Source of the DNA: Entomomonas asaccharolytica
GTDB taxonomy: Bacteria > Pseudomonadota > Gammaproteobacteria > Pseudomonadales > Pseudomonadaceae
Assembly: GCF_016653615.1 (NCBI RefSeq)
Contig: NZ_CP067393.1
Location: forward strand, 124,001 to 188,000
Direction of reading: 5' to 3'
DNA: 64,000 nucleotides
Shown here piece by piece: positions 1-64,000 of the stretch. Within the stretch, counting starts at the first letter, position 1. Each line of letters starts with the position of its first letter. Position numbers and translations under genes: made by a program. The notes beneath the pieces were generated by a model that was not told where the DNA came from, made no database searches, and saw nothing but the letters and a program-made list of their open reading frames with translations.

Positions 1-1
1 A

Positions 2-2404
2 AAGGAAGCCTTTGTTCGTCTCTATAATGATGGCTTGATTTACCGTGGTAAACGTTTAGTTAATTGGGATTGTAAATTTCATACCGCTATTTCTGACCTT
101 GAAGTAGAAAACCATGATGAAAAAGGTCACCTATGGCATTTGCGTTATCCATTAATGAATGGCGAGAAAACTAAACAAGGCATAGAGTATTTAATTGTTG
201 CCACTACTCGTCCTGAAACTATGTTAGGGGATACAGCAGTTGCTGTTCATCCAGAAGATGAGCGTTATCAGCATTTAATTGGCAAAACTATTTTATTGCC
301 GTTGGTCAATCGTGAAATACCTATTATTGCCGATGAATATGTAGATCCTGCATTTGGTACAGGCTGTGTAAAGATTACCCCTGCTCACGATTTTAATGAT
401 TATGAAGTGGGTAAACGCCATAATTTAACATTGATTAATGTATTAGATGCTAATGGGGCTATTTTAAAAGTAGCACAAGCTTTTAATATAGATGGAACGG
501 TTAATACCACAGCAGATACTCGTTTGCCTGCGGTTTATGCTGAAATGGATCGTTTTGATGCTAGAAAGGCAGTAGTTGCCGATTTTGAGAAGTTAGGTTT
601 ACTAGAAAAAATTGAAGACCATGCCCTTAAAGTACCAAGAGGAGATCGTTCAGGTACAGTGATTGAACCATGGCTAACGGATCAATGGTATGTAAAAGCA
701 TCTGTATTAGCTAAACCTGCTATTGAAGCAGTAGAAGACGGACGTATTCAATTTGTACCTAAGCAATATGAAAATATGTATTTTGCTTGGATGCGTAATA
801 TTCAAGATTGGTGTATTAGTCGTCAATTATGGTGGGGACATCAAATTCCTGCTTGGTATGATGAACAGGGTCAAGTATATGTGGGTAGAGATGAACAAGA
901 AGTTCGTCAACAATATAACTTGGCAAATAGTATTCAATTAAAACGTGATCCTGATGTACTGGATACATGGTTTAGTTCTGGGCTGTGGACATTTTCCACC
1001 TTGGGTTGGCCAGAGCAAACCGATGCCTTAAAAACCTTTCATCCAAGCTCAGTATTAGTGAGTGGTTTTGATATTATTTTCTTCTGGGTAGCCAGAATGA
1101 TTATGATGACTATGCATCTAATAAAAAATCCAGATGGCACGCCACAAGTACCTTTTAAAACTGTCTATATGCATGGTTTGGTAAGGGATAGTCAAGGTCA
1201 AAAAATGTCGAAATCTAAAGGCAATGTTTTAGATCCTTTAGATATTATTGATGGCATAGACCTAGAGAGTTTAGTCGCTAAACGTACAAGTGGCTTAATG
1301 CGACCAAAAGATGCTGAAAAGATTGATAAGCAAACCCGTAAGGAGTTTCCAGATGGAATTGCTTCCTATGGTACAGATGCGTTACGTTTTACTTTCTGCT
1401 CATTAGCCTCTACAGGTCGTGATATTAACTTTGATATGAGCCGTGTTGAGGGTTATCGTAATTTCTGTAATAAAATTTGGAATGCTGCTCGTTATGTGCT
1501 TATGCAGTGTGACAATCAAGATTGTGGGCAAAATGATGAGCCTGTCGAGTTAACCTTAGCAGATCGTTGGATTATTTCACAACTACAGCATACGGAAACT
1601 GAAGTAGCTCGTCATCTAGATCAATTCCGTTTTGATTTAGCAACGCAAGTGCTTTATGAATTTATTTGGAACCAATACTGTGATTGGTACTTAGAGCTTT
1701 CTAAACCTGTATTATGGGATGAGTCTGCACCTGTTGAGCGTTTAAGAGGTACGCGTCGTACCTTGGTTAGGGTATTAGAAGCAACTTTGCGTTTAGCGCA
1801 TCCTATTATGCCATTTATTACAGAAGAAATTTGGCAGAGTATTAAAGTATTAGCAGGTAAATCTGGTGATACTATTATGCTACAACCTTATCCTATTGCT
1901 GATGAAAGTAAGCTAGATAAACAAGCAGAAGCAGATATTGAATGGTTAAAAGCCTTTATTAATGGTATCCGTAATATTCGCGCGGAAATGAATATTAATC
2001 CCGGTAAGCTATTAGAAGTAATGCTGAACCATTGCAATAGTGAAGATCAACGTCGTTTACAAGAAAATGAAGCATTCTTAAAGAAACTAGCTAAGCTAGA
2101 AAATATTACTGCACTAACAGCAGGCCAAGAAGCTCCACCCGCGGCTACTGCCTTAGTGGGTGATATGGAAGTATTAGTGCCTATGGCAGGGCTTATTGAT
2201 AAAGAGGCAGAACTAGCACGTTTGGATAAAGAAATTCAAAAACTAACAGCAGAAGTACAACGTACTAATGGTAAGTTAGGCAATGCTAGCTTTGTGGAAA
2301 AAGCACCTGCTGAGGTGATTGAAAAAGAACGCAGCAAATTGGCAGAAGCGGAACAAGCGATTGCACGTTTAACTGAACAACGTAAAAAAATTGTAGAGTT
2401 GTAA
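2..2404 (+). CDS. valS: Valine--tRNA ligase, 5'-truncated by the window edge
   Basis: Class I aminoacyl-tRNA synthetase that charges tRNA-Val in the cytoplasm. The reading frame is open from base 2, so about 800 residues are visible, against roughly 950 for a complete ValRS; the N-terminal part with the HIGH motif lies outside the window. The CP1 editing domain is recognisable by [17 protein letters not shown] near visible residue 70. The KMSKSKGN catalytic loop is near residue 400. An anticodon-binding domain follows, and the C-terminal 65 residues (about 735-800) are a charged heptad-like stretch, the coiled-coil arm typical of ValRS. No frameshift is seen. A hairpin terminator follows at 2441-2479, so valS ends its transcription unit here. 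Confidence 0.97.
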
Positions 2405-2440
2405 AAATGTTGTAAAAGTTAAGCTAGATTCATAGCGAAT

Positions 2441-2479
2441 AAAAAAAGATCCTGTATAGTTTATATAGGATCTTTTTTT
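2441..2479 (+). terminator. Rho-independent terminator after valS
   Basis: The arms AGATCCT (2447-2453) and AGGATCT (2467-2473) are exact inverse complements, preceded by an A run and followed by seven T residues. It lies 37 bases past the valS stop and upstream of the next gene's ribosome-binding site, so it separates valS from the DUF4139 pair. Confidence 0.85.
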
Positions 2480-2506
2480 ATGGGTTAAATTAAAAAGGAC
2501 AAAGCT

Positions 2507-4135
2507 ATGACTAAGTGGCTAATTATTATCTGTTTAGGAACTCTAACTTTTTACTGTCAGGCAGAAACACAAAAGCTAAGTTCAGCAATTAAAGAAGTAA
2601 CTGTATACAATGATCGTGCAGCAATTACTCGTTATGCTGAAGTACAGTTAGTTGCAGGTGAGCATGAGTTAATTTTTGAAAATTTGCCAGTGCGTTTGGA
2701 TGATGCTTCACTACAAGTAGATGCAAAAGCAACCAGTGCTACTACTATTTTGGATGTGGTTACTAAGCAGCAACTTCTAATTAGTAATGCTAATGAACGC
2801 TTACAACAAATCGAAAAGCAAATAGAAACATTACAAGAGCAGTTGGCTAAGCTAGATGACAGAGAGAATATTATAAAAAGTCAGTATGATTTTATTAAGC
2901 AAATGCAAAATAGTGCAGTAGGTGCTACTGATAAAGCCAATAGACCATCAATGCAACAAATCCAACAGATAATGGAGCTTGCTAATAATAACTTAACCCA
3001 GTTAACAGCAGAGCAACGGCAGCTAACAACAGATAAAGAGCAATTACAAAAGCAACTACAAGTACTGCAAAATGATCGTTATCCTTTACAAAGAGAAGTT
3101 AATACACAGGTTAAAAATGTAGCTGTTAGGGTAAGCTTGGCTCAATCAGCAACCGTAAAAATAGCTTTAACTTATGTTACCTTGGGTGCTAGTTGGTATC
3201 CTATTTATGATGCACGTTTTAATAGTAAACAACAAAATTTATCTTTAAATTATTCTGCTAATGTTGCTCAACAAACAGGCGAAGATTGGCGAAATGTTAA
3301 GCTTACTTTATCAACAGCTCGTCCAGCTTTAGGAGGTAATGCGCCTTTATTAATGGAATGGAAGCTGGAAGAATATTCTGCGAAGTTTGATAGCGATGCC
3401 CGAGCGCGTGCAAAGGGCAGAATACAGATGGTACTTGAACCAGAACAGTCGGTATCTGCAAAAATGGATAAAGTGGTAAGTTATAAACCAGCATTAGTGC
3501 CTGTGGCAAATGTAGAAATGAGTGCGACCAGTACAGCCTTTACCATTACTGAACCTACCTCATTGATAACAGGGGGAGATCAGCAAAAAGTAACTATCAA
3601 TAGTATTCCTGAGTTATCAACCAATTTAGTTTATCAAATAGTACCACGTTTACAGCAAGTAGCTTATTTACAAGCAGATACTAAAAATAGTTCAACCTAC
3701 CCACTATTAGCAGGACAATTAAATATCTTTATGGATGGTCGTTTTATTGCAACAGGACAGCTAAAAACAGCCATGCCTAATGAACAATTTAAAATTGATT
3801 TAGGTGCAGATGAAGCGATTAAAGTAACCTATAAACAATTAAAACGTTTTACGGAGAAAACAGGCTTTACTAATAGTGGCGAGCGTATTACTTATAATTA
3901 TTTAATTACTGTACAAAATAATAAAAATAAAGAGGTTAAGTTAGATATTAAAGACCATATTCCCATTTCACAAAATGAAAAAATAAAGGTAAAACTACTA
4001 TCGCCAAAAAATATTAGTCCAGATAAGGAAGGAAAGCTTAATTGGCAAATTACCCTTAAGCCTATGGAGAAGCAAGAAATCCCCGTTAATTTTACCATTG
4101 ATTATCCAGTAGATACTAAAGTGATAGGTTTATAA
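2507..4135 (+). CDS. Exported DUF4140/DUF4139 protein (mucoidy-inhibitor MuiA-like), first of a tandem pair
   Basis: A 542-residue protein of the DUF4139 family (MuiA-like); no biochemical function is established for bacterial members. A Sec signal peptide (MTKWLIIICLGTLTFYCQAE, cleavage about residue 19-20) predicts export. The N-terminal DUF4140 region (about 25-110) has AIKEVTVYNDRAAITR. A long Gln/Glu-rich coiled coil spans about 85-200. The DUF4139 beta-rich domain (about 205-542) has LTYVTLGASWYPIYDARF and TGEDWRNVKLTLSTARP. The start is supported by an AAGGA element about eight bases upstream. It sits 11 bases before a paralogue of the same length and domain order, so the two are almost certainly co-transcribed and arose by tandem duplication. 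Confidence 0.85.
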   Translation: MTKWLIIICLGTLTFYCQAETQKLSSAIKEVTVYNDRAAITRYAEVQLVAGEHELIFENLPVRLDDASLQVDAKATSATTILDVVTKQQLLISNANERLQQIEKQIETLQEQLAKLDDRENIIKSQYDFIKQMQNSAVGATDKANRPSMQQIQQIMELANNNLTQLTAEQRQLTTDKEQLQKQLQVLQNDRYPLQREVNTQVKNVAVRVSLAQSATVKIALTYVTLGASWYPIYDARFNSKQQNLSLNYSANVAQQTGEDWRNVKLTLSTARPALGGNAPLLMEWKLEEYSAKFDSDARARAKGRIQMVLEPEQSVSAKMDKVVSYKPALVPVANVEMSATSTAFTITEPTSLITGGDQQKVTINSIPELSTNLVYQIVPRLQQVAYLQADTKNSSTYPLLAGQLNIFMDGRFIATGQLKTAMPNEQFKIDLGADEAIKVTYKQLKRFTEKTGFTNSGERITYNYLITVQNNKNKEVKLDIKDHIPISQNEKIKVKLLSPKNISPDKEGKLNWQITLKPMEKQEIPVNFTIDYPVDTKVIGL

Positions 4136-4146
4136 GGAGCATGATA

Positions 4147-5757
4147 ATGAAACAATGGCTATCGGTTATTTGTTTAGGCACATTAAGTATTTATTGTTAT
4201 GCTGAACAAAAGACATTAACTTCTGCAATTAAAGAGGTAACCGTTTACACAGATAGAGCAGCGATTACTCGTAAAGCAGAGATATTATTACCTGCGGGTG
4301 AGCATGAGTTATCTTTTAATAATCTACCTGTGCAGTTAGATAATAATTCAGTGCAACTAAATGCATTAAGTACTGTTCCCACCACTATTTTAGATGTGAC
4401 AACTAAGCAACAGGCTCGCCTAGAAGAAGCGAATATACGTTTACAAAAAATAGATCAAGAAATTAAGCAATTAAATGCCCAGTTAAACGCCTTAGCAGAT
4501 CAAGAAAAATTATTAATAAATCAGCAAGAGTTTGTTAAAAAAATGCAAGAGGGTGTATTAGCACCAAGCAAAGATGCCACGCGTCCATCAGCACAAGAAC
4601 TACAAAATATTATGCAGTTTGCTAAAGATAATTTAGCTACTATTCTAGAAAAACAACGAACCATTGTTAAGCAAACAACAGCCTTGAAAAAACAACTGAG
4701 CGTACTACAGAATGAACGTTATCCCATTCAGCAAAAAACGGGCTATCAAGTAAAGAATGTGGTGGTTCGTGTTAATTTACAGCAAGCAGGTAAGGTTAAT
4801 TTGGATTTAACCTATATGATTTATGGCGCTAATTGGTATCCTAGTTATGATGCTCGTTTTGATAGTCGTAATAATAAGTTATCAGTGACTTATTTAGGTG
4901 TGATTAGTCAAAGGACAGGTGAGGACTGGCAAAATGTTAAATTAACACTTTCCACCGCAAAGCCTAATTTAGGAGGTAATGCTCCAGAATTAACTGCTTG
5001 GTTAATCAATGAGGCTACAAAAGTAAAGCCAATAACACCTAAACTGGCTGGTGCGAGTGGTTATGCTTCAATGGCTCCTGCTCCTATGGCAGCAATGCAA
5101 GAAGAAGTAGCTGTGAGACAGATCGCTAGCGTAGATACTGGAATGACAAGCGCTTCATTTAATATTGCTAAACCTACCTCTTTAGCCAGTGATGGTAGTC
5201 AGCAGAAAGTAACTATTACTGATATTGATTTAGCGAGCAAGCTGCAATATATAACAGTACCTAAGTTAGCTCAGGCTGCTTATTTGCAAGCAGCAAGTAT
5301 TAATAATACTGATTTCCCCTTATTGGCAGGTAAATTAAATATTTTTATGGATAATCGTTTTATCACGACAGGTAGTTTAAAAACCATTATGCCTAAACAG
5401 GAATTAAAGTTAGATTTAGGTGTGGATGAAGGTATAGCCATTACTTATAAACAGCTTAATCGTTTTACAGAAAAAACAGGTTTAACCAGTTGTTATAATA
5501 AAGTAACGTATGAGTATTTGCTTACTGTACAGAACAATAAGCAAACACCAGAAACTATCAAGATAATGGATCATATTCCAGTATCTCAAGATGAGAAAAT
5601 TACCGTTAAATTATTATCACCCAATCCTAAAACTATTGAGCAAGATAAACAGGGTAAAATAACTTGGCAGCAGACACTAAGTGCAGGTGAAAAGAAAGAA
5701 ACAATGATTAAATTCTCTGTAGAATATCCAGTGGATATGAATATTAGAGGATTGTAA
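4147..5757 (+). CDS. Exported DUF4140/DUF4139 protein (MuiA-like), second of a tandem pair
   Basis: A 536-residue paralogue of the preceding gene with the same plan: signal peptide MKQWLSVICLGTLSIYCYAE, DUF4140 region with SAIKEVTVYTDRAAITR, coiled coil about 85-195, and DUF4139 domain with YGANWYPSYDARF and TGEDWQNVKLTLSTAKP. The ATG at 4147 is preferred over the ATG at 4141, because AAGGAG at 4134-4139 is seven bases from the former and only one from the latter. The copies differ most around residues 285-340, where this one carries an Ala/Met-rich insert (SMAPAPMAAMQEE). Similar length and fold with scattered substitutions suggest an old duplication. They may act together, but that is inference. 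Confidence 0.85.
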   Translation: MKQWLSVICLGTLSIYCYAEQKTLTSAIKEVTVYTDRAAITRKAEILLPAGEHELSFNNLPVQLDNNSVQLNALSTVPTTILDVTTKQQARLEEANIRLQKIDQEIKQLNAQLNALADQEKLLINQQEFVKKMQEGVLAPSKDATRPSAQELQNIMQFAKDNLATILEKQRTIVKQTTALKKQLSVLQNERYPIQQKTGYQVKNVVVRVNLQQAGKVNLDLTYMIYGANWYPSYDARFDSRNNKLSVTYLGVISQRTGEDWQNVKLTLSTAKPNLGGNAPELTAWLINEATKVKPITPKLAGASGYASMAPAPMAAMQEEVAVRQIASVDTGMTSASFNIAKPTSLASDGSQQKVTITDIDLASKLQYITVPKLAQAAYLQAASINNTDFPLLAGKLNIFMDNRFITTGSLKTIMPKQELKLDLGVDEGIAITYKQLNRFTEKTGLTSCYNKVTYEYLLTVQNNKQTPETIKIMDHIPVSQDEKITVKLLSPNPKTIEQDKQGKITWQQTLSAGEKKETMIKFSVEYPVDMNIRGL

Positions 5758-5776
5758 TAATCATAGTGTACAAAGT

Positions 5777-5806
5777 AAAAAGCCAGCAATAAAGCTGGCT
5801 TTTTTT
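5777..5806. terminator. Bidirectional terminator between the DUF4139 pair and aspA
   Basis: Perfect arms AGCCAGC (5781-5787) and GCTGGCT (5794-5800) with loop AATAAA, an A run before and a T run after. It lies between two convergent transcription units and can end both. Confidence 0.85.
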
Positions 5807-5854
5807 ATATCTATTGCACTACCTTTTTATACAAATAGCGATATAAGACAAGAT

Positions 5855-7288
5855 TTAGTGTTTAGTTAAATCTGTTAATGCTAAATGCGGTGCAATCATA
5901 TTTTCAGGCTTAAGAATTTCTTCAAGTGTTTCTTCACTGAGTAATTTCTCTTCTCGTACTAACTCTAATACACCTTTGCCAGTTTCTAAAGCGATACGAG
6001 CAATACGCGTTGAGTTTTCATAACCAATATAAGGGTTAAGTGCAGTTACTAAACCAATTGAGTGTTCAACAAGATTTTTACAATGTTCAACGTTGGCTGT
6101 AATGCCTTCAATACAAAGGGTGCGCAACATTTCCATAGCACGACTTAACAGTCTTATAGAGTCAAATGTTTTATAGGCAATCAGTGGTTCCATAACATTT
6201 AATTGTAACTGGCCACCTTCCGCTGCAATTGTTAGTGCTAAATCATTACCAATCACTTCAAATACTACTTGGTTAACTGCTTCAGGAATAACAGGGTTAA
6301 CTTTACCAGGCATAATAGAACTACCAGGTTGTCTTGGTGGTAAGTTAATTTCATTAATACCTGTTCTTGGACCACTTGATAATAATCTTAAGTCATTACA
6401 GATTTTTGATAGCTTGACACCTGTACGTTTTAGCATACCAGACAGTAATACGAAAGCACCCATATCTGAGGTGGCTTCAATTAAGTCAGTAGCAGGTAAT
6501 AAAGGGTGTCCTGTAATACGTGCTAGATGTTGTACCGCTAAGAATTGATAACGAGGGTCGGCATTAATACCTGTACCAATCGCTGTACCGCCAAGATTTA
6601 CTTCACGTAGTAAATCAGGGATTAATAGACGAATGCGGTCGACATCTTCAGTTAGTGTAGTGGCAAAAGCTTTAAACTCTTGGCCAAGTGTCATAGGTAC
6701 AGCATCTTGTAATTGAGTGCGACCCATTTTAATCACATGGGCAAACTCTTCGCCTTTTTGTGCAAAAGAGTCACGTAGTTTACCTAATGCATCTAATAAT
6801 GAATCATAGCCTAATAATAAACCAACACGAATGGCGGTTGGATAGGCATCGTTAGTAGATTGAGCCATATTGACATCATTATTAGGGTGCAAATATTTAT
6901 ATTCACCTTTTTGATGTCCCATTTCTTCTAAGGCAATATTAGCAATGACTTCATTAGCATTCATATTGGTAGAAGTACCTGCACCGCCTTGAATCATATC
7001 TACTAAAAATTGATCATGAAACTCGCCATTGGTGATACGTTCACAGGCTTTAACAATAGCCGCATGTTTTTCATCAGATAAATAACCTAATTCATGATTG
7101 GCTTCTGCAGCAGCCCATTTGACCATGGCTAACGCATTCACTAATTTAGGGAAGTGAGATAAGGTAATGCCTGTGAGTTTAAAGTTGTTAATTGCTCTTA
7201 ATGTTTGAATACCATAATAGGCATCATTAGGTACTTCTAGAGTACCAAGTAAATCTTTTTCAATGCGGACTGATGCAGAATTGGACAT
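5855..7288 (-). CDS. aspA: Aspartate ammonia-lyase (aspartase)
   Basis: Converts L-aspartate to fumarate and ammonia in the cytoplasm, feeding amino-acid carbon into the TCA cycle. At 477 residues it has the family's usual length. The fumarase/aspartase signature [15 protein letters not shown] is present near residue 320, with the conserved GGAGTSTNMNANEV and TNDAYPTAIRVG blocks. Substrate-type features match aspartase rather than FumC; a true fumC is found separately at 33.4-34.8 kb. The gene is divergent from a LysR-type regulator across 143 bases that carry a palindrome, so regulation by that protein is plausible. Confidence 0.96.
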   Translation of the reverse strand: MSNSASVRIEKDLLGTLEVPNDAYYGIQTLRAINNFKLTGITLSHFPKLVNALAMVKWAAAEANHELGYLSDEKHAAIVKACERITNGEFHDQFLVDMIQGGAGTSTNMNANEVIANIALEEMGHQKGEYKYLHPNNDVNMAQSTNDAYPTAIRVGLLLGYDSLLDALGKLRDSFAQKGEEFAHVIKMGRTQLQDAVPMTLGQEFKAFATTLTEDVDRIRLLIPDLLREVNLGGTAIGTGINADPRYQFLAVQHLARITGHPLLPATDLIEATSDMGAFVLLSGMLKRTGVKLSKICNDLRLLSSGPRTGINEINLPPRQPGSSIMPGKVNPVIPEAVNQVVFEVIGNDLALTIAAEGGQLQLNVMEPLIAYKTFDSIRLLSRAMEMLRTLCIEGITANVEHCKNLVEHSIGLVTALNPYIGYENSTRIARIALETGKGVLELVREEKLLSEETLEEILKPENMIAPHLALTDLTKH

Positions 7289-7382
7289 AATAAAAACCTG
7301 TTTTTGAAATACGGTTACTACAAAATTTGCGAAATAATAGGATTTAAAAGGGTTTCTTACAAATGCCTTTATTTGCTATGCT

Positions 7383-7397
7383 ATGCAAAATTTGCAT
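7383..7397. promoter_or_regulatory. Candidate LysR operator in the aspA/LysR divergent promoter
   Basis: ATGCAAAATTTGCAT is a perfect inverted repeat (two 7-base arms around one A), lying 35 bases before the LysR-type gene. Its inner ten bases CAAAATTTGC recur exactly at 7321-7330, nearer aspA. A palindromic site plus a second half-similar copy in a divergent promoter is the usual arrangement for LysR-type autoregulators. Binding is inferred. Confidence 0.45.
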
Positions 7398-7431
7398 AAT
7401 ATGGTTTTTTTATTTTTGAGAGAAAATGGAC

Positions 7432-8343
7432 ATGAACCTTGAATTACGATGGTTAGAAGACTTTAGCGCCCTTGCTACAACCTGTAGTTTTTCTAAGGCT
7501 GCGGAGCAACGTTTTGTAACACAACCTGCCTTTAGTCGTCGTATTAAAAATTTGGAAGAGGCGCTAGGTTTTAGTTTAATTAATCGTTCTAAAACACCCA
7601 TTGAATTAACCGAGTCAGGTCAAGTTTTCTTGATTACTGCAAGGAATGTAATAGAGCAATTACATGAGGTGGTTAGGCATATTCATCATACCGATACTAC
7701 ACAGGGTGAAGTATTGCAATTTGCAGTAGCACACTCGTTAGCACAAGGTTTTTTCCCGCAATGGATGGCGAAGCTTCGCAGAGATGGCTTATCAGTTACT
7801 TGTCGCTTAGTGGCAGCAAATGTGGGTGATGCAACCCGTGCTTTACGTGAAGGTGCTTGCGACTTAATGCTCGCTTACCACGATCCTGAATCTGCTTTAC
7901 AACTGCCACCAGAGTTGTTTCCTTGGTTGGTTTTAGGGCATACAGAGATGGTTCCTGTGTGTGGTTTTGATGAGTATAAACAACCCTTATTTGAAATAAA
8001 CAATCAACAACAATTCCCTTTATTGGCCTATGGACAAGGTGCTTTTCTAGGACATTCGGTTAATTTACTATTAAGGCAATCTAAACTACGCTATGTCAAA
8101 CTCTTTGAAACAGCTATGGCGGACAGTTTAAAAGCGATGGCTATGGAAGGTTTAGGTGTGGCGTGGTTACCTAAATTGAGTGTGGAAAATGAGTTGGCTC
8201 GTAAAGAGTTAGTAATATGTGGGGATAGCCAGTGGTTTATTCCATTGGAAATACGGCTTTATCGTTGTTCATTGATTAAGAAAAATGCTATTAAATCATT
8301 TTGGGAGAAGTTAGAAGACCCTGCTAGCTTAACCAATGAATAA
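7432..8343 (+). CDS. LysR-family transcriptional regulator
   Basis: A 303-residue LysR-type regulator. The N-terminal winged helix-turn-helix (about 1-62) has CSFSKAAEQRFVTQPAFSRR. A linker helix leads to the effector-binding domain (about 90-300). The second in-frame ATG at 7432 (MNLELRWLEDF) is used because GAGAGA at 7418-7423 is well spaced for it; the ATG at 7426 is too close. Divergent orientation from aspA and the shared palindrome suggest control of aspA and of itself. The inducer cannot be read from the sequence. Confidence 0.9.
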   Translation: MNLELRWLEDFSALATTCSFSKAAEQRFVTQPAFSRRIKNLEEALGFSLINRSKTPIELTESGQVFLITARNVIEQLHEVVRHIHHTDTTQGEVLQFAVAHSLAQGFFPQWMAKLRRDGLSVTCRLVAANVGDATRALREGACDLMLAYHDPESALQLPPELFPWLVLGHTEMVPVCGFDEYKQPLFEINNQQQFPLLAYGQGAFLGHSVNLLLRQSKLRYVKLFETAMADSLKAMAMEGLGVAWLPKLSVENELARKELVICGDSQWFIPLEIRLYRCSLIKKNAIKSFWEKLEDPASLTNE

Positions 8344-8456
8344 CAAGCATAAAATTATTTTTTGCTGGCTATTACTGTTTTATATAAAAGGGCGTACACT
8401 TTAGATAATGTTTCTTATAAGGCCACCGTTGTTGCTAGGAGTACTTAAATAGGGCT

Positions 8457-8969
8457 ATGAACAGTTCTTATTGCAAATTCTATTCAATTAGTTGTTTGCT
8501 ATTATTATTTATTAATCAATTATCAGCAGAGGGATTAAATTTACCAACTATAACAAGTTGTACATTTAATGTGCCTCAAGAGCAACAAGCCTTTATGCTA
8601 GATCGTTGTTTGGTGGCTGCAAAAGCGGGTGATAAAGAGGCTCAATACCAATTGGGGCTTTATTATAGTGATGGAAAATTAGTTACTGCTAACTATCCAG
8701 AGGCACTTTATTGGTTTAAACAAGCTTCTGCTCAAGCGCAGGTTGATGCTCAAGTTCGATTAGGTTATATGTATTTACAAGGGCAAGGCGTGCCTGTTAA
8801 TAATTTACAAGCCTATATTATTTTTAAAATAGCGGGTATTAATGGTTCTGATGAAGCAATGGATGAAGCCGATGTAGCAGCAGACCTGATGAGCCCACAA
8901 GAATTACAACAAGCGAATTATATTTTAGGTAAAACATTCCGACGCTATCTAAAAAATATTAAAGAGTAA
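8457..8969 (+). CDS. Exported Sel1-repeat protein
   Basis: A 170-residue protein with a signal peptide (about residues 1-25, hydrophobic CLLLLFINQLSA) and two Sel1-like TPR-type repeats. The repeats are EAQYQLGLYYSDGKLV with YPEALYWFKQAS, and DAQVRLGYMYLQGQGV with LQAYIIFKIA. Such repeats bind protein partners, usually in the periplasm. The specific role is unknown. The gene stands alone after the LysR gene and converges on the DUF1820 gene, with only 20 bases between the stops. Confidence 0.8.
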   Translation: MNSSYCKFYSISCLLLLFINQLSAEGLNLPTITSCTFNVPQEQQAFMLDRCLVAAKAGDKEAQYQLGLYYSDGKLVTANYPEALYWFKQASAQAQVDAQVRLGYMYLQGQGVPVNNLQAYIIFKIAGINGSDEAMDEADVAADLMSPQELQQANYILGKTFRRYLKNIKE

Positions 8970-8989
8970 CGCTAACCTCGCTTATTATA

Positions 8990-9319
8990 TTATTTGGTAG
9001 GCAGAGGGGGCATAGGAAATGGCATAATATTGCCAGTACCTTTTGCTTCAGTGATTTTAGCAATTCCTAAACGTTCAACTTCATCAATACGGATGACACT
9101 GTGCATTGGTATAAAGCTTCGATTAACACCCTCAAATTGGGATTTTAGTCTTTCCTCACTAGGATCAACTACCATTTGGGTGCGTTCACCAAAAATAAAT
9201 TCTTCTATCTCAAGAAAACCCCACAAATCACTTTGATAAATTTGTTTGGCATACATTTCGTAAACCTGACCTTGGTTTAAGAAAATCACTCGATAAATAG
9301 GCTCTTCATTTTTGCTCAT
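8990..9319 (-). CDS. DUF1820 family protein
   Basis: A 109-residue protein of the DUF1820 family, a small conserved cytoplasmic protein of Pseudomonas-like bacteria with no assigned function. The family pattern is visible in YRVIFLNQGQVYEMYAKQIY near the N terminus and a conserved IPMHSVIRIDEVERLG segment near residue 70-88, which ends in a Pro-rich tail (MPFPMPPLPTK). No signal peptide or membrane segment is present. It is transcribed alone, divergent from thioredoxin. Confidence 0.8.
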   Translation of the reverse strand: MSKNEEPIYRVIFLNQGQVYEMYAKQIYQSDLWGFLEIEEFIFGERTQMVVDPSEERLKSQFEGVNRSFIPMHSVIRIDEVERLGIAKITEAKGTGNIMPFPMPPLPTK

Positions 9320-9524
9320 AAGTTAAGGTAACCAAAATTCTACAAGTTAGGTTAATGAAAACCATTTATTTTACTCTAGATTTAGTTAATTTACAGCAGG
9401 ATTAGTTAAATTCTATCAAGCTAGTTAGAAAATTTCATCAGCCATTAGTAGGTTATAACTTTTTTTAAAATGAATATAGCAGTATCATAGTAACAGAGTA
9501 AATGTTTACACAGAGGGTTTTAAA

Positions 9525-9851
9525 ATGACTGACATTATTCATGTCACTGATAATGATTTTGCAGAAAATGTATTAAAGTCTGATCTACCAGTGTTGGTTG
9601 ACTATTGGGCTGAATGGTGTGGCCCATGTAAAATGATAGCACCTGTTTTAGATGTGTTAGCGGATGAATACGATGGCAAGTTACAAATCTGCAAATTGGA
9701 TATTAGCAACAACCCAGAAACTCCACAAACCTATGGTGTACGTAATATTCCTACGTTAATGATTTTTAAAAATGGTGAAGCTATTGCAACCAAAGTGGGT
9801 GCAGTAAGTAAATCGCAATTAGCTGCATTTATCGATGCAACCCTTTCTTAA
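9525..9851 (+). CDS. trxA: Thioredoxin
   Basis: General cytoplasmic disulfide reductase. The 108 residues match TrxA length. The active site WCGPC lies at about residues 32-36 in [15 protein letters not shown], and the cis-Pro loop is [10 protein letters not shown] near residue 76. There is no signal peptide, so this is the cytoplasmic form. The gene is monocistronic, with a hairpin after it. Confidence 0.95.
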
Positions 9852-9860
9852 TAAGTAATA

Positions 9861-9889
9861 ATACAGCTATTTTTATTAAGTAGCTGTAT
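9861..9889 (+). terminator. Possible terminator hairpin after trxA
   Basis: Perfect 9-base arms ATACAGCTA (9861-9869) and TAGCTGTAT (9881-9889) begin 10 bases after the trxA stop. The following tract is only TCTCT-like, so termination is likely but not assured. Confidence 0.5.
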
Positions 9890-10028
9890 CTCTCCTCAAG
9901 CAAGCCTTTATTGTATTCAATCGAATATGCATCTATTTAAAATGAAATGTTTTTAATAGTAGGATAAAGGCTGTTATCTATCTTATAATAATCCTTTTCA
10001 TTAATTGATTAGGTTGTTTGCTATTATT

Positions 10029-11360
10029 ATGACCAAGAAGCTTTTTATTGAAACACACGGCTGTCAAATGAATGAGTATGATAGTGCTCGTATGGCAGAT
10101 CTATTGGGAGAAAATCAGGGTGTTGAGTTAACTGATAATCCTGAAGAGGCGGATATTTTATTATTAAATACCTGCTCTATTCGTGAAAAAGCACAAGAAA
10201 AAGTATTCTCAAATCTTGGTCGGTGGCGTGAGCTGAAAAAACGTAACCCTAATATTGTAATTGGGGTAGGTGGTTGTGTGGCTAGCCAAGAGGGGGCAGC
10301 TATTCGTGATCGTGCGCCTTATGTGGATGTAGTATTTGGCCCACAAACCTTGCATCGTTTACCAGAAATGATTGACGCAGCTAAGACTACTCAAAAGCCT
10401 CAAGTAGATATATCTTTCCCTGAAATAGAAAAGTTTGACCGCTTGCCTGAACCTCGCGTGGATGGGCCAACGGCAATGGTTTCTATTATGGAAGGTTGTA
10501 GCAAATACTGTGCTTTCTGCGTAGTGCCTTATACTCGAGGTGAAGAAGTTAGTCGTCCAGTGGAAGATGTCATTGCTGAGATTATCCATCTGGCTGAAAA
10601 TGGTGTTAAAGAGGTTATTTTATTAGGGCAAAATGTTAACGGTTATCGTGGCAGTAATACTGAAGGTGGCATTACTGATTTTGCCGATTTATTACGAATA
10701 GTGGCTGAAATTGAAGGTATTGATCGTATTCGTTATACCACATCACATCCTCTGGAGTTTTCTGATGCACTTATTCAAGCTCATGCGGATTTAGCAAAAT
10801 TAGTTAAGTTTGTACATTTACCTGTACAGGCTGGCTCGGACCGTATTTTAGCTGCGATGAAACGTAATCATACAGCTCTTGAGTATAAGTCACGTATTCG
10901 CAAATTAAAGGCGGCAGTACCAGATATTTGTATTAGTTCTGATTTTATCGTAGGTTTTCCAGGAGAAACAGAGCAAGACTTTGAACAAACTATGAAGTTG
11001 ATAGCAGATGTTGGTTTTGATTTCTCTTATTCTTTTGTTTATAGCGCGCGCCCTGGAACCCCTGCTGCAGATCTACCTGACGATACACCAGAAGAAGTAA
11101 AAAAACAGCGCTTACAAATATTACAAGCACGTTTGAATCAGCAGGGCTTTGAAATTAGTCGCCGTATGGTAGGCACTACTCAAACAATTTTAGTTACAGA
11201 CTTCTCCAAGAAAGATCCAGGCATGTTGCAAGGCCGTACCGAAAATAACCGTATAGTTAATTTCCGAAGTGATAACCCGCTACTAATTGGTCAATTTGTG
11301 AAGGTAACAATTGAAGAGGCATTACCTCATTCATTAAGAGGAGTGCTTATTAATGATTAA
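10029..11360 (+). CDS. miaB: tRNA-2-methylthio-N6-dimethylallyladenosine synthase MiaB
   Basis: Radical-SAM methylthiotransferase that converts i6A37 to ms2i6A37 in tRNAs reading UNN codons. The 443 residues contain an N-terminal MTTase domain whose cysteines occur in [19 protein letters not shown] and GGCVASQEG (auxiliary Fe-S cluster). The radical-SAM motif is CSKYCAFC near residue 155. A C-terminal TRAM domain follows (about 375-443). The ATG at 10029 gives the canonical [18 protein letters not shown] start; the upstream TTG at 10005 would add eight atypical residues. It leads the conserved block miaB-phoH-ybeY-corC-lnt. Confidence 0.96.
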
Positions 11361-11434
11361 GCTAATTGCTATTCATCGTAACTTGTTGTAGGCTTAAGCT
11401 ATTCGTTAATAATTAAAGGTAACCACTAAATACT

Positions 11435-12427
11435 TTGAGCGCTTTACCTAGCACTAGACAATTTACATTAGAGCCATTCGATACGAGACGTTTTGCCAAC
11501 TTAAGTGGTCAATTTGATGAACATTTTCGGCAAATTGAGCAACGTTTGGGCATTGAAATCCGTAATCGTGGTAATCAGTTTGAGTTAATAGGTAATGAGG
11601 AACCAGCCTTAGCAGCTGAGAATCTGATTCGTCGATTATACCGTGAAGCGAAAAGTATGCCCTTATCACCAGAGGTGATACATTTATTCCTACAAGAATC
11701 TGGCTTGGAAGAAATGGTGGCGCCTAATAATAATCAACCACAAATCACCTTAAAAACCTTAAAGGGAACTATTCGGCCACGTGGTGCGAATCAGCAAGGT
11801 TATGTTAAAGCTATCTTAGAAAATGATATTAATTTTGGTATTGGCCCTGCGGGTACAGGTAAAACTTATTTAGCAGTTGCTTGTGCAGTGGACGCATTAC
11901 AGCGGGAACAAGTACGTCGTATTTTATTAGTGCGTCCAGCGGTTGAAGCTGGTGAAAAACTAGGTTTTTTACCAGGTGATCTATCACAAAAAATTGATCC
12001 TTATTTACGTCCGCTTTATGATGCGCTGTATGAAATGCTAGGCTTTGAACATGTAGCTAAATTAATTGAGCGACAAGTTATTGAAGTAGCTCCTTTAGCT
12101 TATATGCGTGGTCGTACCTTAAATAATAGCTTTATTATTTTAGATGAAAGCCAAAATACCACTATTGAGCAAATGAAAATGTTCTTAACCCGTATTGGTT
12201 TTGGTTCTACTGCTGTTATTACGGGCGATACCACCCAAATTGATTTACCTAAAGGCACACGTTCAGGGTTAATGCATGTGATTGATGTTTTGCTTGATGT
12301 ACCTGGCATTAGCTTTACTCACTTTAAAGCAAAAGATGTGGTAAGACACCCCTTAGTACAACGTATTGTAGAAGCTTATGATCGTTATGATAAAAGTTTA
12401 GGACAACAAGAAAAAAATGAGCATTGA
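11435..12427 (+). CDS. ybeZ: PhoH-like ATPase (YbeZ)
   Basis: PhoH-family ATPase that works with YbeY in 16S rRNA maturation and ribosome quality control. The 330 residues carry Walker [12 protein letters not shown] near residue 137 and Walker [10 protein letters not shown] near residue 232. The start is an unusual TTG at 11435: an in-frame stop lies at 11420-11422 and no ATG or GTG comes between, while the product begins with the family's usual [19 protein letters not shown] segment. The 3' end overlaps ybeY by 11 bases, indicating translational coupling. Confidence 0.92.
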
Positions 12428-12878
12428 GTTAGACTTGCAGCTAGCCAGTGAAGAGCCTTATATACCTGATGCTAGTCTGTTTCTAAAATGGTGTGAAGCA
12501 GCTATTACACCCTATCAAGAACATGCGGAACTTACTATTCGTATTGTTGATGAGGCAGAAGGGCAAGCGCTTAATGCTACTTATCGTTGTAAAGATTATG
12601 CAACCAATGTTTTATCGTTTCCCAGTGAGTTACCTGAGGGAATACTTGATATTCCTTTATTAGGGGATTTAATTATCTGCGCACCCGTGGTAACGAAAGA
12701 AGCTGAGCAACAGCAAAAAAGTTTAGAAGCACATTGGGCACACCTTGTTACTCATGGTTGTTTACACCTATTAGGTTTTGATCATGAAGAGCAACAAGCT
12801 GCTACAGAAATGGAAACATTAGAACAACAATTACTAATGAAACAGGGATATCCTGACCCTTATCAGGAAGTTAACTAA
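12417..12878 (+). CDS. ybeY: rRNA maturation endoribonuclease YbeY
   Basis: Zinc-dependent endoribonuclease for 16S rRNA 3'-end maturation. The 153 residues match family length, and the metal-binding signature [16 protein letters not shown] (three His) is near residue 110-125. The start codon lies inside the end of phoH in another frame, the usual coupled arrangement with its ATPase partner. Confidence 0.95.
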
Positions 12879-12899
12879 ACGTAGGTATTGCAAAAGAAA

Positions 12900-13754
12900 A
12901 TGAGCGAAGAACAGTCGAGTCAGCAGAAATCTTGGTTTGAAAAATTAACCCAAGCATTTGCCCATGAGCCAAAGAATCGTCAAGATTTATTAGAGCTTTT
13001 ACATGAGGCACACATCAATAAGTTACTAGATGCTGATGCGTTAACTATTGTAGAGAGTGCTATTCAAATAGCAGACTTACAAGTCCGTGATATTATGTTG
13101 TCACGCTCGCAAATGGTTTCTATTAAATTAACTCAAACAATTCAAGAGTTTTTACCTGTTATTATTGAAACAGCGCATTCTCGTTATCCTGTTTTAGAAG
13201 AAGATAATGAAACAATAGCAGGTATTTTATTAGCAAAAGATTTGCTACCTTATTTATTGAAATTGGCAACTGGTCAAGAAACTGAATGTGATATTAAAAA
13301 ACTACTTAGACCAGCTACTTATGTACCTGAGTCAAAAAGAGTAAATGTATTATTAAGAGAGTTTCGCGCTACCCATAATCATATGGCTATTGTAGTAGAT
13401 GAATATGGTGGTGTGGCTGGACTAGTAACCATTGAGGATGTGTTAGAGCAAATAGTTGGTGATATAGAAGATGAGCACGATGTAGAGGAAGAAAGTTATA
13501 TTCGTCCTCAACCAAATGGTGACTTTGTGGTTAAAGCTCAAACGCCGATTCATGTGTTCAATCAATATTTTACTGAAAATCGTTATTCTGAAGAATTTGG
13601 CAAAACTATTGGTGAATTGGTTTTACACCACTTTGGTCATTTGCCAAAGCGCAATGAAACAATGGTGATTGGTGCATTTCGTTACCGTGTACTTACTGCA
13701 GATAGTCGTCGACTCCACTTACTACGCTTAACTCCCTGTAAAATTGTGGAATAA
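12900..13754 (+). CDS. corC: CorC/YbeX-type CBS-domain protein
   Basis: A 284-residue protein of the HlyC/CorC family, formerly linked to magnesium and cobalt efflux and now often to ribosome maturation through its neighbours. Two CBS domains span about 65-190 (MLSRSQMVSI; VVDEYGGVAGLVTIEDVLE). The C-terminal transporter-associated domain is at about 205-280. The ATG at 12900 (MSEEQSSQQKSWFEKL) matches the family N terminus; a TTG at 12888 would add four residues. Only two bases separate it from lnt, so co-transcription is near certain. Confidence 0.92.
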   Translation: MSEEQSSQQKSWFEKLTQAFAHEPKNRQDLLELLHEAHINKLLDADALTIVESAIQIADLQVRDIMLSRSQMVSIKLTQTIQEFLPVIIETAHSRYPVLEEDNETIAGILLAKDLLPYLLKLATGQETECDIKKLLRPATYVPESKRVNVLLREFRATHNHMAIVVDEYGGVAGLVTIEDVLEQIVGDIEDEHDVEEESYIRPQPNGDFVVKAQTPIHVFNQYFTENRYSEEFGKTIGELVLHHFGHLPKRNETMVIGAFRYRVLTADSRRLHLLRLTPCKIVE

Positions 13755-13756
13755 CA

Positions 13757-15277
13757 ATGCTATCCATTATTATCAAAAAGGGTTGGTTAGGCCATTTAAT
13801 TGCCTTTTTAGCAGGTGTTTTAACGCCACTTTTCTTAGCGCCCTTTAATATTTGGCCAATCGCATTTATTTCTGTTGGTTGTTTTTATCTGGGTTTAAAA
13901 GAGCTTACAGTTAAACAAGCGATTATCCGTAGTTGGTGTTATGGTTTTGGTGCCTATATAGCGGGTGTTAGTTGGATTTATGTCAGTATCAATACCTTTG
14001 GTAATGCCCCTGTTTGGCTAGCGGCTACATTAACTATTGCTTTCTGTATGTCGGTTGCTTTCTTTTTTGTTATTCCTGCCATTATTTGGGTTAAATGGTT
14101 TCGTGCAGACCATACCTATTTTATAGATGCTTTCGCATTTGCAGGATTATGGGCTATCCAAGAATGGTTTAGAGGTTGGTTTTTAACAGGCTTTCCTTGG
14201 CTTTACACAGGCTACAGTCAGCTTGATGCACCATTAGCAGGTTTTGCGCCTATTGGCGGTGTTTGGCTAATTTCTTTTTTGATTGCCTTAATAACAGTTT
14301 TATTAATTAAAGCCTATTATTTTAGGCAACAAAAAATAAAAGTAATTATAACCTTTGTGATGGTTATTGCTTTACCCATTGTAGGAATGTTGCTTAATAA
14401 AATCCATTGGACAACACCTGTGAATGATAAATTACCAGTTACTTTAGTTCAGGGTAATATTGCTCAAGGGCAAAAGTGGGAACCTTCATTTTACAGAGAT
14501 CAATTAAATTTATATTGGGCTTTGACGCAAAAAAACCAGAAGGTAGATAGTTTAGTCATTTGGCCTGAAAACGCGATTCCTTATCTAAAAGAATCTGTGC
14601 AAGATTTATTAGATAATACTATAGGTGTTTATGAAAAAAATAATCAAGCGACATTAATAACTGGTCTGCCAATTAGGCAGCAGGATAGTCAAGGTGATCG
14701 TTATTATAATGGTATTACCGTAGCAGGTGAGGGTGAAGGTACTTATTTAAAACAAAAATTGGTTCCTTTTGGTGAGTATGTTCCTTTACAAGATATGCTA
14801 CGCGGTATGATTGAGTTTTTTGATTTACCAATGTCTGATTTTAGACGTGGTAATTCAGATCAGCCTTTATTGAAAGTGAAAAGCTATCAAGTAGCTCCTT
14901 TTATTTGCTATGAGGTAGTGTATCCAGATTTTGTGGCTTCTTTGGGGGCTGAAAGTAATTTGTTGATAACTATTAGTAATGACACATGGTTTGGTCATTC
15001 CATTGGACCTAAGCAACACATACAAATGGCACAAATGCGCGCTTTAGAAGCTGATCGCTGGATGGCGAGAGCAACTAATAATGGTATTACTGCGATTATT
15101 GATAATAAAGGCCAGATCGTTAAAGAAATTCCAAGTTTTGAAGTGGGTGTATTACAGGGAGAAGTAACTTTAGTGTCAGGCAAAACACCTTATCAAATCT
15201 GGTATAGTTATTTCATATTAAGTATTAGTTTTTTAGGCTTATTAGTTGCGTTATTTGTGAATAATTACAAAAAATAA
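13757..15277 (+). CDS. lnt: Apolipoprotein N-acyltransferase
   Basis: Inner-membrane enzyme that adds the third acyl chain to lipoproteins, the last step of lipoprotein maturation. The 506 residues show several N-terminal membrane helices (about 10-215), a periplasmic carbon-nitrogen hydrolase domain (about 225-480), and a final helix (about 482-500). The catalytic triad can be placed: Glu in WPENAIPYL (near 272), Lys in KQKLVPFGEY (near 335), and Cys in FICYEVVYPD (near 386). It is last in the miaB-phoH-ybeY-corC-lnt block. Confidence 0.96.
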   Translation: MLSIIIKKGWLGHLIAFLAGVLTPLFLAPFNIWPIAFISVGCFYLGLKELTVKQAIIRSWCYGFGAYIAGVSWIYVSINTFGNAPVWLAATLTIAFCMSVAFFFVIPAIIWVKWFRADHTYFIDAFAFAGLWAIQEWFRGWFLTGFPWLYTGYSQLDAPLAGFAPIGGVWLISFLIALITVLLIKAYYFRQQKIKVIITFVMVIALPIVGMLLNKIHWTTPVNDKLPVTLVQGNIAQGQKWEPSFYRDQLNLYWALTQKNQKVDSLVIWPENAIPYLKESVQDLLDNTIGVYEKNNQATLITGLPIRQQDSQGDRYYNGITVAGEGEGTYLKQKLVPFGEYVPLQDMLRGMIEFFDLPMSDFRRGNSDQPLLKVKSYQVAPFICYEVVYPDFVASLGAESNLLITISNDTWFGHSIGPKQHIQMAQMRALEADRWMARATNNGITAIIDNKGQIVKEIPSFEVGVLQGEVTLVSGKTPYQIWYSYFILSISFLGLLVALFVNNYKK

Positions 15278-15350
15278 CCTTGATATTTTTAAGGAGTTTT
15301 ACCTTTTACTGTTATAATGATCACTTTGGCATTAAGTGAAGGTAATATCT

Positions 15351-16355
15351 ATGGAACAGGGTAAGACGACTAAACCAACTACTAAAAAAACGCCTGTGAG
15401 AAAAAGCGCTGCTAAACCTACAACTACACCTCGTACACGTAAAGTAGTTGCAAAAACTTCTGCAACCAAAGCTGCACGTGATTTGTCGGTTAAAACTATT
15501 CAAGAAGCTAGTAAAGATCCAATAGCAACTAAAGTAGCTTTAGCACCTCACGGTACTACAGAAGATAGTAGTTCAGCAGTTCTCCCTGATAGTTACCCTT
15601 ACCGTACTAGAATTAAACGTAATGATTATGAAAAAACCAAAAAGCAATTACAAATAGAGTTATTAAAAGTACAGCGTTGGGTTAAAGAAACAGGACAACA
15701 TATTGTGCTACTCTTTGAAGGACGTGATGCGGCAGGTAAAGGGGGAACTATTAAGCGCTTTAATGAGCATTTAAATCCTCGGGGTGCCCGTGTTGTGGCT
15801 TTGGAAAAACCTACTGATGCAGAAAGAGGACAATGGTATTTCCAACGTTATATTCAGCACTTACCTACTAAAGGTGAAATCGTATTTTTTGACCGCTCTT
15901 GGTATAACCGTGCAGGCGTTGAAAAGGTGATGGGTTTCTGTACACAACGTGAATATTTAGAGTTTTTGCGCGAGACCCCCAATTTTGAAAGGATGTTGGT
16001 AAATAGTGGTATTATCTTATTTAAATATTGGTTCTCAGTAAGTCGTGAAGAACAGTTACGCCGTTTTATCGCCCGTCGTGATGATCCATTAAAACAATGG
16101 AAATTATCACCTGTGGATATTCAATCATTGGATAAGTGGGATGATTATACAAAAGCTAAGGAAGCTATGTTTTTCCATACTCATACAGGCGATGCACCTT
16201 GGACTATTGTTAAGTCAGATGATAAAAAACGTGCCCGTTTAAATTGTCTGCGCCATTTTTTGTATCATTTGGATTATCCAGAAAAAGATCTAAAAATTGC
16301 TTATGAGGCGGATAGTTTGTTAGTGGGGGATCCGATTTTATTACAAGGGCAGTAA
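15351..16355 (+). CDS. ppk2: Polyphosphate kinase 2
   Basis: Transfers phosphate between polyphosphate and nucleotides. The 334 residues have a Lys/Thr/Ala-rich, probably disordered N-terminal tail (about 1-50) followed by the P-loop kinase domain. Walker A is GRDAAGKGG near 130 and Walker B is FFDRSWYNRAG near 185; DPLKQWKLSPVDIQSLDKW belongs to the PPK2 lid region. The ATG at 15351 is preferred over the GTG at 15336, because GAAGG at 15338-15342 is eight bases upstream of it. A TATAAT element at 15313-15318 suggests its own promoter. The direction of the in vivo reaction cannot be read from sequence. Confidence 0.93.
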   Translation: MEQGKTTKPTTKKTPVRKSAAKPTTTPRTRKVVAKTSATKAARDLSVKTIQEASKDPIATKVALAPHGTTEDSSSAVLPDSYPYRTRIKRNDYEKTKKQLQIELLKVQRWVKETGQHIVLLFEGRDAAGKGGTIKRFNEHLNPRGARVVALEKPTDAERGQWYFQRYIQHLPTKGEIVFFDRSWYNRAGVEKVMGFCTQREYLEFLRETPNFERMLVNSGIILFKYWFSVSREEQLRRFIARRDDPLKQWKLSPVDIQSLDKWDDYTKAKEAMFFHTHTGDAPWTIVKSDDKKRARLNCLRHFLYHLDYPEKDLKIAYEADSLLVGDPILLQGQ

Positions 16356-16360
16356 TTAAA

Positions 16361-16386
16361 AAAGGCTTGCATTTGCAAGCCTTTTT
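16361..16386. terminator. Bidirectional terminator between ppk2 and the DUF2066 gene
   Basis: Perfect 10-base arms AAAGGCTTGC (16361-16370) and GCAAGCCTTT (16375-16384) with loop ATTT and T/A runs at both ends, placed between two convergent genes. Confidence 0.9.
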
Positions 16387-16387
16387 A

Positions 16388-17416
16388 TTAGTTATTACTC
16401 GCTTTAAAAGTGAGCATAGTTGTAGAGGGTTGATTGGTTGTTGCTGTTGGGGTGTCTACTTTTTCCTCGACAAAATTTAGCAGACCAAGTTGAGCTTTAA
16501 TTTGCGCAGGATCAGCTTTAACTTGATAGAGTATCGTAGTACCTGATGTTTCTATTACCTTACCTTCAAAACTATTCATTAAATTATTTACTTGTACATA
16601 ACGACTAAAATCTACGTCTTTAATCAAAATTTCTAGTGTTTCTGTTGCGCTTGTTTTTATTATAAAAACGTTCGCTAAGGCAGGATTAATAGCTGTGAAA
16701 ACTTGTTCAGCTAGTTTAGCCTCTGAGTTTGCTGTTGCATTACCTTGCGTTAGAGGTTTTGTGTCATTTGCAGATAACCATAGACGCCAAGTGGCTTGAT
16801 AATTATTATCCGTTTGTTGCATATAAACAATTAATATGGCATTGGCTGCATACTGCTCTGATGCTTGTAAAATTTCTTTAGGGTTGTCTGCATTAAAATT
16901 TGTTTTATTAGCTAGCGCTTGTTCGTTTAAATCAGCTAATGGAAAACGCAAAGGGAAGCCTTGTGTATTAGCTGCATTGCTGATGATTTTAGCAGAAGCT
17001 TGGGCATCATCTACTAAGCTACTGTCAGTATTATTTTCATTAAGCCACCACGTCATAATAGTAGGGCGACGATTTTGCCAATAACTAATATCGGCTTTGG
17101 CTAGCGCTTGTTCAATAGCTGTTTGATCGAAAGAGATAACTAAACGGGCAGGATTAGTTTGTTGGGTATAGTTTTCTAAGAAGTCATTAGGTTTTTTTAA
17201 GATTTCAGTGATTGCTGCTTGCTCTGTAATTTTGGGATTGCCTGTTAACCGCGTTAATACAGTGGTTAATCCTTTGCTTAATAACGGATCAATTTGTTGC
17301 TCATTATTGTCAATAGCCACCTCAACTGTAGTCATAGGGTTTGCTAAAGCTTGTGGAATTAAAAAATTACAGGCACACAAGAGGACAATAGAGAAATAGC
17401 GAAATAAAGTAAGCAT
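16388..17416 (-). CDS. Exported DUF2066 protein
   Basis: A 342-residue DUF2066 protein of unknown function, common in Pseudomonas-like bacteria, where it is often found near purM/purN as here. The signal peptide is at about 1-25 (FSIVLLCACNFLIPQALA). The family N-terminal pattern VEVAIDNNEQQIDPLLSKGL is followed by LTRLTGNPKI. The C-terminal half is beta-rich and ends in a Thr/Pro-rich tail. Its ribosome-binding site AGGAG (17425-17429) is half of a perfect small hairpin. Confidence 0.8.
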   Translation of the reverse strand: MLTLFRYFSIVLLCACNFLIPQALANPMTTVEVAIDNNEQQIDPLLSKGLTTVLTRLTGNPKITEQAAITEILKKPNDFLENYTQQTNPARLVISFDQTAIEQALAKADISYWQNRRPTIMTWWLNENNTDSSLVDDAQASAKIISNAANTQGFPLRFPLADLNEQALANKTNFNADNPKEILQASEQYAANAILIVYMQQTDNNYQATWRLWLSANDTKPLTQGNATANSEAKLAEQVFTAINPALANVFIIKTSATETLEILIKDVDFSRYVQVNNLMNSFEGKVIETSGTTILYQVKADPAQIKAQLGLLNFVEEKVDTPTATTNQPSTTMLTFKASNN

Positions 17417-17424
17417 TCAATGAT

Positions 17425-17436
17425 CTCCTAAAGGAG
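17425..17436 (-). promoter_or_regulatory. Ribosome-binding site inside a self-complementary hairpin (DUF2066 gene)
   Basis: On the minus strand CTCCT, two T residues and AGGAG form a 5-base-pair hairpin whose 3' arm is the Shine-Dalgarno sequence, eight bases before the start codon. The stem is small, so an effect on translation is only possible. Confidence 0.35.
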
Positions 17437-17542
17437 CTATTTGGTAAAAAATTAAATTTTATATACGGAGAAATAGTACTTGTTTTTTAGGTGTATATAA
17501 AAAGTAAATTGTATTTTTTTATTCCATATAGAAGTTGCCATT

Positions 17543-17588
17543 TTCAAATACATATTCAACAGTAATTATCTATGAATATGTATTTGAA
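17543..17588 (-). terminator. 16-bp perfect hairpin just after gltS
   Basis: Arms 17543-17558 and 17573-17588 (starting TTCAAATACATATTCA) are exact inverse complements with a 14-base loop, beginning 12 bases after the gltS stop on the minus strand. No U run follows in that direction. It may act as a weak terminator or as a 3'-end stabiliser. Confidence 0.5.
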
Positions 17589-17599
17589 GTAGACGAGGC

Positions 17600-18838
17600 T
17601 TATACGGCAGGAGTTAATGCTGTAAAGAATGGTAGTAATAAGAATAGTTTAATAATAATAGCATTTACAATATCAATAAAAAATGCACCCACCATTGGTA
17701 CTACAATAAATGCAATATGTGAAGGGCCAAATCGTTCAGTAACAATTTGCATATTGGCAATGGCTGTAGGTGTTGCCCCTAAACCGAAACCGCAATGGCC
17801 TGCTGCGAGTACAGCGGCATCATAGTTTTTGCCCATAAGACGGAAAGTAACAAACACAGCGTATAACGCCATAATAATAGTTTGAATAACCAGAATAATA
17901 AGCATAGGGATAGCTAATGATGCGAGTTCCCATAGTTTTAAACTCATTAATGCCATCGCTAAAAATAGTGATAAACAAACATTACCTAGGATGGATACAG
18001 AACGTTCAACAATTTGAAAATTGCTAATGCGAGGAATAGTATTGCTTATGATAACACCAATAAAAAGTACGCATACAAAGGTAGGTAACTCAAAAATAGT
18101 TCCTTGTAATAGTTGTTGCAAATATCTACCTAAGCTAAGGCAAATTGCTAGCATAGCAATAGTTTCAATCATTGCTGTGGAGTTAATAGAACGTTTAACC
18201 TGCGGTTTTTCAAAAACTGTTGAGTCAATGGGGTTATCTTTTTCAGTTTCTGGATGTTCTGGGTGTTCTTCTATTTTATTTTTCTTAATAAGATAACGTG
18301 CAACAGGGCCGCCAATTATTCCACCAAAAACTAAACCGAATGTAGCACATGCCATAGCCACTTCAATAGCACCTGCAAAGCCATACTGACTTACAAAAAT
18401 ATCGCCCCAAGCTCCGCCTGTTCCGTGTCCTCCTGAAAGAGTAATTGAACCAGCTAATAATCCCATTAAAGGATCCATGCCTAAAGCAGTTGCTAGACTA
18501 ATACCAACAATATTTTGGATAAATAAAAGACCTACTACTCCAATTAAGAATATAAAGATCATTTTGCCGCCAGAACGTAGCTGTTGAATATTGGCATTTA
18601 AACCAACGCTGGCAAAGAACATTAGCATTAAGGGATCTCTTAATGACATGTCAAAGGTTACTTGCCAGTCAAATATTATTTTGGCCAATAGCAATATTAT
18701 TGCAGCAAATAACCCTCCTGCTACAGGACCAGGAATAGTATAGCGATTTAAAATACTAACTTGAGTAACAAGGAATTGGCCAAGTAATAAAACAAGGCTG
18801 GCAATGACGAGTGTGTTATAAACATCTATTTGTAACAT
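17600..18838 (-). CDS. gltS: Sodium/glutamate symporter
   Basis: Inner-membrane Na+-coupled glutamate importer of the ESS family. The 412 residues form about ten hydrophobic segments in two inverted halves. Each half has a Gly-rich re-entrant loop: SGGHGTGGAWGD near 133 and AGHCGFGLGATPTAIANM near 345. A charged cytoplasmic loop (about 185-215, Glu/Lys-rich) links the halves. The long upstream region contains two copies of a GTATAC-centred element, so regulated expression is likely. Confidence 0.95.
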   Translation of the reverse strand: MLQIDVYNTLVIASLVLLLGQFLVTQVSILNRYTIPGPVAGGLFAAIILLLAKIIFDWQVTFDMSLRDPLMLMFFASVGLNANIQQLRSGGKMIFIFLIGVVGLLFIQNIVGISLATALGMDPLMGLLAGSITLSGGHGTGGAWGDIFVSQYGFAGAIEVAMACATFGLVFGGIIGGPVARYLIKKNKIEEHPEHPETEKDNPIDSTVFEKPQVKRSINSTAMIETIAMLAICLSLGRYLQQLLQGTIFELPTFVCVLFIGVIISNTIPRISNFQIVERSVSILGNVCLSLFLAMALMSLKLWELASLAIPMLIILVIQTIIMALYAVFVTFRLMGKNYDAAVLAAGHCGFGLGATPTAIANMQIVTERFGPSHIAFIVVPMVGAFFIDIVNAIIIKLFLLLPFFTALTPAV

Positions 18839-19263
18839 TAAAAAGAGTCCCCTTTTAGTGAATCTTTACTTTATAAAAAGGTATACAAGAAATTTATAGG
18901 AATAGTTTTTATATCTAAACAACTGAATATAAGTAATAAAGTTGTTTTAAGTTTGTATACAAGAAAATTATAAAATTTCGCTGTGCATAATAACCTAACT
19001 GTATTGTATTAAGAAAGTAGTCATTGTAATTAGTGCTTTATTATCAAGCTGTATCCGTTAGTTTGCAGGGTATGCTTAGGTGATATATTTAATAAATTAG
19101 TTTATTTTTGATAGGTTTGATAAAATTATTCTTAAGATATTTTCAAAGAGAAGTAAAAGAAGATTTTTAATCTAAAATTTCATTAAATATTTTTTTGATT
19201 GGTACAAAATTCACGTACAATAGGCTCTTTTTAAGCAGCCCTGTGATCGATAGGTTAACAAAT
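18839..19263. promoter_or_regulatory. gltS-purM divergent intergenic region with paired GTATACAAGAAA elements
   Basis: This 425-base gap has no convincing gene. The 12-mer GTATACAAGAAA occurs at 18881-18892 and 18955-18966, 74 bases apart, close to seven helical turns, both on the gltS side. The second is embedded in the palindrome TTGTATACAA, a form typical of FadR-type GntR operators. On the purM side TTTTGA (19193-19198) and TACAAT (19216-19221) with 17 bases between make a plausible purM promoter. The middle part (about 18985-19180) is featureless AT-rich sequence. Confidence 0.45.
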
Positions 19264-20325
19264 ATGACTAATAAGCAACCCTCCCTCAGTTATAAAGATG
19301 CTGGTGTAGACATCAATGCAGGCGAAGCCCTTGTTGAGCGTATTAAGGGAGTGGCTAGACGTACTGCTAGACCAGAAGTGTTAGGTGGTTTAGGTGGTTT
19401 TGGCGCGTTGTGTGAAATACCAAAGGGGTATGAGCAACCAGTATTGGTATCTGGTACTGATGGTGTTGGAACTAAATTACGCTTAGCTATGCAATTAGGG
19501 TTGCACGACACTATCGGCATTGATTTAGTAGCGATGTGTGTTAATGATCTTGTAGTCTGTGGTGCGGAGCCATTATTTTTCTTAGATTATTATGCTACAG
19601 GTAAATTGAATGTAGATACTGCTGCTGATGTAGTAACAGGCATTGGTAAGGGTTGTGAAATGGCTGGCTGTGCATTAGTGGGTGGCGAAACAGCGGAAAT
19701 GCCTGGTATGTATGAAGGGGATGATTACGATTTAGCTGGCTTTTGTGTAGGCGTAGTAGAAAAATCAAAAATTATTGATGGTTCAACAGTAGCTGCTGGT
19801 GATGTATTGGTTGCTCTGCCTTCTTCTGGTCCTCACTCTAATGGTTACTCTTTAATTCGTAAAATTATTGAAGTGAGTGGTGTTGATATTCAAAATACTG
19901 AGTTAGGAGGCAAGTCTTTAGCTAGTTTGTTAATGGCGCCTACGCGTATTTATGTTAAAGCATTGCTTGAGTTAATTCGTCATGCACCTGTAGTAAAGGC
20001 TATTGCCCATATCACTGGGGGTGGATTGCTAGAAAATATCCCTCGAGTTTTACCTGACAATACCGTGGCTCAAATAGATGTGGCAAGTTGGCATCGTCCT
20101 GCTATTTTTGACTGGCTACAACAGCAAGGGAATGTAGATGAAACTGAAATGCATCGTGTACTTAATTGTGGTGTGGGTATTGTGATTTGCGTTGCTGAGC
20201 AAGACTTAGAGTTAGTGCTTGATAATTTACATGAGTCAGGTGAAAAGCCTTGGGTTGTTGGCCGTATAGAAAAAAGTGATGTCGAGCAGCCACATGTGAT
20301 TTTAAATAATTTAAAGCAACACTAA
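19264..20325 (+). CDS. purM: Phosphoribosylformylglycinamidine cyclo-ligase (AIR synthetase)
   Basis: Fifth step of purine synthesis: ATP-dependent closure of FGAM to AIR. The 353 residues match PurM. Conserved motifs are [11 protein letters not shown] at the N terminus, the ATP/substrate-loop [16 protein letters not shown] (near 63), and ETAEMPGMY (near 145). The ATG at 19264 gives the standard N terminus [16 protein letters not shown]; the frame stays open upstream, but that stretch is not family-like. Its stop overlaps the purN start by one base (TAATG), so the two are translationally coupled. Confidence 0.97.
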
Positions 20326-20981
20326 TGAATAAGCCTTGCAAGATCGTTGTTCTTATATCAGGTAATGGTTCTAATTTACAGGCTATTATTGATAGTATTC
20401 ATACACAGCATTGCCCTGCTGAGATTGTAGCGGTTATTAGTAATAAAGCGGAGGCTTACGGTTTAGTAAGAGCACAACAAGCGGGCATTACGGCACATTG
20501 CATTGATCATCGCCAATATCAAGATCGGCAGTCTTTTGATCAGGCATTGATGAAGTTGATAGATCAATATCAGCCAGATTTAGTTGTGCTGGCTGGTTTT
20601 ATGCGGATTTTAACAGATGATTTTGTAAATCATTATTTAGGTCATCTTATTAATATTCATCCATCTTTATTGCCTAAATATCCTGGCCTAAATACTCATC
20701 AACGAGCATTACTGGCTGGTGATAAACAACATGGCTGTAGTGTACACTTTGTAACGCCTGTATTGGATGGTGGGCCTGTTATTATTCAAGGTGTAACAGC
20801 TATTACGGATAACATCGATTTAAAACAATTAGAAGAGCGTGTTCATCAGTTAGAACATAAAATTTACCCCATCGCTATTACATGGTTTGCTGAACAACGT
20901 TTAGTATTGGTTAATAACGCAGCTATGCTAGATGCACAACCTTTGCCTTTGACTGGGTATTATTATGAATCAAATGATTAA
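20325..20981 (+). CDS. purN: Phosphoribosylglycinamide formyltransferase
   Basis: Third step of purine synthesis: transfers formyl from 10-formyl-THF to GAR. The 218 residues contain the N-terminal loop ISGNGSNLQAII, the folate-site LAGFMRILTDDFV, and the catalytic INIHPSLLPKYPGLNTH with Asn/His. The conserved Asp is in HFVTPVLDGGPVI. It is coupled to purM upstream, and its 3' end overlaps the following DUF3108 gene. Confidence 0.96.
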   Translation: MNKPCKIVVLISGNGSNLQAIIDSIHTQHCPAEIVAVISNKAEAYGLVRAQQAGITAHCIDHRQYQDRQSFDQALMKLIDQYQPDLVVLAGFMRILTDDFVNHYLGHLINIHPSLLPKYPGLNTHQRALLAGDKQHGCSVHFVTPVLDGGPVIIQGVTAITDNIDLKQLEERVHQLEHKIYPIAITWFAEQRLVLVNNAAMLDAQPLPLTGYYYESND

Positions 20982-21696
20982 AACATCTATTGTTAGTTTA
21001 TTTTTGTCTGTTAGTTTTATATTTCCCACCTATGCGTGGCAATTAAAGCCTTTTGAAACTACTTATAGTGCCACAATTTCTAAAATACCTTTTGATGGGC
21101 AAGCTACTTATAGCTTAACTAAACAAGCTAATCAATGGCACTTTCATACCCAAGCATCAATGGCTATTGCGCAACGTGTAGAAAATAGTAGTTTTGTATT
21201 AAAAAATGGTGCAATTCAGCCTTCTTTTTATAAATTTGAGCAGTCTGGCATTAGGCCTAAAGAAGTGTCTTTGAGCTTTGATTGGAAAAAAATGTTTGCT
21301 AAAGGACATTTTAAGGACAGAAAACATGATGATGATATGTTTTTTGATCTTAAATACAGTATGTTAGACCAGTTATCTACTCAGTTAGCTCTACAGATAG
21401 ATATTGCTAATGGTAAAAAGCAAATGAGCTATCGAGTAATAGAGGATGATAAACTTGATACTTACAAGTTTAAAGTGGTAGCTGAGGAAACCATTGAAAC
21501 ACCTGTTGGTAAGTTAGTTGCAGTAAAAGTGCAACGTGTGAGAGATACTAATAGTAAACGACAAAGCTATATTTGGTTTGCTAAAGATTGGAATTATACA
21601 GTTGTACGTCTTTATCATTTAGAAAAGAATGGGCAAGAGTATGTGATTTCTTTAGCCCACGGTACGGTTGATGGTAAAGAAATTAAAGGTAAATAG
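20965..21696 (+). CDS. Exported DUF3108 protein
   Basis: A 243-residue DUF3108 protein of unknown function. The signal peptide is at about 1-24 (VSLFLSVSFIFPTYA). The mature part is beta-rich with LKPFETTYSATISKIPFDG and SFDWKKMFAKGHFKD, the usual features of the family, which is typically encoded just after purMN in pseudomonads as here. Start codons at 20965 and 20974 are both possible. It overlaps purN by 17 bases, so it belongs to the purMN transcript. Confidence 0.82.
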   Translation: MNQMIKTSIVSLFLSVSFIFPTYAWQLKPFETTYSATISKIPFDGQATYSLTKQANQWHFHTQASMAIAQRVENSSFVLKNGAIQPSFYKFEQSGIRPKEVSLSFDWKKMFAKGHFKDRKHDDDMFFDLKYSMLDQLSTQLALQIDIANGKKQMSYRVIEDDKLDTYKFKVVAEETIETPVGKLVAVKVQRVRDTNSKRQSYIWFAKDWNYTVVRLYHLEKNGQEYVISLAHGTVDGKEIKGK

Positions 21697-21703
21697 TGAA
21701 ACG

Positions 21704-21901
21704 TTAGTTTTGATCAGATTTTTTTAAAATATTATCAATATCTTTTTTGTGATCTAGGCCAATTTGTTCAACTGTCTTTGCTTTATCTAATGCTTGTTTT
21801 TGACTATCCAAAAAAGTTTCAGCGGGTGGTTCAGCAGGCGAGCAAGCAACTAATAGGCATGCTAGAAAAGGTATAGCTAATAATTTTATATGAGTATTCA
21901 T
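21704..21901 (-). CDS. Small lipoprotein
   Basis: A 65-residue predicted lipoprotein. A signal segment (about 5-20) ends in the lipobox LVAC, with the modified Cys at about residue 20, followed by SPAEPPAET and a short Lys/Asp-rich helical tail. Similar small lipoproteins with 'LDSQKQALDKAK' type tails follow DUF3108 genes in pseudomonads. The function is unknown. It converges on the DUF3108 gene, with seven bases between the stops. Confidence 0.7.
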   Translation of the reverse strand: MNTHIKLLAIPFLACLLVACSPAEPPAETFLDSQKQALDKAKTVEQIGLDHKKDIDNILKKSDQN

Positions 21902-22004
21902 TGGCGGTACTTTAAGTAAATAAAATCTATACTATTTATTTTAATCTATTTATATTAGTTGTAGTTATAATAATTAGTTACATTTATACTTCAAGGAGTT
22001 CTTA

Positions 22005-23369
22005 GTGAGCCGAATTGACTCTTCTGGGCATCTATCAAGAGGTCTCTCTAATAGGCATATTCAGTTAATTGCACTAGGTGGCGCTATTGGTACAGGGCTA
22101 TTTTTAGGTTCATCTAAAGCAATTTCAATTGCAGGTCCAGCTATTTTATTAGGCTATGCGATTGGTGGTTTCGTTGCTTTTATGATTATGCGCCAGTTAG
22201 CAGAAATGACCGTAGAGGAGCCAGTTGCAGGTTCTTTTAGCCATTTTGCCTATCGTTATTGGAGTCCTTTTGCTGGTTTTGCTTCAGGCTGGAATTACTG
22301 GTTATTATATGTTCTAGTGAGTATGTCGGAGTTAACGGCAGCCGCTCAATATATTCATTATTGGTTACCACAAGTTCCCACTTGGATCTCTGTATTAAGC
22401 TGTTTTGTGTTAATTAATGCTATTAATTTAATGGCAGTAAAAATCTATGGCGAAGTAGAATTCTGGTTTGCGATTATTAAGGTAATTGCTGTTATTGCCA
22501 TGATTGTTTTTGGTGGTTATCTATTATTTTCTGGCAATGCTGGGCCAGAGGCATCAGTTACAAATTTATGGGCGCATCAAGGTTTTATGCCTAATGGTAT
22601 AAAGGGATTGATTATTGCTCTAGCCATTATTATGTTTTCATTTGGTGGTTTGGAGCTAATAGGTATCACCGCGGCAGAAGCTGAACAGCCTGAAAAAACT
22701 ATTCCAAAGGCTACTAATCAAGTTATTTATCGAATACTAATTTTTTATATTGGCGCACTGACGGTATTACTTTGTTTACATCCATGGAATCAAATCAATC
22801 CTAATGAAAGTGCATTTGTGACTGTGTTCCATGATTTAGACCAATCAATTGTGTCTCATGTGCTTAATTTCGTGGTATTAACTGCTGCATTATCTGTGTA
22901 TAACAGTGGTTTATATTGTAATAGTAGAATGCTATATGGTTTAGCGGAGCAAGGAAATGCACCTAAGCAATTAATGTACACAAATCGCCGTGGTACACCC
23001 ATATTTGCCGTAATCTTATCAGGATTGGCAACATTAACTGCTGTGATACTAAATTATTATGTGCCAAAAGAAGCTTTTTCTATATTATTAGCCTTAGTGG
23101 TTTCTGCTCTTGTTATTAATTGGGCGATGATTAGTTTTACCCATATTATGTTTAGACGTCATAAGAATAAACAGGGAGTTGTACCTAAGTTTAAGGCTTT
23201 ATTCTATCCTGTAGGCAATATCATCTGCTTAATATTTTTAACAGGAATGCTAGTAATTTTAGCGATGGATGAGGGAATGAGGCTGTCTGTGGAATTGATT
23301 CCAGTATGGATTGTTATACTAGCTGTAGGATATGGAATAAAACTTTATTTAAAAGGTAAAAAGAATTAA
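22005..23369 (+). CDS. Amino-acid permease, APC superfamily (AAT family)
   Basis: Inner-membrane amino-acid/proton symporter of 454 residues with twelve predicted membrane helices. The family signature HIQLIALGGAIGTGLFLGS starts the first helix, and the EEPVAGSFSHFAYRYW block follows helix 2. It is most like the ProY/AroP/CycA group; the substrate cannot be fixed from sequence. It starts with GTG at 22005, supported by AAGGAG a few bases upstream. It lies just before ratA with a 19-base gap but is functionally unrelated. Confidence 0.88.
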   Translation: MSRIDSSGHLSRGLSNRHIQLIALGGAIGTGLFLGSSKAISIAGPAILLGYAIGGFVAFMIMRQLAEMTVEEPVAGSFSHFAYRYWSPFAGFASGWNYWLLYVLVSMSELTAAAQYIHYWLPQVPTWISVLSCFVLINAINLMAVKIYGEVEFWFAIIKVIAVIAMIVFGGYLLFSGNAGPEASVTNLWAHQGFMPNGIKGLIIALAIIMFSFGGLELIGITAAEAEQPEKTIPKATNQVIYRILIFYIGALTVLLCLHPWNQINPNESAFVTVFHDLDQSIVSHVLNFVVLTAALSVYNSGLYCNSRMLYGLAEQGNAPKQLMYTNRRGTPIFAVILSGLATLTAVILNYYVPKEAFSILLALVVSALVINWAMISFTHIMFRRHKNKQGVVPKFKALFYPVGNIICLIFLTGMLVILAMDEGMRLSVELIPVWIVILAVGYGIKLYLKGKKN

Positions 23370-23388
23370 TTATTAAATTAAGGTTGTT

Positions 23389-23823
23389 ATGACAATACAC
23401 GTTGAGCGTTCTGCCTTATTGCCTTATTCGGCACACCAGATGTTTGTATTAGTAAATGATGTTGCAAAATATCCTGAGTTTTTACCATGGTGTACAGGAA
23501 CTGAGATATTAGCGAGTTCTGATACTGAAATGGTAGCCAAGGTATTAATAGCAATGGGTCCAATTAAACAGTATTTTATTACTAAGAATACACTTGTGAT
23601 GGATACATCCATTGAAATGAATTTACAGGAAGGACCATTTAAGCAATTGCATGGTTTATGGACTTTCAATCAGTTAAGTGATGAAGCCTGTAAAATACAT
23701 TTAATAATGGATTTTGATTACAGTAATGTACTGATTAAAGCTACATTAGGCCCTTTATTCAATAAAGCAGCAGGTACAATGGTTGATGTATTCTGCCAGC
23801 GTGCCAAGGATTTATATGGCTGA
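23389..23823 (+). CDS. ratA: RatA-type START-domain protein (toxin RatA / coenzyme Q-binding Coq10-like)
   Basis: A 144-residue single-domain polyketide-cyclase/START protein. RatA of E. coli blocks 70S ribosome assembly, while mitochondrial homologues (COQ10) bind ubiquinone, so the primary role in this genus is uncertain. Family features are VERSALLPYSAHQMFVLVND, the YPEFLPWC motif (residues about 30-38), and a C-terminal amphipathic helix with VDVFCQRAKDLYG. It overlaps rnfH by eight bases, the conserved ratA-rnfH pair convergent with bamE. Confidence 0.9.
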   Translation: MTIHVERSALLPYSAHQMFVLVNDVAKYPEFLPWCTGTEILASSDTEMVAKVLIAMGPIKQYFITKNTLVMDTSIEMNLQEGPFKQLHGLWTFNQLSDEACKIHLIMDFDYSNVLIKATLGPLFNKAAGTMVDVFCQRAKDLYG

Positions 23824-24118
23824 GTTGATAAAAATAGAGGTAGCTTATGCCTTACCAGATAAGCAAACATTATTGGCTATTTCTGTAGCAGAGGGTACTA
23901 CCGTAAAACAAGGCATTGAGTTAAGCGGTATATTGCATCAACATCCTGAACTTGCCTTACAAACTAATAAAGTAGGAATCTTTGGTAAAAGAGTCTTAGA
24001 GATTGACCAAAAGATATTACAGAATGGTGATCGGATAGAAATTTATCGTCCTTTGCAAGCAGACCCTAAAGAAGTACGTAGGAAAAGAGCAGAAAAAGCA
24101 GCCAATAAAAAAGCCTGA
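23816..24118 (+). CDS. rnfH: RnfH family ubiquitin-fold protein
   Basis: A 100-residue beta-grasp protein of the RnfH family (partner of RatA by conserved neighbourhood; biochemical role unclear). Family motifs are VAYALPDKQTLLAISV at the N terminus, VGIFGKRV (about 58-65) and GDRIEIYRPLQADPKEVRRKRAE (about 75-95). The ATG at 23816 lies inside the ratA end and gives the standard N terminus. The C-terminal Lys/Ala tail overlaps the terminator. Confidence 0.92.
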   Translation: MAELIKIEVAYALPDKQTLLAISVAEGTTVKQGIELSGILHQHPELALQTNKVGIFGKRVLEIDQKILQNGDRIEIYRPLQADPKEVRRKRAEKAANKKA

Positions 24119-24137
24119 GTAGAAGTCAGGCTTTTTT
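24107..24137. terminator. Bidirectional terminator between rnfH and bamE
   Basis: Arms AAAAAAGCCTGA (24107-24118) and TCAGGCTTTTTT (24126-24137) pair perfectly; the 5' arm includes the rnfH stop codon. It sits between convergent genes. Confidence 0.9.
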
Positions 24138-24154
24138 CTTAGTGTATGAGTAGT

Positions 24155-24637
24155 CTATAACGTATCAGGAATAGGTATATCCATTGTTTCTGTACTATCT
24201 ACTTCACGTTGAATCTGCTCTTCTAATGAGCCTGAACCATCTGTAGATATACTACCCGATGTGCCTATGGTAGGTTTTCCGCCTAAAATCTCTTCATCAC
24301 GTGTCATACCAGGTAAAAAGTCACCAGCAAGCCCAATTAATTGATTATCTGCATTAAATGTTAGGCTCACATTTTCTTGTTGCATTGCGCCACCGCCAGG
24401 TTGAATGCTATAGATATAGTCCCAACGATTAGCGTGAAATGGATCTGTAATCAGTGGGCTACCCATTAAATATCTAACTTGAGCGCGTGTCATTCCAGGC
24501 CTTAATTGGTTGATCATATCTTGGGTAATGATATTACCTTGTTGGATATCAATCTTATAAACACTAGGAAAACATCCCGAAAGTGTTAAAAGGCCTATCA
24601 TTATGCCGCTAAATAAGGTAAATTTTGGCTTTTGCAT
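24155..24637 (-). CDS. bamE: Outer membrane protein assembly factor BamE
   Basis: Lipoprotein subunit of the BAM complex that inserts beta-barrel proteins in the outer membrane. The 160 residues have a lipoprotein signal ending in LSGC (Cys about 22). The core contains [31 protein letters not shown] and the [14 protein letters not shown] segment, both diagnostic. The C-terminal tail (about 115-160) is Gly/Ser/Glu-rich. It is divergent from fur across 96 bases, the conserved pseudomonad arrangement. Confidence 0.94.
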
Positions 24638-24733
24638 TAGAAACAGACTTCCACTAATATTATACTGTCTAGTTAAAATTATAATATCATACCTTTATTA
24701 TGGTCTATTGCGAAGCTTAAAGTGAGAAAACAT

Positions 24734-25138
24734 ATGGTAGAAAATAATGAATTAAGAAAAGCTGGCTTGAAAGTAACCTTACCAAGGGTAAAAATTCTAC
24801 AGCTTTTAGATGCAGCAGAAAACCGTCATATGAGTGCAGAAGATGTTTATAAATCTTTAATGGATTCAGGTGAAGATGTAGGTTTGGCTACAGTTTATCG
24901 GGTTTTAACGCAGTTTGAATCTGCAGGGCTTGTGGTTCGACATAACTTTGATGGTGGACATGCAATATTTGAGTTAGCCGATGGCGATCACCATGATCAT
25001 ATGGTATGTGTAGACTCTGGTGAGGTAATAGAGTTTATCGATAGAGAAATTGAGGAATTACAGCATAAAATTGCTGAGCGTCATGGATTTGATCTCGTAG
25101 ATCATAATCTTGTGTTATATGTTAAAAAGAAAAAATAA
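24734..25138 (+). CDS. fur: Ferric uptake regulator Fur
   Basis: Iron-responsive repressor. The 134 residues hold the winged-helix domain (about 1-82; EDVGLATVYRVLTQFE recognition region) and the metal-binding dimerisation domain (about 83-134; HHDHMVCVDSGEVIEF). The CxxC zinc pairs of E. coli Fur are absent, as in Pseudomonas Fur. The ATG at 24734 gives MVENNELRKAGLKVTLPRV; a GTG at 24722 would add four residues. A near-consensus Fur box in this window (35091-35109) is a likely target. Confidence 0.96.
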   Translation: MVENNELRKAGLKVTLPRVKILQLLDAAENRHMSAEDVYKSLMDSGEDVGLATVYRVLTQFESAGLVVRHNFDGGHAIFELADGDHHDHMVCVDSGEVIEFIDREIEELQHKIAERHGFDLVDHNLVLYVKKKK

Positions 25139-25169
25139 CGATAAATAGTTAAGCTTCGTTATACGTTGT

Positions 25170-25209
25170 TTTGCATCATTTATACAAAAAAAATTATAAG
25201 TGATGCAAA
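25170..25209 (+). terminator. Long hairpin after fur
   Basis: Arms 25170-25184 (TTTGCATCATTTATA) and 25195-25209 pair over 15 positions with one G-U, around an A-rich 10-base loop. The T tract that follows is short (TCTTT), so this is a probable but weak terminator between fur and cstA. Confidence 0.55.
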
Positions 25210-25353
25210 TCTTTAACAATAAAAATATAAAAACTACTACTTGTGGCTAATACTCAATTGAGCCTTAATCATGCTTAGATAAGTCTTCATTTTTGTAACA
25301 GTATGTTATATTAGTTATATTATTGTTACTTATATAATCAATAAGGGTTTTAT

Positions 25354-27441
25354 ATGAAAAGTAATAAAGTGCTTTGTCAAATCCCATGGCTAATATTAGC
25401 TGTTGCTGGTGCTTGCTGTTTAGGGGTTATTGCATTAAGGCGAGGGGAACCTATTAGTGCATTATGGATTGTAGTGGCAGCAGTGTCTGTTTATCTTGTC
25501 GCTTATCGATACTATAGTCTTTTTATTGCTACTCGAGTAATGCAGTTAGATGCAACCCGTGCAACACCAGCCGTGCTGCGTAATGATGGTTTAGATTATG
25601 TTCCTACCAATAAACATGTTTTGTTTGGCCATCATTTTGCTGCAATTGCAGGAGCTGGCCCTTTAGTAGGACCAGTTTTGGCAGCGCAAATGGGTTATTT
25701 GCCTGGCACTTTATGGTTAATTGCTGGTGTGGTATTAGCAGGTGCAGTGCAAGACTTTATGGTGTTGTTCTTATCTACTCGCCGTAATGGTAGTTCCTTA
25801 GGTGAAATGGTTAAAGAGGAAATGGGGCCTGTGGCAGGTACCATTGCCTTATTTGGTTGTTTCCTAATTATGATTATTATTTTGGCAGTATTATCTCTTA
25901 TTGTGGTCAATGCTTTAGCCCATAGCCCTTGGGGTGTGTTTACGGTTATGGCTACAATACCAACCGCCATTTTTATGGGTGTATACATGCGTTATATACG
26001 CCCAGGACGTATTGGTGAGATTTCCATTATTGGCTTAATCTTATTATTGCTTTCTATCTGGTATGGCGGCGTTATTGCTGCAGATCCTTATTGGAGTCAG
26101 GTCTTTGACTTTGACCATAAAACCGTTACTTTTATGCTTATTGGTTATGGTTTTGTAGCGGCTATGTTACCTGTATGGCTGTTATTAGCACCTCGTGATT
26201 ATTTATCTACTTTCTTAAAAATTGGTACTATAGTCGGGCTAGCAATAGGTATTATGATTCTTAATCCAGAATTAAAAATGCCAGCAGTAACTGAGTTTGC
26301 CTCAACGGGTAAAGGTCCAGTATGGTCAGGCCACTTGTTCCCATTCTTATTTATTACTATTGCTTGTGGTGCGGTATCTGGTTTCCATGCGCTTATCTCT
26401 TCAGGCACTACTCCAAAGCTATTAGCCAATGAAAAAGATGCTCGTTATATTGGTTATGGTGGTATGTTAATGGAGTCTTTTGTAGCTATTATGGCATTAG
26501 TGGCTGCATCTATTATCGATCCTGGTGTTTATTTTGCGATGAATAGTGCACCCGCTATAGTGGGTAATACACCCGAAGCTGTAGCAGCTACTATTAGTAG
26601 TTGGGGTTTTATAGTTGATCCCGCTACCTTAACTCAAACAGCAAAAGATATTGGTGAAAATACTATTTTACATCGTGCTGGTGGTGCTCCTACTTTGGCT
26701 GTGGGAATCGCACAAATTCTTCATCAAGTACTGCCTGGTGAGGATATGATGGCATTTTGGTATCACTTTGCTATTTTATTTGAAGCGCTGTTTATTTTAA
26801 CCGCAGTGGATGCAGGTACTCGTGCAGGTCGCTTTATGTTACAGGATTTATTAGGTAACTTTATTCCTGTACTTAAGAAAACGGAATCATGGGGTGCTAA
26901 TATTATTGGTACAGGTGGTTGCGTAGCATTATGGGGCTATCTGCTGTATCAAGGTGTAGTAGATCCATTAGGCGGCGTAAATACCCTATGGCCATTATTT
27001 GGTACGTCAAACCAAATGCTAGCTGCGGTTGCGTTAATTCTTGCGACCACTATTTTAGTGAAGAAGAAACAAACTAAATATATATGGGTTACAGGTTTAC
27101 CTGCTGTTTGGTTATTAATCTGTACTACTTATGCAAGTTTTATCAAGTTATTCGCTGATGCTCCAATGGGTTTCTATGCGCAAGCAGTAAAATACCAAGA
27201 AGCATTAAATGCAGGTCAGGTTTTAGCGCCAGCAAAATCATTGCATGATATGCAGAATGTGGTTATTAATAACTATACGAATACGGGCCTAAGTATTTTA
27301 TTCTTATTAGTGGTTGCCAGTATTTTATTCTTTGGCTTTAAAACAGCCTTTAAAGCCGCTAAAAATCCTCAACGTACAGATAAGGAAACACCTTATCAAC
27401 CATTGCCAGAGGGTGGTGTTAAAACATCGCTTACTCACTAA
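25354..27441 (+). CDS. cstA: Carbon starvation protein CstA (pyruvate/peptide transporter)
   Basis: A 695-residue inner-membrane transporter of the CstA family, linked to peptide uptake and, for paralogues, to pyruvate uptake. About sixteen to eighteen hydrophobic segments are visible. Conserved blocks include HHFAAIAGAGPLVGPVLAAQ (about 92-110), ACGAVSGFHALISSGTTPK (about 340), and DAGTRAGRFMLQD (about 488). The start ATG at 25354 follows an AAGGG element. It is followed by a hairpin and ybdD, then a yjiA-type GTPase: the widespread cstA-ybdD-yjiA association. Confidence 0.95.
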   Translation: MKSNKVLCQIPWLILAVAGACCLGVIALRRGEPISALWIVVAAVSVYLVAYRYYSLFIATRVMQLDATRATPAVLRNDGLDYVPTNKHVLFGHHFAAIAGAGPLVGPVLAAQMGYLPGTLWLIAGVVLAGAVQDFMVLFLSTRRNGSSLGEMVKEEMGPVAGTIALFGCFLIMIIILAVLSLIVVNALAHSPWGVFTVMATIPTAIFMGVYMRYIRPGRIGEISIIGLILLLLSIWYGGVIAADPYWSQVFDFDHKTVTFMLIGYGFVAAMLPVWLLLAPRDYLSTFLKIGTIVGLAIGIMILNPELKMPAVTEFASTGKGPVWSGHLFPFLFITIACGAVSGFHALISSGTTPKLLANEKDARYIGYGGMLMESFVAIMALVAASIIDPGVYFAMNSAPAIVGNTPEAVAATISSWGFIVDPATLTQTAKDIGENTILHRAGGAPTLAVGIAQILHQVLPGEDMMAFWYHFAILFEALFILTAVDAGTRAGRFMLQDLLGNFIPVLKKTESWGANIIGTGGCVALWGYLLYQGVVDPLGGVNTLWPLFGTSNQMLAAVALILATTILVKKKQTKYIWVTGLPAVWLLICTTYASFIKLFADAPMGFYAQAVKYQEALNAGQVLAPAKSLHDMQNVVINNYTNTGLSILFLLVVASILFFGFKTAFKAAKNPQRTDKETPYQPLPEGGVKTSLTH

Positions 27442-27452
27442 GTAATAAAGAA

Positions 27453-27480
27453 ATCCAGCATTATTTTGATAGTGCTGGAT
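27453..27480 (+). other. Intercistronic hairpin between cstA and ybdD
   Basis: ATCCAGCATTAT and ATAGTGCTGGAT pair over 12 positions with a single G-U around a TTTG tetraloop. There is no T run after it, and the ybdD ribosome-binding site follows at once. It looks like an mRNA processing or stabilising element that could set the cstA:ybdD ratio, rather than a full terminator. Confidence 0.5.
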
Positions 27481-27499
27481 CTTCTGGAGATAACGTGTC

Positions 27500-27703
27500 A
27501 TGTTTGGTAATTTAGGTAAAGCAGGTAAATATTTAGGTCAGGCGGCAAAAATGCTTGTGGGCATGCCTGACTATGATAATTATGTTGCTCATATGAAAAA
27601 TAACCATCCAGATAAGCCTGTAATGACTTATGAAGAGTTTTTTCGTGAGCGTCAGGAAGCACGTTATGGTGGTAGAGGTAAGGGTGGTTTTCGTTGTTGT
27701 TGA
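27500..27703 (+). CDS. ybdD: YbdD/YjiX family small protein
   Basis: A 67-residue protein of the YbdD/YjiX (DUF466) family, nearly always encoded directly after a CstA-type transporter and required for its activity in studied cases. The diagnostic segment is [14 protein letters not shown]-like ([20 protein letters not shown], about 19-38), followed by [19 protein letters not shown]. It ends in a Gly/Arg tail with two Cys (GGFRCC). No signal peptide or membrane helix. Confidence 0.92.
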
Positions 27704-27709
27704 TTAATA

Positions 27710-27817
27710 TATAGCTATTCGCTAGTTTTTATACTTTGTTAAATAGCTTTGCTATACAGACTACTTGTACTATTTTCAGCCATTTGCCTTATCTAAAAAA
27801 CTATGAAAATAACTATT
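27710..27817. repeat. Dispersed intergenic repeat, copy A
   Basis: About 108 bases. It opens with TATAGCTATT and closes with AATAACTAT, which are near-perfect inverse complements. Inside are TTTTTATAC (27726-27734) and TTCAGCCATTTGCCTTATC-like sequence ending in CTAAAA, shared with copies near 34.95 kb and 52.53 kb. It fills most of the space between ybdD and the GTPase gene. Confidence 0.6.
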
Positions 27818-27836
27818 AAGTGATTAAGGAATTTTT

Positions 27837-28796
27837 ATGTCAGTTATTCCAGCTACAATTCTCTCAGGCTTTTTAGGTGCTGGAAAAACTACATTATTGC
27901 AGCATATTTTACAAGAACAACATGGTTATAAAATAGCTGTTATTGAAAATGAATTCGGTGAAGTAGCCATCGATAACACGTTATTAGGTGATAGGGCTAC
28001 GCAGATTACCACGCTTAGTAATGGTTGTATTTGTTGTAGTAGTCAAAATGAATTATCTGATGCCTTATATGATTTACTAGATGCAGTGGATGATGGGTTA
28101 TTAGAATTTGATCATCTTATTATCGAATGTACAGGCATGGCTGACCCTGGCCCCATTATACAAACCTTTTTCTCTTCAGAAGTATTGGGTGAACGTTATT
28201 TATTAGATGGCGTTATTACTTTAGTTGATGCAGTGCATGCTATGCAACAGTTAGATCAATTTGCTATAGCACAAGCTCAAGTAGGTTATGCAGATCGTAT
28301 TTTAATCACAAAAACAGATATTCATTCTGATAATGATCTTTTAGAGCAAAGATTACGAAAAATTAATGTAAGAGCGCCAATTTATAAGGTTATTCATGGT
28401 CAAATTGATTTAACGGTATTATTTAATATTGAAGGTTTTATTTTAAATGATCAGTTAACTATTGCTTCACCTGTATTTAGCCCAGTAATGTCTAATCAGC
28501 AAGCGACGTGTGTTCAATCAATGGTTATTCGTTTAGAAAAACCTTTGGAGTTAAGTGCGGTATCTGATTTTATGGATAATTTATTAACTACCTACGGTGA
28601 TCAGATTTTACGTTATAAAGGTATATTATTCATTGCTAATGAGTCAGGTCGGCTGTTATTTCAAGGTGTGCATAAGTTGTACAGTGCTGATTGGGATAGA
28701 GATTGGCAAGCAGATGAAGAACGCGAAAGTGTATTAGTTTTTATTGGTTTAAATTTGCCTGAACAAGAGATTAGAGATGGTTTTGCTAAGTTGTAG
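27837..28796 (+). CDS. yjiA: COG0523-type GTPase (YjiA-like metal chaperone)
   Basis: A 319-residue G3E-family GTPase of the CobW/YjiA group. The P-loop SGFLGAGKTTLL is at about residue 9-20. The metal-binding CxCC motif is NGCICCS (about 62-68). Walker B-like ECTGMADPGP and the G4 ITKTD motif follow. The C-terminal CobW_C domain is at about 220-315. Its place after cstA-ybdD recalls the E. coli yjiY-yjiX-yjiA order, so a metal-related role next to that transporter is likely; the metal is unknown. Confidence 0.9.
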   Translation: MSVIPATILSGFLGAGKTTLLQHILQEQHGYKIAVIENEFGEVAIDNTLLGDRATQITTLSNGCICCSSQNELSDALYDLLDAVDDGLLEFDHLIIECTGMADPGPIIQTFFSSEVLGERYLLDGVITLVDAVHAMQQLDQFAIAQAQVGYADRILITKTDIHSDNDLLEQRLRKINVRAPIYKVIHGQIDLTVLFNIEGFILNDQLTIASPVFSPVMSNQQATCVQSMVIRLEKPLELSAVSDFMDNLLTTYGDQILRYKGILFIANESGRLLFQGVHKLYSADWDRDWQADEERESVLVFIGLNLPEQEIRDGFAKL

Positions 28797-28815
28797 AGGA
28801 AGAAGCAATATATTA

Positions 28816-29208
28816 GTGAGAGTCTTTGTTGTTATTGCAGCTAGTATCTTATTGGTTAGTTGTGCGAGTAAAACAATTGCTCCTCTGGTGGTAATGGATC
28901 AGTTTGCTTGTCAAACGATTAAATTAGCTGTTAATCAAGAATTAGTGGTTAACTTACCGAGTAATCCATCCACAGGCTATCGCTGGTCAATGGTAAAGCA
29001 TCCCGATTTTCTAAGGGTGGTTGAGGCGGATAATTATCAGCAAGATAAAATGAATGGTGAGCCACGAGTAGGGATGGATGGGCAATCTTTATGGATTTTT
29101 AGAGCCGAAGCGACAGGAAGTGATCAGTTAGATTTAATTTATCATCGACCTTGGGAGAAAGAGCAAGCGCCTGCTAAACAGTTAAGTTGTAAGATTACAG
29201 TTAGTTAA
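28816..29208 (+). CDS. Chagasin-like (I42) protease-inhibitor lipoprotein
   Basis: A 130-residue predicted lipoprotein of the chagasin/I42 family, inhibitors of papain-type cysteine proteases. The signal segment VVIAASILLVSC ends in the lipobox LVSC. The inhibitory loop signature NPSTGYRW (about 55) and the later RAEATGSDQLDLIYHRPW block match the family. The GTG at 28816 is chosen because AGAGGAAGAAG lies about ten bases upstream; a longer ATG start would overlap the GTPase gene and spoil the signal peptide. Target protease unknown. Confidence 0.78.
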   Translation: MRVFVVIAASILLVSCASKTIAPLVVMDQFACQTIKLAVNQELVVNLPSNPSTGYRWSMVKHPDFLRVVEADNYQQDKMNGEPRVGMDGQSLWIFRAEATGSDQLDLIYHRPWEKEQAPAKQLSCKITVS

Positions 29209-29245
29209 TTAGGATATATTTATCCTAATTAACTAAAATATAGAA

Positions 29246-29815
29246 TTAAAAAGCATAACTATAAAATAAAGAGTAATTATTGACACCCTGGTTAGGTTTT
29301 TTGATGCCTCCATTGGAGTAGTGCATAACCCGTACACCTAGTTTTTGTCTTTCTAAGAAGGTGATCCCTAATCCTAAACGGTCTTCAAAATTAAAGGCTG
29401 AGCCAAGTTTTTTATTAGAAACGCGCGTTCTTGAAAAAGCAGCCACCCCTATTGCCACTTCAATATAGGGCTTTATTTGACTATTTGTATTAAAGTTGTA
29501 AGTAAATACAGGAGCAACCGCAAGAGAGTGGTTGCCAGCCGCTGCATCTCCACCTTCCCAATAAGTATAGCCAAAATCCCAATAGCCTGATACATAACCT
29601 ACTGTAGAGTTAAGCCAATTTACATTCCACGGAGCAGCAATAGCAAAACGATAAGTCATATCCCCAGCATCTGTCGCCCCAACTGCAACCCCAGCGTTTA
29701 AGTGATAGGTAGTATTGTTGCTGATTTCTTTACTGGATGTAGAGTAATCTTGAGCAAGTGGTATAGTGGGTATGGTTAATAATATTGCAGTAATGACAGT
29801 ACTTATTGTCTTCAT
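29246..29815 (-). CDS. pagL: Lipid A 3-O-deacylase PagL
   Basis: Outer-membrane beta-barrel enzyme that removes the 3-O acyl chain of lipid A. The 189 residues start at the ATG at 29815, giving a proper signal peptide (MKTISTVITAILLTIPTIPLAQ). Alternating hydrophobic strands follow. The catalytic His-x-Ser-Asn pattern is in MHYSNGGIKKPNQGVN near residue 165, and the protein ends in the aromatic terminus FYSYAF that outer-membrane barrels need for BAM insertion. Together with lpxO at 53 kb it suggests active lipid A remodelling. Confidence 0.85.
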   Translation of the reverse strand: MKTISTVITAILLTIPTIPLAQDYSTSSKEISNNTTYHLNAGVAVGATDAGDMTYRFAIAAPWNVNWLNSTVGYVSGYWDFGYTYWEGGDAAAGNHSLAVAPVFTYNFNTNSQIKPYIEVAIGVAAFSRTRVSNKKLGSAFNFEDRLGLGITFLERQKLGVRVMHYSNGGIKKPNQGVNNYSLFYSYAF

Positions 29816-29940
29816 AAAAATAATCCTTATACCTAATCTATAAAAATAGCATTCACTCATTTCTAAGTGTGACAAAAGCATTAATTTATTTATAAAAAAA
29901 TGACGGCCTAGTGTTAACTGATGAGTAAACCAGTCTATGA

Positions 29941-29994
29941 TTGGTTCAAATTAATTATTATATACATTGCTGACAATAATTAATTGTAAACCAA
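29941..29994. repeat. Large imperfect AT-rich palindrome upstream of pagL
   Basis: TTGGTT (29941-29946) pairs with AACCAA (29989-29994), and AATTAATTATT (29949-29959) pairs with AATAATTAATT (29975-29985). The whole is a 54-base interrupted palindrome with a 15-base loop. It sits in a 318-base gap (29816-30133) in which I see no gene. No T run adjoins it, so it is not an ordinary terminator; it could be an operator or cruciform. Confidence 0.5.
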
Positions 29995-30133
29995 TACTAT
30001 TGTTTAATAAAAAGAAATATTTTTAGGACGAGTATAGATAAGCAAAATATGATTGATTTTTGATAAGTAGCATTCGTTAACAAGTGAGCAAATAATTATT
30101 GTTTATAGTAGCGAAGCTGAACAAAGTTATGCA

Positions 30134-30532
30134 TTACATAAGTAATTGAGAATTGTCACCTTCAAGAAATTGAGTAATAGCTTGTTGTGGACTTTCTGCT
30201 GTAATTATTGCTACTTGCGTATAGCCTCTACTGATTAAGTTTTTTTCTCTTAAGCTGTTGCCATACATTCCTAATAAAAAGCATACAACGATACCGAAGA
30301 CTGAGCCAATACCATTAATAATAGGTATTGCTTCTTCGATAGGCATGTCTTTCACAGCAGCACCTACAATAGTTTGTAGCAGAATTGAAATAATAAAAAG
30401 ACCAAAACCAAGCCACCATATTCTTTTGACAAATGTCCAAATAATACCAAAGAAAAATGCAGGCCAGGACCAACCTTGTTTAACAGCTTCATAAATGCCT
30501 AAAGAATTTTTGAAAATCTTGTAGTTATTCAT
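30134..30532 (-). CDS. DUF2628 membrane protein
   Basis: A 132-residue protein of the DUF2628 type: a short N-terminal segment (YKIFKNSLGIYEAVKQGWSWPAFFFGIIW) leads to two or three membrane helices (about 22-50 and 65-90), and a cytoplasmic tail that begins REKNLISRGYTQVAIITAES. The 'GWSWPAFFFG' pattern with a final 'RGY' tail is typical of the family. Function unknown. It lies between pagL and lysS, on the same strand as both. Confidence 0.8.
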   Translation of the reverse strand: MNNYKIFKNSLGIYEAVKQGWSWPAFFFGIIWTFVKRIWWLGFGLFIISILLQTIVGAAVKDMPIEEAIPIINGIGSVFGIVVCFLLGMYGNSLREKNLISRGYTQVAIITAESPQQAITQFLEGDNSQLLM

Positions 30533-30586
30533 TGTGTTGTCTCAAGATAAGTTGTTAATAACAAGAGTTTGTAAAAAGTATTTTAG

Positions 30587-30621
30587 CAACAATGGGCTAG
30601 GATGATATTAGCCCATTGTTG
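30587..30621. terminator. Terminator hairpin after lysS
   Basis: Perfect 13-base arms CAACAATGGGCTA (30587-30599) and TAGCCCATTGTTG (30609-30621) begin nine bases past the lysS stop on the minus strand. The minus-strand T run is a few bases removed; the plus-strand side has an immediate T-rich tract. Confidence 0.7.
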
Positions 30622-30629
30622 GATTTTTA

Positions 30630-32126
30630 TTATTTATCTAAAGGACGCATATGTGGGAATAAAATCACATCACGGATAGAAGGTGAATCAGTTAATAGCA
30701 TTACAAGTCGATCAATACCTATACCTTCCCCTGTGGTTGGTGGCATACCATATTCTAACGCATTAACAAAATCAGCATCATAATGCATGGCTTCATCATC
30801 GCCTGCATCTTTATCTTTTACTTGTTGCATAAAGCGTTCTGCTTGGTCTTCAGCGTCATTAAGCTCAGAGTAAGCATTTGCAATTTCACGGCCACCAATA
30901 AATAATTCAAAGCGATCTGTAACACTAGGATCTTCATCATTACGACGGGCTAAAGGTGATACTTCAAATGGATATTGGGTAATAAAGGTAGGTTGTTCAA
31001 GTTTATGTTCTACTAACTCTTCAAAAATCATTGTTTGTAGTTTACCTAAACCTTCATAACCTTTAACATCGGCGCCTGCTTTTTTCGCAATAGCACGTGC
31101 TTTTTCAATATCTTTTAGATCGTCAGTGGTAATTTCTGGATTATATTTTAAGATCGAGTCAAACACAGATAAACGAGCGAATGGTTCGCCAAAATGGAAT
31201 ACTTTACCTTGGTAAGGCACATCTGTGCTACCTAATACTAATAAAGCAAGTTCACTGAATAACTCTTCTGTTAAATCCATATTGTCTTCATAGTCAGCGT
31301 AAGCTTGATACCATTCAATCATGGTAAATTCTGGATTATGACGAGTAGAAACTCCTTCATTGCGGAAGTTACGGTTAATTTCAAATACCTTCTCAAAGCC
31401 ACCTACTACTAGACGCTTTAGATATAACTCTGGCGCTATACGTAAGAACATGTCCATAGCTAAGGCATTATGATGTGTTTGGAAAGGTTTAGCTGCTGCA
31501 CCACCTGGAATGGTTTGCAACATTGGTGTTTCTACTTCGATAAAATCACGGTCTATTAAAAACTTACGAATATGACTAATAATTTTTGAGCGTGTTTTAA
31601 AAACATTACGTACTTCGTCATTAACAATTAGATCTACATAACGTTGCCGATAGCGCATTTCTGTATCGGTTAAACCATGATGTTTATCAGGTAATGGGCG
31701 TAATGATTTGGTTAATAGACGAACATCTTGCAAATGAATAAATAAATCACCTTTATTGGAGCGAGATAGATAACCTTGTGCACCAATAATATCTCCAAGA
31801 TCCCACGTTTTAATATCTGCAAGGGTTTGTTCTGGTAAATTTTTACGGTCAACGTACAGTTGAATACGACTGGTCATATCCTGTACCACTAAAAAAGCAC
31901 CGCGATTTAACATTAAACGACCAGCGATTTTGATCTGTTTTTTATCAGCTTCTAATGTTTCCTTATCTTTACCTTCTCCAAAGGCTAATAGATCAGTAAT
32001 ATAGCTATTACGACGAAAATCATTAGGGAAAGCAACTGAATGCTTATCACGTAAAGCAGCTAATTTTTCTTTACGTTGTGCGATCAGCTTGTTTTCATCC
32101 TGCTGTTGTATGGTCTGTTCAGTCAT
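30630..32126 (-). CDS. lysS: Lysine--tRNA ligase (class II)
   Basis: Charges tRNA-Lys. The 498 residues match class II LysRS. An N-terminal OB-fold anticodon domain (about 60-150; [12 protein letters not shown]) precedes the catalytic core. Motif 2 is [23 protein letters not shown] near 263, and motif 3 is [24 protein letters not shown] near the C terminus. It is 26 bases after prfB on the same strand, the classical prfB-lysS operon. Confidence 0.97.
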
Positions 32127-32152
32127 ATTGTTTCTCGTTTATATCGCTTAAA

Positions 32153-33248
32153 TTAGAGGCCTTGTTTTAAACTTGCTTCTATAAATTTGTCTAAATCACC
32201 GTCTAGTACGGCATCACAGTTAGTATTTTCAATACCAGTTCGTAAATCTTTAATACGTGATTGGTCAAGTACATAAGAGCGAATTTGACTACCCCAACCA
32301 ATATCGGATTTAGAATCTTCTAATGCTTGTGCAGCAGCATTACGTTTTTGCATTTCAAGTTCATACAACTTGGCACGAAGCATTTTCATGGCATGGTCTT
32401 TATTAGCATGTTGCGAGCGTTCGTTTTGACAGCTTACTACGGTATTTGTAGGAAGATGGGTAATACGTACCGCTGAGTCGGTGGTATTAACGTGCTGTCC
32501 GCCTGCACCAGAGGAACGGTAAGTATCAATTCGTAAATCTGCAGGATTAATATCAATTTCGATGTTATCATCAATTTCAGGTGAAACGAATACGGCTGCA
32601 AAAGAGGTATGACGACGATTACCAGAGTCAAAAGGGCTTTTTCTTACGAGACGATGTACACCTATTTCTGTGCGTAACCAACCAAATACATATTCACCTT
32701 CAATATGAATGGTGGCAGATTTAATACCAGCCACTTCACCTGCCGATAGTTCAACAATTTGAGCCTTAAAGCCATGACTATCAGCCCAACGTAGGTACAT
32801 ACGTAATAGCATATTGGCCCAGTCTTGCGCTTCAGTACCGCCTGAACCTGATTGAATATCCAGATAAGCATTATTAGCATCCATTTCACCACTAAACATA
32901 CGGCGAAACTCAAGTGCTTCCATAACACTATTTAAGCGATTTACTTCTTTTTCTATATCTGCAACCGCTGCTTCATCATCTTCTTCCACAGCCATTTCTA
33001 ATAGGTCTTTGGCATCGGCTAGACCATTAGTCATTTCATCTATGGTAGCTACGACTTGCTCTAATTGTGAACGCTCTTTACCTAAACCTTGTGCCTGTTC
33101 AGGATTATTCCAAATGGCAGGGTCTTCTAATTCTCTGGTGACTTCAATTAAGCGATCTTTTTTAAGATCGTAGTCAAAGATACCCCCGAATAGCTTCGGT
33201 GCGTTCTGTTAAATCTTTAATTGTATTTAAAATAGGGTTAATTTCCAT
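32153..33248 (-). CDS. prfB: Peptide chain release factor 2 (programmed +1 frameshift)
   Basis: Recognises UGA and UAA stop codons. The gene must be read in two parts: an ATG at 33248 opens 24 codons ending in CGG GGG TAT CTT, then TGA at 33176-33174. A +1 shift (skipping the T at 33176) continues as Asp-Tyr-Asp to the stop at 32153, giving about 364 residues, normal for RF2. The specificity-determining SPF motif is seen in [15 protein letters not shown]. The catalytic GGQ is in [20 protein letters not shown]. It is autoregulated by the frameshift and co-transcribed with lysS. Confidence 0.97.
33173..33187 (-). promoter_or_regulatory. prfB programmed frameshift site
   Basis: On the minus strand GGGGG (33187-33183) acts as the internal Shine-Dalgarno-like stimulator, TAT follows, then the slippery CTT and the in-frame TGA with C after it (33176-33173). 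Spacing is identical to the classical prfB site, so low RF2 promotes the shift. Confidence 0.95.
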
Positions 33249-33360
33249 CACAAAACCTATTAATATAACCGTGTGAAAACTGATTATTATAACTGGTTTA
33301 TAAGGGAATTAGTTAATTGAATATGGATATTTTATTGTAGAAGGAATAATAAATAGATCC

Positions 33361-33392
33361 AATAGCCCTTAATTGGGTGGTTAAGGGCTATT
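33361..33392 (-). terminator. Terminator hairpin after fumC
   Basis: Perfect 12-base arms AATAGCCCTTAA (33361-33372) and TTAAGGGCTATT (33381-33392), starting nine bases past the fumC stop on the minus strand, followed there by a T/A-rich tract. Confidence 0.7.
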
Positions 33393-33400
33393 AAGCTATT

Positions 33401-34804
33401 TTAGCTTCTATTTAAATTAGTCATCGCTAATGGATCAACCCATTTATCGAAATCTTCTGCTGATACTAGCTTTAATTCTAAAGCGACTTGTTTTAAGCTT
33501 TTGTTTTCTTTATGTGCTGTTTTTGCAATAAGAGCAGCTTTGTCATAACCAACATGTTTATTAAGTGCTGTGACTAGCATTAGATTATTTTCTAAATGCT
33601 TTTTAATAACTGGTAAATTAGGTTCAATACCTACTGCACAATGTTCATTAAACGATAAACAAGCATCAGATAATAGATCAATACTTTCTAATACATTATG
33701 CACCATAACAGGTTTATAAACATTTAATTCAAAATTACCTTGGCTACCTGCAAAGGCCACAGTTGCATCGTTACCAAATACTTGCGCACATACCATGGTT
33801 AAGGCCTCGCATTGGGTAGGGTTTACTTTGCCAGGCATAATAGAAGAACCAGGTTCATTTTCTGGAATAAGGATTTCGCCTATACCACAGCGAGGGCCAC
33901 TGGCTAACCAACGAACATCATTCGCTATTTTTAATAAGGCACCTGCTAAGGTTCTTAATGCAGCAGAAACATTAACTAACGCATCATGAGCCGCTAAAGA
34001 AAAGAATTTATTTTTAGATGAAATAAAAGGATGTCCTGTAAGTTCTGCAATATTGGCAGCACAACGATCGCCAAATTGTGGATGAGCATTTAAACCTGTA
34101 CCAACAGCAGTACCACCAATGGCTAAACTATAAACACCTTGTAGAGTGTTTTTTACAGTATCTAAAGCAAAGTCAATTTGCGCTACCCAGCTACTAATTT
34201 CTTGACCTAATGTTATAGGGGTCGCGTCTTGTAAATGGGTTCTACCTGTTTTAACCACTTCTCTGTATTGTTCACTTTTTTTCTGTAGTGTATCTCTTAA
34301 TTGGCTAACATCAGGGAAAAGTCTATTAAACAACTCTAGCACAACAGCAATATGCATAGCGGTTGGAAATGTATCATTGGAAGATTGGCCACAATTTACA
34401 TGGTCATTGGGATGAACTACTTTTTTATCACCAATTTGCCCACCTAGAATTTCTACCGCACGATTAGCAATGACCTCATTGCCATTCATATTGGATTGAG
34501 TACCAGAGCCCGTTTGAAATACTACAAGGGGAAAGTTATCATTTAATTTACCAGCAATAACATCATCAGCTGCTTTGGCAATGGCATTTGCTATATCGGT
34601 AGGTATTTCACCGAGGTCTCTATTTGCTAAGGCTGCGGATTTTTTTAGAATACCAAATGAGTGAATAATAATAGGGTGCATTTTAAAGCGATCAACACCT
34701 ATTTTAAAATTATGGATAGAGCGTTCGGTTTGTGCTCCCCAATATTTGTCGGCAGGTACATCAATTTCACCCATTGAATCATATTCTTTGCGTATATTAC
34801 TCAT
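33401..34804 (-). CDS. fumC: Class II fumarate hydratase (iron-independent)
   Basis: Converts fumarate to malate in the TCA cycle without an Fe-S cluster. The 467 residues match FumC. Motifs are [18 protein letters not shown] (about 98), the signature [16 protein letters not shown] (about 318), and the catalytic [11 protein letters not shown] (about 139). Paralogous to aspA at 5.9 kb but clearly FumC by N terminus ([21 protein letters not shown]). The class II enzyme spares iron, fitting its position upstream of and divergent from a Fur-controlled sRNA. Confidence 0.96.
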
Positions 34805-34945
34805 AACTTACCCTTTATTTAGAACAAATTTAATTATTGTTGATTGGATAAACTAAAAACTAGCAGAGTTCAATTTATTTCCCACATGGTATAAGAGATA
34901 TTAGTCTAAGGATAGACTGTAATTGTTTATAACAATTGTTCAAGT

Positions 34946-35023
34946 TTTTTATACGTTGTTGGCCAGCTTAGCAGTATAGTGATACTGTTTTCAGCCATTC
35001 AGCTTGTCTAAAAAAACTTTGGA
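34946..35023. repeat. Dispersed intergenic repeat, copy B
   Basis: The core TTTTTATACGTTGTTG (34946 on) and TTTTCAGCCATTCAGCTTGTC (to about 35009) followed by TAAAAAA match copies A and C with similar internal spacing. The terminal inverted repeats seen in the other two are not clear here, so this copy may be decayed or partial. It lies between fumC and the sRNA promoter. Confidence 0.55.
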
Positions 35024-35088
35024 AATAAATATATTACTTTAGATAATTTAGTTTATTTGAAAGATATATTAATTATTTTAAAAATTAC

Positions 35089-35117
35089 TTGCAAATGATA
35101 ATTATTATCGTTAATAT
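35089..35117 (+). promoter_or_regulatory. Fur-box promoter of the PrrF-like sRNA
   Basis: A -35 element TTGCAA (35089-35094) and a -10 element TAATAT (35112-35117) are 17 bases apart. Overlapping them at 35091-35109 is GCAAATGATAATTATTATC, which by my count matches 16 of 19 positions of the classical Fur box. Iron-loaded Fur bound here would block RNA polymerase, so the downstream RNA should be made under iron limitation. Confidence 0.85.
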
Positions 35118-35123
35118 ATAACC

Positions 35124-35243
35124 AAGTTGATCGCAAGATTAACTGACAAGTCAAAGCGTTCGATCTGCTGTATAAGATTGTTTGGTTTGTCTCCTCATCA
35201 GGCTAATCACGGTTTCTACCCAGCTTTTGCTGGGTATTTTTTT
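35124..35243 (+). ncRNA. prrF: PrrF-like iron-responsive small RNA
   Basis: Predicted sRNA of about 120 nt. Transcription should start near 35124, seven bases past the -10. The 5' end folds at once into an 8-bp stem (35125-35132 with 35137-35144) closed by the GNRA tetraloop GCAA, as in Pseudomonas PrrF RNAs. A largely unpaired, pyrimidine-rich stretch follows, with TTTGTCTCCTCATCAGG and CTAATCACGG (about 35186-35212), which resembles the conserved target-pairing core of PrrF as I remember it. A strong intrinsic terminator ends it. It contains no plausible ORF. PrrF RNAs repress mRNAs for iron-rich proteins with Hfq. Lower certainty attaches to exact ends. Confidence 0.82.
35218..35243 (+). 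terminator. Rho-independent terminator of the PrrF-like sRNA
   Basis: Perfect arms ACCCAGC (35218-35224) and GCTGGGT (35229-35235), loop TTTT, then A and seven T residues. It is 16 bases from the convergent aroE stop. Confidence 0.9.
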
Positions 35244-35259
35244 GTCAATTAATATAGCC

Positions 35260-36081
35260 TTAGTCTCTCATAAGTTGCTGACGAAGAAATTTTAAAACGG
35301 TATCTGTTTTAGGTTGTACGCCTCGCCACAGGGAAAAGGCTTCAGCTGCTTGCTCTACTAACATTCCTAAACCATCCATTGTTTTAGCAGCACCATTTTT
35401 TTTGCCCCATTGGCAAAATACGGTTGGCTCTTTACTGTACATCATGTCATAACAAATAGTTTTTTTAGGTTGAATAAGTTGTGGATTGATATTAGGTAAT
35501 TCATTACTAAGGCTGGCAGAAGTGGCATTAATAATTAAATCAACAGTTTCTGTTATGGTTTCGTAACTATGAGCGCTGATATAGCCTAGATGTTTAGTAA
35601 GCCCAACCAATGTTTCAGCTTTATTTAAGGTGCGGTTGGCTATTAAGAGATGTTGTGGTTGTTCATTGAGGATAGGTTCAATAACACCACGCGCAGCACC
35701 ACCTGCACCTAATAATAAGATGGTTTTACCTTTTAGATTAATACCAGCATTTTTTAGGTCACGTACTAATCCAACACCATCTGTATTATCACCAAGCAAA
35801 GAACCATCGGCTAACTTCTTTAAGGTATTAACTGCCCCTGCTAACTGCGCTCTGGGTGTTAGCTCATTGGCTATGTGATAAGCTTCTTGTTTAAAGGGAA
35901 CAGTAATATTACAACCTTGACCTATTTCAAAAAACTTTTTAAGCGCTGTTGCAAAGCCATCGATAGGTGCAAGAATCGGCTCATAAATTATTTTTTGATT
36001 GGTCTGTTGTGCGAATAATCGATGAATAATAGGAGATTTACTGTGAGCTATAGGGTTACCGAAAACAGCATAGTGGTCCAT
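35260..36081 (-). CDS. aroE: Shikimate dehydrogenase
   Basis: NADPH-dependent reduction of 3-dehydroshikimate in the shikimate pathway. The 273 residues match AroE. The substrate-binding N terminus is [20 protein letters not shown]. The catalytic Lys is in [11 protein letters not shown] (near 66) and the Asp in [13 protein letters not shown] (near 103). The nucleotide-binding loop is [13 protein letters not shown] and the dinucleotide 2'-phosphate site is ANRTLNKAE. It is 19 bases after hemF on the same strand; hemF-aroE is the pseudomonad order. Confidence 0.96.
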
Positions 36082-36100
36082 TTACAAATTCACTCTTAAA

Positions 36101-37027
<927 letters not shown>

Positions 37028-37151
37028 TTATAGTGGCTGTATGCATAGGCTTGCATATTCTTTATTGGGTTGGAGTATATCATTTATCTTGTTGATATAA
37101 ACTTAGTAATCTGTATTAGATGGATAGAAAATAGTAATTTCAAGAATATAA

Positions 37152-37424
37152 TCAGTAGTAAGAATCTTTAAATTGTTGTTTTAGCTGCTTTGCGCAGCGA
37201 ATAATATCTCTACGGTTACCAGCAATTGCATCTAGTTGGAGGGCAATTTCTCTTAATTCAATGGTTATATCATAGTGAGGATAAGATGCTTGGTAATGAA
37301 AGCCTCTGTGAGGAATTTCTAAACATCTAGCAAAATTATGTAATTCTTCTAATGTGTCAGCGACTAGATGACACCAAAATTTACCCCGATGGGGTACACG
37401 TACATTATCTACATAGATAGCCAT
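37152..37424 (-). CDS. DUF4031 family protein
   Basis: A 90-residue protein of the DUF4031 family, small soluble proteins of unknown function. The start at 37424 (MAIYVDNVRVPHRGKFWCHL) gives the family N terminus; a longer in-frame start would add nine hydrophobic residues (MINCCWLIY). The conserved core is HLVADTLEELHNFARCLEIP with GFHYQASYPHYDI. It lies between hemF and an AlkD-like gene with its own spacing, so it may be transcribed alone. Confidence 0.75.
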   Translation of the reverse strand: MAIYVDNVRVPHRGKFWCHLVADTLEELHNFARCLEIPHRGFHYQASYPHYDITIELREIALQLDAIAGNRRDIIRCAKQLKQQFKDSYY

Positions 37425-37537
37425 ATAAATCAGCCAACAACAGTTAATCACAATTTAAATAAAATTTACTCTAATAAATCTATATAAGGGTATTTATTAT
37501 ATATTTAAACTTAAAATGATTATTTTAACTACTAGTT

Positions 37538-38266
37538 TTATTTAGCCATAGCTTGCGCTTTGAGTTCAGTGGGCATTTTTTCAATAGCGTAACGCAGTGC
37601 TGTACGTGGCATTGTTGATTTATTGGCCATTATATATGCAAATACAGCTTGTAGATGTGTTTGGCTAGCGACTTTTAATAGCCAACCATAACCTTTTTGT
37701 ACCATGTCATCTTTATCAATTAATAATGTATCAGTAATGGTAAAAATATTGTCTAAGAAAAGCCCTTTTCTAGCAGGAATAATTAAGGTTACTGCGGCTC
37801 CGCGTTTTACCCATCGATTAGCAGAGTGTGTCCAGTTATTGAGTTGCTGAATATAATCTGGGTACATTTCAATAAAAGTACCAATGGTATGGTTGCAGAG
37901 TGTATCGCATGTGGCCCAGTTATTAACATAATTGTTTAGCCACTTTTCAAAAACTTTAAAATCATTGGGTTGATAATCTTTATGTAAATAATAGGAGAGA
38001 TTACAGGCTATTATTGATTCTTCAATATAGTCAGATTGCCAAAGTTTTTCACATAATTTAAAAATTTGTTGTTTGGGATAGTCTTTAATTTGTTTAAATA
38101 AATCCTTACTGATTTTTCGTACTATAGCTGTTTTAACACCATAAGCAGTAATTGTTTCTTTAAAGAATCGTTGGCTATTTACTTGGGTATGCTGGTCAGC
38201 ATTATTTTTTAATTGCTGTTGAATATCTATTATGAGCTTACTTAAATTTAGATTATTAGTAGTCAT
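37538..38266 (-). CDS. DNA alkylation repair protein (AlkD-like HEAT-repeat)
   Basis: A 242-residue AlkD-like protein made of HEAT-like helices, a family of DNA glycosylases for N3- and N7-alkylated purines. Family landmarks are NWATCDTLCNH (about 131), the WVKRGAAVTLIIPAR block (about 167) and VQKGYGWLLKVAS (about 205). The catalytic Asp of AlkD corresponds to the WATCD aspartate. It sits 76 bases after the orphan HsdR-like gene on the same strand, in a small block of DNA-acting genes. Confidence 0.85.
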   Translation of the reverse strand: MTTNNLNLSKLIIDIQQQLKNNADQHTQVNSQRFFKETITAYGVKTAIVRKISKDLFKQIKDYPKQQIFKLCEKLWQSDYIEESIIACNLSYYLHKDYQPNDFKVFEKWLNNYVNNWATCDTLCNHTIGTFIEMYPDYIQQLNNWTHSANRWVKRGAAVTLIIPARKGLFLDNIFTITDTLLIDKDDMVQKGYGWLLKVASQTHLQAVFAYIMANKSTMPRTALRYAIEKMPTELKAQAMAK

Positions 38267-38342
38267 TGTTATCCCTCAACTTAGCTTGTAAATGATTATA
38301 AAACAGTAAATAGTGTGCTTATACTGAGTTGGCGCTATTAAG

Positions 38343-41300
38343 TTATTTAAACTTTAAAAATTGTTTGATAAATCCTAACAAACTTTTAGTTTCCAGCATT
38401 TTTTGCTCTATCTTAGGTGGTGTTATCAATGAACTACTATTGCTAGTGGGATTAGTGTTGGTTTCTGGAATAACAGTTGTATTTTGTTGTTCTTGTTCAA
38501 GTAATGGCGTATTTTCTGGCCAAAGTTTTTTTAGGGTATTTAATACTTCATTTAATTGGCCATTTAGCAGTTGATCTAACTTTTCTATAGAGCTGCCATA
38601 GGCTTGGTTAATGCGTTTGTTTATGGATTTTCTATCTAGCACTTCTTTAAAAATTAGATGTTCAGCTAAACGGTTTAACCATTGCCGTTGAATAGGTGTC
38701 CAGTTATATAAAGCCTGTGCTTTTTGTAAGGTTTGTTCAACTCTATTTTCGAAAGGAATCAGAGGTTCAGCTATTGCAGCATGACGAATATAACCTATTA
38801 AGCCAGCATCAATAATTTGGTGATATTGGTTGCGCCATGCAGTTTGTAAATTAGTTTCACTGTAACCAGCGTTATCGAGTAGCAACCTGATTTCTTTTAA
38901 CTCAGCCTTGGTAATATTGTTAGGCTTAACTAGCGTTTTATTAAGCGTTTTAACGTGTTTAATTTGTTCCTGAATAAACGTTGTAAAACTGTCTAAGAAA
39001 TCTTTTGGATTGTTATATTGACCATACAGTTGCTTACGATTAATAAATTTATCTGCCTGTTCAGAAATGATCTGGTAGTGATTACCTGCTAGTAATTGTT
39101 TAATCTCTCGTAATTCTTTTAAAAAACTTTTACGTGTTTTAAAAAAATCAGCGGCTTTTTTGGCGCCTATTTGTTGTAAATAGTTATTTAGCTTATAGGG
39201 TGCAATACCCCAAGTATTACTTGTTTCGTTTAGTTTTTCTTTAATAACATTGTCATGTTCCGCTTGATAATTGGCTTTACGAAGAATACGCATGATTTTT
39301 TGGCATATCTGATCAAGCAGTACATCAGCCTGAGTTTTATTAGGCAGATTACTTGGAGTGTTTAGGGCATCTTTTAAAAATTTATTATCTGTAAATTGTT
39401 CTAGTAAATTAATTAAGGGCGTATCAGTTTTTTGCAAGGGTTGCATTGTAGTTACCTCTTGTAAAAACTGACAAATACCAAGGGGATCATAAATGCGGAA
39501 AACGGTTTTACCAATTTCATCACAACGGCGATTCGCCCTACCTAGCATTTGTTCAAATAAAATTCGAGATTTTACATGGCGCAAAAATACTAAATTGCAG
39601 ATTTGTGGCACCTCTATTGCCGTTGCTAGTAAGTCAACAGTAATAGCGATATTGGGGTATCGTTCTGTTTTAAAAGCTGTAATAAGTTGCTTAGGGTTAT
39701 AGCTGCCGATGGTAATTTTGGCAACAGCTGTTTGATCATATGATTGTTGATAAAGTTTGCTAAATGCCTTATCAAGCAAATTTTTAACCATATCTGCATG
39801 GAGATCTGAAGCACAAAAAATAAGTGTCTTTTCTTTTGCAAAAGGATTTAACTCTTGAACTAGTTGTTCGCAGATAATTTCATTAAAACTTTTGTTAATA
39901 ACTAAGCGATTAAAGCTTTCACTATCAAAACTCAATTCATCTGCTAATTCTGTTGATTCAATATTACCAGTTTGAGCATTGATAATATCGATGTTATAGC
40001 CTTTATTAAAGTGTATGCCATGTTGTGTTAATTCTGTTTGATAAAGAATAGGAGGTTCATAATCAATTAAGTAATCATCAGCTACTGCTTCACGATAAGA
40101 ATAACTGTAGACAGATTTTCCAAATATATCTGTAGTATGTTTTACTGGTGTGGCAGTTAAGCCAATTTTAACTGCATCAAAATAGTTAATTAGTTGTTGG
40201 TATTCTTTTATATACTGTTGCGCGTCTCTCGTAGCTAATTCTCCCTCTATCATTTCCTGTTCTAACATATAACCGCTATGGGCTTCATCAATGATTATGC
40301 AATCGAAACTATCTATAGAGGGAGCAGTATCTGAGGCAAAAATACTTTTTACCATACTCTGTACAGTGGCCAGTTGTAGATGGTTGGTTAAGTTATCAAT
40401 ATGTTTTGATAGCTCGGTTAAATGATAAAGTTTTGCTAAGGTTTGATACTGTTCATCAAGCGTATTAGTAAGTATATCAGTTGTTTGTAAACCTAGTGCA
40501 GCGTGATCAACTAAGATCAAAATACGTTTAAATCGTTTGGTTTTTAAAAATCTATAAATTAACGCATTGATAACAATAGTTTTACCTGTTCCTGTCGCCA
40601 TAGCAATTAAACAATTACGCTGGTTTTGTAAGAGGGCGTTTTCAACTGCTTGAATGGCTGCTTGTTGATAACCTCGTAGGTATAACTGAGCAAATTTTTC
40701 TTGTTGTAAAGCCTGTTCAGCTGCATTGATGTTATGGCTAAGTTTAGTTAATAAGCCTTGCGGTGTATGGAAGTGTTGTAATGCTTGAGCTAAATTATTA
40801 GTTGTACGTAAGTCTCTAAACCATGTACCTGATTTTTCTTCTAACTGTGCATTATAAGGTCGACCATTGCTGGAGTAGACAAAAGGAATAATGTAAGGTG
40901 TGTTATCATTGCTAGTCCAAGGCTGATTATGTTGGGCTAATAGCCAAGGTGCTTGCATAAGAGGTTCAATTTGGAAGCCTTTGGCATAGCTTTCTGCTTG
41001 ACGTATTTTATCTGCAACATTGATATTCTCACATTTGGCTTCTATAACTGCGATAGGGGTCAAACCACAAAATAGAATATAGTCAGCATAAGCAGCATTG
41101 CCTTGATAAAAAATAGGGTATCCAGCAATAGCTTTATTTTTATCTGCTTCAGGGCGAATGCCATTATCCCATGTGAGTTCCAAACTATCTGCTTGCCAAC
41201 CTGCTTCAACAAGTTGTTGATCGATTATTAAACGTGCTAATTCTTCTGTTAAAAAAACTTGTTGATTTGCTTCTTTGATTTGATGGCTAATAATTTGTTG

Positions 41301-42014
41301 TTGTCTTACTGCTTGTTGAGGATTACTTTTGTTTCGTTCAACCAGTTCTAATTGTAAGAGTTTGATGTGGGTTTCAAAGGATTCTCGTTGTTTCTGCAAA
41401 GCTTGTTCTTGCTGTTTAACTTGTGCTGCAAGTGTACGAGCTTCTTTATCCATTTGTTCTGCTAACAGGGCGTATTCTTGTTTTTCTTTTTTTAATAAGT
41501 TTACTAATTGTTGGTTATCTTCAAGTTTTTCATTACTTGCCCGTAGTTGGTTAATTTGATTTTGTAATTCACGGAGTTTTTGGCTAGGATCAGGTGGTGC
41601 AATAAAACTGCCTGGATTAAATTTACTACCCTCTTTACCAAAAGATTGGTGATACCAAACAGCGAGACTACGTGCCATTTTTAGACCGTTTAAGGCTTCT
41701 TTATGCTCGGTTTTAAATTCATGAGTAGCCTTATTACCTTCTACCCGTATCGTATGAAAAAGATTACGTATGGTAGGGTCTAATCTTAACTCACGATCAA
41801 TTTGATGGATAAGATCGACTTGTGGGGTTGTATCATCAAAGTAAATACCACATCGAGCAGCAATATCTTTAGCAAATGCTTCACCTAACTGGCGTAATTT
41901 AATCAAGGTGGTATTTGGATCACTGGCAAATACTTGTTCAGCAGTATGAGCTAACTCGAAGAATATGTGATCATATTCCTTTAGGAAATCAAAATTGCTG
42001 GTGAAGATAGTCAA
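38343..42014 (-). CDS. Orphan type I restriction HsdR-like helicase-nuclease
   Basis: A 1223-residue EcoEI-type R-subunit-like protein. Domains in order: DUF4145 (about 1-130), a Gln/Glu-rich coiled coil (about 145-235), an HSDR_N nuclease domain with ADYILF and the PD-(D/E)xK residues IEAK near 323, and a superfamily 2 helicase. The helicase shows Walker A MATGTGKT near 471, DEAH near 575, TATP near 620 and motif VI QMLGRANRR near 821. An EcoEI_R_C-like helical region follows (about 900-1150), then a Ser/Thr/Pro-rich tail. No hsdM or hsdS is encoded within 10 kb on either side. It could act with subunits elsewhere or alone. Confidence 0.82.
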   Translation of the reverse strand: MTIFTSNFDFLKEYDHIFFELAHTAEQVFASDPNTTLIKLRQLGEAFAKDIAARCGIYFDDTTPQVDLIHQIDRELRLDPTIRNLFHTIRVEGNKATHEFKTEHKEALNGLKMARSLAVWYHQSFGKEGSKFNPGSFIAPPDPSQKLRELQNQINQLRASNEKLEDNQQLVNLLKKEKQEYALLAEQMDKEARTLAAQVKQQEQALQKQRESFETHIKLLQLELVERNKSNPQQAVRQQQIISHQIKEANQQVFLTEELARLIIDQQLVEAGWQADSLELTWDNGIRPEADKNKAIAGYPIFYQGNAAYADYILFCGLTPIAVIEAKCENINVADKIRQAESYAKGFQIEPLMQAPWLLAQHNQPWTSNDNTPYIIPFVYSSNGRPYNAQLEEKSGTWFRDLRTTNNLAQALQHFHTPQGLLTKLSHNINAAEQALQQEKFAQLYLRGYQQAAIQAVENALLQNQRNCLIAMATGTGKTIVINALIYRFLKTKRFKRILILVDHAALGLQTTDILTNTLDEQYQTLAKLYHLTELSKHIDNLTNHLQLATVQSMVKSIFASDTAPSIDSFDCIIIDEAHSGYMLEQEMIEGELATRDAQQYIKEYQQLINYFDAVKIGLTATPVKHTTDIFGKSVYSYSYREAVADDYLIDYEPPILYQTELTQHGIHFNKGYNIDIINAQTGNIESTELADELSFDSESFNRLVINKSFNEIICEQLVQELNPFAKEKTLIFCASDLHADMVKNLLDKAFSKLYQQSYDQTAVAKITIGSYNPKQLITAFKTERYPNIAITVDLLATAIEVPQICNLVFLRHVKSRILFEQMLGRANRRCDEIGKTVFRIYDPLGICQFLQEVTTMQPLQKTDTPLINLLEQFTDNKFLKDALNTPSNLPNKTQADVLLDQICQKIMRILRKANYQAEHDNVIKEKLNETSNTWGIAPYKLNNYLQQIGAKKAADFFKTRKSFLKELREIKQLLAGNHYQIISEQADKFINRKQLYGQYNNPKDFLDSFTTFIQEQIKHVKTLNKTLVKPNNITKAELKEIRLLLDNAGYSETNLQTAWRNQYHQIIDAGLIGYIRHAAIAEPLIPFENRVEQTLQKAQALYNWTPIQRQWLNRLAEHLIFKEVLDRKSINKRINQAYGSSIEKLDQLLNGQLNEVLNTLKKLWPENTPLLEQEQQNTTVIPETNTNPTSNSSSLITPPKIEQKMLETKSLLGFIKQFLKFK

Positions 42015-42031
42015 TTTTTAGCTGATTATTA

Positions 42032-42895
42032 CTATTCAATATTTTGCACTTGTTCTCGCATTTGTTCGATAAGTACTTTTATATTTACTGCAGCTTGGGT
42101 TGTGCGTGTATCGTAGGCTTTTGAACCTAGTGTGTTGGCTTCACGGTTTAGTTCTTGCATTAAAAAGTCTAAGCGACGGCCACAAGGTTCTTTGCTATTA
42201 AAGGTATGACGTACTTCTGTTAGGTGGGTTTGTAGGCGATCTAGCTCTTCGGCTACATCTGATTTTTGTGCAAGTAATACCAGTTCTTGTTCCAAGCGTT
42301 GATTATCGATTTCCGTTTGTAGTTCTTGGCAGCGAGTTAATATTTTTTGGCGTTGATTATCAAGCATTTCTGGAATAATTGGGCGAAGCTTATTAACTTC
42401 GTTATCAATATTGGTTAATCGATCATCTAGTAATTGTTGTAGCTCTTGACCTTCCCTTGCTCTATTTTGTTTTAAGTTTTTGAGTGTTTTAGAAAATAGC
42501 TCAATAGCTTGTTGTTGTAATAATTCGTGATTAGCCTGTTCGTTAATTAATACACCTGGCCAAGATAATACAGTAAACGGATTGATTGGTGTGGGATTAA
42601 TGGTTAGTTCAGAGATTTGCTCAGCAGCCTGAACAAGTTGTTTAGCTCGTTCTGCATCTATTTGTAGAGGATTGTTTTGAGCATTAGGGGAGAATGTAAA
42701 TATACATTCTACTTTGCCGCGAGAAATTTCTTTTTTTAGAACATCCCTTAATTGCCATTCAAGAACCCGAAAAGTTTCAGATAATTTGAAACTATGTTCT
42801 AAATAACGATGATTAACAGAGCGAATTTCCCAACATAAAACCCCTTCATTAATAGATAACTCAAGGCGTGCAAATGCGGTCATACTCTGTAACAT
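42032..42895 (-). CDS. yicC: YicC family endoribonuclease
   Basis: A 287-residue YicC/YloC protein, a family shown to act as endoribonucleases in RNA turnover. The N-terminal YicC domain starts with MLQSMTAFARLE and has the SVNHRYLEHSFKL block (about 27-40). The C-terminal DUF1732 domain ends in GRRLDFLMQELNREANTLGSKA. The ATG at 42895 is preferred over 42910 because GGAG lies eight bases upstream of it. The usual partner gmk is not adjacent here: an HsdR-like gene follows instead, suggesting a local insertion or rearrangement. Confidence 0.92.
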   Translation of the reverse strand: MLQSMTAFARLELSINEGVLCWEIRSVNHRYLEHSFKLSETFRVLEWQLRDVLKKEISRGKVECIFTFSPNAQNNPLQIDAERAKQLVQAAEQISELTINPTPINPFTVLSWPGVLINEQANHELLQQQAIELFSKTLKNLKQNRAREGQELQQLLDDRLTNIDNEVNKLRPIIPEMLDNQRQKILTRCQELQTEIDNQRLEQELVLLAQKSDVAEELDRLQTHLTEVRHTFNSKEPCGRRLDFLMQELNREANTLGSKAYDTRTTQAAVNIKVLIEQMREQVQNIE

Positions 42896-42939
42896 AGCTA
42901 AGCTCTCCATTATTTTGATATTGTAAAAGGTATATTAAA

Positions 42940-44364
42940 TCACCTTTTAGCTAAGCTTGCTATGTTAAAGTGAGCATAACTAAAACGTAGATGGTAAGGA
43001 GTATCTCCAAAATCTGTACCTCTAGCGACAACAATATTTTGTTGTAATAGCTCATCCAGTAAATTATTAAAGTCATAAGTGTTTTTTTGTAAACAATGAG
43101 CGTAAAGATGAAAACCGCCTAATGGTGGTTGAAAAGTTAATTTATGTTGATAGTTTTCCGTAAGCCACTGCATTAATTGTTGCGATCTGTTAGCTAATAC
43201 AGTTTGTAGGTATTGTTGATGTTTACTACTATGTTCTGTTAAGTAGTGTTCAGCAAGTAGTTGTGGCAGAACACTAAGCCCTGCATCTAGTTGTTGCCGA
43301 ATATCTGCTAATTTATTAACGATAGCTTTGGGGGCAATCATCCAACCTGCGCGAATATTTTTGCCAATGTATTTGGAGAGTGAGCCAATATAGATAACTT
43401 GTTGGTGTTTATCTAATTTTTTTAGGGGTGAGGTATCAAGTTGGGGGTTAAAGGATAAAGCACTATAAGCATCGTCTTCGACGATTGGAATACGTTTTTT
43501 ATAACAGTAGCTAAGTAATTGTTTTTTTCGATTTTCAGACATAACAAAACCAGTGGGGTTTTGGAAAATAGGGTTAAGAAAAATCATTTTTATGGATTGC
43601 TGATTAAGTAGTTTTTCTAAACCTTCTAATGTTATACCTTGTTGGTCTGTTGGAATGGCATAAATACGTAAGCCTGCTGCTTGGAATAATGGTAATGAAT
43701 AAAAGTAGGAGGGCGCTTCAATACCAATAGCATCACCTGGTTTTAATAAGCCTTGAGTAATAAGAAAGATAGCCTGTTGCGCGCCTGAGGTAATTAATAT
43801 TTGCTCAGAAGCTACCGTCATTTTAAAGCGTTTTTGTAGGTAATCCTTTACAGCTTGGCGAAAAGAAATTAACCCTAAATGTGCAGCTTCTGTACCTTGC
43901 TCATGGGTTAGTAATTCTTGCCATGAAAATTCAGGTAAAGAAAGGGTGGGTAGTAAATCGCTAGCTAAGTCACCATTGGCTAAATCTAATATAGGTTGTT
44001 GCTGGCTGTGTGCTTTTTGGCGTAGCTGGTTAGCTTGTAGATAGTATGCGTCTTGTCTTTTTTTCGAAAGTATCTCTGGTGTAGCCTGCCAATTGATTAA
44101 GGGATAACTTTGTAACCCCCATTTTTGTTCATTCACATAGGTTCCACTACCGATTTTGCGAATAAGAACGCCTCTATCTGTTAATTCATCTAAAGCATGA
44201 ATAATGGTAGAACGATTGACTTTCAGTAAGGTGCTTAATTGTCGTTCAGAAGGTAACCGCTCCCCAGATTGCAATTGGCCATTTTCAATAGCTTGTTCAA
44301 TATGATTAACAATCTGTTTGTAAATAGGTTGTTTGATTGCTGGATTATTGTTTAATGCCCACAT
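42940..44364 (-). CDS. pdxR: MocR-type GntR/aminotransferase regulator (PdxR-like)
   Basis: A 474-residue MocR-family protein. The N-terminal GntR winged helix (about 15-80; SGERLPSERQLSTLLKVNRSTI) is joined to a fold-type I aminotransferase domain that binds PLP (about 110-470). The PLP lysine is in YIGSLSKYIGKNIRAGWM near 335, and NPIFQNPTGFVMS and EDDAYSAL are conserved. It is divergent from pdxST, the defining context of PdxR, which activates pdxST and represses itself when PLP is scarce. Candidate operators lie between them. Confidence 0.9.
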   Translation of the reverse strand: MWALNNNPAIKQPIYKQIVNHIEQAIENGQLQSGERLPSERQLSTLLKVNRSTIIHALDELTDRGVLIRKIGSGTYVNEQKWGLQSYPLINWQATPEILSKKRQDAYYLQANQLRQKAHSQQQPILDLANGDLASDLLPTLSLPEFSWQELLTHEQGTEAAHLGLISFRQAVKDYLQKRFKMTVASEQILITSGAQQAIFLITQGLLKPGDAIGIEAPSYFYSLPLFQAAGLRIYAIPTDQQGITLEGLEKLLNQQSIKMIFLNPIFQNPTGFVMSENRKKQLLSYCYKKRIPIVEDDAYSALSFNPQLDTSPLKKLDKHQQVIYIGSLSKYIGKNIRAGWMIAPKAIVNKLADIRQQLDAGLSVLPQLLAEHYLTEHSSKHQQYLQTVLANRSQQLMQWLTENYQHKLTFQPPLGGFHLYAHCLQKNTYDFNNLLDELLQQNIVVARGTDFGDTPYHLRFSYAHFNIASLAKR

Positions 44365-44407
44365 AGGCTTACTCGATCATAAGAATTGGCTAAGGATATT
44401 ATAGATA

Positions 44408-44440
44408 AATTGGATGGTATAAATACAGTCCAATTGGATG
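44408..44440. promoter_or_regulatory. Candidate PdxR operator (paired AATTGGATG repeats)
   Basis: AATTGGATG occurs as a direct repeat at 44408-44416 and 44432-44440, 24 bases apart. The second also forms the inverted repeat TCCAATTGGA (44429-44438). Mixed direct and inverted repeats between a MocR gene and its target match known PdxR sites. A minus-strand TATAAT for pdxR lies alongside (44398-44403). Confidence 0.55.
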
Positions 44441-44508
44441 TTTTTTATTTTATGGAAAAGTTTATTCTGAACACTCTAAAAATTAGTTAAATAACAGGAG
44501 TGCTGAGA

Positions 44509-45399
44509 GTGACAACTAAAATTGTAGGTTCAGAAACAGTTAAACGTGGTATGGCGCAAATGCAAAAAGGCGGTGTAATCATGGATGTGATTAATGCTGA
44601 GCAAGCAAAAATTGCTGAGGCAGCAGGTGCTGTAGCAGTAATGGCATTGGAGCGTGTACCTTCGGATATCCGTGCTGCTGGCGGTGTGGCAAGAATGGCT
44701 GATCCTACCATTGTTGAAGAGGTAATGAAGGCTGTGACCATTCCTGTGATGGCGAAAGCGCGTATTGGTCATATAGCAGAGGCTCGTATTTTAGAAGCGA
44801 TGGGCGTTGACTATATTGATGAAAGTGAAGTGTTAACGCCTGCCGATGAACAATATCATTTATTGAAAAGTGACTATACGGTACCCTTTGTATGTGGCTG
44901 TCGTGATTTAGGAGAAGCCTTACGCCGTATAGGTGAAGGAGCGTCTATGCTTCGTACTAAGGGCGAGCCAGGAACGGGCAATATTGTTGAAGCTGTGCGT
45001 CATATTCGTAAAGTAAATGAACAAATTCGTATTTTGGCAAACAAGTGTGATGATGAACTGATGACCTTTGCTAAAGATATAGGCGCACCTTATGAACTAG
45101 TAAAAGAAGTAAAAAAACTAGGTAAATTACCTGTGGTTAACTTTGCAGCAGGTGGGGTGGCTACTCCAGCAGATGCGGCGTTAATGATGAGCTTGGGAGC
45201 AGACGGTGTATTTGTAGGTTCTGGTATTTTTAAATCAGATAATCCAGAGAAGTTTGCTAAAGCTATTGTGCAAGCCACTACCAATTATCAAGATTATAAG
45301 CTATTAGCTGAACTCTCTAAAGGTTTAGGTACACCAATGAAAGGTATTGAGATCTCTAGGCTTTCTGATGCAGAGCGGATGCAAGATAGAGGTTGGTAG
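44509..45399 (+). CDS. pdxS: Pyridoxal 5'-phosphate synthase, lyase subunit PdxS
   Basis: Makes PLP from ribose 5-phosphate, glyceraldehyde 3-phosphate and ammonia from PdxT. The 296 residues form the (beta/alpha)8 barrel. Both active-site lysines can be placed, in [11 protein letters not shown] (about 81) and [27 protein letters not shown] (about 130-155, given in part). The GTG at 44509 is preferred over the GTG at 44500, which is itself part of the AGGAG ribosome-binding site (44496-44500). pdxT follows after one base. PdxST is unusual in a pseudomonad-like bacterium. Confidence 0.96.
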
Positions 45400-45400
45400 G

Positions 45401-45970
45401 ATGAAAACCGTTGGTGTTTTAGCACTACAAGGTGCAATTGCTGAACACTTGCAAATGCTTGAGCAGTTGCAAGTAAAAGGTGTACCCGTTAAACATGTTG
45501 ATGATTTAGCAAATATTGATGGTTTGATTATTCCTGGTGGTGAGTCTACGGCTATTAGTCGTTTAATTCAGCAACATGGCTTATATGAAAAGATTCAGCA
45601 ATTTGCTAAACAATATCCTGTGATGGGAACCTGTGCTGGGCTAATTTTATGTGGCAAAAATATCGTTAATTCAGATGGCAAGGTTATGCCTTTGGGATTA
45701 ATAGATATTACTGTGGAGCGTAATGGTTTTGGTAGACAAGTAGATAGTTTTGAAGCGGTCTTGTCTGTTAAGGGTATTGTTGAAACAATTCCTGCTGTAT
45801 TTATTCGAGCGCCATTTATTCAGGCAGTTGGTGAGGGAGTCAAAGTGCTTGCTACAGTTGAAGATAAGATTGTGATGGCGGAGCAGGGTAATATTTTGGT
45901 GATGGCTTTTCATCCTGAACTCACCAAGGATACTCAAATAGTTGAGTATTTTATTAGAAAAATTGGTTAA
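45401..45970 (+). CDS. pdxT: Pyridoxal 5'-phosphate synthase, glutaminase subunit PdxT
   Basis: Class I glutamine amidotransferase that passes ammonia to PdxS. The 189 residues show the start MKTVGVLALQGAIAEH, the oxyanion motif IIPGGESTAI (about 44), the nucleophile Cys in MGTCAGLILC (about 78), and the His-Glu pair in MAFHPELTKD (about 170). The ATG at 45401 follows the pdxS stop by one base, so the two are coupled and made in step for the 12+12 complex. Confidence 0.96.
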   Translation: MKTVGVLALQGAIAEHLQMLEQLQVKGVPVKHVDDLANIDGLIIPGGESTAISRLIQQHGLYEKIQQFAKQYPVMGTCAGLILCGKNIVNSDGKVMPLGLIDITVERNGFGRQVDSFEAVLSVKGIVETIPAVFIRAPFIQAVGEGVKVLATVEDKIVMAEQGNILVMAFHPELTKDTQIVEYFIRKIG

Positions 45971-45975
45971 TAAAT

Positions 45976-46002
45976 TTTGGGCTGCTTTGGCAGCCTTTTT
46001 TT
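45976..46002 (+). terminator. Rho-independent terminator after pdxT
   Basis: GGCTGC (45980-45985) and GCAGCC (45990-45995) pair around TTTG, followed by seven T residues. It reaches the stop codon of the convergent outer-membrane protein gene. Confidence 0.85.
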
Positions 46003-46471
46003 AAAGTTTAAAACCAACATTAACCATCATTGCATTAAAGCCTAATAAAAGAACTTCGGTACTAAATCTATCTACTTGAATGCCAATAGACGGAATAATA
46101 GCAGGGGCTATTCCCGTGCCATTCATGGGTATTTTATGTTGATATTTGCCATGATAACCATGAATTAAACCACCTGAGATACGTGCATAAAAAGGGGTGT
46201 CTTCTAATTCAAACCGTTTACCTGCGTAGGCATAGACAGAGCGTTGTCTAAATGAATTACGAAAAGTCGCTCCGCCAAAAAACCAGCCAGAAGAAAGGTT
46301 GTAATCAATCCCTATTAGCTCTTGGTGATTATTATGTTCAGGGTTTGGGTGAAAATGTTTAGTATAGACGCTTGTTTGAAATTGCCAAAAGTCCTTGCGC
46401 TCATTCTCTGCAAAACTTATTTGTGTGGTGACTACTAAAATCAACAATACTATTGAACGTAAACTTAACAT
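46001..46471 (-). CDS. Small outer-membrane beta-barrel protein
   Basis: A 156-residue exported protein with a signal peptide (LSLRSIVLLILVVTTQISFA) and alternating-residue beta strands ending in Leu. The segment WQFQTSVYTKHFHPNPEHNN and the following ELIGIDYN are strongly conserved in short pseudomonad proteins that are sometimes mislabelled glycerol-3-phosphate transporters. The size and an early Tyr/His-rich motif recall eight-stranded barrels of the PagP type, but catalytic identity cannot be claimed. Monocistronic, convergent with pdxT and divergent from the AEP operon. Confidence 0.7.
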   Translation of the reverse strand: MLSLRSIVLLILVVTTQISFAENERKDFWQFQTSVYTKHFHPNPEHNNHQELIGIDYNLSSGWFFGGATFRNSFRQRSVYAYAGKRFELEDTPFYARISGGLIHGYHGKYQHKIPMNGTGIAPAIIPSIGIQVDRFSTEVLLLGFNAMMVNVGFKL

Positions 46472-46615
46472 TAAATAAAACTACCTATTTAAATACTACG
46501 TGTTCAGTTTAAGTTGAAACCTATTAAATAACCTTAACCAATCATGACTAGCTACAAATATATATAACTAAACTGTTTAAAATTATTTAAAGAATGTCTT
46601 AAAGAAATATTTATA

Positions 46616-46649
46616 TTGTCATAAAAATGACACATGAGCTTTCTATACT
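46616..46649 (+). promoter_or_regulatory. Pho-box-like promoter of the AEP operon
   Basis: TTGTCATAAAAATGACAC (46616-46633) matches 14 of 18 positions of the PhoB consensus (two 7-base repeats with an A/T spacer), with the first repeat nearly perfect. A TATACT -10 (46644-46649) begins exactly ten bases after it, the spacing of PhoB-activated promoters. The same bases also form a perfect inverted repeat TGTCAT/ATGACA, so another regulator is possible. Confidence 0.55.
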
Positions 46650-46681
46650 CTATTTAAGTTAATTGATAAATAGGTATTTAA

Positions 46682-47716
46682 ATGAGTTTGTGGAAATCAA
46701 TAATTGTAACTAGTCTAGGGTTAGTATTTTCTGTACAAGCATTAGCAGAAAAGGGGCAGTTAACTGTTTATACTGCATTAGAAACGGATCAAATTAAGAT
46801 GTATCAACGAGCTTTTAATAAAGCTCATCCACAAATTCAATTACGCATAGTACGTGACTCAACAGGTGTTATTGTTTCTAAATTATTGGCTGAAAAAAAT
46901 AATCCTAAAGCTGATGTGGTTTGGGGAGTAGCGATTACTGGTTTAGGTGTATTGAAGCAACAGGGCATGTTAGAGGCTTATGCTCCCTCTAATTTATCTA
47001 ATATTAAGGCTGATTATCGTGATAGTGAGAACCCACCTTATTGGTGGGGGTTGGATGTTACGGGAGCGGTGCTTTGTTTTAATACAGTGGAAGCTAAAAA
47101 ACGAAATATTCCTAAGCCTGAAAGCTGGCAAGACTTATTAAAACCAATTTATCAAGGACAGATTGTAATGCCTGATCCTACTTCATCAGGTACAGGTTAT
47201 TTTGATGTGATTAGTTGGTTGCAGATGTGGGGTGATGAACAAGGTAAGGGCGGTGGCTGGCAGTTTATGGATGGATTGCACAAGAATATGGCACAGTATA
47301 CTCATTCTGGTTCTAAACCTTGCAATATGGCAGCAACGGGTGAGTATGTAATAGGTATCTCTTTTGAGTATCGTGGCCATACCAATAAAGCTAAAGGTGC
47401 ACCTATTGATTTAGTTTTCCCTAAAGAAGGATTAGGTTGGGATGTTGAAGCCTTTGCCATCCACAAAGGAACAAAGAACTTAGCAGCGGCAAAAACATTA
47501 GCAGATTGGGCTTCTAGCACAGAGGCAATGAAGCTATATGGTAAAAGCTTTGCAATTACGGGACAGCCTAATGTTGCCCCTAAGTTAGCCAATATTCCTG
47601 ATGATTATGAGCAACGTTTAATTAAGATGGATTTTGATTATGCAGCTAAGCAGCGTGATGTGATTTTAAAAGAGTGGAGTTCACGTTATGCCAATAAGTC
47701 AGAGCCTAAGAAGTAG
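46682..47716 (+). CDS. 2-aminoethylphosphonate ABC transporter, substrate-binding protein (PhnS-like)
   Basis: A 344-residue periplasmic binding protein of the iron(III)/AEP class. The signal peptide MSLWKSIIVTSLGLVFSVQALA is followed by GQLTVYTALETDQI. Binding-cleft motifs are RDSTGVIVSKLLAEKNNPKADVVWG (about 60-85, in part), PDPTSSGTGYFDVISWLQMWG (about 163) and AATGEYVIGISFEYRG (about 219). The family assignment to AEP rather than iron rests on its operon with phnW and phnX. It is the first gene behind the Pho-box-like promoter. Confidence 0.9.
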   Translation: MSLWKSIIVTSLGLVFSVQALAEKGQLTVYTALETDQIKMYQRAFNKAHPQIQLRIVRDSTGVIVSKLLAEKNNPKADVVWGVAITGLGVLKQQGMLEAYAPSNLSNIKADYRDSENPPYWWGLDVTGAVLCFNTVEAKKRNIPKPESWQDLLKPIYQGQIVMPDPTSSGTGYFDVISWLQMWGDEQGKGGGWQFMDGLHKNMAQYTHSGSKPCNMAATGEYVIGISFEYRGHTNKAKGAPIDLVFPKEGLGWDVEAFAIHKGTKNLAAAKTLADWASSTEAMKLYGKSFAITGQPNVAPKLANIPDDYEQRLIKMDFDYAAKQRDVILKEWSSRYANKSEPKK

Positions 47717-47738
47717 AAATCTGAAGGAAATGCAATTA

Positions 47739-48827
47739 ATGAATAATTCCTATTTAAGGTTAGATCATATCTGTAAGCAGTTTGGCAAGTTTATTGCGCT
47801 TAATGACATTAATCTTACCATTAAACAAGGCGAGCTAATATGTTTTTTAGGCCCTTCAGGTTGTGGAAAAACTACTCTATTAAGAATTATTGCAGGTTTG
47901 GAGCAGCAGTCATCAGGGACGATTATCCAACGAGGAAAAGACATAAGCTATCTACCACCAGCAGAGCGTGATTACGGTATTGTATTTCAGTCTTATGCAC
48001 TATTTCCTAACTTAACCATTGCAGAAAACATTGCTTATGGTTTAGTTAATCGTAAACAGTCAAAAATAGCCATTAAACAGCGAGTGGATGAGCTATTGGT
48101 TTTGATAGGTTTAGCTGATAGTGGTAATAAATACCCTGCTCAGTTGTCTGGTGGACAACAACAAAGAATTGCATTAGCTAGAGCGTTAGCAACAGCACCT
48201 AATTTATTGTTGTTAGATGAACCATTGTCTGCTTTAGATGCTACAGTTCGCGTGCATTTACGTAACGAAATTTGTAGTCTACAAAAACAATTAGGCTTAA
48301 CTACTATTATGGTAACCCATGATCAAGAAGAAGCCTTATCTATTGCGGATCGAGTAGTGGTGATGAACCATGGCATTATTGAGCAGGTTGGAACACCCTT
48401 AGAGGTTTATAGTCATCCCGTCTCTCCTTTTGTAGCTAATTTTGTGGGGAAGATAAATTGTTTAGATGCGATTGCTGAGGGTAATCAATGGTTTCGTTGT
48501 GGTGATTTGCGCTTAAAGTGTGAGCAACCCCATCATACCGCCTTTACCCAAGGTGATAAGGTTAAACTCTATTTGCGTCCTGAAGATAGAGTGGTTGAGC
48601 AATTACCAGTTAATGATATAAACAACTGTACAGGCATTATAAAAAATATCGAATTTCTTGGCGGTAAATGTTTAGCTGAATTGCAAGTTGATCGTTTAGC
48701 TAACCAATCACTGCAACTGCAATTTTCATTGAATCAAATGTATGACCTTAATGTACAGCACGGGGCTAATTTGCAGTTTGCTATCCGTCCTGAACGCGTC
48801 AATGTTTTTCCAGTGAAAGAGTTATGA
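47739..48827 (+). CDS. 2-aminoethylphosphonate ABC transporter, ATP-binding protein (PhnT-like)
   Basis: A 362-residue importer ATPase. Walker A is FLGPSGCGKTTLL (about 37-49), the Q-loop is FQSYALFPNLT, the ABC signature is QLSGGQQQRIALARA (about 137), Walker B is LLLDEPLSALD, and the switch His is in VTHDQEEALS. The TOBE domain is at about 285-360. The ATG at 47739 is chosen because GAAGGA is ten bases upstream; the ATG at 47730 abuts it. Its stop overlaps the permease start (ATGA). Confidence 0.92.
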   Translation: MNNSYLRLDHICKQFGKFIALNDINLTIKQGELICFLGPSGCGKTTLLRIIAGLEQQSSGTIIQRGKDISYLPPAERDYGIVFQSYALFPNLTIAENIAYGLVNRKQSKIAIKQRVDELLVLIGLADSGNKYPAQLSGGQQQRIALARALATAPNLLLLDEPLSALDATVRVHLRNEICSLQKQLGLTTIMVTHDQEEALSIADRVVVMNHGIIEQVGTPLEVYSHPVSPFVANFVGKINCLDAIAEGNQWFRCGDLRLKCEQPHHTAFTQGDKVKLYLRPEDRVVEQLPVNDINNCTGIIKNIEFLGGKCLAELQVDRLANQSLQLQFSLNQMYDLNVQHGANLQFAIRPERVNVFPVKEL

Positions 48828-50551
48828 TGCAGACAGAGTTATCAATAGCCAGTAAACAATCAATTAGTAGTCATTGGTTAAAGTGTTTCAAAGGTAATCA
48901 ATGGTTAATTTTAACCGTATTACTGGTAGTGTTATTTTTATTATTAATATTTTTAGCTGCACCGCTTGTAGCAATTATTGGCCAGATTTACACGGAAGAT
49001 CGTGTAAATAGTTCAGGCTGGGCAGCGGTTAGTAGCTACCTTAGTTCTGCTAGTTTATTAAAAAGTTTAGCTAATAGTTTATTAGTATCTACATTAGTCA
49101 CACTCATTGTTATTCCATTAGCTTTTACTTTTGCTTATGCTTTAACAAGAAGTTGTATGCGTTTTAAAGGAGTGATGCGCAGCATTACATTACTACCTTT
49201 ATTAGCCCCTTCATTATTAGCTGCTATTTCGTTAATTTATTGGTTTGGTAATCAGGGAATTGCTAAATCATTCTGGCAATTGTTAGGCTTTGAAAGTGTT
49301 TATGGGGCATCAGGTATTGTACTTGCCGAGTGCTTTGCTATTTTCCCCCATGTATTGATGATTATAGTTACTTCTTTATCTCTTGCTGATGGTCGCTTAT
49401 ATGAAGCAGCCGAAGCAATGGGAACATCAACTCTTCGCAAGTTTTTTACCGTGACTTTGCCAAGTGCTAAATATGGGGTTATTTCTGCCTCGTTAGTGTC
49501 TTTTACTTTAGTGATGACAGATTTTGGTGTGCCTAAAATTGTCGGTGGTGATTTTGATGTATTAGCTACTGATATTTTTCGTTTAATCATTGGTCAACAA
49601 GATTTTCAGCAAGGGGCGGTAGTCGCTTTATTATTGTTATTGCCTGCATTGCTTACCTTTGTTGTGGATTACTTTATTAGGCGTAAACAAACAGCTTCAT
49701 TAAGTGCACGAGCAGTAACATTAGTAACAAAACCTAAGCGTAATTTTGATATTGCTATGACAATATATTGTGTTGTGATTTGTGGCTTGATGTTGGCTAT
49801 GTTCTTTATGGCAGTATATGCCTCTTTTGTTAGTTTTTGGCCATATAACCTTAATTTAAGTTTATTAAATTATCAATCTGCATTAATAGATTCTGAATTA
49901 GGTGGAGCAATTATTAATAGCTTAATCTTAGCATTAGGTACTACTTTGATTGGTACAACAGTAGTTTTCTTGGGTGCTTATATGCTTGAGAAAACCAAAG
50001 GCTTTGATTTTTTAAGACCATTGATTCGTTTGTTAGTGATGTTACCAATGGCTGTACCAGGTTTAGTATTGGGCTTGGGGTATATCTTCTTTTTTAATGC
50101 GCCTAGTAATCCCTTAAATGGTTTATACCAAACCATGATTTTATTAATTATTTGTACGGTTATCCATTTTTACACCACCAGTCATATGACTATGGTTACT
50201 GCTCTAAAAGCGATTGATTGGGAATTTGAAGCGGTATCTGCTTCTCTTAAAGTGCCTTTCTATAAAACCATGTGGCGAGTAACTTTACCCATTTGTTTAC
50301 CTAGTTTATTAGATATTTCCCGTTACTTTTTTATAAATGCAATGACTACTATTTCAGCAGTTATTTTTTTGTATTCGCCAGAAACCCAATTAGCTTCAGT
50401 GGCTATTTTGAATTTAGATGATGCGGGCGATATGGGTGGTGCGACCGCTATGGCAGTAATGATTACCGCTATTTCAATTTTGGTAACAGGGGTTTATCTG
50501 TTGCTTGGAAAGCTTTTGCATAAACGAACACAGCGTTGGCGGAATAGCTAA
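48824..50551 (+). CDS. 2-aminoethylphosphonate ABC transporter, fused double permease (PhnU-like)
   Basis: A 575-residue protein containing two binding-protein-dependent permease halves in one chain, with about twelve membrane helices. Each half ends in an EAA loop: EAAEAMGTSTLRKFFTVTLP (about 193) and EAVSASLKVPFYKTMWRVTLP (about 465, given in part). The fused form is the AEP (PhnU2) and iron-type layout, in which one polypeptide makes the full channel. Its start overlaps the ATPase stop by four bases, and phnW begins 30 bases downstream. Confidence 0.92.
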   Translation: MMQTELSIASKQSISSHWLKCFKGNQWLILTVLLVVLFLLLIFLAAPLVAIIGQIYTEDRVNSSGWAAVSSYLSSASLLKSLANSLLVSTLVTLIVIPLAFTFAYALTRSCMRFKGVMRSITLLPLLAPSLLAAISLIYWFGNQGIAKSFWQLLGFESVYGASGIVLAECFAIFPHVLMIIVTSLSLADGRLYEAAEAMGTSTLRKFFTVTLPSAKYGVISASLVSFTLVMTDFGVPKIVGGDFDVLATDIFRLIIGQQDFQQGAVVALLLLLPALLTFVVDYFIRRKQTASLSARAVTLVTKPKRNFDIAMTIYCVVICGLMLAMFFMAVYASFVSFWPYNLNLSLLNYQSALIDSELGGAIINSLILALGTTLIGTTVVFLGAYMLEKTKGFDFLRPLIRLLVMLPMAVPGLVLGLGYIFFFNAPSNPLNGLYQTMILLIICTVIHFYTTSHMTMVTALKAIDWEFEAVSASLKVPFYKTMWRVTLPICLPSLLDISRYFFINAMTTISAVIFLYSPETQLASVAILNLDDAGDMGGATAMAVMITAISILVTGVYLLLGKLLHKRTQRWRNS

Positions 50552-50581
50552 TATTGATAATAAGTACTTTTTGGAAATAAG

Positions 50582-51688
50582 ATGGATAGAGATAATATTC
50601 TTTTAACCCCTGGCCCTTTGACTACAACACTACGCACTAAGTTAGCGATGCTGAAAGATTGGGGGTCTTGGGATACAGATTTTAATGCCCTAACGGCTAA
50701 ATTACGCCAGCAATTATTAGAGGTTATTGATGGTCAACAAGATTATGTAGTTGTGCCATTACAGGGTAGTGGTACATTTGCTGTGGAAGCAGCCATTGCC
50801 ACGATAGTTCCTAAAAAAGGACATCTTCTAGTGCTGGATAATGGCGCGTACTGTAAACGTATGGCTAAATTAGCCACAATGATGGGGCGTCAAACTACTG
50901 TGTTATCCCACCCAGAAGATGAGCCTATTAGTATTGCTGCTGTTGAACAAGCAGTGATTGCTGATTCGAGTATTACCAATATCGGTTTGATTCATTGTGA
51001 AACAGGTACAGGTATTGTTAATCCTTTAGCAGCGGTAAGTGATCTTTGCCAGCGTTTAGGACTTGGTCTCATTGTAGATGCAATGAGTTCCTTTGGTGCT
51101 TTACCAATTAGTGCAAATGACATTGTATTTGATGCACTTATTTCTGCCAGTGGTAAATGTTTAGAGGGTGTGCCTGGTATGGGGTTTGTGTTTATTCGCA
51201 AAGCTATATTAGATAGCTGTGAAGGGAATAGTCACTCATTGGCAATGGATTTGTATGATCAGTATATTTATATGGAGCGAACAGGGCAGTGGCGTTTTAC
51301 TCCGCCAACCCATGTAGTAGCTGCATTAGCAGAGGCTATGAAGCAATTTATTGAAGAAGGTGGACAGCCTGCAAGACTGGCACGTTATAACAATAATTGC
51401 CAAGTGCTATTAGACGGTTTAGCTACGCTAGGCTTTAAACCTTTTTTAAAGCCAGAATATATTTCACCCATCATTATTACTTTTTTAGCACCACAAGATA
51501 GTCATTACGATTTTAAGCAGTTTTATAGCCTTGTAAAAGCAGCTGGATTTATGTTGTATCCTGGTAAGTTAACAGCGATAGAAACATTCCGTGTAGGTTG
51601 TATTGGAGCGATTGGTGAAAAAGAAATGCGTCAGGTTATCAGTGCTATGCATTTTTGTATGCAACAGATGAATATTGAAATTAACTAA
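50582..51688 (+). CDS. phnW: 2-aminoethylphosphonate--pyruvate transaminase
   Basis: PLP enzyme that moves the amino group of AEP to pyruvate, giving phosphonoacetaldehyde and alanine. The 368 residues match PhnW. The N terminus has [18 protein letters not shown] and DWGSWD. The PLP lysine is in [16 protein letters not shown] (about 196). The Asp that contacts the pyridine ring is in [12 protein letters not shown]. Phosphonate is retained for PhnX, encoded next. Confidence 0.96.
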
Positions 51689-51715
51689 CTATTTTAAAAG
51701 ATAAGAGATTAAACG

Positions 51716-52531
51716 ATGACACAACCTCAACACCTGTTAACAGCCGTTGTATTTGATTGGGCTGGTACCATGATTGATTTTGGTTCTTGTGCACCAATGG
51801 GTGCCTTTGTAAAGCTGTTTGAAAAATTTAATATTCAATTATCTATAGAACAAGCACGTGGCCCTATGGGTATGGCCAAGTTAGAGCATATAAAAGCATT
51901 GTTAGCTCTCCCAGAGATTAGTCAACAATGGTTACAGCAGTATGGAGCAAAACCGACCAGTACAGATGCAGAGCATTTGTATGAAGTATTTACGCCTATG
52001 AATGCTGAGGTAGTAGGCGATTTTGCAGATTTTATACCAGGTGCTATTGAGCTAGTGAATACCTTGCGTGACTGGAATATTAAAATTGGATCAACTACAG
52101 GTTATAACAGACCTATTATGGAGAAATTATTGCCCATTGCTGCAAAGGCAGGTTATAGCCCAGATAATTTAGTGTGTGCCGGTGATTTATGTGCAGGTAG
52201 ACCTTCACCCTTGATGATGTATCAAACGTTTGCTGATTTAGGGGTATGGCACCCTTATACAGTGGTTAAAGTTGATGATACAGGGGTTGGTATAGAAGAA
52301 GGCTTAAACGCAGGTACATGGACAGTGGCGGTAGCTATTAGTGGTAATGAAGTAGGGCTTAGTTTACAAGAATGGCAAGCGTTAGACTCGAAAGAACAAA
52401 ATAAATTACGTCAACAAGCTATGGCAAAAATGCAAGCGACAGGCGCGCATTATGTTATTGATACAGTAGCAGATTTATTACCTGTGTTAGTGGATATTGA
52501 GAATAGGTTAAGATTAGGTGAAAGACCTTAA
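51716..52531 (+). CDS. phnX: Phosphonoacetaldehyde hydrolase (phosphonatase)
   Basis: HAD-superfamily enzyme that cleaves phosphonoacetaldehyde to acetaldehyde and phosphate. The 271 residues contain the nucleophile Asp in VVFDWAGTMIDFG (about 12), the Schiff-base Lys in GPMGMAKLEHIKALL (about 54), GSTTGYNRPIM (about 128), and the acidic VKVDDTGVGIEEG (about 188). It completes the pathway begun by PhnW. The stop codon is immediately followed by copy C of the dispersed repeat. Confidence 0.96.
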   Translation: MTQPQHLLTAVVFDWAGTMIDFGSCAPMGAFVKLFEKFNIQLSIEQARGPMGMAKLEHIKALLALPEISQQWLQQYGAKPTSTDAEHLYEVFTPMNAEVVGDFADFIPGAIELVNTLRDWNIKIGSTTGYNRPIMEKLLPIAAKAGYSPDNLVCAGDLCAGRPSPLMMYQTFADLGVWHPYTVVKVDDTGVGIEEGLNAGTWTVAVAISGNEVGLSLQEWQALDSKEQNKLRQQAMAKMQATGAHYVIDTVADLLPVLVDIENRLRLGERP

Positions 52532-52637
52532 TATAGCTATTGATCTACATTTTTATACGTCGTTGAATGAGTTCGCCGTATTAGTTGTACTGTCTTCAGC
52601 CATTCGCCTTGTCTAAAATTGTATAACAACAGCTATA
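52532..52637. repeat. Dispersed intergenic repeat, copy C (best preserved ends)
   Basis: A 106-base element bounded by TATAGCTATTG (52532-52542) and CAACAGCTATA (52627-52637), inverse complements at 10 of 11 positions. Its interior, TTTTTATACGTCGTTG and then TGTACTGTCTTCAGCC with ATTCGCCTTGTCTAAAA, matches copies A and B. It starts one base after the phnX stop. Confidence 0.65.
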
Positions 52638-52645
52638 GTATAAGG

Positions 52646-52678
52646 TAAAAAGCCAATGTAGCTTACATTAGCTTTTTA
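52646..52678. terminator. Bidirectional terminator between phnX and lpxO
   Basis: Arms 52646-52660 and 52664-52678 pair over 15 positions with one mismatch around GCT, with A and T runs at the two ends (TAAAAAGC and GCTTTTTA). It ends both convergent units. Confidence 0.8.
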
Positions 52679-52702
52679 AAACAGACAGCTATCGCTAATA
52701 AA

Positions 52703-53650
52703 TTAGAATACCCATTTTAGAATTAGCAATATAATTAATAGGATAGCAACCACTCTTAATATGTTATAGGCAGTGCGGGATTTACGCTTTAATGCTTTAA
52801 TCGGGGTGCTAAAAAATTTTGAGAAATTAATAAATCCACGATAAGCGCGGTTAGCAAAGCCTGCATGTTCACCATCAATATTTTGAGGTTGAGTTAAATA
52901 AGCGAGCACATTGCTTACCCATTGATTAATGGTATACATAGGTTGTTTTAGTGGGCGATCAAGATCACAGAAGAAGATTAAGCGATAGTCATCGGTATCG
53001 TTGATTACATAGTGAATATAGGTTTCATCAAAAATAAAGTCTTCACCATCGTACCAAGCTTGCGGTTGTTCATCCACATAGATTGCACACTTTTCAGAGT
53101 TTGGTGTTGATAAACCTAAATGATAACGTAACGTTCCTGCAAAGGGATCACGATGGGGATTAAGGTGACTACGAGCAGGTAAACGAGTGAATAAGGCACT
53201 TTTGATTAAAGGTACTTGTCTGACTAGCTCTAAGGTTTTTGGACATAAATTTTCTGCAGAGGGTAAGGTGTCTCTGTTCCATGTTAAATAGAAACGTTTC
53301 CAACCTCTTTTAAAGAAAGAGCCAAAGCCAGCTTCATTACCACCAATAGCTGCACGAATATAGCCTTCATCAAATAATCTTTCACCTTCTTCTTTGATAA
53401 TTTGCCAATTCTCTTTAATTAAATCCATTTCTTTAAAGTCTTCTCTGTCATAGTAAGGTTGAGACTTTTGTTTGGAGAAGATATACATTAAGGCATTATA
53501 GGGTGCAAATAATGCAGAGTAGTTAAAAAATTGCCTTAACAGCGGGATACGGCGAGAGCGTCCATGGAAATATACATACAGTACACCCCAAATAAAAAAA
53601 GCTACGATTAATATTTTAATTAATGTAGATATGGTAATAGTAATAGTCAT
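52703..53650 (-). CDS. lpxO: Lipid A 2-hydroxylase LpxO-like dioxygenase
   Basis: A 315-residue aspartyl/asparaginyl beta-hydroxylase-family protein, Fe(II)/2-oxoglutarate-dependent, which in the LpxO group hydroxylates the secondary acyl chain of lipid A at the inner membrane. N-terminal (about 6-29) and C-terminal (about 297-315) membrane helices flank the catalytic domain. Iron ligands fit HRDPFAGTLRYHLGLSTP (His and Asp, about 163) and the later FDETYIHYV (His, about 212), with the 2-oxoglutarate Arg in DDYRLIFFCDLDRP. Monocistronic. Together with pagL it points to modified lipid A. Confidence 0.88.
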   Translation of the reverse strand: MTITITISTLIKILIVAFFIWGVLYVYFHGRSRRIPLLRQFFNYSALFAPYNALMYIFSKQKSQPYYDREDFKEMDLIKENWQIIKEEGERLFDEGYIRAAIGGNEAGFGSFFKRGWKRFYLTWNRDTLPSAENLCPKTLELVRQVPLIKSALFTRLPARSHLNPHRDPFAGTLRYHLGLSTPNSEKCAIYVDEQPQAWYDGEDFIFDETYIHYVINDTDDYRLIFFCDLDRPLKQPMYTINQWVSNVLAYLTQPQNIDGEHAGFANRAYRGFINFSKFFSTPIKALKRKSRTAYNILRVVAILLIILLILKWVF

Positions 53651-53792
53651 ATTGGCTAACCTTTATAAATGGTTCAACATTTTGACAGCTATTTAACTTT
53701 AAATTCACACTACGAAAGTTGAATAAAAAAACGCTCATTAATATAGCACGGATGATTTTTAAATAAACCTATATTATGGAATAACAATGGAT

Positions 53793-54590
53793 TTATTTAG
53801 GTGTGGTGAAATCTTTTCTTGCGACAACTACGAGTAAAGCAGCCGTTTTACTATCGACTACCCCTGTAACATTTTCGGGTTGATAACGCATTTGAAAGGC
53901 TTTAATAACTTTTACTGTTGGTTTATCTAATAATCCAGTTTGGGGTACAGCATAGCCGATAATAGCAAGTTTTTCTTGTACCCAGCCTGTATCAGGTAAT
54001 TTTTGTTGGTCAAAAACAGCTTTTTGAGCAGCAACAGCCTGTTCGTTTGGCCATACTGCTAAACCTTCTTTAGCTAAACGTCGCCAAGGAAATAGAGGGC
54101 CTGGATCGGTTTTGCGTAAAGGTGCAACATCACTATGACCTAAAATATTTTCCGCTGATAACTTGTAACGAGCTTTGATGTCTTTTAATAATAGAATCAG
54201 TGATTGTATTTGTGCTTCTGAGTAGGGATGCCATTTGATATTGCCATGTGCTTCTTCCGTAAATCCCTCATTGACTATTTCAATACCTATAGAGCTACTA
54301 TTTAAAAAGGTTCTGCCTTGCCATTCACTTAGTCCAGCATGCCATGCTCTGTTTTTTTCATCTACCAATTGGTAAATAGTACCTTTTTGATCTTCAATAA
54401 GGTAATGACTGCTTACGGGTTCTTTGGTTAATAAATAAAGAGAGCGATTAAAATCAGTGGCGGTGTAGTGTAAAACCACATATTGCACACGACTATCTTG
54501 CCCAACAGCTTGGTAGTCTTTATTAATTTTTAAGCCGCTTTGACAAGCAGTCAATAAAATAAGGCAAAAACACAGAAATAGTTTTTTCAT
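53793..54590 (-). CDS. amiD: N-acetylmuramoyl-L-alanine amidase lipoprotein (AmiD-like)
   Basis: A 265-residue zinc amidase that cleaves the MurNAc-L-Ala bond, probably on the inner face of the outer membrane. The ATG at 54590 (MKKLFLCFCLILLTAC) gives a lipoprotein signal with Cys at 16. The Amidase_2 domain (about 35-175) shows zinc ligands VLHYTATDFN, GIEIVNEG and the C-terminal ILGHSDVAPLRKTDPGP. A peptidoglycan-binding domain follows (about 190-255; LAIIGYAVPQTG). The longer start at 54605 would spoil the signal. Confidence 0.88.
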   Translation of the reverse strand: MKKLFLCFCLILLTACQSGLKINKDYQAVGQDSRVQYVVLHYTATDFNRSLYLLTKEPVSSHYLIEDQKGTIYQLVDEKNRAWHAGLSEWQGRTFLNSSSIGIEIVNEGFTEEAHGNIKWHPYSEAQIQSLILLLKDIKARYKLSAENILGHSDVAPLRKTDPGPLFPWRRLAKEGLAVWPNEQAVAAQKAVFDQQKLPDTGWVQEKLAIIGYAVPQTGLLDKPTVKVIKAFQMRYQPENVTGVVDSKTAALLVVVARKDFTTPK

Positions 54591-54630
54591 TAAAAGCAAT
54601 TCCATATTCCAGTAAGGAATAATAGTAATT

Positions 54631-55395
54631 TTATGATTTATTATAAAAACGATTGATATTAGCTAGTATAGCATCAGGTAAACGAATATCGACTTCAATA
54701 GGTAAATGGTCGGATATAGGTTGTTGTAAAACATTGACTTGTTCTATTTTTAGTTCGGGGCTTAATAGAATATGATCTAGGCAATGCTTAGGCTTCCAAC
54801 TAGGATAGGTGGCTTCTGTTTGAGGTAATACAAGATTAAGATTTTTTAATGCAGTATCTTCTAATAACTCCACTGTTCCTGCATTCATATCGCCCATTAA
54901 GATATGGTATTTATAAGGAGCAATCATATTATAAATATATTCTAGTTGTTCTTTACGTGTTTTCCTACGTAAAGCTAGATGCATAGCTACAACGACTAGG
55001 GCGTCTTCCCCTTCACCAAAGCGAGTAAAAATAGCTCCTCGACCCCGCACCCCGGGCAAAGGATGATCTTCAATAAGTGTTGGCTTGAAACGGCTTAGCA
55101 TGCCATTGCTATGCTGAGCTAGTTTGCCAAGATTACGATTGGTTTGCTGGTGCCAATAGGGGAATTTAGCTAATTTGGCTAAAAATTCTACTTGATTAAT
55201 ACCACTGGAACGTAAGCTGCCACCATCAACTTCTTGTAAAGCAACTAGATCGTATTTATTGATTAGCTCTGCAATGCGTTGTAGGGTTTTAGCCCGATTT
55301 TTATGAGGCAACACATGTTGCCAGCTTCTTGTAAAGTAATGATGAAACTGGCTAGTGTTATTACCCACTTGAATATTAAAAGTTAAGAGTTTCAT
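54631..55395 (-). CDS. Endonuclease/exonuclease/phosphatase-family protein
   Basis: A 254-residue EEP-fold hydrolase. Active-site motifs are LLTFNIQVG (Asn), LVALQEVDGG (Glu), MGDMNAG (Asp and Asn, about 170) and SDHLPIEVDI (Asp/His near the C terminus). It lacks a clear signal peptide. Substrate is unknown; homologues often act on DNA, lipids or inositol phosphates. The ATG at 55395 is preferred because AAGGA precedes it; an in-frame GTG at 55491 would add 32 residues with no ribosome-binding site, although some relatives do have such an extension. It is 40 bases upstream of the amidase gene, with which it is probably co-transcribed. Confidence 0.82.
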   Translation of the reverse strand: MKLLTFNIQVGNNTSQFHHYFTRSWQHVLPHKNRAKTLQRIAELINKYDLVALQEVDGGSLRSSGINQVEFLAKLAKFPYWHQQTNRNLGKLAQHSNGMLSRFKPTLIEDHPLPGVRGRGAIFTRFGEGEDALVVVAMHLALRRKTRKEQLEYIYNMIAPYKYHILMGDMNAGTVELLEDTALKNLNLVLPQTEATYPSWKPKHCLDHILLSPELKIEQVNVLQQPISDHLPIEVDIRLPDAILANINRFYNKS

Positions 55396-55551
55396 TATTC
55401 CTTGTGGGGGTAGAATAATGGGGCTACTCTCCTTATTAATTTGGGGAGAAAGGTGAGTAGCGACCTCTTTTTTCTTTTTAATATTTATCACAGTAATTAT
55501 CCATTCTTGCTCATGTTAAAAATGATAACACTGTTTTTTATAAGCAAATAC

Positions 55552-56256
55552 TTATTTAGCAGTAGCTGCTGTTTTTTCTGTAACTGAACTGTCATTAGCT
55601 GGCGTTAAAGAAGCACGTTCTTTTTCAATAAGGTAATTAGTTACACGCATTAAATCAGCAGGTTCTGAAACATCATCATTAAAATCAATACGATATTTAC
55701 CATTAACTATGATGGCAGGAACACCTGAAATACCATATTTATTTAGGATTTTTTTGTCTTTTTCCATTCTTGCTTGAACGCCAAAAGAGTTATAGGTTTC
55801 TAAGAATTTCGCTTTATCAACACCGTGTTGAGCCACAAAATCTGCCATATCTTCTGGTGTCAGTAATAAGTTTTTACGCTGACGAATAGATTCAAACACG
55901 GCAGAATGTAATTTATCTTCTACTTTTAAGGTATCTAAAGTAATAAATAATTGACCATGAATATTCCAAAGTTTGCTAAATAATGCTGGCATACGTACAA
56001 AATGAACATCTGCTGGTAAGTTTTTAGCCCATTTATTAATAATTGGTTCTAAATCATAGCAATGGGGGCAGCCATACCAAAAAACTTCTGTTACCTCGAT
56101 CTTACTAGGTTCTGAAGTAGGAACAGGGGTTGGTAAAATAGTATATTCTTTACCTGCTTGTGGTTCAGGAAGTGCTAAAACACCAATTTGTGCTTGTGCA
56201 ACAATACTAAAAAGTGCAGTTAAACTAATAATCCCTGCCATTAACAAACGACGCAT
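55552..56256 (-). CDS. dsbA: Thiol:disulfide interchange protein DsbA
   Basis: Periplasmic oxidant that introduces disulfides. The 234 residues start at the ATG at 56256, which has GGAGAG five bases upstream, and give the signal peptide MRRLLMAGIISLTALF to AQA (about 1-22). The active site CPHC is in VFWYGCPHCYDLEP (about 58), and the cis-Pro loop is YGISGVPAIIVNGKYR (about 180). A long helical insert lies between them. The C-terminal tail is Ala/Thr-rich. Upstream in-frame ATGs at 56268 and 56289 are less well supported. It is divergent from engB, as in pseudomonads. Confidence 0.94.
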   Translation of the reverse strand: MRRLLMAGIISLTALFSIVAQAQIGVLALPEPQAGKEYTILPTPVPTSEPSKIEVTEVFWYGCPHCYDLEPIINKWAKNLPADVHFVRMPALFSKLWNIHGQLFITLDTLKVEDKLHSAVFESIRQRKNLLLTPEDMADFVAQHGVDKAKFLETYNSFGVQARMEKDKKILNKYGISGVPAIIVNGKYRIDFNDDVSEPADLMRVTNYLIEKERASLTPANDSSVTEKTAATAK

Positions 56257-56467
56257 ATTTCTCTCCATTATAGAGTCAACAACAAACAATTAATTTTAGA
56301 GCAGTACAATACCGAATTAAATGGGAATTGCAATAATTAGTTGTACTTGGTTTGTGACAGAGTGTAAATAATCAATCTAATCACGTTCGTTAATATTAGA
56401 ATATTTAAAGTTTGGTAATGCAAACATTATGATATTATGTTGTTCATTATCGTGTTAAGGTTTTTGT

Positions 56468-57085
56468 ATGTCTGCAAATAAGTTTATGGGGTTGTGTCAA
56501 AAAGCTTCTTTTTTAACCAGTGCTGCTAAGGTTGATCAGTGTCCAGCTGATGTGGGTTATGAAGTGGCATTTGCAGGTCGATCAAATGCAGGTAAATCAA
56601 GTGCTATTAATGCGTTAACCCATGCTAATCTAGCTAGAACCTCTAAAACACCTGGAAGAACGCAGTTAATTAACTTTTTTACAATTGATAATGAGCGTCG
56701 TTTTGTTGATTTACCTGGTTATGGTTATGCTAAAGTACCATTACCCTTAAAAGAGCATTGGCAAAAACATCTTGATGCTTATTTGTCTACCCGAGAAAGT
56801 TTAAAGGGCATTGTATTAATGATGGATATCCGTCATCCATTAACAGAGTTTGATAAAATGTTGTTGGATTGGGCTGATGCATCAGAAATGCCTGTACATA
56901 TTTTGCTCACTAAAGCTGATAAGCTCACTTTTGGAGCAGCAAAAACGGCTCTATTAAAAGTACAACAACAATTAGGCGATTATCAAAATATCTCTGTATC
57001 TATTCAACTTTTTTCCTCTATTAAGCGTCAAGGCCTAACTGAGGCATCAACGAAACTGCGACAATGGCTACACTTCGAGCCTTGA
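56468..57085 (+). CDS. engB: Ribosome biogenesis GTP-binding protein YsxC/EngB
   Basis: GTPase needed for late 50S assembly. The 205 residues hold G1 [12 protein letters not shown] (about 39), G2/G3 [14 protein letters not shown] and [12 protein letters not shown] (about 62-90), G4 LLTKADKL (about 147), and G5 FSSIKRQGL (about 180). Divergent from dsbA and monocistronic; a small hairpin (about 57152-57172) may mark its end. Confidence 0.95.
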
Positions 57086-57313
57086 ATAAATCTGTTACAA
57101 TTGATTGTGGTAATTTTCCGTTTTGTGTTAGCAAGATGTGTAAATTCAATGTTTGAGTAGTCTCTGCTCAAATAAAACTAAGTGCTTAAAAGCTATTTAT
57201 TTTTCGTGTAACTGTTATTTATTTATCCAGCACAGTATGTGGTTACAAGGTTTAAAGAATAATAGATATACAAAAAAACAACAGTTTTTAAGTTGAAAAT
57301 AATGGTAAAGGCT

Positions 57314-57325
57314 CCTCTAAAGAGG
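57314..57325 (+). promoter_or_regulatory. Ribosome-binding site hairpin before cyoA
   Basis: CCTCT, AA and AGAGG form a 5-bp hairpin whose 3' arm contains GAGG, seven bases before the cyoA ATG. It could damp translation of the operon's first gene. The rest of the 247-base gap from engB is AT-rich with no gene and no clear Fur or Anr site. Confidence 0.35.
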
Positions 57326-57332
57326 TTGAGAG

Positions 57333-58292
57333 ATGAGAAATCGAAGATATCTGCGTTTGTTTACCATACCACTTCTGCTCTCCTTAGTACTATTAGGTGG
57401 GTGTGATGCGGCTTTGTTAAACCCTAAGGGATATATAGGTCATGAAATTAAAACGTTGATTATTATCTCAGTATGCTTAATGCTTATTGTGGTAATTCCA
57501 GCGATCTTTATGTCTTTATATTTTCCTTTTAAATACCGTGAAGGTAACAATGCAAAGTACTCTCCTGACTGGGATTTTTCAATGAAAATTGAAACCATGG
57601 TTTGGGGTGTACCTATTATTATCATTCTAATATTAGGTAGTTTAACTTATTACTATACTCACAAAGTTGAACCTTCTAATCCACTTCCTGCACATGTTTC
57701 TTCTGAGAAACAAATGACAATTCAGGTGGTAGCACTTAAATGGAAATGGTTGTTTATTTATCCAGAACAAGGCATTGCAACAGTTAACCAAGTTGTTTTC
57801 CCTGAGAAAACGCCTGTTAAGTTTGCAATCACTTCTGATACAACTATTACTTCTTTCTTCATTCCACAATTAGGTAGTCAAATCTATGCTATGGCTGGTA
57901 TGGAGACTAAGTTACATTTAATGGCTGATGAGCCAGGTGTATTCCAAGGTACGGCAGCTAACTTTATTGGTTATGGTTATTCGTATATGTTGTTCAAAGC
58001 TGTATCAAAAACCAGAGCTGATTTTGATGCATGGGTTGCAGATGTTAAATCTGGTCAAGCAAAAGATCAGGTAACAGGTGACAGTGTTAATGTGAGTTCT
58101 TTAACACCAGCAGCATATCAAGCGTTTAGATTGAAAGAAAACAGGGCATCGTTTGAGCCAGTTGCTTTCTATAACTTGACTCCTAGCCAATATGGTAAGG
58201 ATGGATTATTTGAAGATATTCTTGAATCTTATATTCCAGAACCTAAACCACAGGCAGCTTCTCATCAATCAGCATCTGTTGGAGGTCACTAA
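57333..58292 (+). CDS. cyoA: Cytochrome o ubiquinol oxidase subunit II
   Basis: Subunit II of the proton-pumping quinol oxidase in the inner membrane. The 319 residues have a lipoprotein signal ending in LLGGC (Cys about 24), two membrane helices (about 42-65 and 85-108), and a periplasmic cupredoxin domain (about 125-235). The Cu-A ligands of cytochrome c oxidases are absent, as expected for a quinol oxidase. It is first in cyoABCDE; cyoB begins two bases after its stop. Confidence 0.96.
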
Positions 58293-58294
58293 TT

Positions 58295-60349
58295 ATGTCG
58301 GGTTTTCATAGTGGAGACTTAAATCCAGACAAATATAATAACCTCACAGGTTATTTGTCGCTGGATGCAATTCCAACAAACGAACCTATCGTTATGTGGA
58401 CGATTGGTGTCGTTCTTGTTTTAGGAGTTGTTGCATTAGCTTTAATTACTTTCATGGGTTGGTGGAAACCACTCTGGAAGGATTGGTTGACTTCTGTTGA
58501 CCATAAGAAAATTGGTATCATGTATATCGTGGTATCTGTGTTAATGTTGGTACGTGGTTTTGCTGATGCGTTAATGATGCGTACTCATCAAGCAATGGCT
58601 GCTGCTACCCCCCATGTGGATGGTGTAACAGCTGGTTATTTACCACCTGACCACTACAACCAAATTTTCACTGCCCATGGTGTGATCATGATTTTCTTCA
58701 TGGCTACTCCATTATTGTTTGGTTTAATGAATATTCTTTTACCACAACAAATTGGTGCACGTGACGTTGCTTTCCCATTCTTAAATAACTTCGGTTTCTG
58801 GTTAACAGTTGCTGGCGTTATCGTTTGTAACATCTCTTTAGGTGTGGGTGATTTCGCAACGGGTGGTTGGTTAGCTTATGCCCCTGAAATGGGACTGGAG
58901 GGAGCGCCTACTGTAGGTATGAATTACTACCTGTGGAGTTTGCAGCTTTCTGGTGTGGCGACGACAATTGGTGCAATTAACTTTATTGTTACTATTTTCA
59001 AAATGCGTGCGCCAGGCATGACTTTAATGCAAATGCCTATTTTCACTTGGACATGTCTTGCTGCTAATATTTTAGCTGCTTGTATTTTCCCAATCTTAAC
59101 TGTTGCTTATGCATTATTAACGTTAGATCGTTATTTCGATTACCACTTCTTCACCAATCATATGGGTGGTAACGCGAAAATGTATATCAACTTAGTATGG
59201 GCATGGGGTCACCCTGAAGTATACTTCTTAGTATTACCTGCATTTGGTATTTACTCTGAAATTGTGCCTGTATTCTCTGGTAAACCACTATTCGGCTATA
59301 AAACAATGGTTTATGCGACAGTAGCAATCATTGTACTTAGTCTTTTAGTATGGGGTCACCACTTCTTCACCATGGGTGCTGGCGGTAACGTTAATGCCTT
59401 CTTTGGTGTTATGACGATGATTATTGCCATTCCAACGGGTGTGAAAGTATTCAACTGGATCTTCACCATGTATGAAGGTCGAGTCCGCTTTACATCACCT
59501 ATGTATTGGATTGTTGGTGCATTAGTTACGTTCACTATCGGTGGTATGACAGGTGTTATGTTATCTGTTCCTCCTATCGATTTCGTGGTACATAACAGTT
59601 TATTCTTAGTAGCTCACTTCCATAACACTATTATTGGTGGTGTGGTATTTGGTTACTTAGCAGGTGTTGTATTCTGGTTCCCTAAATGGTTTGGCTTCAA
59701 AATGAACGAGAAGTTAGGCAAATGTGCATTCTGGGGATGGTTGATTGGTTTCTACTTATCATTCATGCCATTATACGCATTAGGCTTTATGGGCTTAACT
59801 CGTCGTATGAGTCAATTCCAAACAACTGAATATGCTACCTATTTCATTATTGCAATGATTGGTTCATTCTTTATCTTAATCGGTACAGTATGTTTAATCC
59901 TTTCATTACTTGTAGGTATTATTCAACGTAACCAAACTCGTGACTTAACAGGTGATTCATGGGGCGATGGTCGTTCTTTAGAATGGTCTATTTCTTCTCC
60001 ACCTCCTATTTATAACTTTGCTGTTATTCCAAAAATTTATGGTATCGATGCATTCCATAAGTTAAAAGAAAAAGGTGAAGCTTATAAACGTCCTGAGAAA
60101 TATGAAGCGATTCATATGCCTAAGAATACAGGTGTAGGTACTATTATTGGCATTCTAACTGCTATATGGGGATTTGCTATTGTTTGGCATATCTGGTGGT
60201 TAACTATCGTTGGATTTGGTCTAGCAGTATTGACCTATATTATCTATACATTCAGCGATGACACTGACTACTATATTCCTGCAGAAGAAGTAGAACGCAT
60301 CGAAAATGAACGTTTTGAGAATTTAGCAAAGGCAGGTATTAAGTCATGA
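58295..60349 (+). CDS. cyoB: Cytochrome o ubiquinol oxidase subunit I
   Basis: Catalytic haem-copper subunit that reduces oxygen and pumps protons. The 684 residues contain about fifteen membrane helices. Haem ligand His is in [15 protein letters not shown] (about 130). The Cu-B histidine and cross-linked Tyr lie in [15 protein letters not shown] (about 305), and WGHHFFTMG follows. High-spin and low-spin haem ligands are in [11 protein letters not shown] (about 445). It overlaps cyoC by four bases (ATGA). Confidence 0.97.
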
Positions 60350-61014
60350 CAACTGATACTTTGAAAAATCCTGTGCATGGAGCAGAGCATGGTCATCATG
60401 ATCATGACTCTAGTTCTATAACAATTTTCGGTTTTTGGATATATATTCTTACCGATTTAATGATCTTTGGTTGTTTGTTTGCCGTGTATGCTACTCTTGA
60501 TCCATCTTATGGAGTGGCGATGTATTTTCCATCAATGGTAAATGCAGCAGGTCAAACCGTACCATTCAATGCTAAAGAACTGTTTGAACTACCATTTGTA
60601 TTAACTGAAACGTTTATCTTACTGTTCAGTAGTATTACTTATGGTTTTGCAATGGTTGCTGCTCACAAAAATAATAAAGGCCAAGTAATGTCTTGGTTAT
60701 TAATTACTTTTGTATTAGGTGCAGCGTTCATTAGCATGGAAGTGTATGAGTTCCATCACCTAGTAGCAATGGGTAATGGTCCAAGCACTAATGCAACTAT
60801 GTCTGCGTTCTTCACTTTAGTGGGAACTCACGGATTGCACGTAACTTGTGGTCTAGTGTGGATGTTAGTGATGATTGCTCAAGTAGCAGGTAAAGGTTTA
60901 ACTAATAAAGTTAATACACGTTTATCTTGCTTAAGCTTATTCTGGCACTTCTTAGACATTGTTTGGATTTGTGTATTTACTTTCGTTTACTTGAAAGCAT
61001 ACGCTTCATTTTAA
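60346..61014 (+). CDS. cyoC: Cytochrome o ubiquinol oxidase subunit III
   Basis: A 222-residue integral subunit III with five membrane helices, typical of CyoC, which lacks the first two helices of larger CoxC proteins. Signatures are [15 protein letters not shown] (about 29), [16 protein letters not shown] (about 132) and [17 protein letters not shown] (about 160). The N terminus is His-rich ([12 protein letters not shown]). It starts within the cyoB stop, and cyoD follows after 11 bases. Confidence 0.96.
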
Positions 61015-61025
61015 GGAGTTATGTA

Positions 61026-61388
61026 ATGAGTGATCATAATACATCATCAGGACATGGCACAGTATCAAGCTATTTAGTTGGCTTTGTATTAGCTGTCATT
61101 TTAACAGTTATTCCATTTTATATGGCGATGACTGGTACTCCTAATTTCTTTATATTAGTAGTATTTGCTGTAGTGCAAGTAATTGTGCATGTTGTATGTT
61201 TCTTACATATTGACTATTCACAACCACAGCGTTGGCATTTGATGACCTTTATCTTTGCTGTAGCAACAATTCTCATAATTGTTATTGGCTCAGTATGGGT
61301 AATGGAAAACTCAATGAAGAATATGATGAGTGATAAACAACATCATAGCATGCAAATGATGCATCAGAGCATGAGCACAGATAAGTAA
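61026..61388 (+). CDS. cyoD: Cytochrome o ubiquinol oxidase subunit IV
   Basis: A 120-residue small subunit with three membrane helices (about 15-38, 42-65, 78-100). CyoD features are [19 protein letters not shown] and [12 protein letters not shown]. It begins at the ATG at 61026 behind AAGGAG (61012-61017); longer in-frame ATGs would overlap cyoC and are unlikely. The C-terminal tail is Met/His-rich ([12 protein letters not shown]), an oddity that could bind metal such as copper; this is speculation. Confidence 0.95.
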
Positions 61389-61401
61389 GAGGTATACTAC
61401 A

Positions 61402-62262
61402 ATGCTAAAGAAGTATTTGCTTATCACTAAACCAGGCATCATTTTTGGTAATTTGATTGCTGTTATTGGTGGATTCTTTTTGGCTTCTCAAGGTCACTTT
61501 GATTTCGCTAAATTGGTGGCCGTGATGATCGGTACTTCTTTAGTTGTAGCATCGGGTTGTGTCTTTAACAATTATGTTGATAGAGATATTGATTCAATGA
61601 TGGAGCGTACCAAGAACCGTGTGATGGTAAAGGGTTTAATTTCTCCTACCATCGCACTTATCTATGCAACAGCTTTAGGTGTTGCAGGTGCGCTTACTCT
61701 TCACTTTTTTACTAATGATCTTGCATTAGGCTTTGCCATTATGGGCTTTGTTGTTTATGTAGGATTGTACACCCTTTATTTTAAAAGAAATTCTGAGTAT
61801 GGCACTATTATTGGTAGCCTATCAGGAGCCGCACCGCCAGTAATCGGCTATTGTGCAGCCAGTGGACAGTTTGATTTAGGTGCAGCTATTTTGTTATTAA
61901 TTTTCTGCTTATGGCAAATGCCTCATTCTTATGCCATAGCGATCTTCCGTTTTAGTGATTATAAGGCAGCTGAAATACCTGTACTGCCAGTAAAACGCGG
62001 TATTAACATTGCTAAACGTCATATTGTAGGTTATATCGTAGCCTTCGCTGCTGCGGCTGTATCATTGTATATCTGTGATTACGCAGGTATTGGCTTTTTA
62101 ATAGTCACAGGTTTAATCAGTGTTTATTGGTTATTTATTGCTGTTAAAGACTATAGTAAAGCAAATGAAGTACAGTGGGCTAAACGACTATTTATGATCT
62201 CTATTCTTGCCATTACTGTATTAAGTGTAATGATGTCTTTTGAAGTTAATTGGGTGCAATAA
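61402..62262 (+). CDS. cyoE: Protohaem IX farnesyltransferase (haem O synthase)
   Basis: UbiA-type prenyltransferase that adds farnesyl to haem B, making the haem O used by CyoB. The 286 residues have nine hydrophobic segments. The prenyl diphosphate motifs are [18 protein letters not shown] (about 54-71) and the second acidic region around [16 protein letters not shown] (about 190). It is last in the operon; a weak hairpin terminator follows at 62341. Confidence 0.96.
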
Positions 62263-62340
62263 TTTAAAGCATTTGAGAACTTTTCTTTCAATATATAATA
62301 GTCTTATATATTTTTATATAGCTATCTTTTCTATTTGACT

Positions 62341-62360
62341 ACCAAGCTTTTGGTTGTTTT
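62341..62360 (+). terminator. Possible terminator of the cyo operon
   Basis: ACCAA, loop GCTT and TTGGT form a short 5-bp stem (62341-62354) followed by TGTTTT. It lies between cyoE and the ribB riboswitch. The stem is weak, so some read-through is possible. Confidence 0.45.
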
Positions 62361-62392
62361 CATTTTTTATAAATAAGCGTATTATAAAAAAG

Positions 62393-62534
62393 TCTTCAGG
62401 GCGGGGCGAAATTCCCCACCGGCGGTAAATCTATCACAGATAAGCCCGCGAGCGCTTTGTTATGATCGTTGTAAGAAAGGCAGCTGATTTGGTTAAAATC
62501 CAAAGCCGACGGTTACAGTCCGGATGAAAGAAGA
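62393..62534 (+). promoter_or_regulatory. FMN riboswitch (RFN element) upstream of ribB
   Basis: The conserved RFN core is intact: GGGCGGGGCGAAATTCCCC, then ACCGGCGGTAAAT, AGCCCGCGAGCG, and near the 3' side AAAGCCGACGGTTACAGTCC followed by GGATGAAAG. The outer P1 stem is TCTTC (62393-62397) with GAAGA (62530-62534). FMN binding lowers ribB expression. A TATTAT -10 element at 62380-62385 would start the transcript just before it. Confidence 0.97.
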
Positions 62535-62734
62535 TGCATCTCAGCAATATTAGATTCATTGCTAAACAATTTTAGATGAGGTGAATGCATAGTTGTTCAT
62601 CAGCATATAAAGGTGTAGAGCAATAGATACAGTTGTTGTTCTGTAGCTTTTGGCTGTGGGAACAATAGTTCTTATAGTCATGCCCTGAAACGTTTATCGC
62701 CCATTTTTAATATTATTTGCGAGGAGCGTTTCAA
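62535..62734 (+). promoter_or_regulatory. ribB leader: riboswitch expression platform
   Basis: Two hundred bases separate the aptamer from ribB. Proximal pairing: AGCAAT (62543-62548) with ATTGCT, nested in TGCATC...GATG/ATGCA. Distal pairing: GAAACG (62687-62692) with CGTTTC (62727-62732) and CGC (62698-62700) with GCG (62719-62721). The distal stem places the ribosome-binding site GAGGAG (62721-62726) within its 3' arm, so control of translation start is likely. No strong intrinsic terminator is seen. Confidence 0.6.
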
Positions 62735-63409
62735 ATGTTAACTTTTTTACATGATTTTCCAAGAATAGCTGCTGCTATAAATGCTTATCAGCAAGGCTTG
62801 CCTGTATTACTATTAGACGACAATTATCGTGAGGATGAAGCGGATATTGTGGCGGCGGCTGAAAATATTAGTATAGAAACTATGGCGCTAATGATTCGTG
62901 AAGGAAGTGGTATTGTTTGTCTTTGTTTAACAGAGCAAATAGCAGATGAACTAGCCTTAATGCCAATGGTTGCTAATAATCAATCACGTTATCAGACAGC
63001 TTTTACTGTTTCTATAGAGGCAAAAGAAGGCGTTTCAACAGGTGTATCAGCTAAAGATAGAGTCACCACTATTCAAGCAGCTTTATCTTCTAATGATCAA
63101 CATAGAAATATAGTAAGCCCTGGCCATATATTTCCATTACGTGCAAGACAAGGTGGAGTATTAGAGCGTCGTGGTCATACCGAAGGCTCAGTGGATATTG
63201 CTTGGCTAGCAGGTTTAAAACCAGCAGCCGTATTATGTGAGCTAACTAATGCTGATGGTACTATGGCTAAAGGGCAGCAAGTAGAGGATTTTGCAAAGTT
63301 GCATAATATACCCATATTAACGATAGAAGAATTAGTGCAGTATTTTCTATTAATACAAACTCGGCAGACTCATCAGCAACCAATAGCAGCAAAATCAGTG
63401 GTGGTTTAA
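62735..63409 (+). CDS. ribB: 3,4-dihydroxy-2-butanone 4-phosphate synthase
   Basis: Makes the four-carbon precursor of riboflavin from ribulose 5-phosphate. The 224 residues cover the single DHBP synthase domain without a RibA extension. The acidic metal site appears as LLDDNYREDEADIV (about 30-43), a variant of the DDENREDEAD loop. HGHTE-type His/Glu residues are in ERRGHTEGSVDIAWLAG (about 148), and the protein has CELTNADGTMA. The ATG at 62735, eight bases after GAGGAG, is preferred over a TTG at 62717 that lies before the ribosome-binding site. Controlled by the upstream FMN riboswitch. Confidence 0.96.
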   Translation: MLTFLHDFPRIAAAINAYQQGLPVLLLDDNYREDEADIVAAAENISIETMALMIREGSGIVCLCLTEQIADELALMPMVANNQSRYQTAFTVSIEAKEGVSTGVSAKDRVTTIQAALSSNDQHRNIVSPGHIFPLRARQGGVLERRGHTEGSVDIAWLAGLKPAAVLCELTNADGTMAKGQQVEDFAKLHNIPILTIEELVQYFLLIQTRQTHQQPIAAKSVVV

Positions 63410-63439
63410 ACTACGACCAAAAATATTAATCATTAGTTT

Positions 63440-63471
63440 ATATCCCTACTTTTATTAAGTAGGGATATTTT
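63440..63471 (+). terminator. Rho-independent terminator after ribB
   Basis: Perfect 12-base arms ATATCCCTACTT (63440-63451) and AAGTAGGGATAT (63457-63468) around a 5-base loop, followed by a short T run. The remaining 190 bases before the MFS gene hold no gene I can support. Confidence 0.8.
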
Positions 63472-63657
63472 ATAAATTTTAGTCAATTATAAAGGTATTG
63501 ATAGCAATAGATGGCTAGGTAAATAATAGCTTTTCATGTATAGTTAGCAGCTTTCACATAATTTATTTTGAGAAAGGTATGTGATAGGAATAATTTCTAA
63601 ATAATACATCCTATAATCGCTTTCTGTTTTCTATGATATTACCTTGAGAAGTACCCT

Positions 63658-64000
63658 ATGTCGTCAACAAATCACCCTGTTGAGCAAATGAATCCAACAG
63701 AAATTCGCGCAACCTTTGGTTTATCCTTAGTGTTTGCATTCCGAATGTTGGGGATGTTTATGGTATTGCCTGTGATGGCAATATATGGACAGTCTTTGCA
63801 AGGTGCAACACCTGTCTTGATTGGCTTGGCTGTAGGTGCATATGGCTATACGCAAGCACTGCTACAAATACCTTTAGGGATAATTTCTGACCGCGTGGGT
63901 CGACTACCTATTATTTTAATTGGGTTGTTATTATTTCTGTTAGGCAGTATTGTTGCTGCTATGTCTGATACTATTTGGGGTGTGTTAATTGGTCGTGTTT
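63658..64000 (+). CDS. MFS transporter, 3'-truncated by the window edge
   Basis: The first 114 residues of a major facilitator superfamily transporter. After a short cytoplasmic start (MSSTNHPVEQMNPTEIRATF), helices begin with FGLSLVFAFRMLGMFMVLPV and continue through LIGLAVGAYGYTQALLQIP. The motif A loop between helices 2 and 3 is present as GIISDRVGRLPI. It resembles the YajR-like drug/metabolite group found next to ssb and uvrA in pseudomonads; the substrate is unknown. Confidence 0.85.
   Translation, partial: MSSTNHPVEQMNPTEIRATFGLSLVFAFRMLGMFMVLPVMAIYGQSLQGATPVLIGLAVGAYGYTQALLQIPLGIISDRVGRLPIILIGLLLFLLGSIVAAMSDTIWGVLIGRV

Follow-up and report, generated by a model that had tools for sequence, protein, structure and literature searches.

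The 64,000-nt stretch of the Entomomonas asaccharolytica genome analysed here (the window) carries a gene for the small RNA PrrF, known to shut down iron-using enzymes under iron scarcity. With a probability of about 95%, we consider it to be one of two PrrF genes in Entomomonas, repressed by Fur and yielding at low iron an RNA that pairs with mRNAs of iron proteins. Homology, predicted structure and operator sequence identify the locus as genuinely belonging to the PrrF family. The relevant features of the window are the following:

24722–25138, + strand: fur, gene of the presumed repressor (Pfam PF01475, 149.9 bits)
33401–34804, − strand: fumC (class II fumarase), divergent neighbour (NCBIfam TIGR00979, 745.6 bits)
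35089–35117, + strand: sigma-70 promoter, −35 TTGCAA at 35089–35094, 17-base spacer, −10 TAATAT at 35112–35117 (sequence)
35091–35110, + strand: Fur box over the promoter spacer (sequence, pattern scan, alignment with the Fur-box columns of 31 PrrF loci)
35124–35243, + strand: PrrF sRNA gene, transcript of about 120 nt (RF00444 match; start placed from the −10 element)
35125–35144, + strand: 5′ stem-loop, 8 bp, GCAA (GNRA) tetraloop (fold; covariation)
35145–35191, + strand: middle hairpin with an 11-bp outer stem, GACAAGUCAAA / UUUGGUUUGUC (fold; alternative within 0.8 kcal/mol of the best)
35190–35215, + strand: conserved mRNA-pairing core TCTCCTCATCAGGCTAATCACGGTTT (consensus identity; nearly invariant across the order)
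35217–35243, + strand: intrinsic terminator, 8-bp stem, UUUU loop, T tail (fold; covariation)
35260–36081, − strand: aroE (shikimate dehydrogenase), convergent neighbour (NCBIfam NF001310, 391.9 bits)

The first-pass annotation had proposed a PrrF homologue from a low-GC relative of Pseudomonas and named a covariance-model search as a check. This search returns a full-length match to the Rfam PrrF model RF00444: positions 35084–35244 (+) align to model positions 1–150 of 150 with 87.8 bits, both in a relaxed scan and in a whole-genome search (E 1.3e-15 genome-wide). The host also fits, as the window has 36% GC and the genome belongs to the genus Entomomonas of the Pseudomonadaceae. In an Rfam scan of the whole window at curated cut-offs, the locus is absent from the listed matches; its score falls 2.2 bits short of the RF00444 gathering cut-off of 90, making the missing annotation of this copy plausible. 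That cut-off is a curation limit and no biological feature, and Entomomonas scores lie close to it because of the AT-rich stems. As the model spans the promoter region, the RNA body was scored separately; it alone retains 67.3 bits (E 1.4e-11), so the match does not depend on the Fur box. The segment UCUCCUCAUCAGGCUAAUCACGGUUU is letter-identical to the family consensus, and the conserved pairing core UCUCCUCAUCAGGCUAAUCACGG is likewise identical in the window copy.

According to the literature, RyhB of E. coli and the RNAs NrrF, ArrF, HrrF, BrrF and IsrR act in a similar way, being repressed by Fur and themselves repressing iron proteins. Since RyhB-, NrrF- and BrrF-like RNAs share a Fur box and a terminator, and part of the RF00444 score stems from the promoter region within the model, the locus could belong to a different iron-responsive family resembling PrrF in these two elements alone. 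We regard this as very unlikely, given the promoter-free score, a core identical to that of PrrF and the scores of the best other Rfam families, at least 20 bits short of their own cut-offs. Covariance models run on the region matched no member but PrrF among the Fur-repressed iron-sparing RNAs. Membership in another iron sRNA family was rejected on scores of 30 of 50 bits for RF02278, 17.9 of 49.5 for anti-hemB and 17.6 of 111 for SorY. PrrF and RyhB are described as lacking sequence homology (PMC4211561).

The RNA is predicted to fold at −37.6 kcal/mol (z = −4.8), and 0 of 200 shuffled sequences folded as well. The fold bears out the 8-bp 5′ stem with its GCAA loop and the strong intrinsic terminator, both noticed at first reading; the terminator stem occupies 35217–35236 and is followed by TTTTTTT. 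In an alignment of 31 PrrF loci (7 from Entomomonas and 24 others) both stems show compensatory change, with both sides altered at 5/8 pairs of the 5′ stem and at 6/8 pairs of the terminator stem. None of 500 shuffles reached any of the five covariation measures, and when the partners were slid by 1–3 columns as a control, pairing fell from 88% to 20–39%.

Between these stems the first-pass annotation had described an unpaired CU-rich middle. The description holds for the core, which is largely single-stranded and includes CTCATCAGGCTAATCAC at 35194–35210 (its 16-base part TCATCAGGCTAATCAC occurs exactly once in the window), but not for 35145–35191, which can fold into the 11-bp hairpin. This hairpin is possible in all Entomomonas copies; in the window copy, the best full-length fold pairs the middle slightly differently and is 0.8 kcal/mol better. 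The third pair of the hairpin is C-G in 7/7 Entomomonas loci and U-A in 24/24 others.

Upstream, the proposed promoter is present as claimed (TTGCAA, 17 bases, TAATAT), and the count of 16 matching Fur-box positions overlapping it was reproduced: the 19-mer at 35091–35109 agrees with the classical Fur box GATAATGATAATCATTATC at 16/19 positions. Measured against the 7-1-7 box TGATAATNATTATCA, 35096–35110 agrees at 14/15 positions, and the box of the sibling copy at 15/15. Two Fur-box-like sites were observed in the 64-kb window against 1.05 expected, a count which alone is not significant, and the other site falls within a gene. The weight of the box therefore is its position, over a promoter beside an sRNA and at the place typical of the PrrF family. 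A pattern scan found no Fur box of its own for fumC.

An accidental pairing of a promoter-like with a terminator-like sequence in an AT-rich intergenic region would agree with the chance frequency of Fur-box-like sites in the window and with promoter-like sites in the region being no commoner than in shuffles. It leaves unexplained the fold z-score of −4.8, the covariance-model E-value of about 1e-15, and the covariation and conservation across the family; on the model match and the covariation we rejected this explanation, whose probability is negligible.

The locus therefore is best read as PrrF, and it shares with PrrF1/PrrF2 of Pseudomonas the Fur box over the promoter, the GNRA 5′ stem-loop, the middle hairpin, the terminator, the identical UCUCCUCAUCAGGCUAAUCACGGUUU core and the presence of two sibling copies. 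It differs in the 11-bp outer stem of the middle hairpin with C-G instead of U-A as its third pair, and in promoter spacing. In the alignment, the −35 and −10 hexamers of Entomomonas are shifted downstream relative to the Fur box, whereas TTGAC and the −10 element of other Pseudomonadaceae lie 6–7 columns further upstream; Entomomonas has 6–7 extra bases between the Fur box and the 5′ stem, and the hexamers are displaced about equally.

The source genome also encodes the expected partners, computed here alongside the homology, structure, operator sequence, second copy and conserved complementarity: hfq is present, and the PF01475 match of fur spans window 24758–25120 (G000:C1:148758-149120). 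By analogy with the known PrrF family, from which we infer iron regulation, Fur binding, use of Hfq and target repression, iron-loaded Fur would occupy the box over the promoter and keep transcription off. At low iron Fur would depart and the RNA of about 120 nt would be made. Its single-stranded core, probably with Hfq, would then pair with the ribosome-binding region or the first codons of iron-protein mRNAs (predicted partners are sodB, sdhC, leuC and perhaps acnB), so that translation would be blocked and iron spared.

PrrF targets reported in P. aeruginosa include sodB (PMC13104616) and sdhCDAB, acnA and acnB (PMC2851614). Complementarity to the core was ranked against a background of 370 gene starts, taken from 20 sampled stretches of the source genome and from the window. 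A gapped duplex score separated the targets weakly; because this first score allowed long loops, a local complementarity score was adopted instead. Five iron enzymes were scored, and leuC surfaced unplanned through the aconitase family search. Under the local score leuC has the top complementarity of all 370 starts, sdhC falls in the top 1.1% and sodB in the top 5.4%; acnB stands at 12.7% (1.6% in genome G001 of the genus). No complementary site was found for acnA, and no consistent one for the ferritins. The combined rank of the five iron enzymes was reached by 0 of 60 shuffled cores, and the start-region complementarity of sodB, sdhC and leuC is alike in three species. In all three, UUAACCUGAUGAAAAUGGAGAA or a close form stands just 5′ of the sodB start, while the sequence further upstream diverges; the predicted duplex joins CCUGAUGA with UCAUCAGG of the core, the Shine-Dalgarno GGAGA facing UCUCC. 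Single target calls are uncertain, since unselected genes score as high as sdhC. One of these is hemF (window 36101–37012, −), two genes from PrrF and second-best of the 370 starts (28.5), which may be chance. An ungapped 14-mer search tolerating at most 2 mismatches found 24 sites outside the two prrF genes, compared with 9 for the reversed pattern, but no iron-protein gene had one of the 24 at its start.

The leuC product is an iron-sulfur enzyme, and leuC may be an unreported PrrF target; no report of a PrrF–leuC link was found in the literature searched, whose coverage is incomplete. The predicted pairing lies over the leuC ribosome-binding site, tentatively suggesting that the Entomomonas regulon took in leucine biosynthesis. 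We hold this to be rather doubtful, as overlap of the site with the Shine-Dalgarno sequence favours chance matches. If true, an insect-gut bacterium would stop leucine synthesis at low iron and rely on the host diet.

The gene had been taken for a single copy, which is wrong. The whole-genome search revealed a second PrrF at 3147821–3147982 on the minus strand (92.4 bits), 93% identical to the window copy over 162 columns. On the single 3.24-Mb contig of this genome, if it is circular, the copies lie about 250 kb apart across the contig ends and on opposite strands, quite unlike a tandem pair some 95 nt apart. Distal siblings are the usual layout outside P. aeruginosa (PMC4211561). PrrH, the heme-responsive read-through RNA of the tandem prrF1–prrF2 locus of P. 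aeruginosa, would use a like promoter, but is not possible in the source genome because its two copies are unlinked.

The lower score of the window copy (87.8 vs 92.4 bits) and its Fur box, one base off perfect where that of the sibling is perfect, would suit a decaying, nonfunctional duplicate, with the copy at 3147821–3147982 (minus) doing the work. This appears improbable considering the near-identity of the copies and the intact core, promoter and terminator of the window copy; in its 5′ stem, moreover, A-U corresponds to an A.C mismatch of the sibling, and G-U to G-C.

Two copies are present in each of the other two complete Entomomonas genomes as well. The copies of strain E2T0 score 98.7 and 93.7 bits, both above 90; this strain is reported to be 88.4% identical to E. 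asaccharolytica F2A (PMC9872594). The source genome and the Entomomonas genome G002 are about 89–92% identical in the stretches compared, close to that figure. The gene order is fumC–PrrF–aroE around the window copy and a 496-aa kinase-like gene, PrrF, uvrA around the second. The incomplete genome G003 shows one copy, between the kinase-like gene and aroE. G001 has two copies 1.3 kb apart between the same two genes; in contrast to the PrrH locus, an opposite-strand gene separates them, and the second is preceded by a remnant of the end of the kinase-like gene. The simplest reading would be that PrrF was duplicated locally and a later rearrangement separated the copies; a duplication-then-movement view is quoted in PMC4211561 and fits this layout.

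The kinase-like gene (L001:1666-3156, −, at the second-copy locus) adjoins a PrrF copy in 4/4 Entomomonas genomes, and a partial match to it stands upstream of PrrF in another family (L046), possibly an old synteny. The window further contains a second fumarase/aspartase-family gene (5861–7276, −), 38% identical to the fumC beside PrrF, and an FMN riboswitch (62388–62539, +; 116.5 bits).

PrrF was found in 4/4 genomes of the genus and in all 139 good-quality genomes of the family, covering 19/19 genera. An order-level search matched 48/295 genomes, of which 35 belong to other families and mostly score lower; a class-wide draw gave no match outside the window's own order, and 14 control genomes gave none. 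A scan of named genomes with the PrrF pattern, which may omit near records, returned no match, and in the corresponding AroE scan the sole match from the genus was a MAG labelled Ventosimonas. Within the Pseudomonadaceae, an insect-gut lineage whose genome is small and AT-rich appears to have retained the whole PrrF circuit. The find is sound but ordinary, its kind being well known; what it adds is small: two unlinked siblings, one of them overlooked at the standard cut-off, and the possible leuC target. The Rfam cut-off hides real members: scores under 90 bits are found for the window copy, both G001 copies, the G003 copy and core-sharing relatives across the order. A lower cut-off, or RF00444 reseeded with these sequences, would make such members annotatable.

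Two further loci, both from outside the window's family, carry several matches each. At one, three weaker PrrF matches lie close together (G248:C8:351500-353700; E 1e-7 to 1e-9), all three missed by a simple search for the core allowing 2 mismatches. At the other, in the same order as the window, five PrrF-like genes stand in a row (G397:C3:1546500-1549900), with cores at about 1148, 1450, 1727, 2004 and 2281 of that locus, the last four spaced by 277 bases. Each gene contains CATCAAGCTAATCACGGTT and is preceded by Fur-box-like sites; for an iron-responsive sRNA, five tandem copies would be an unusual array.
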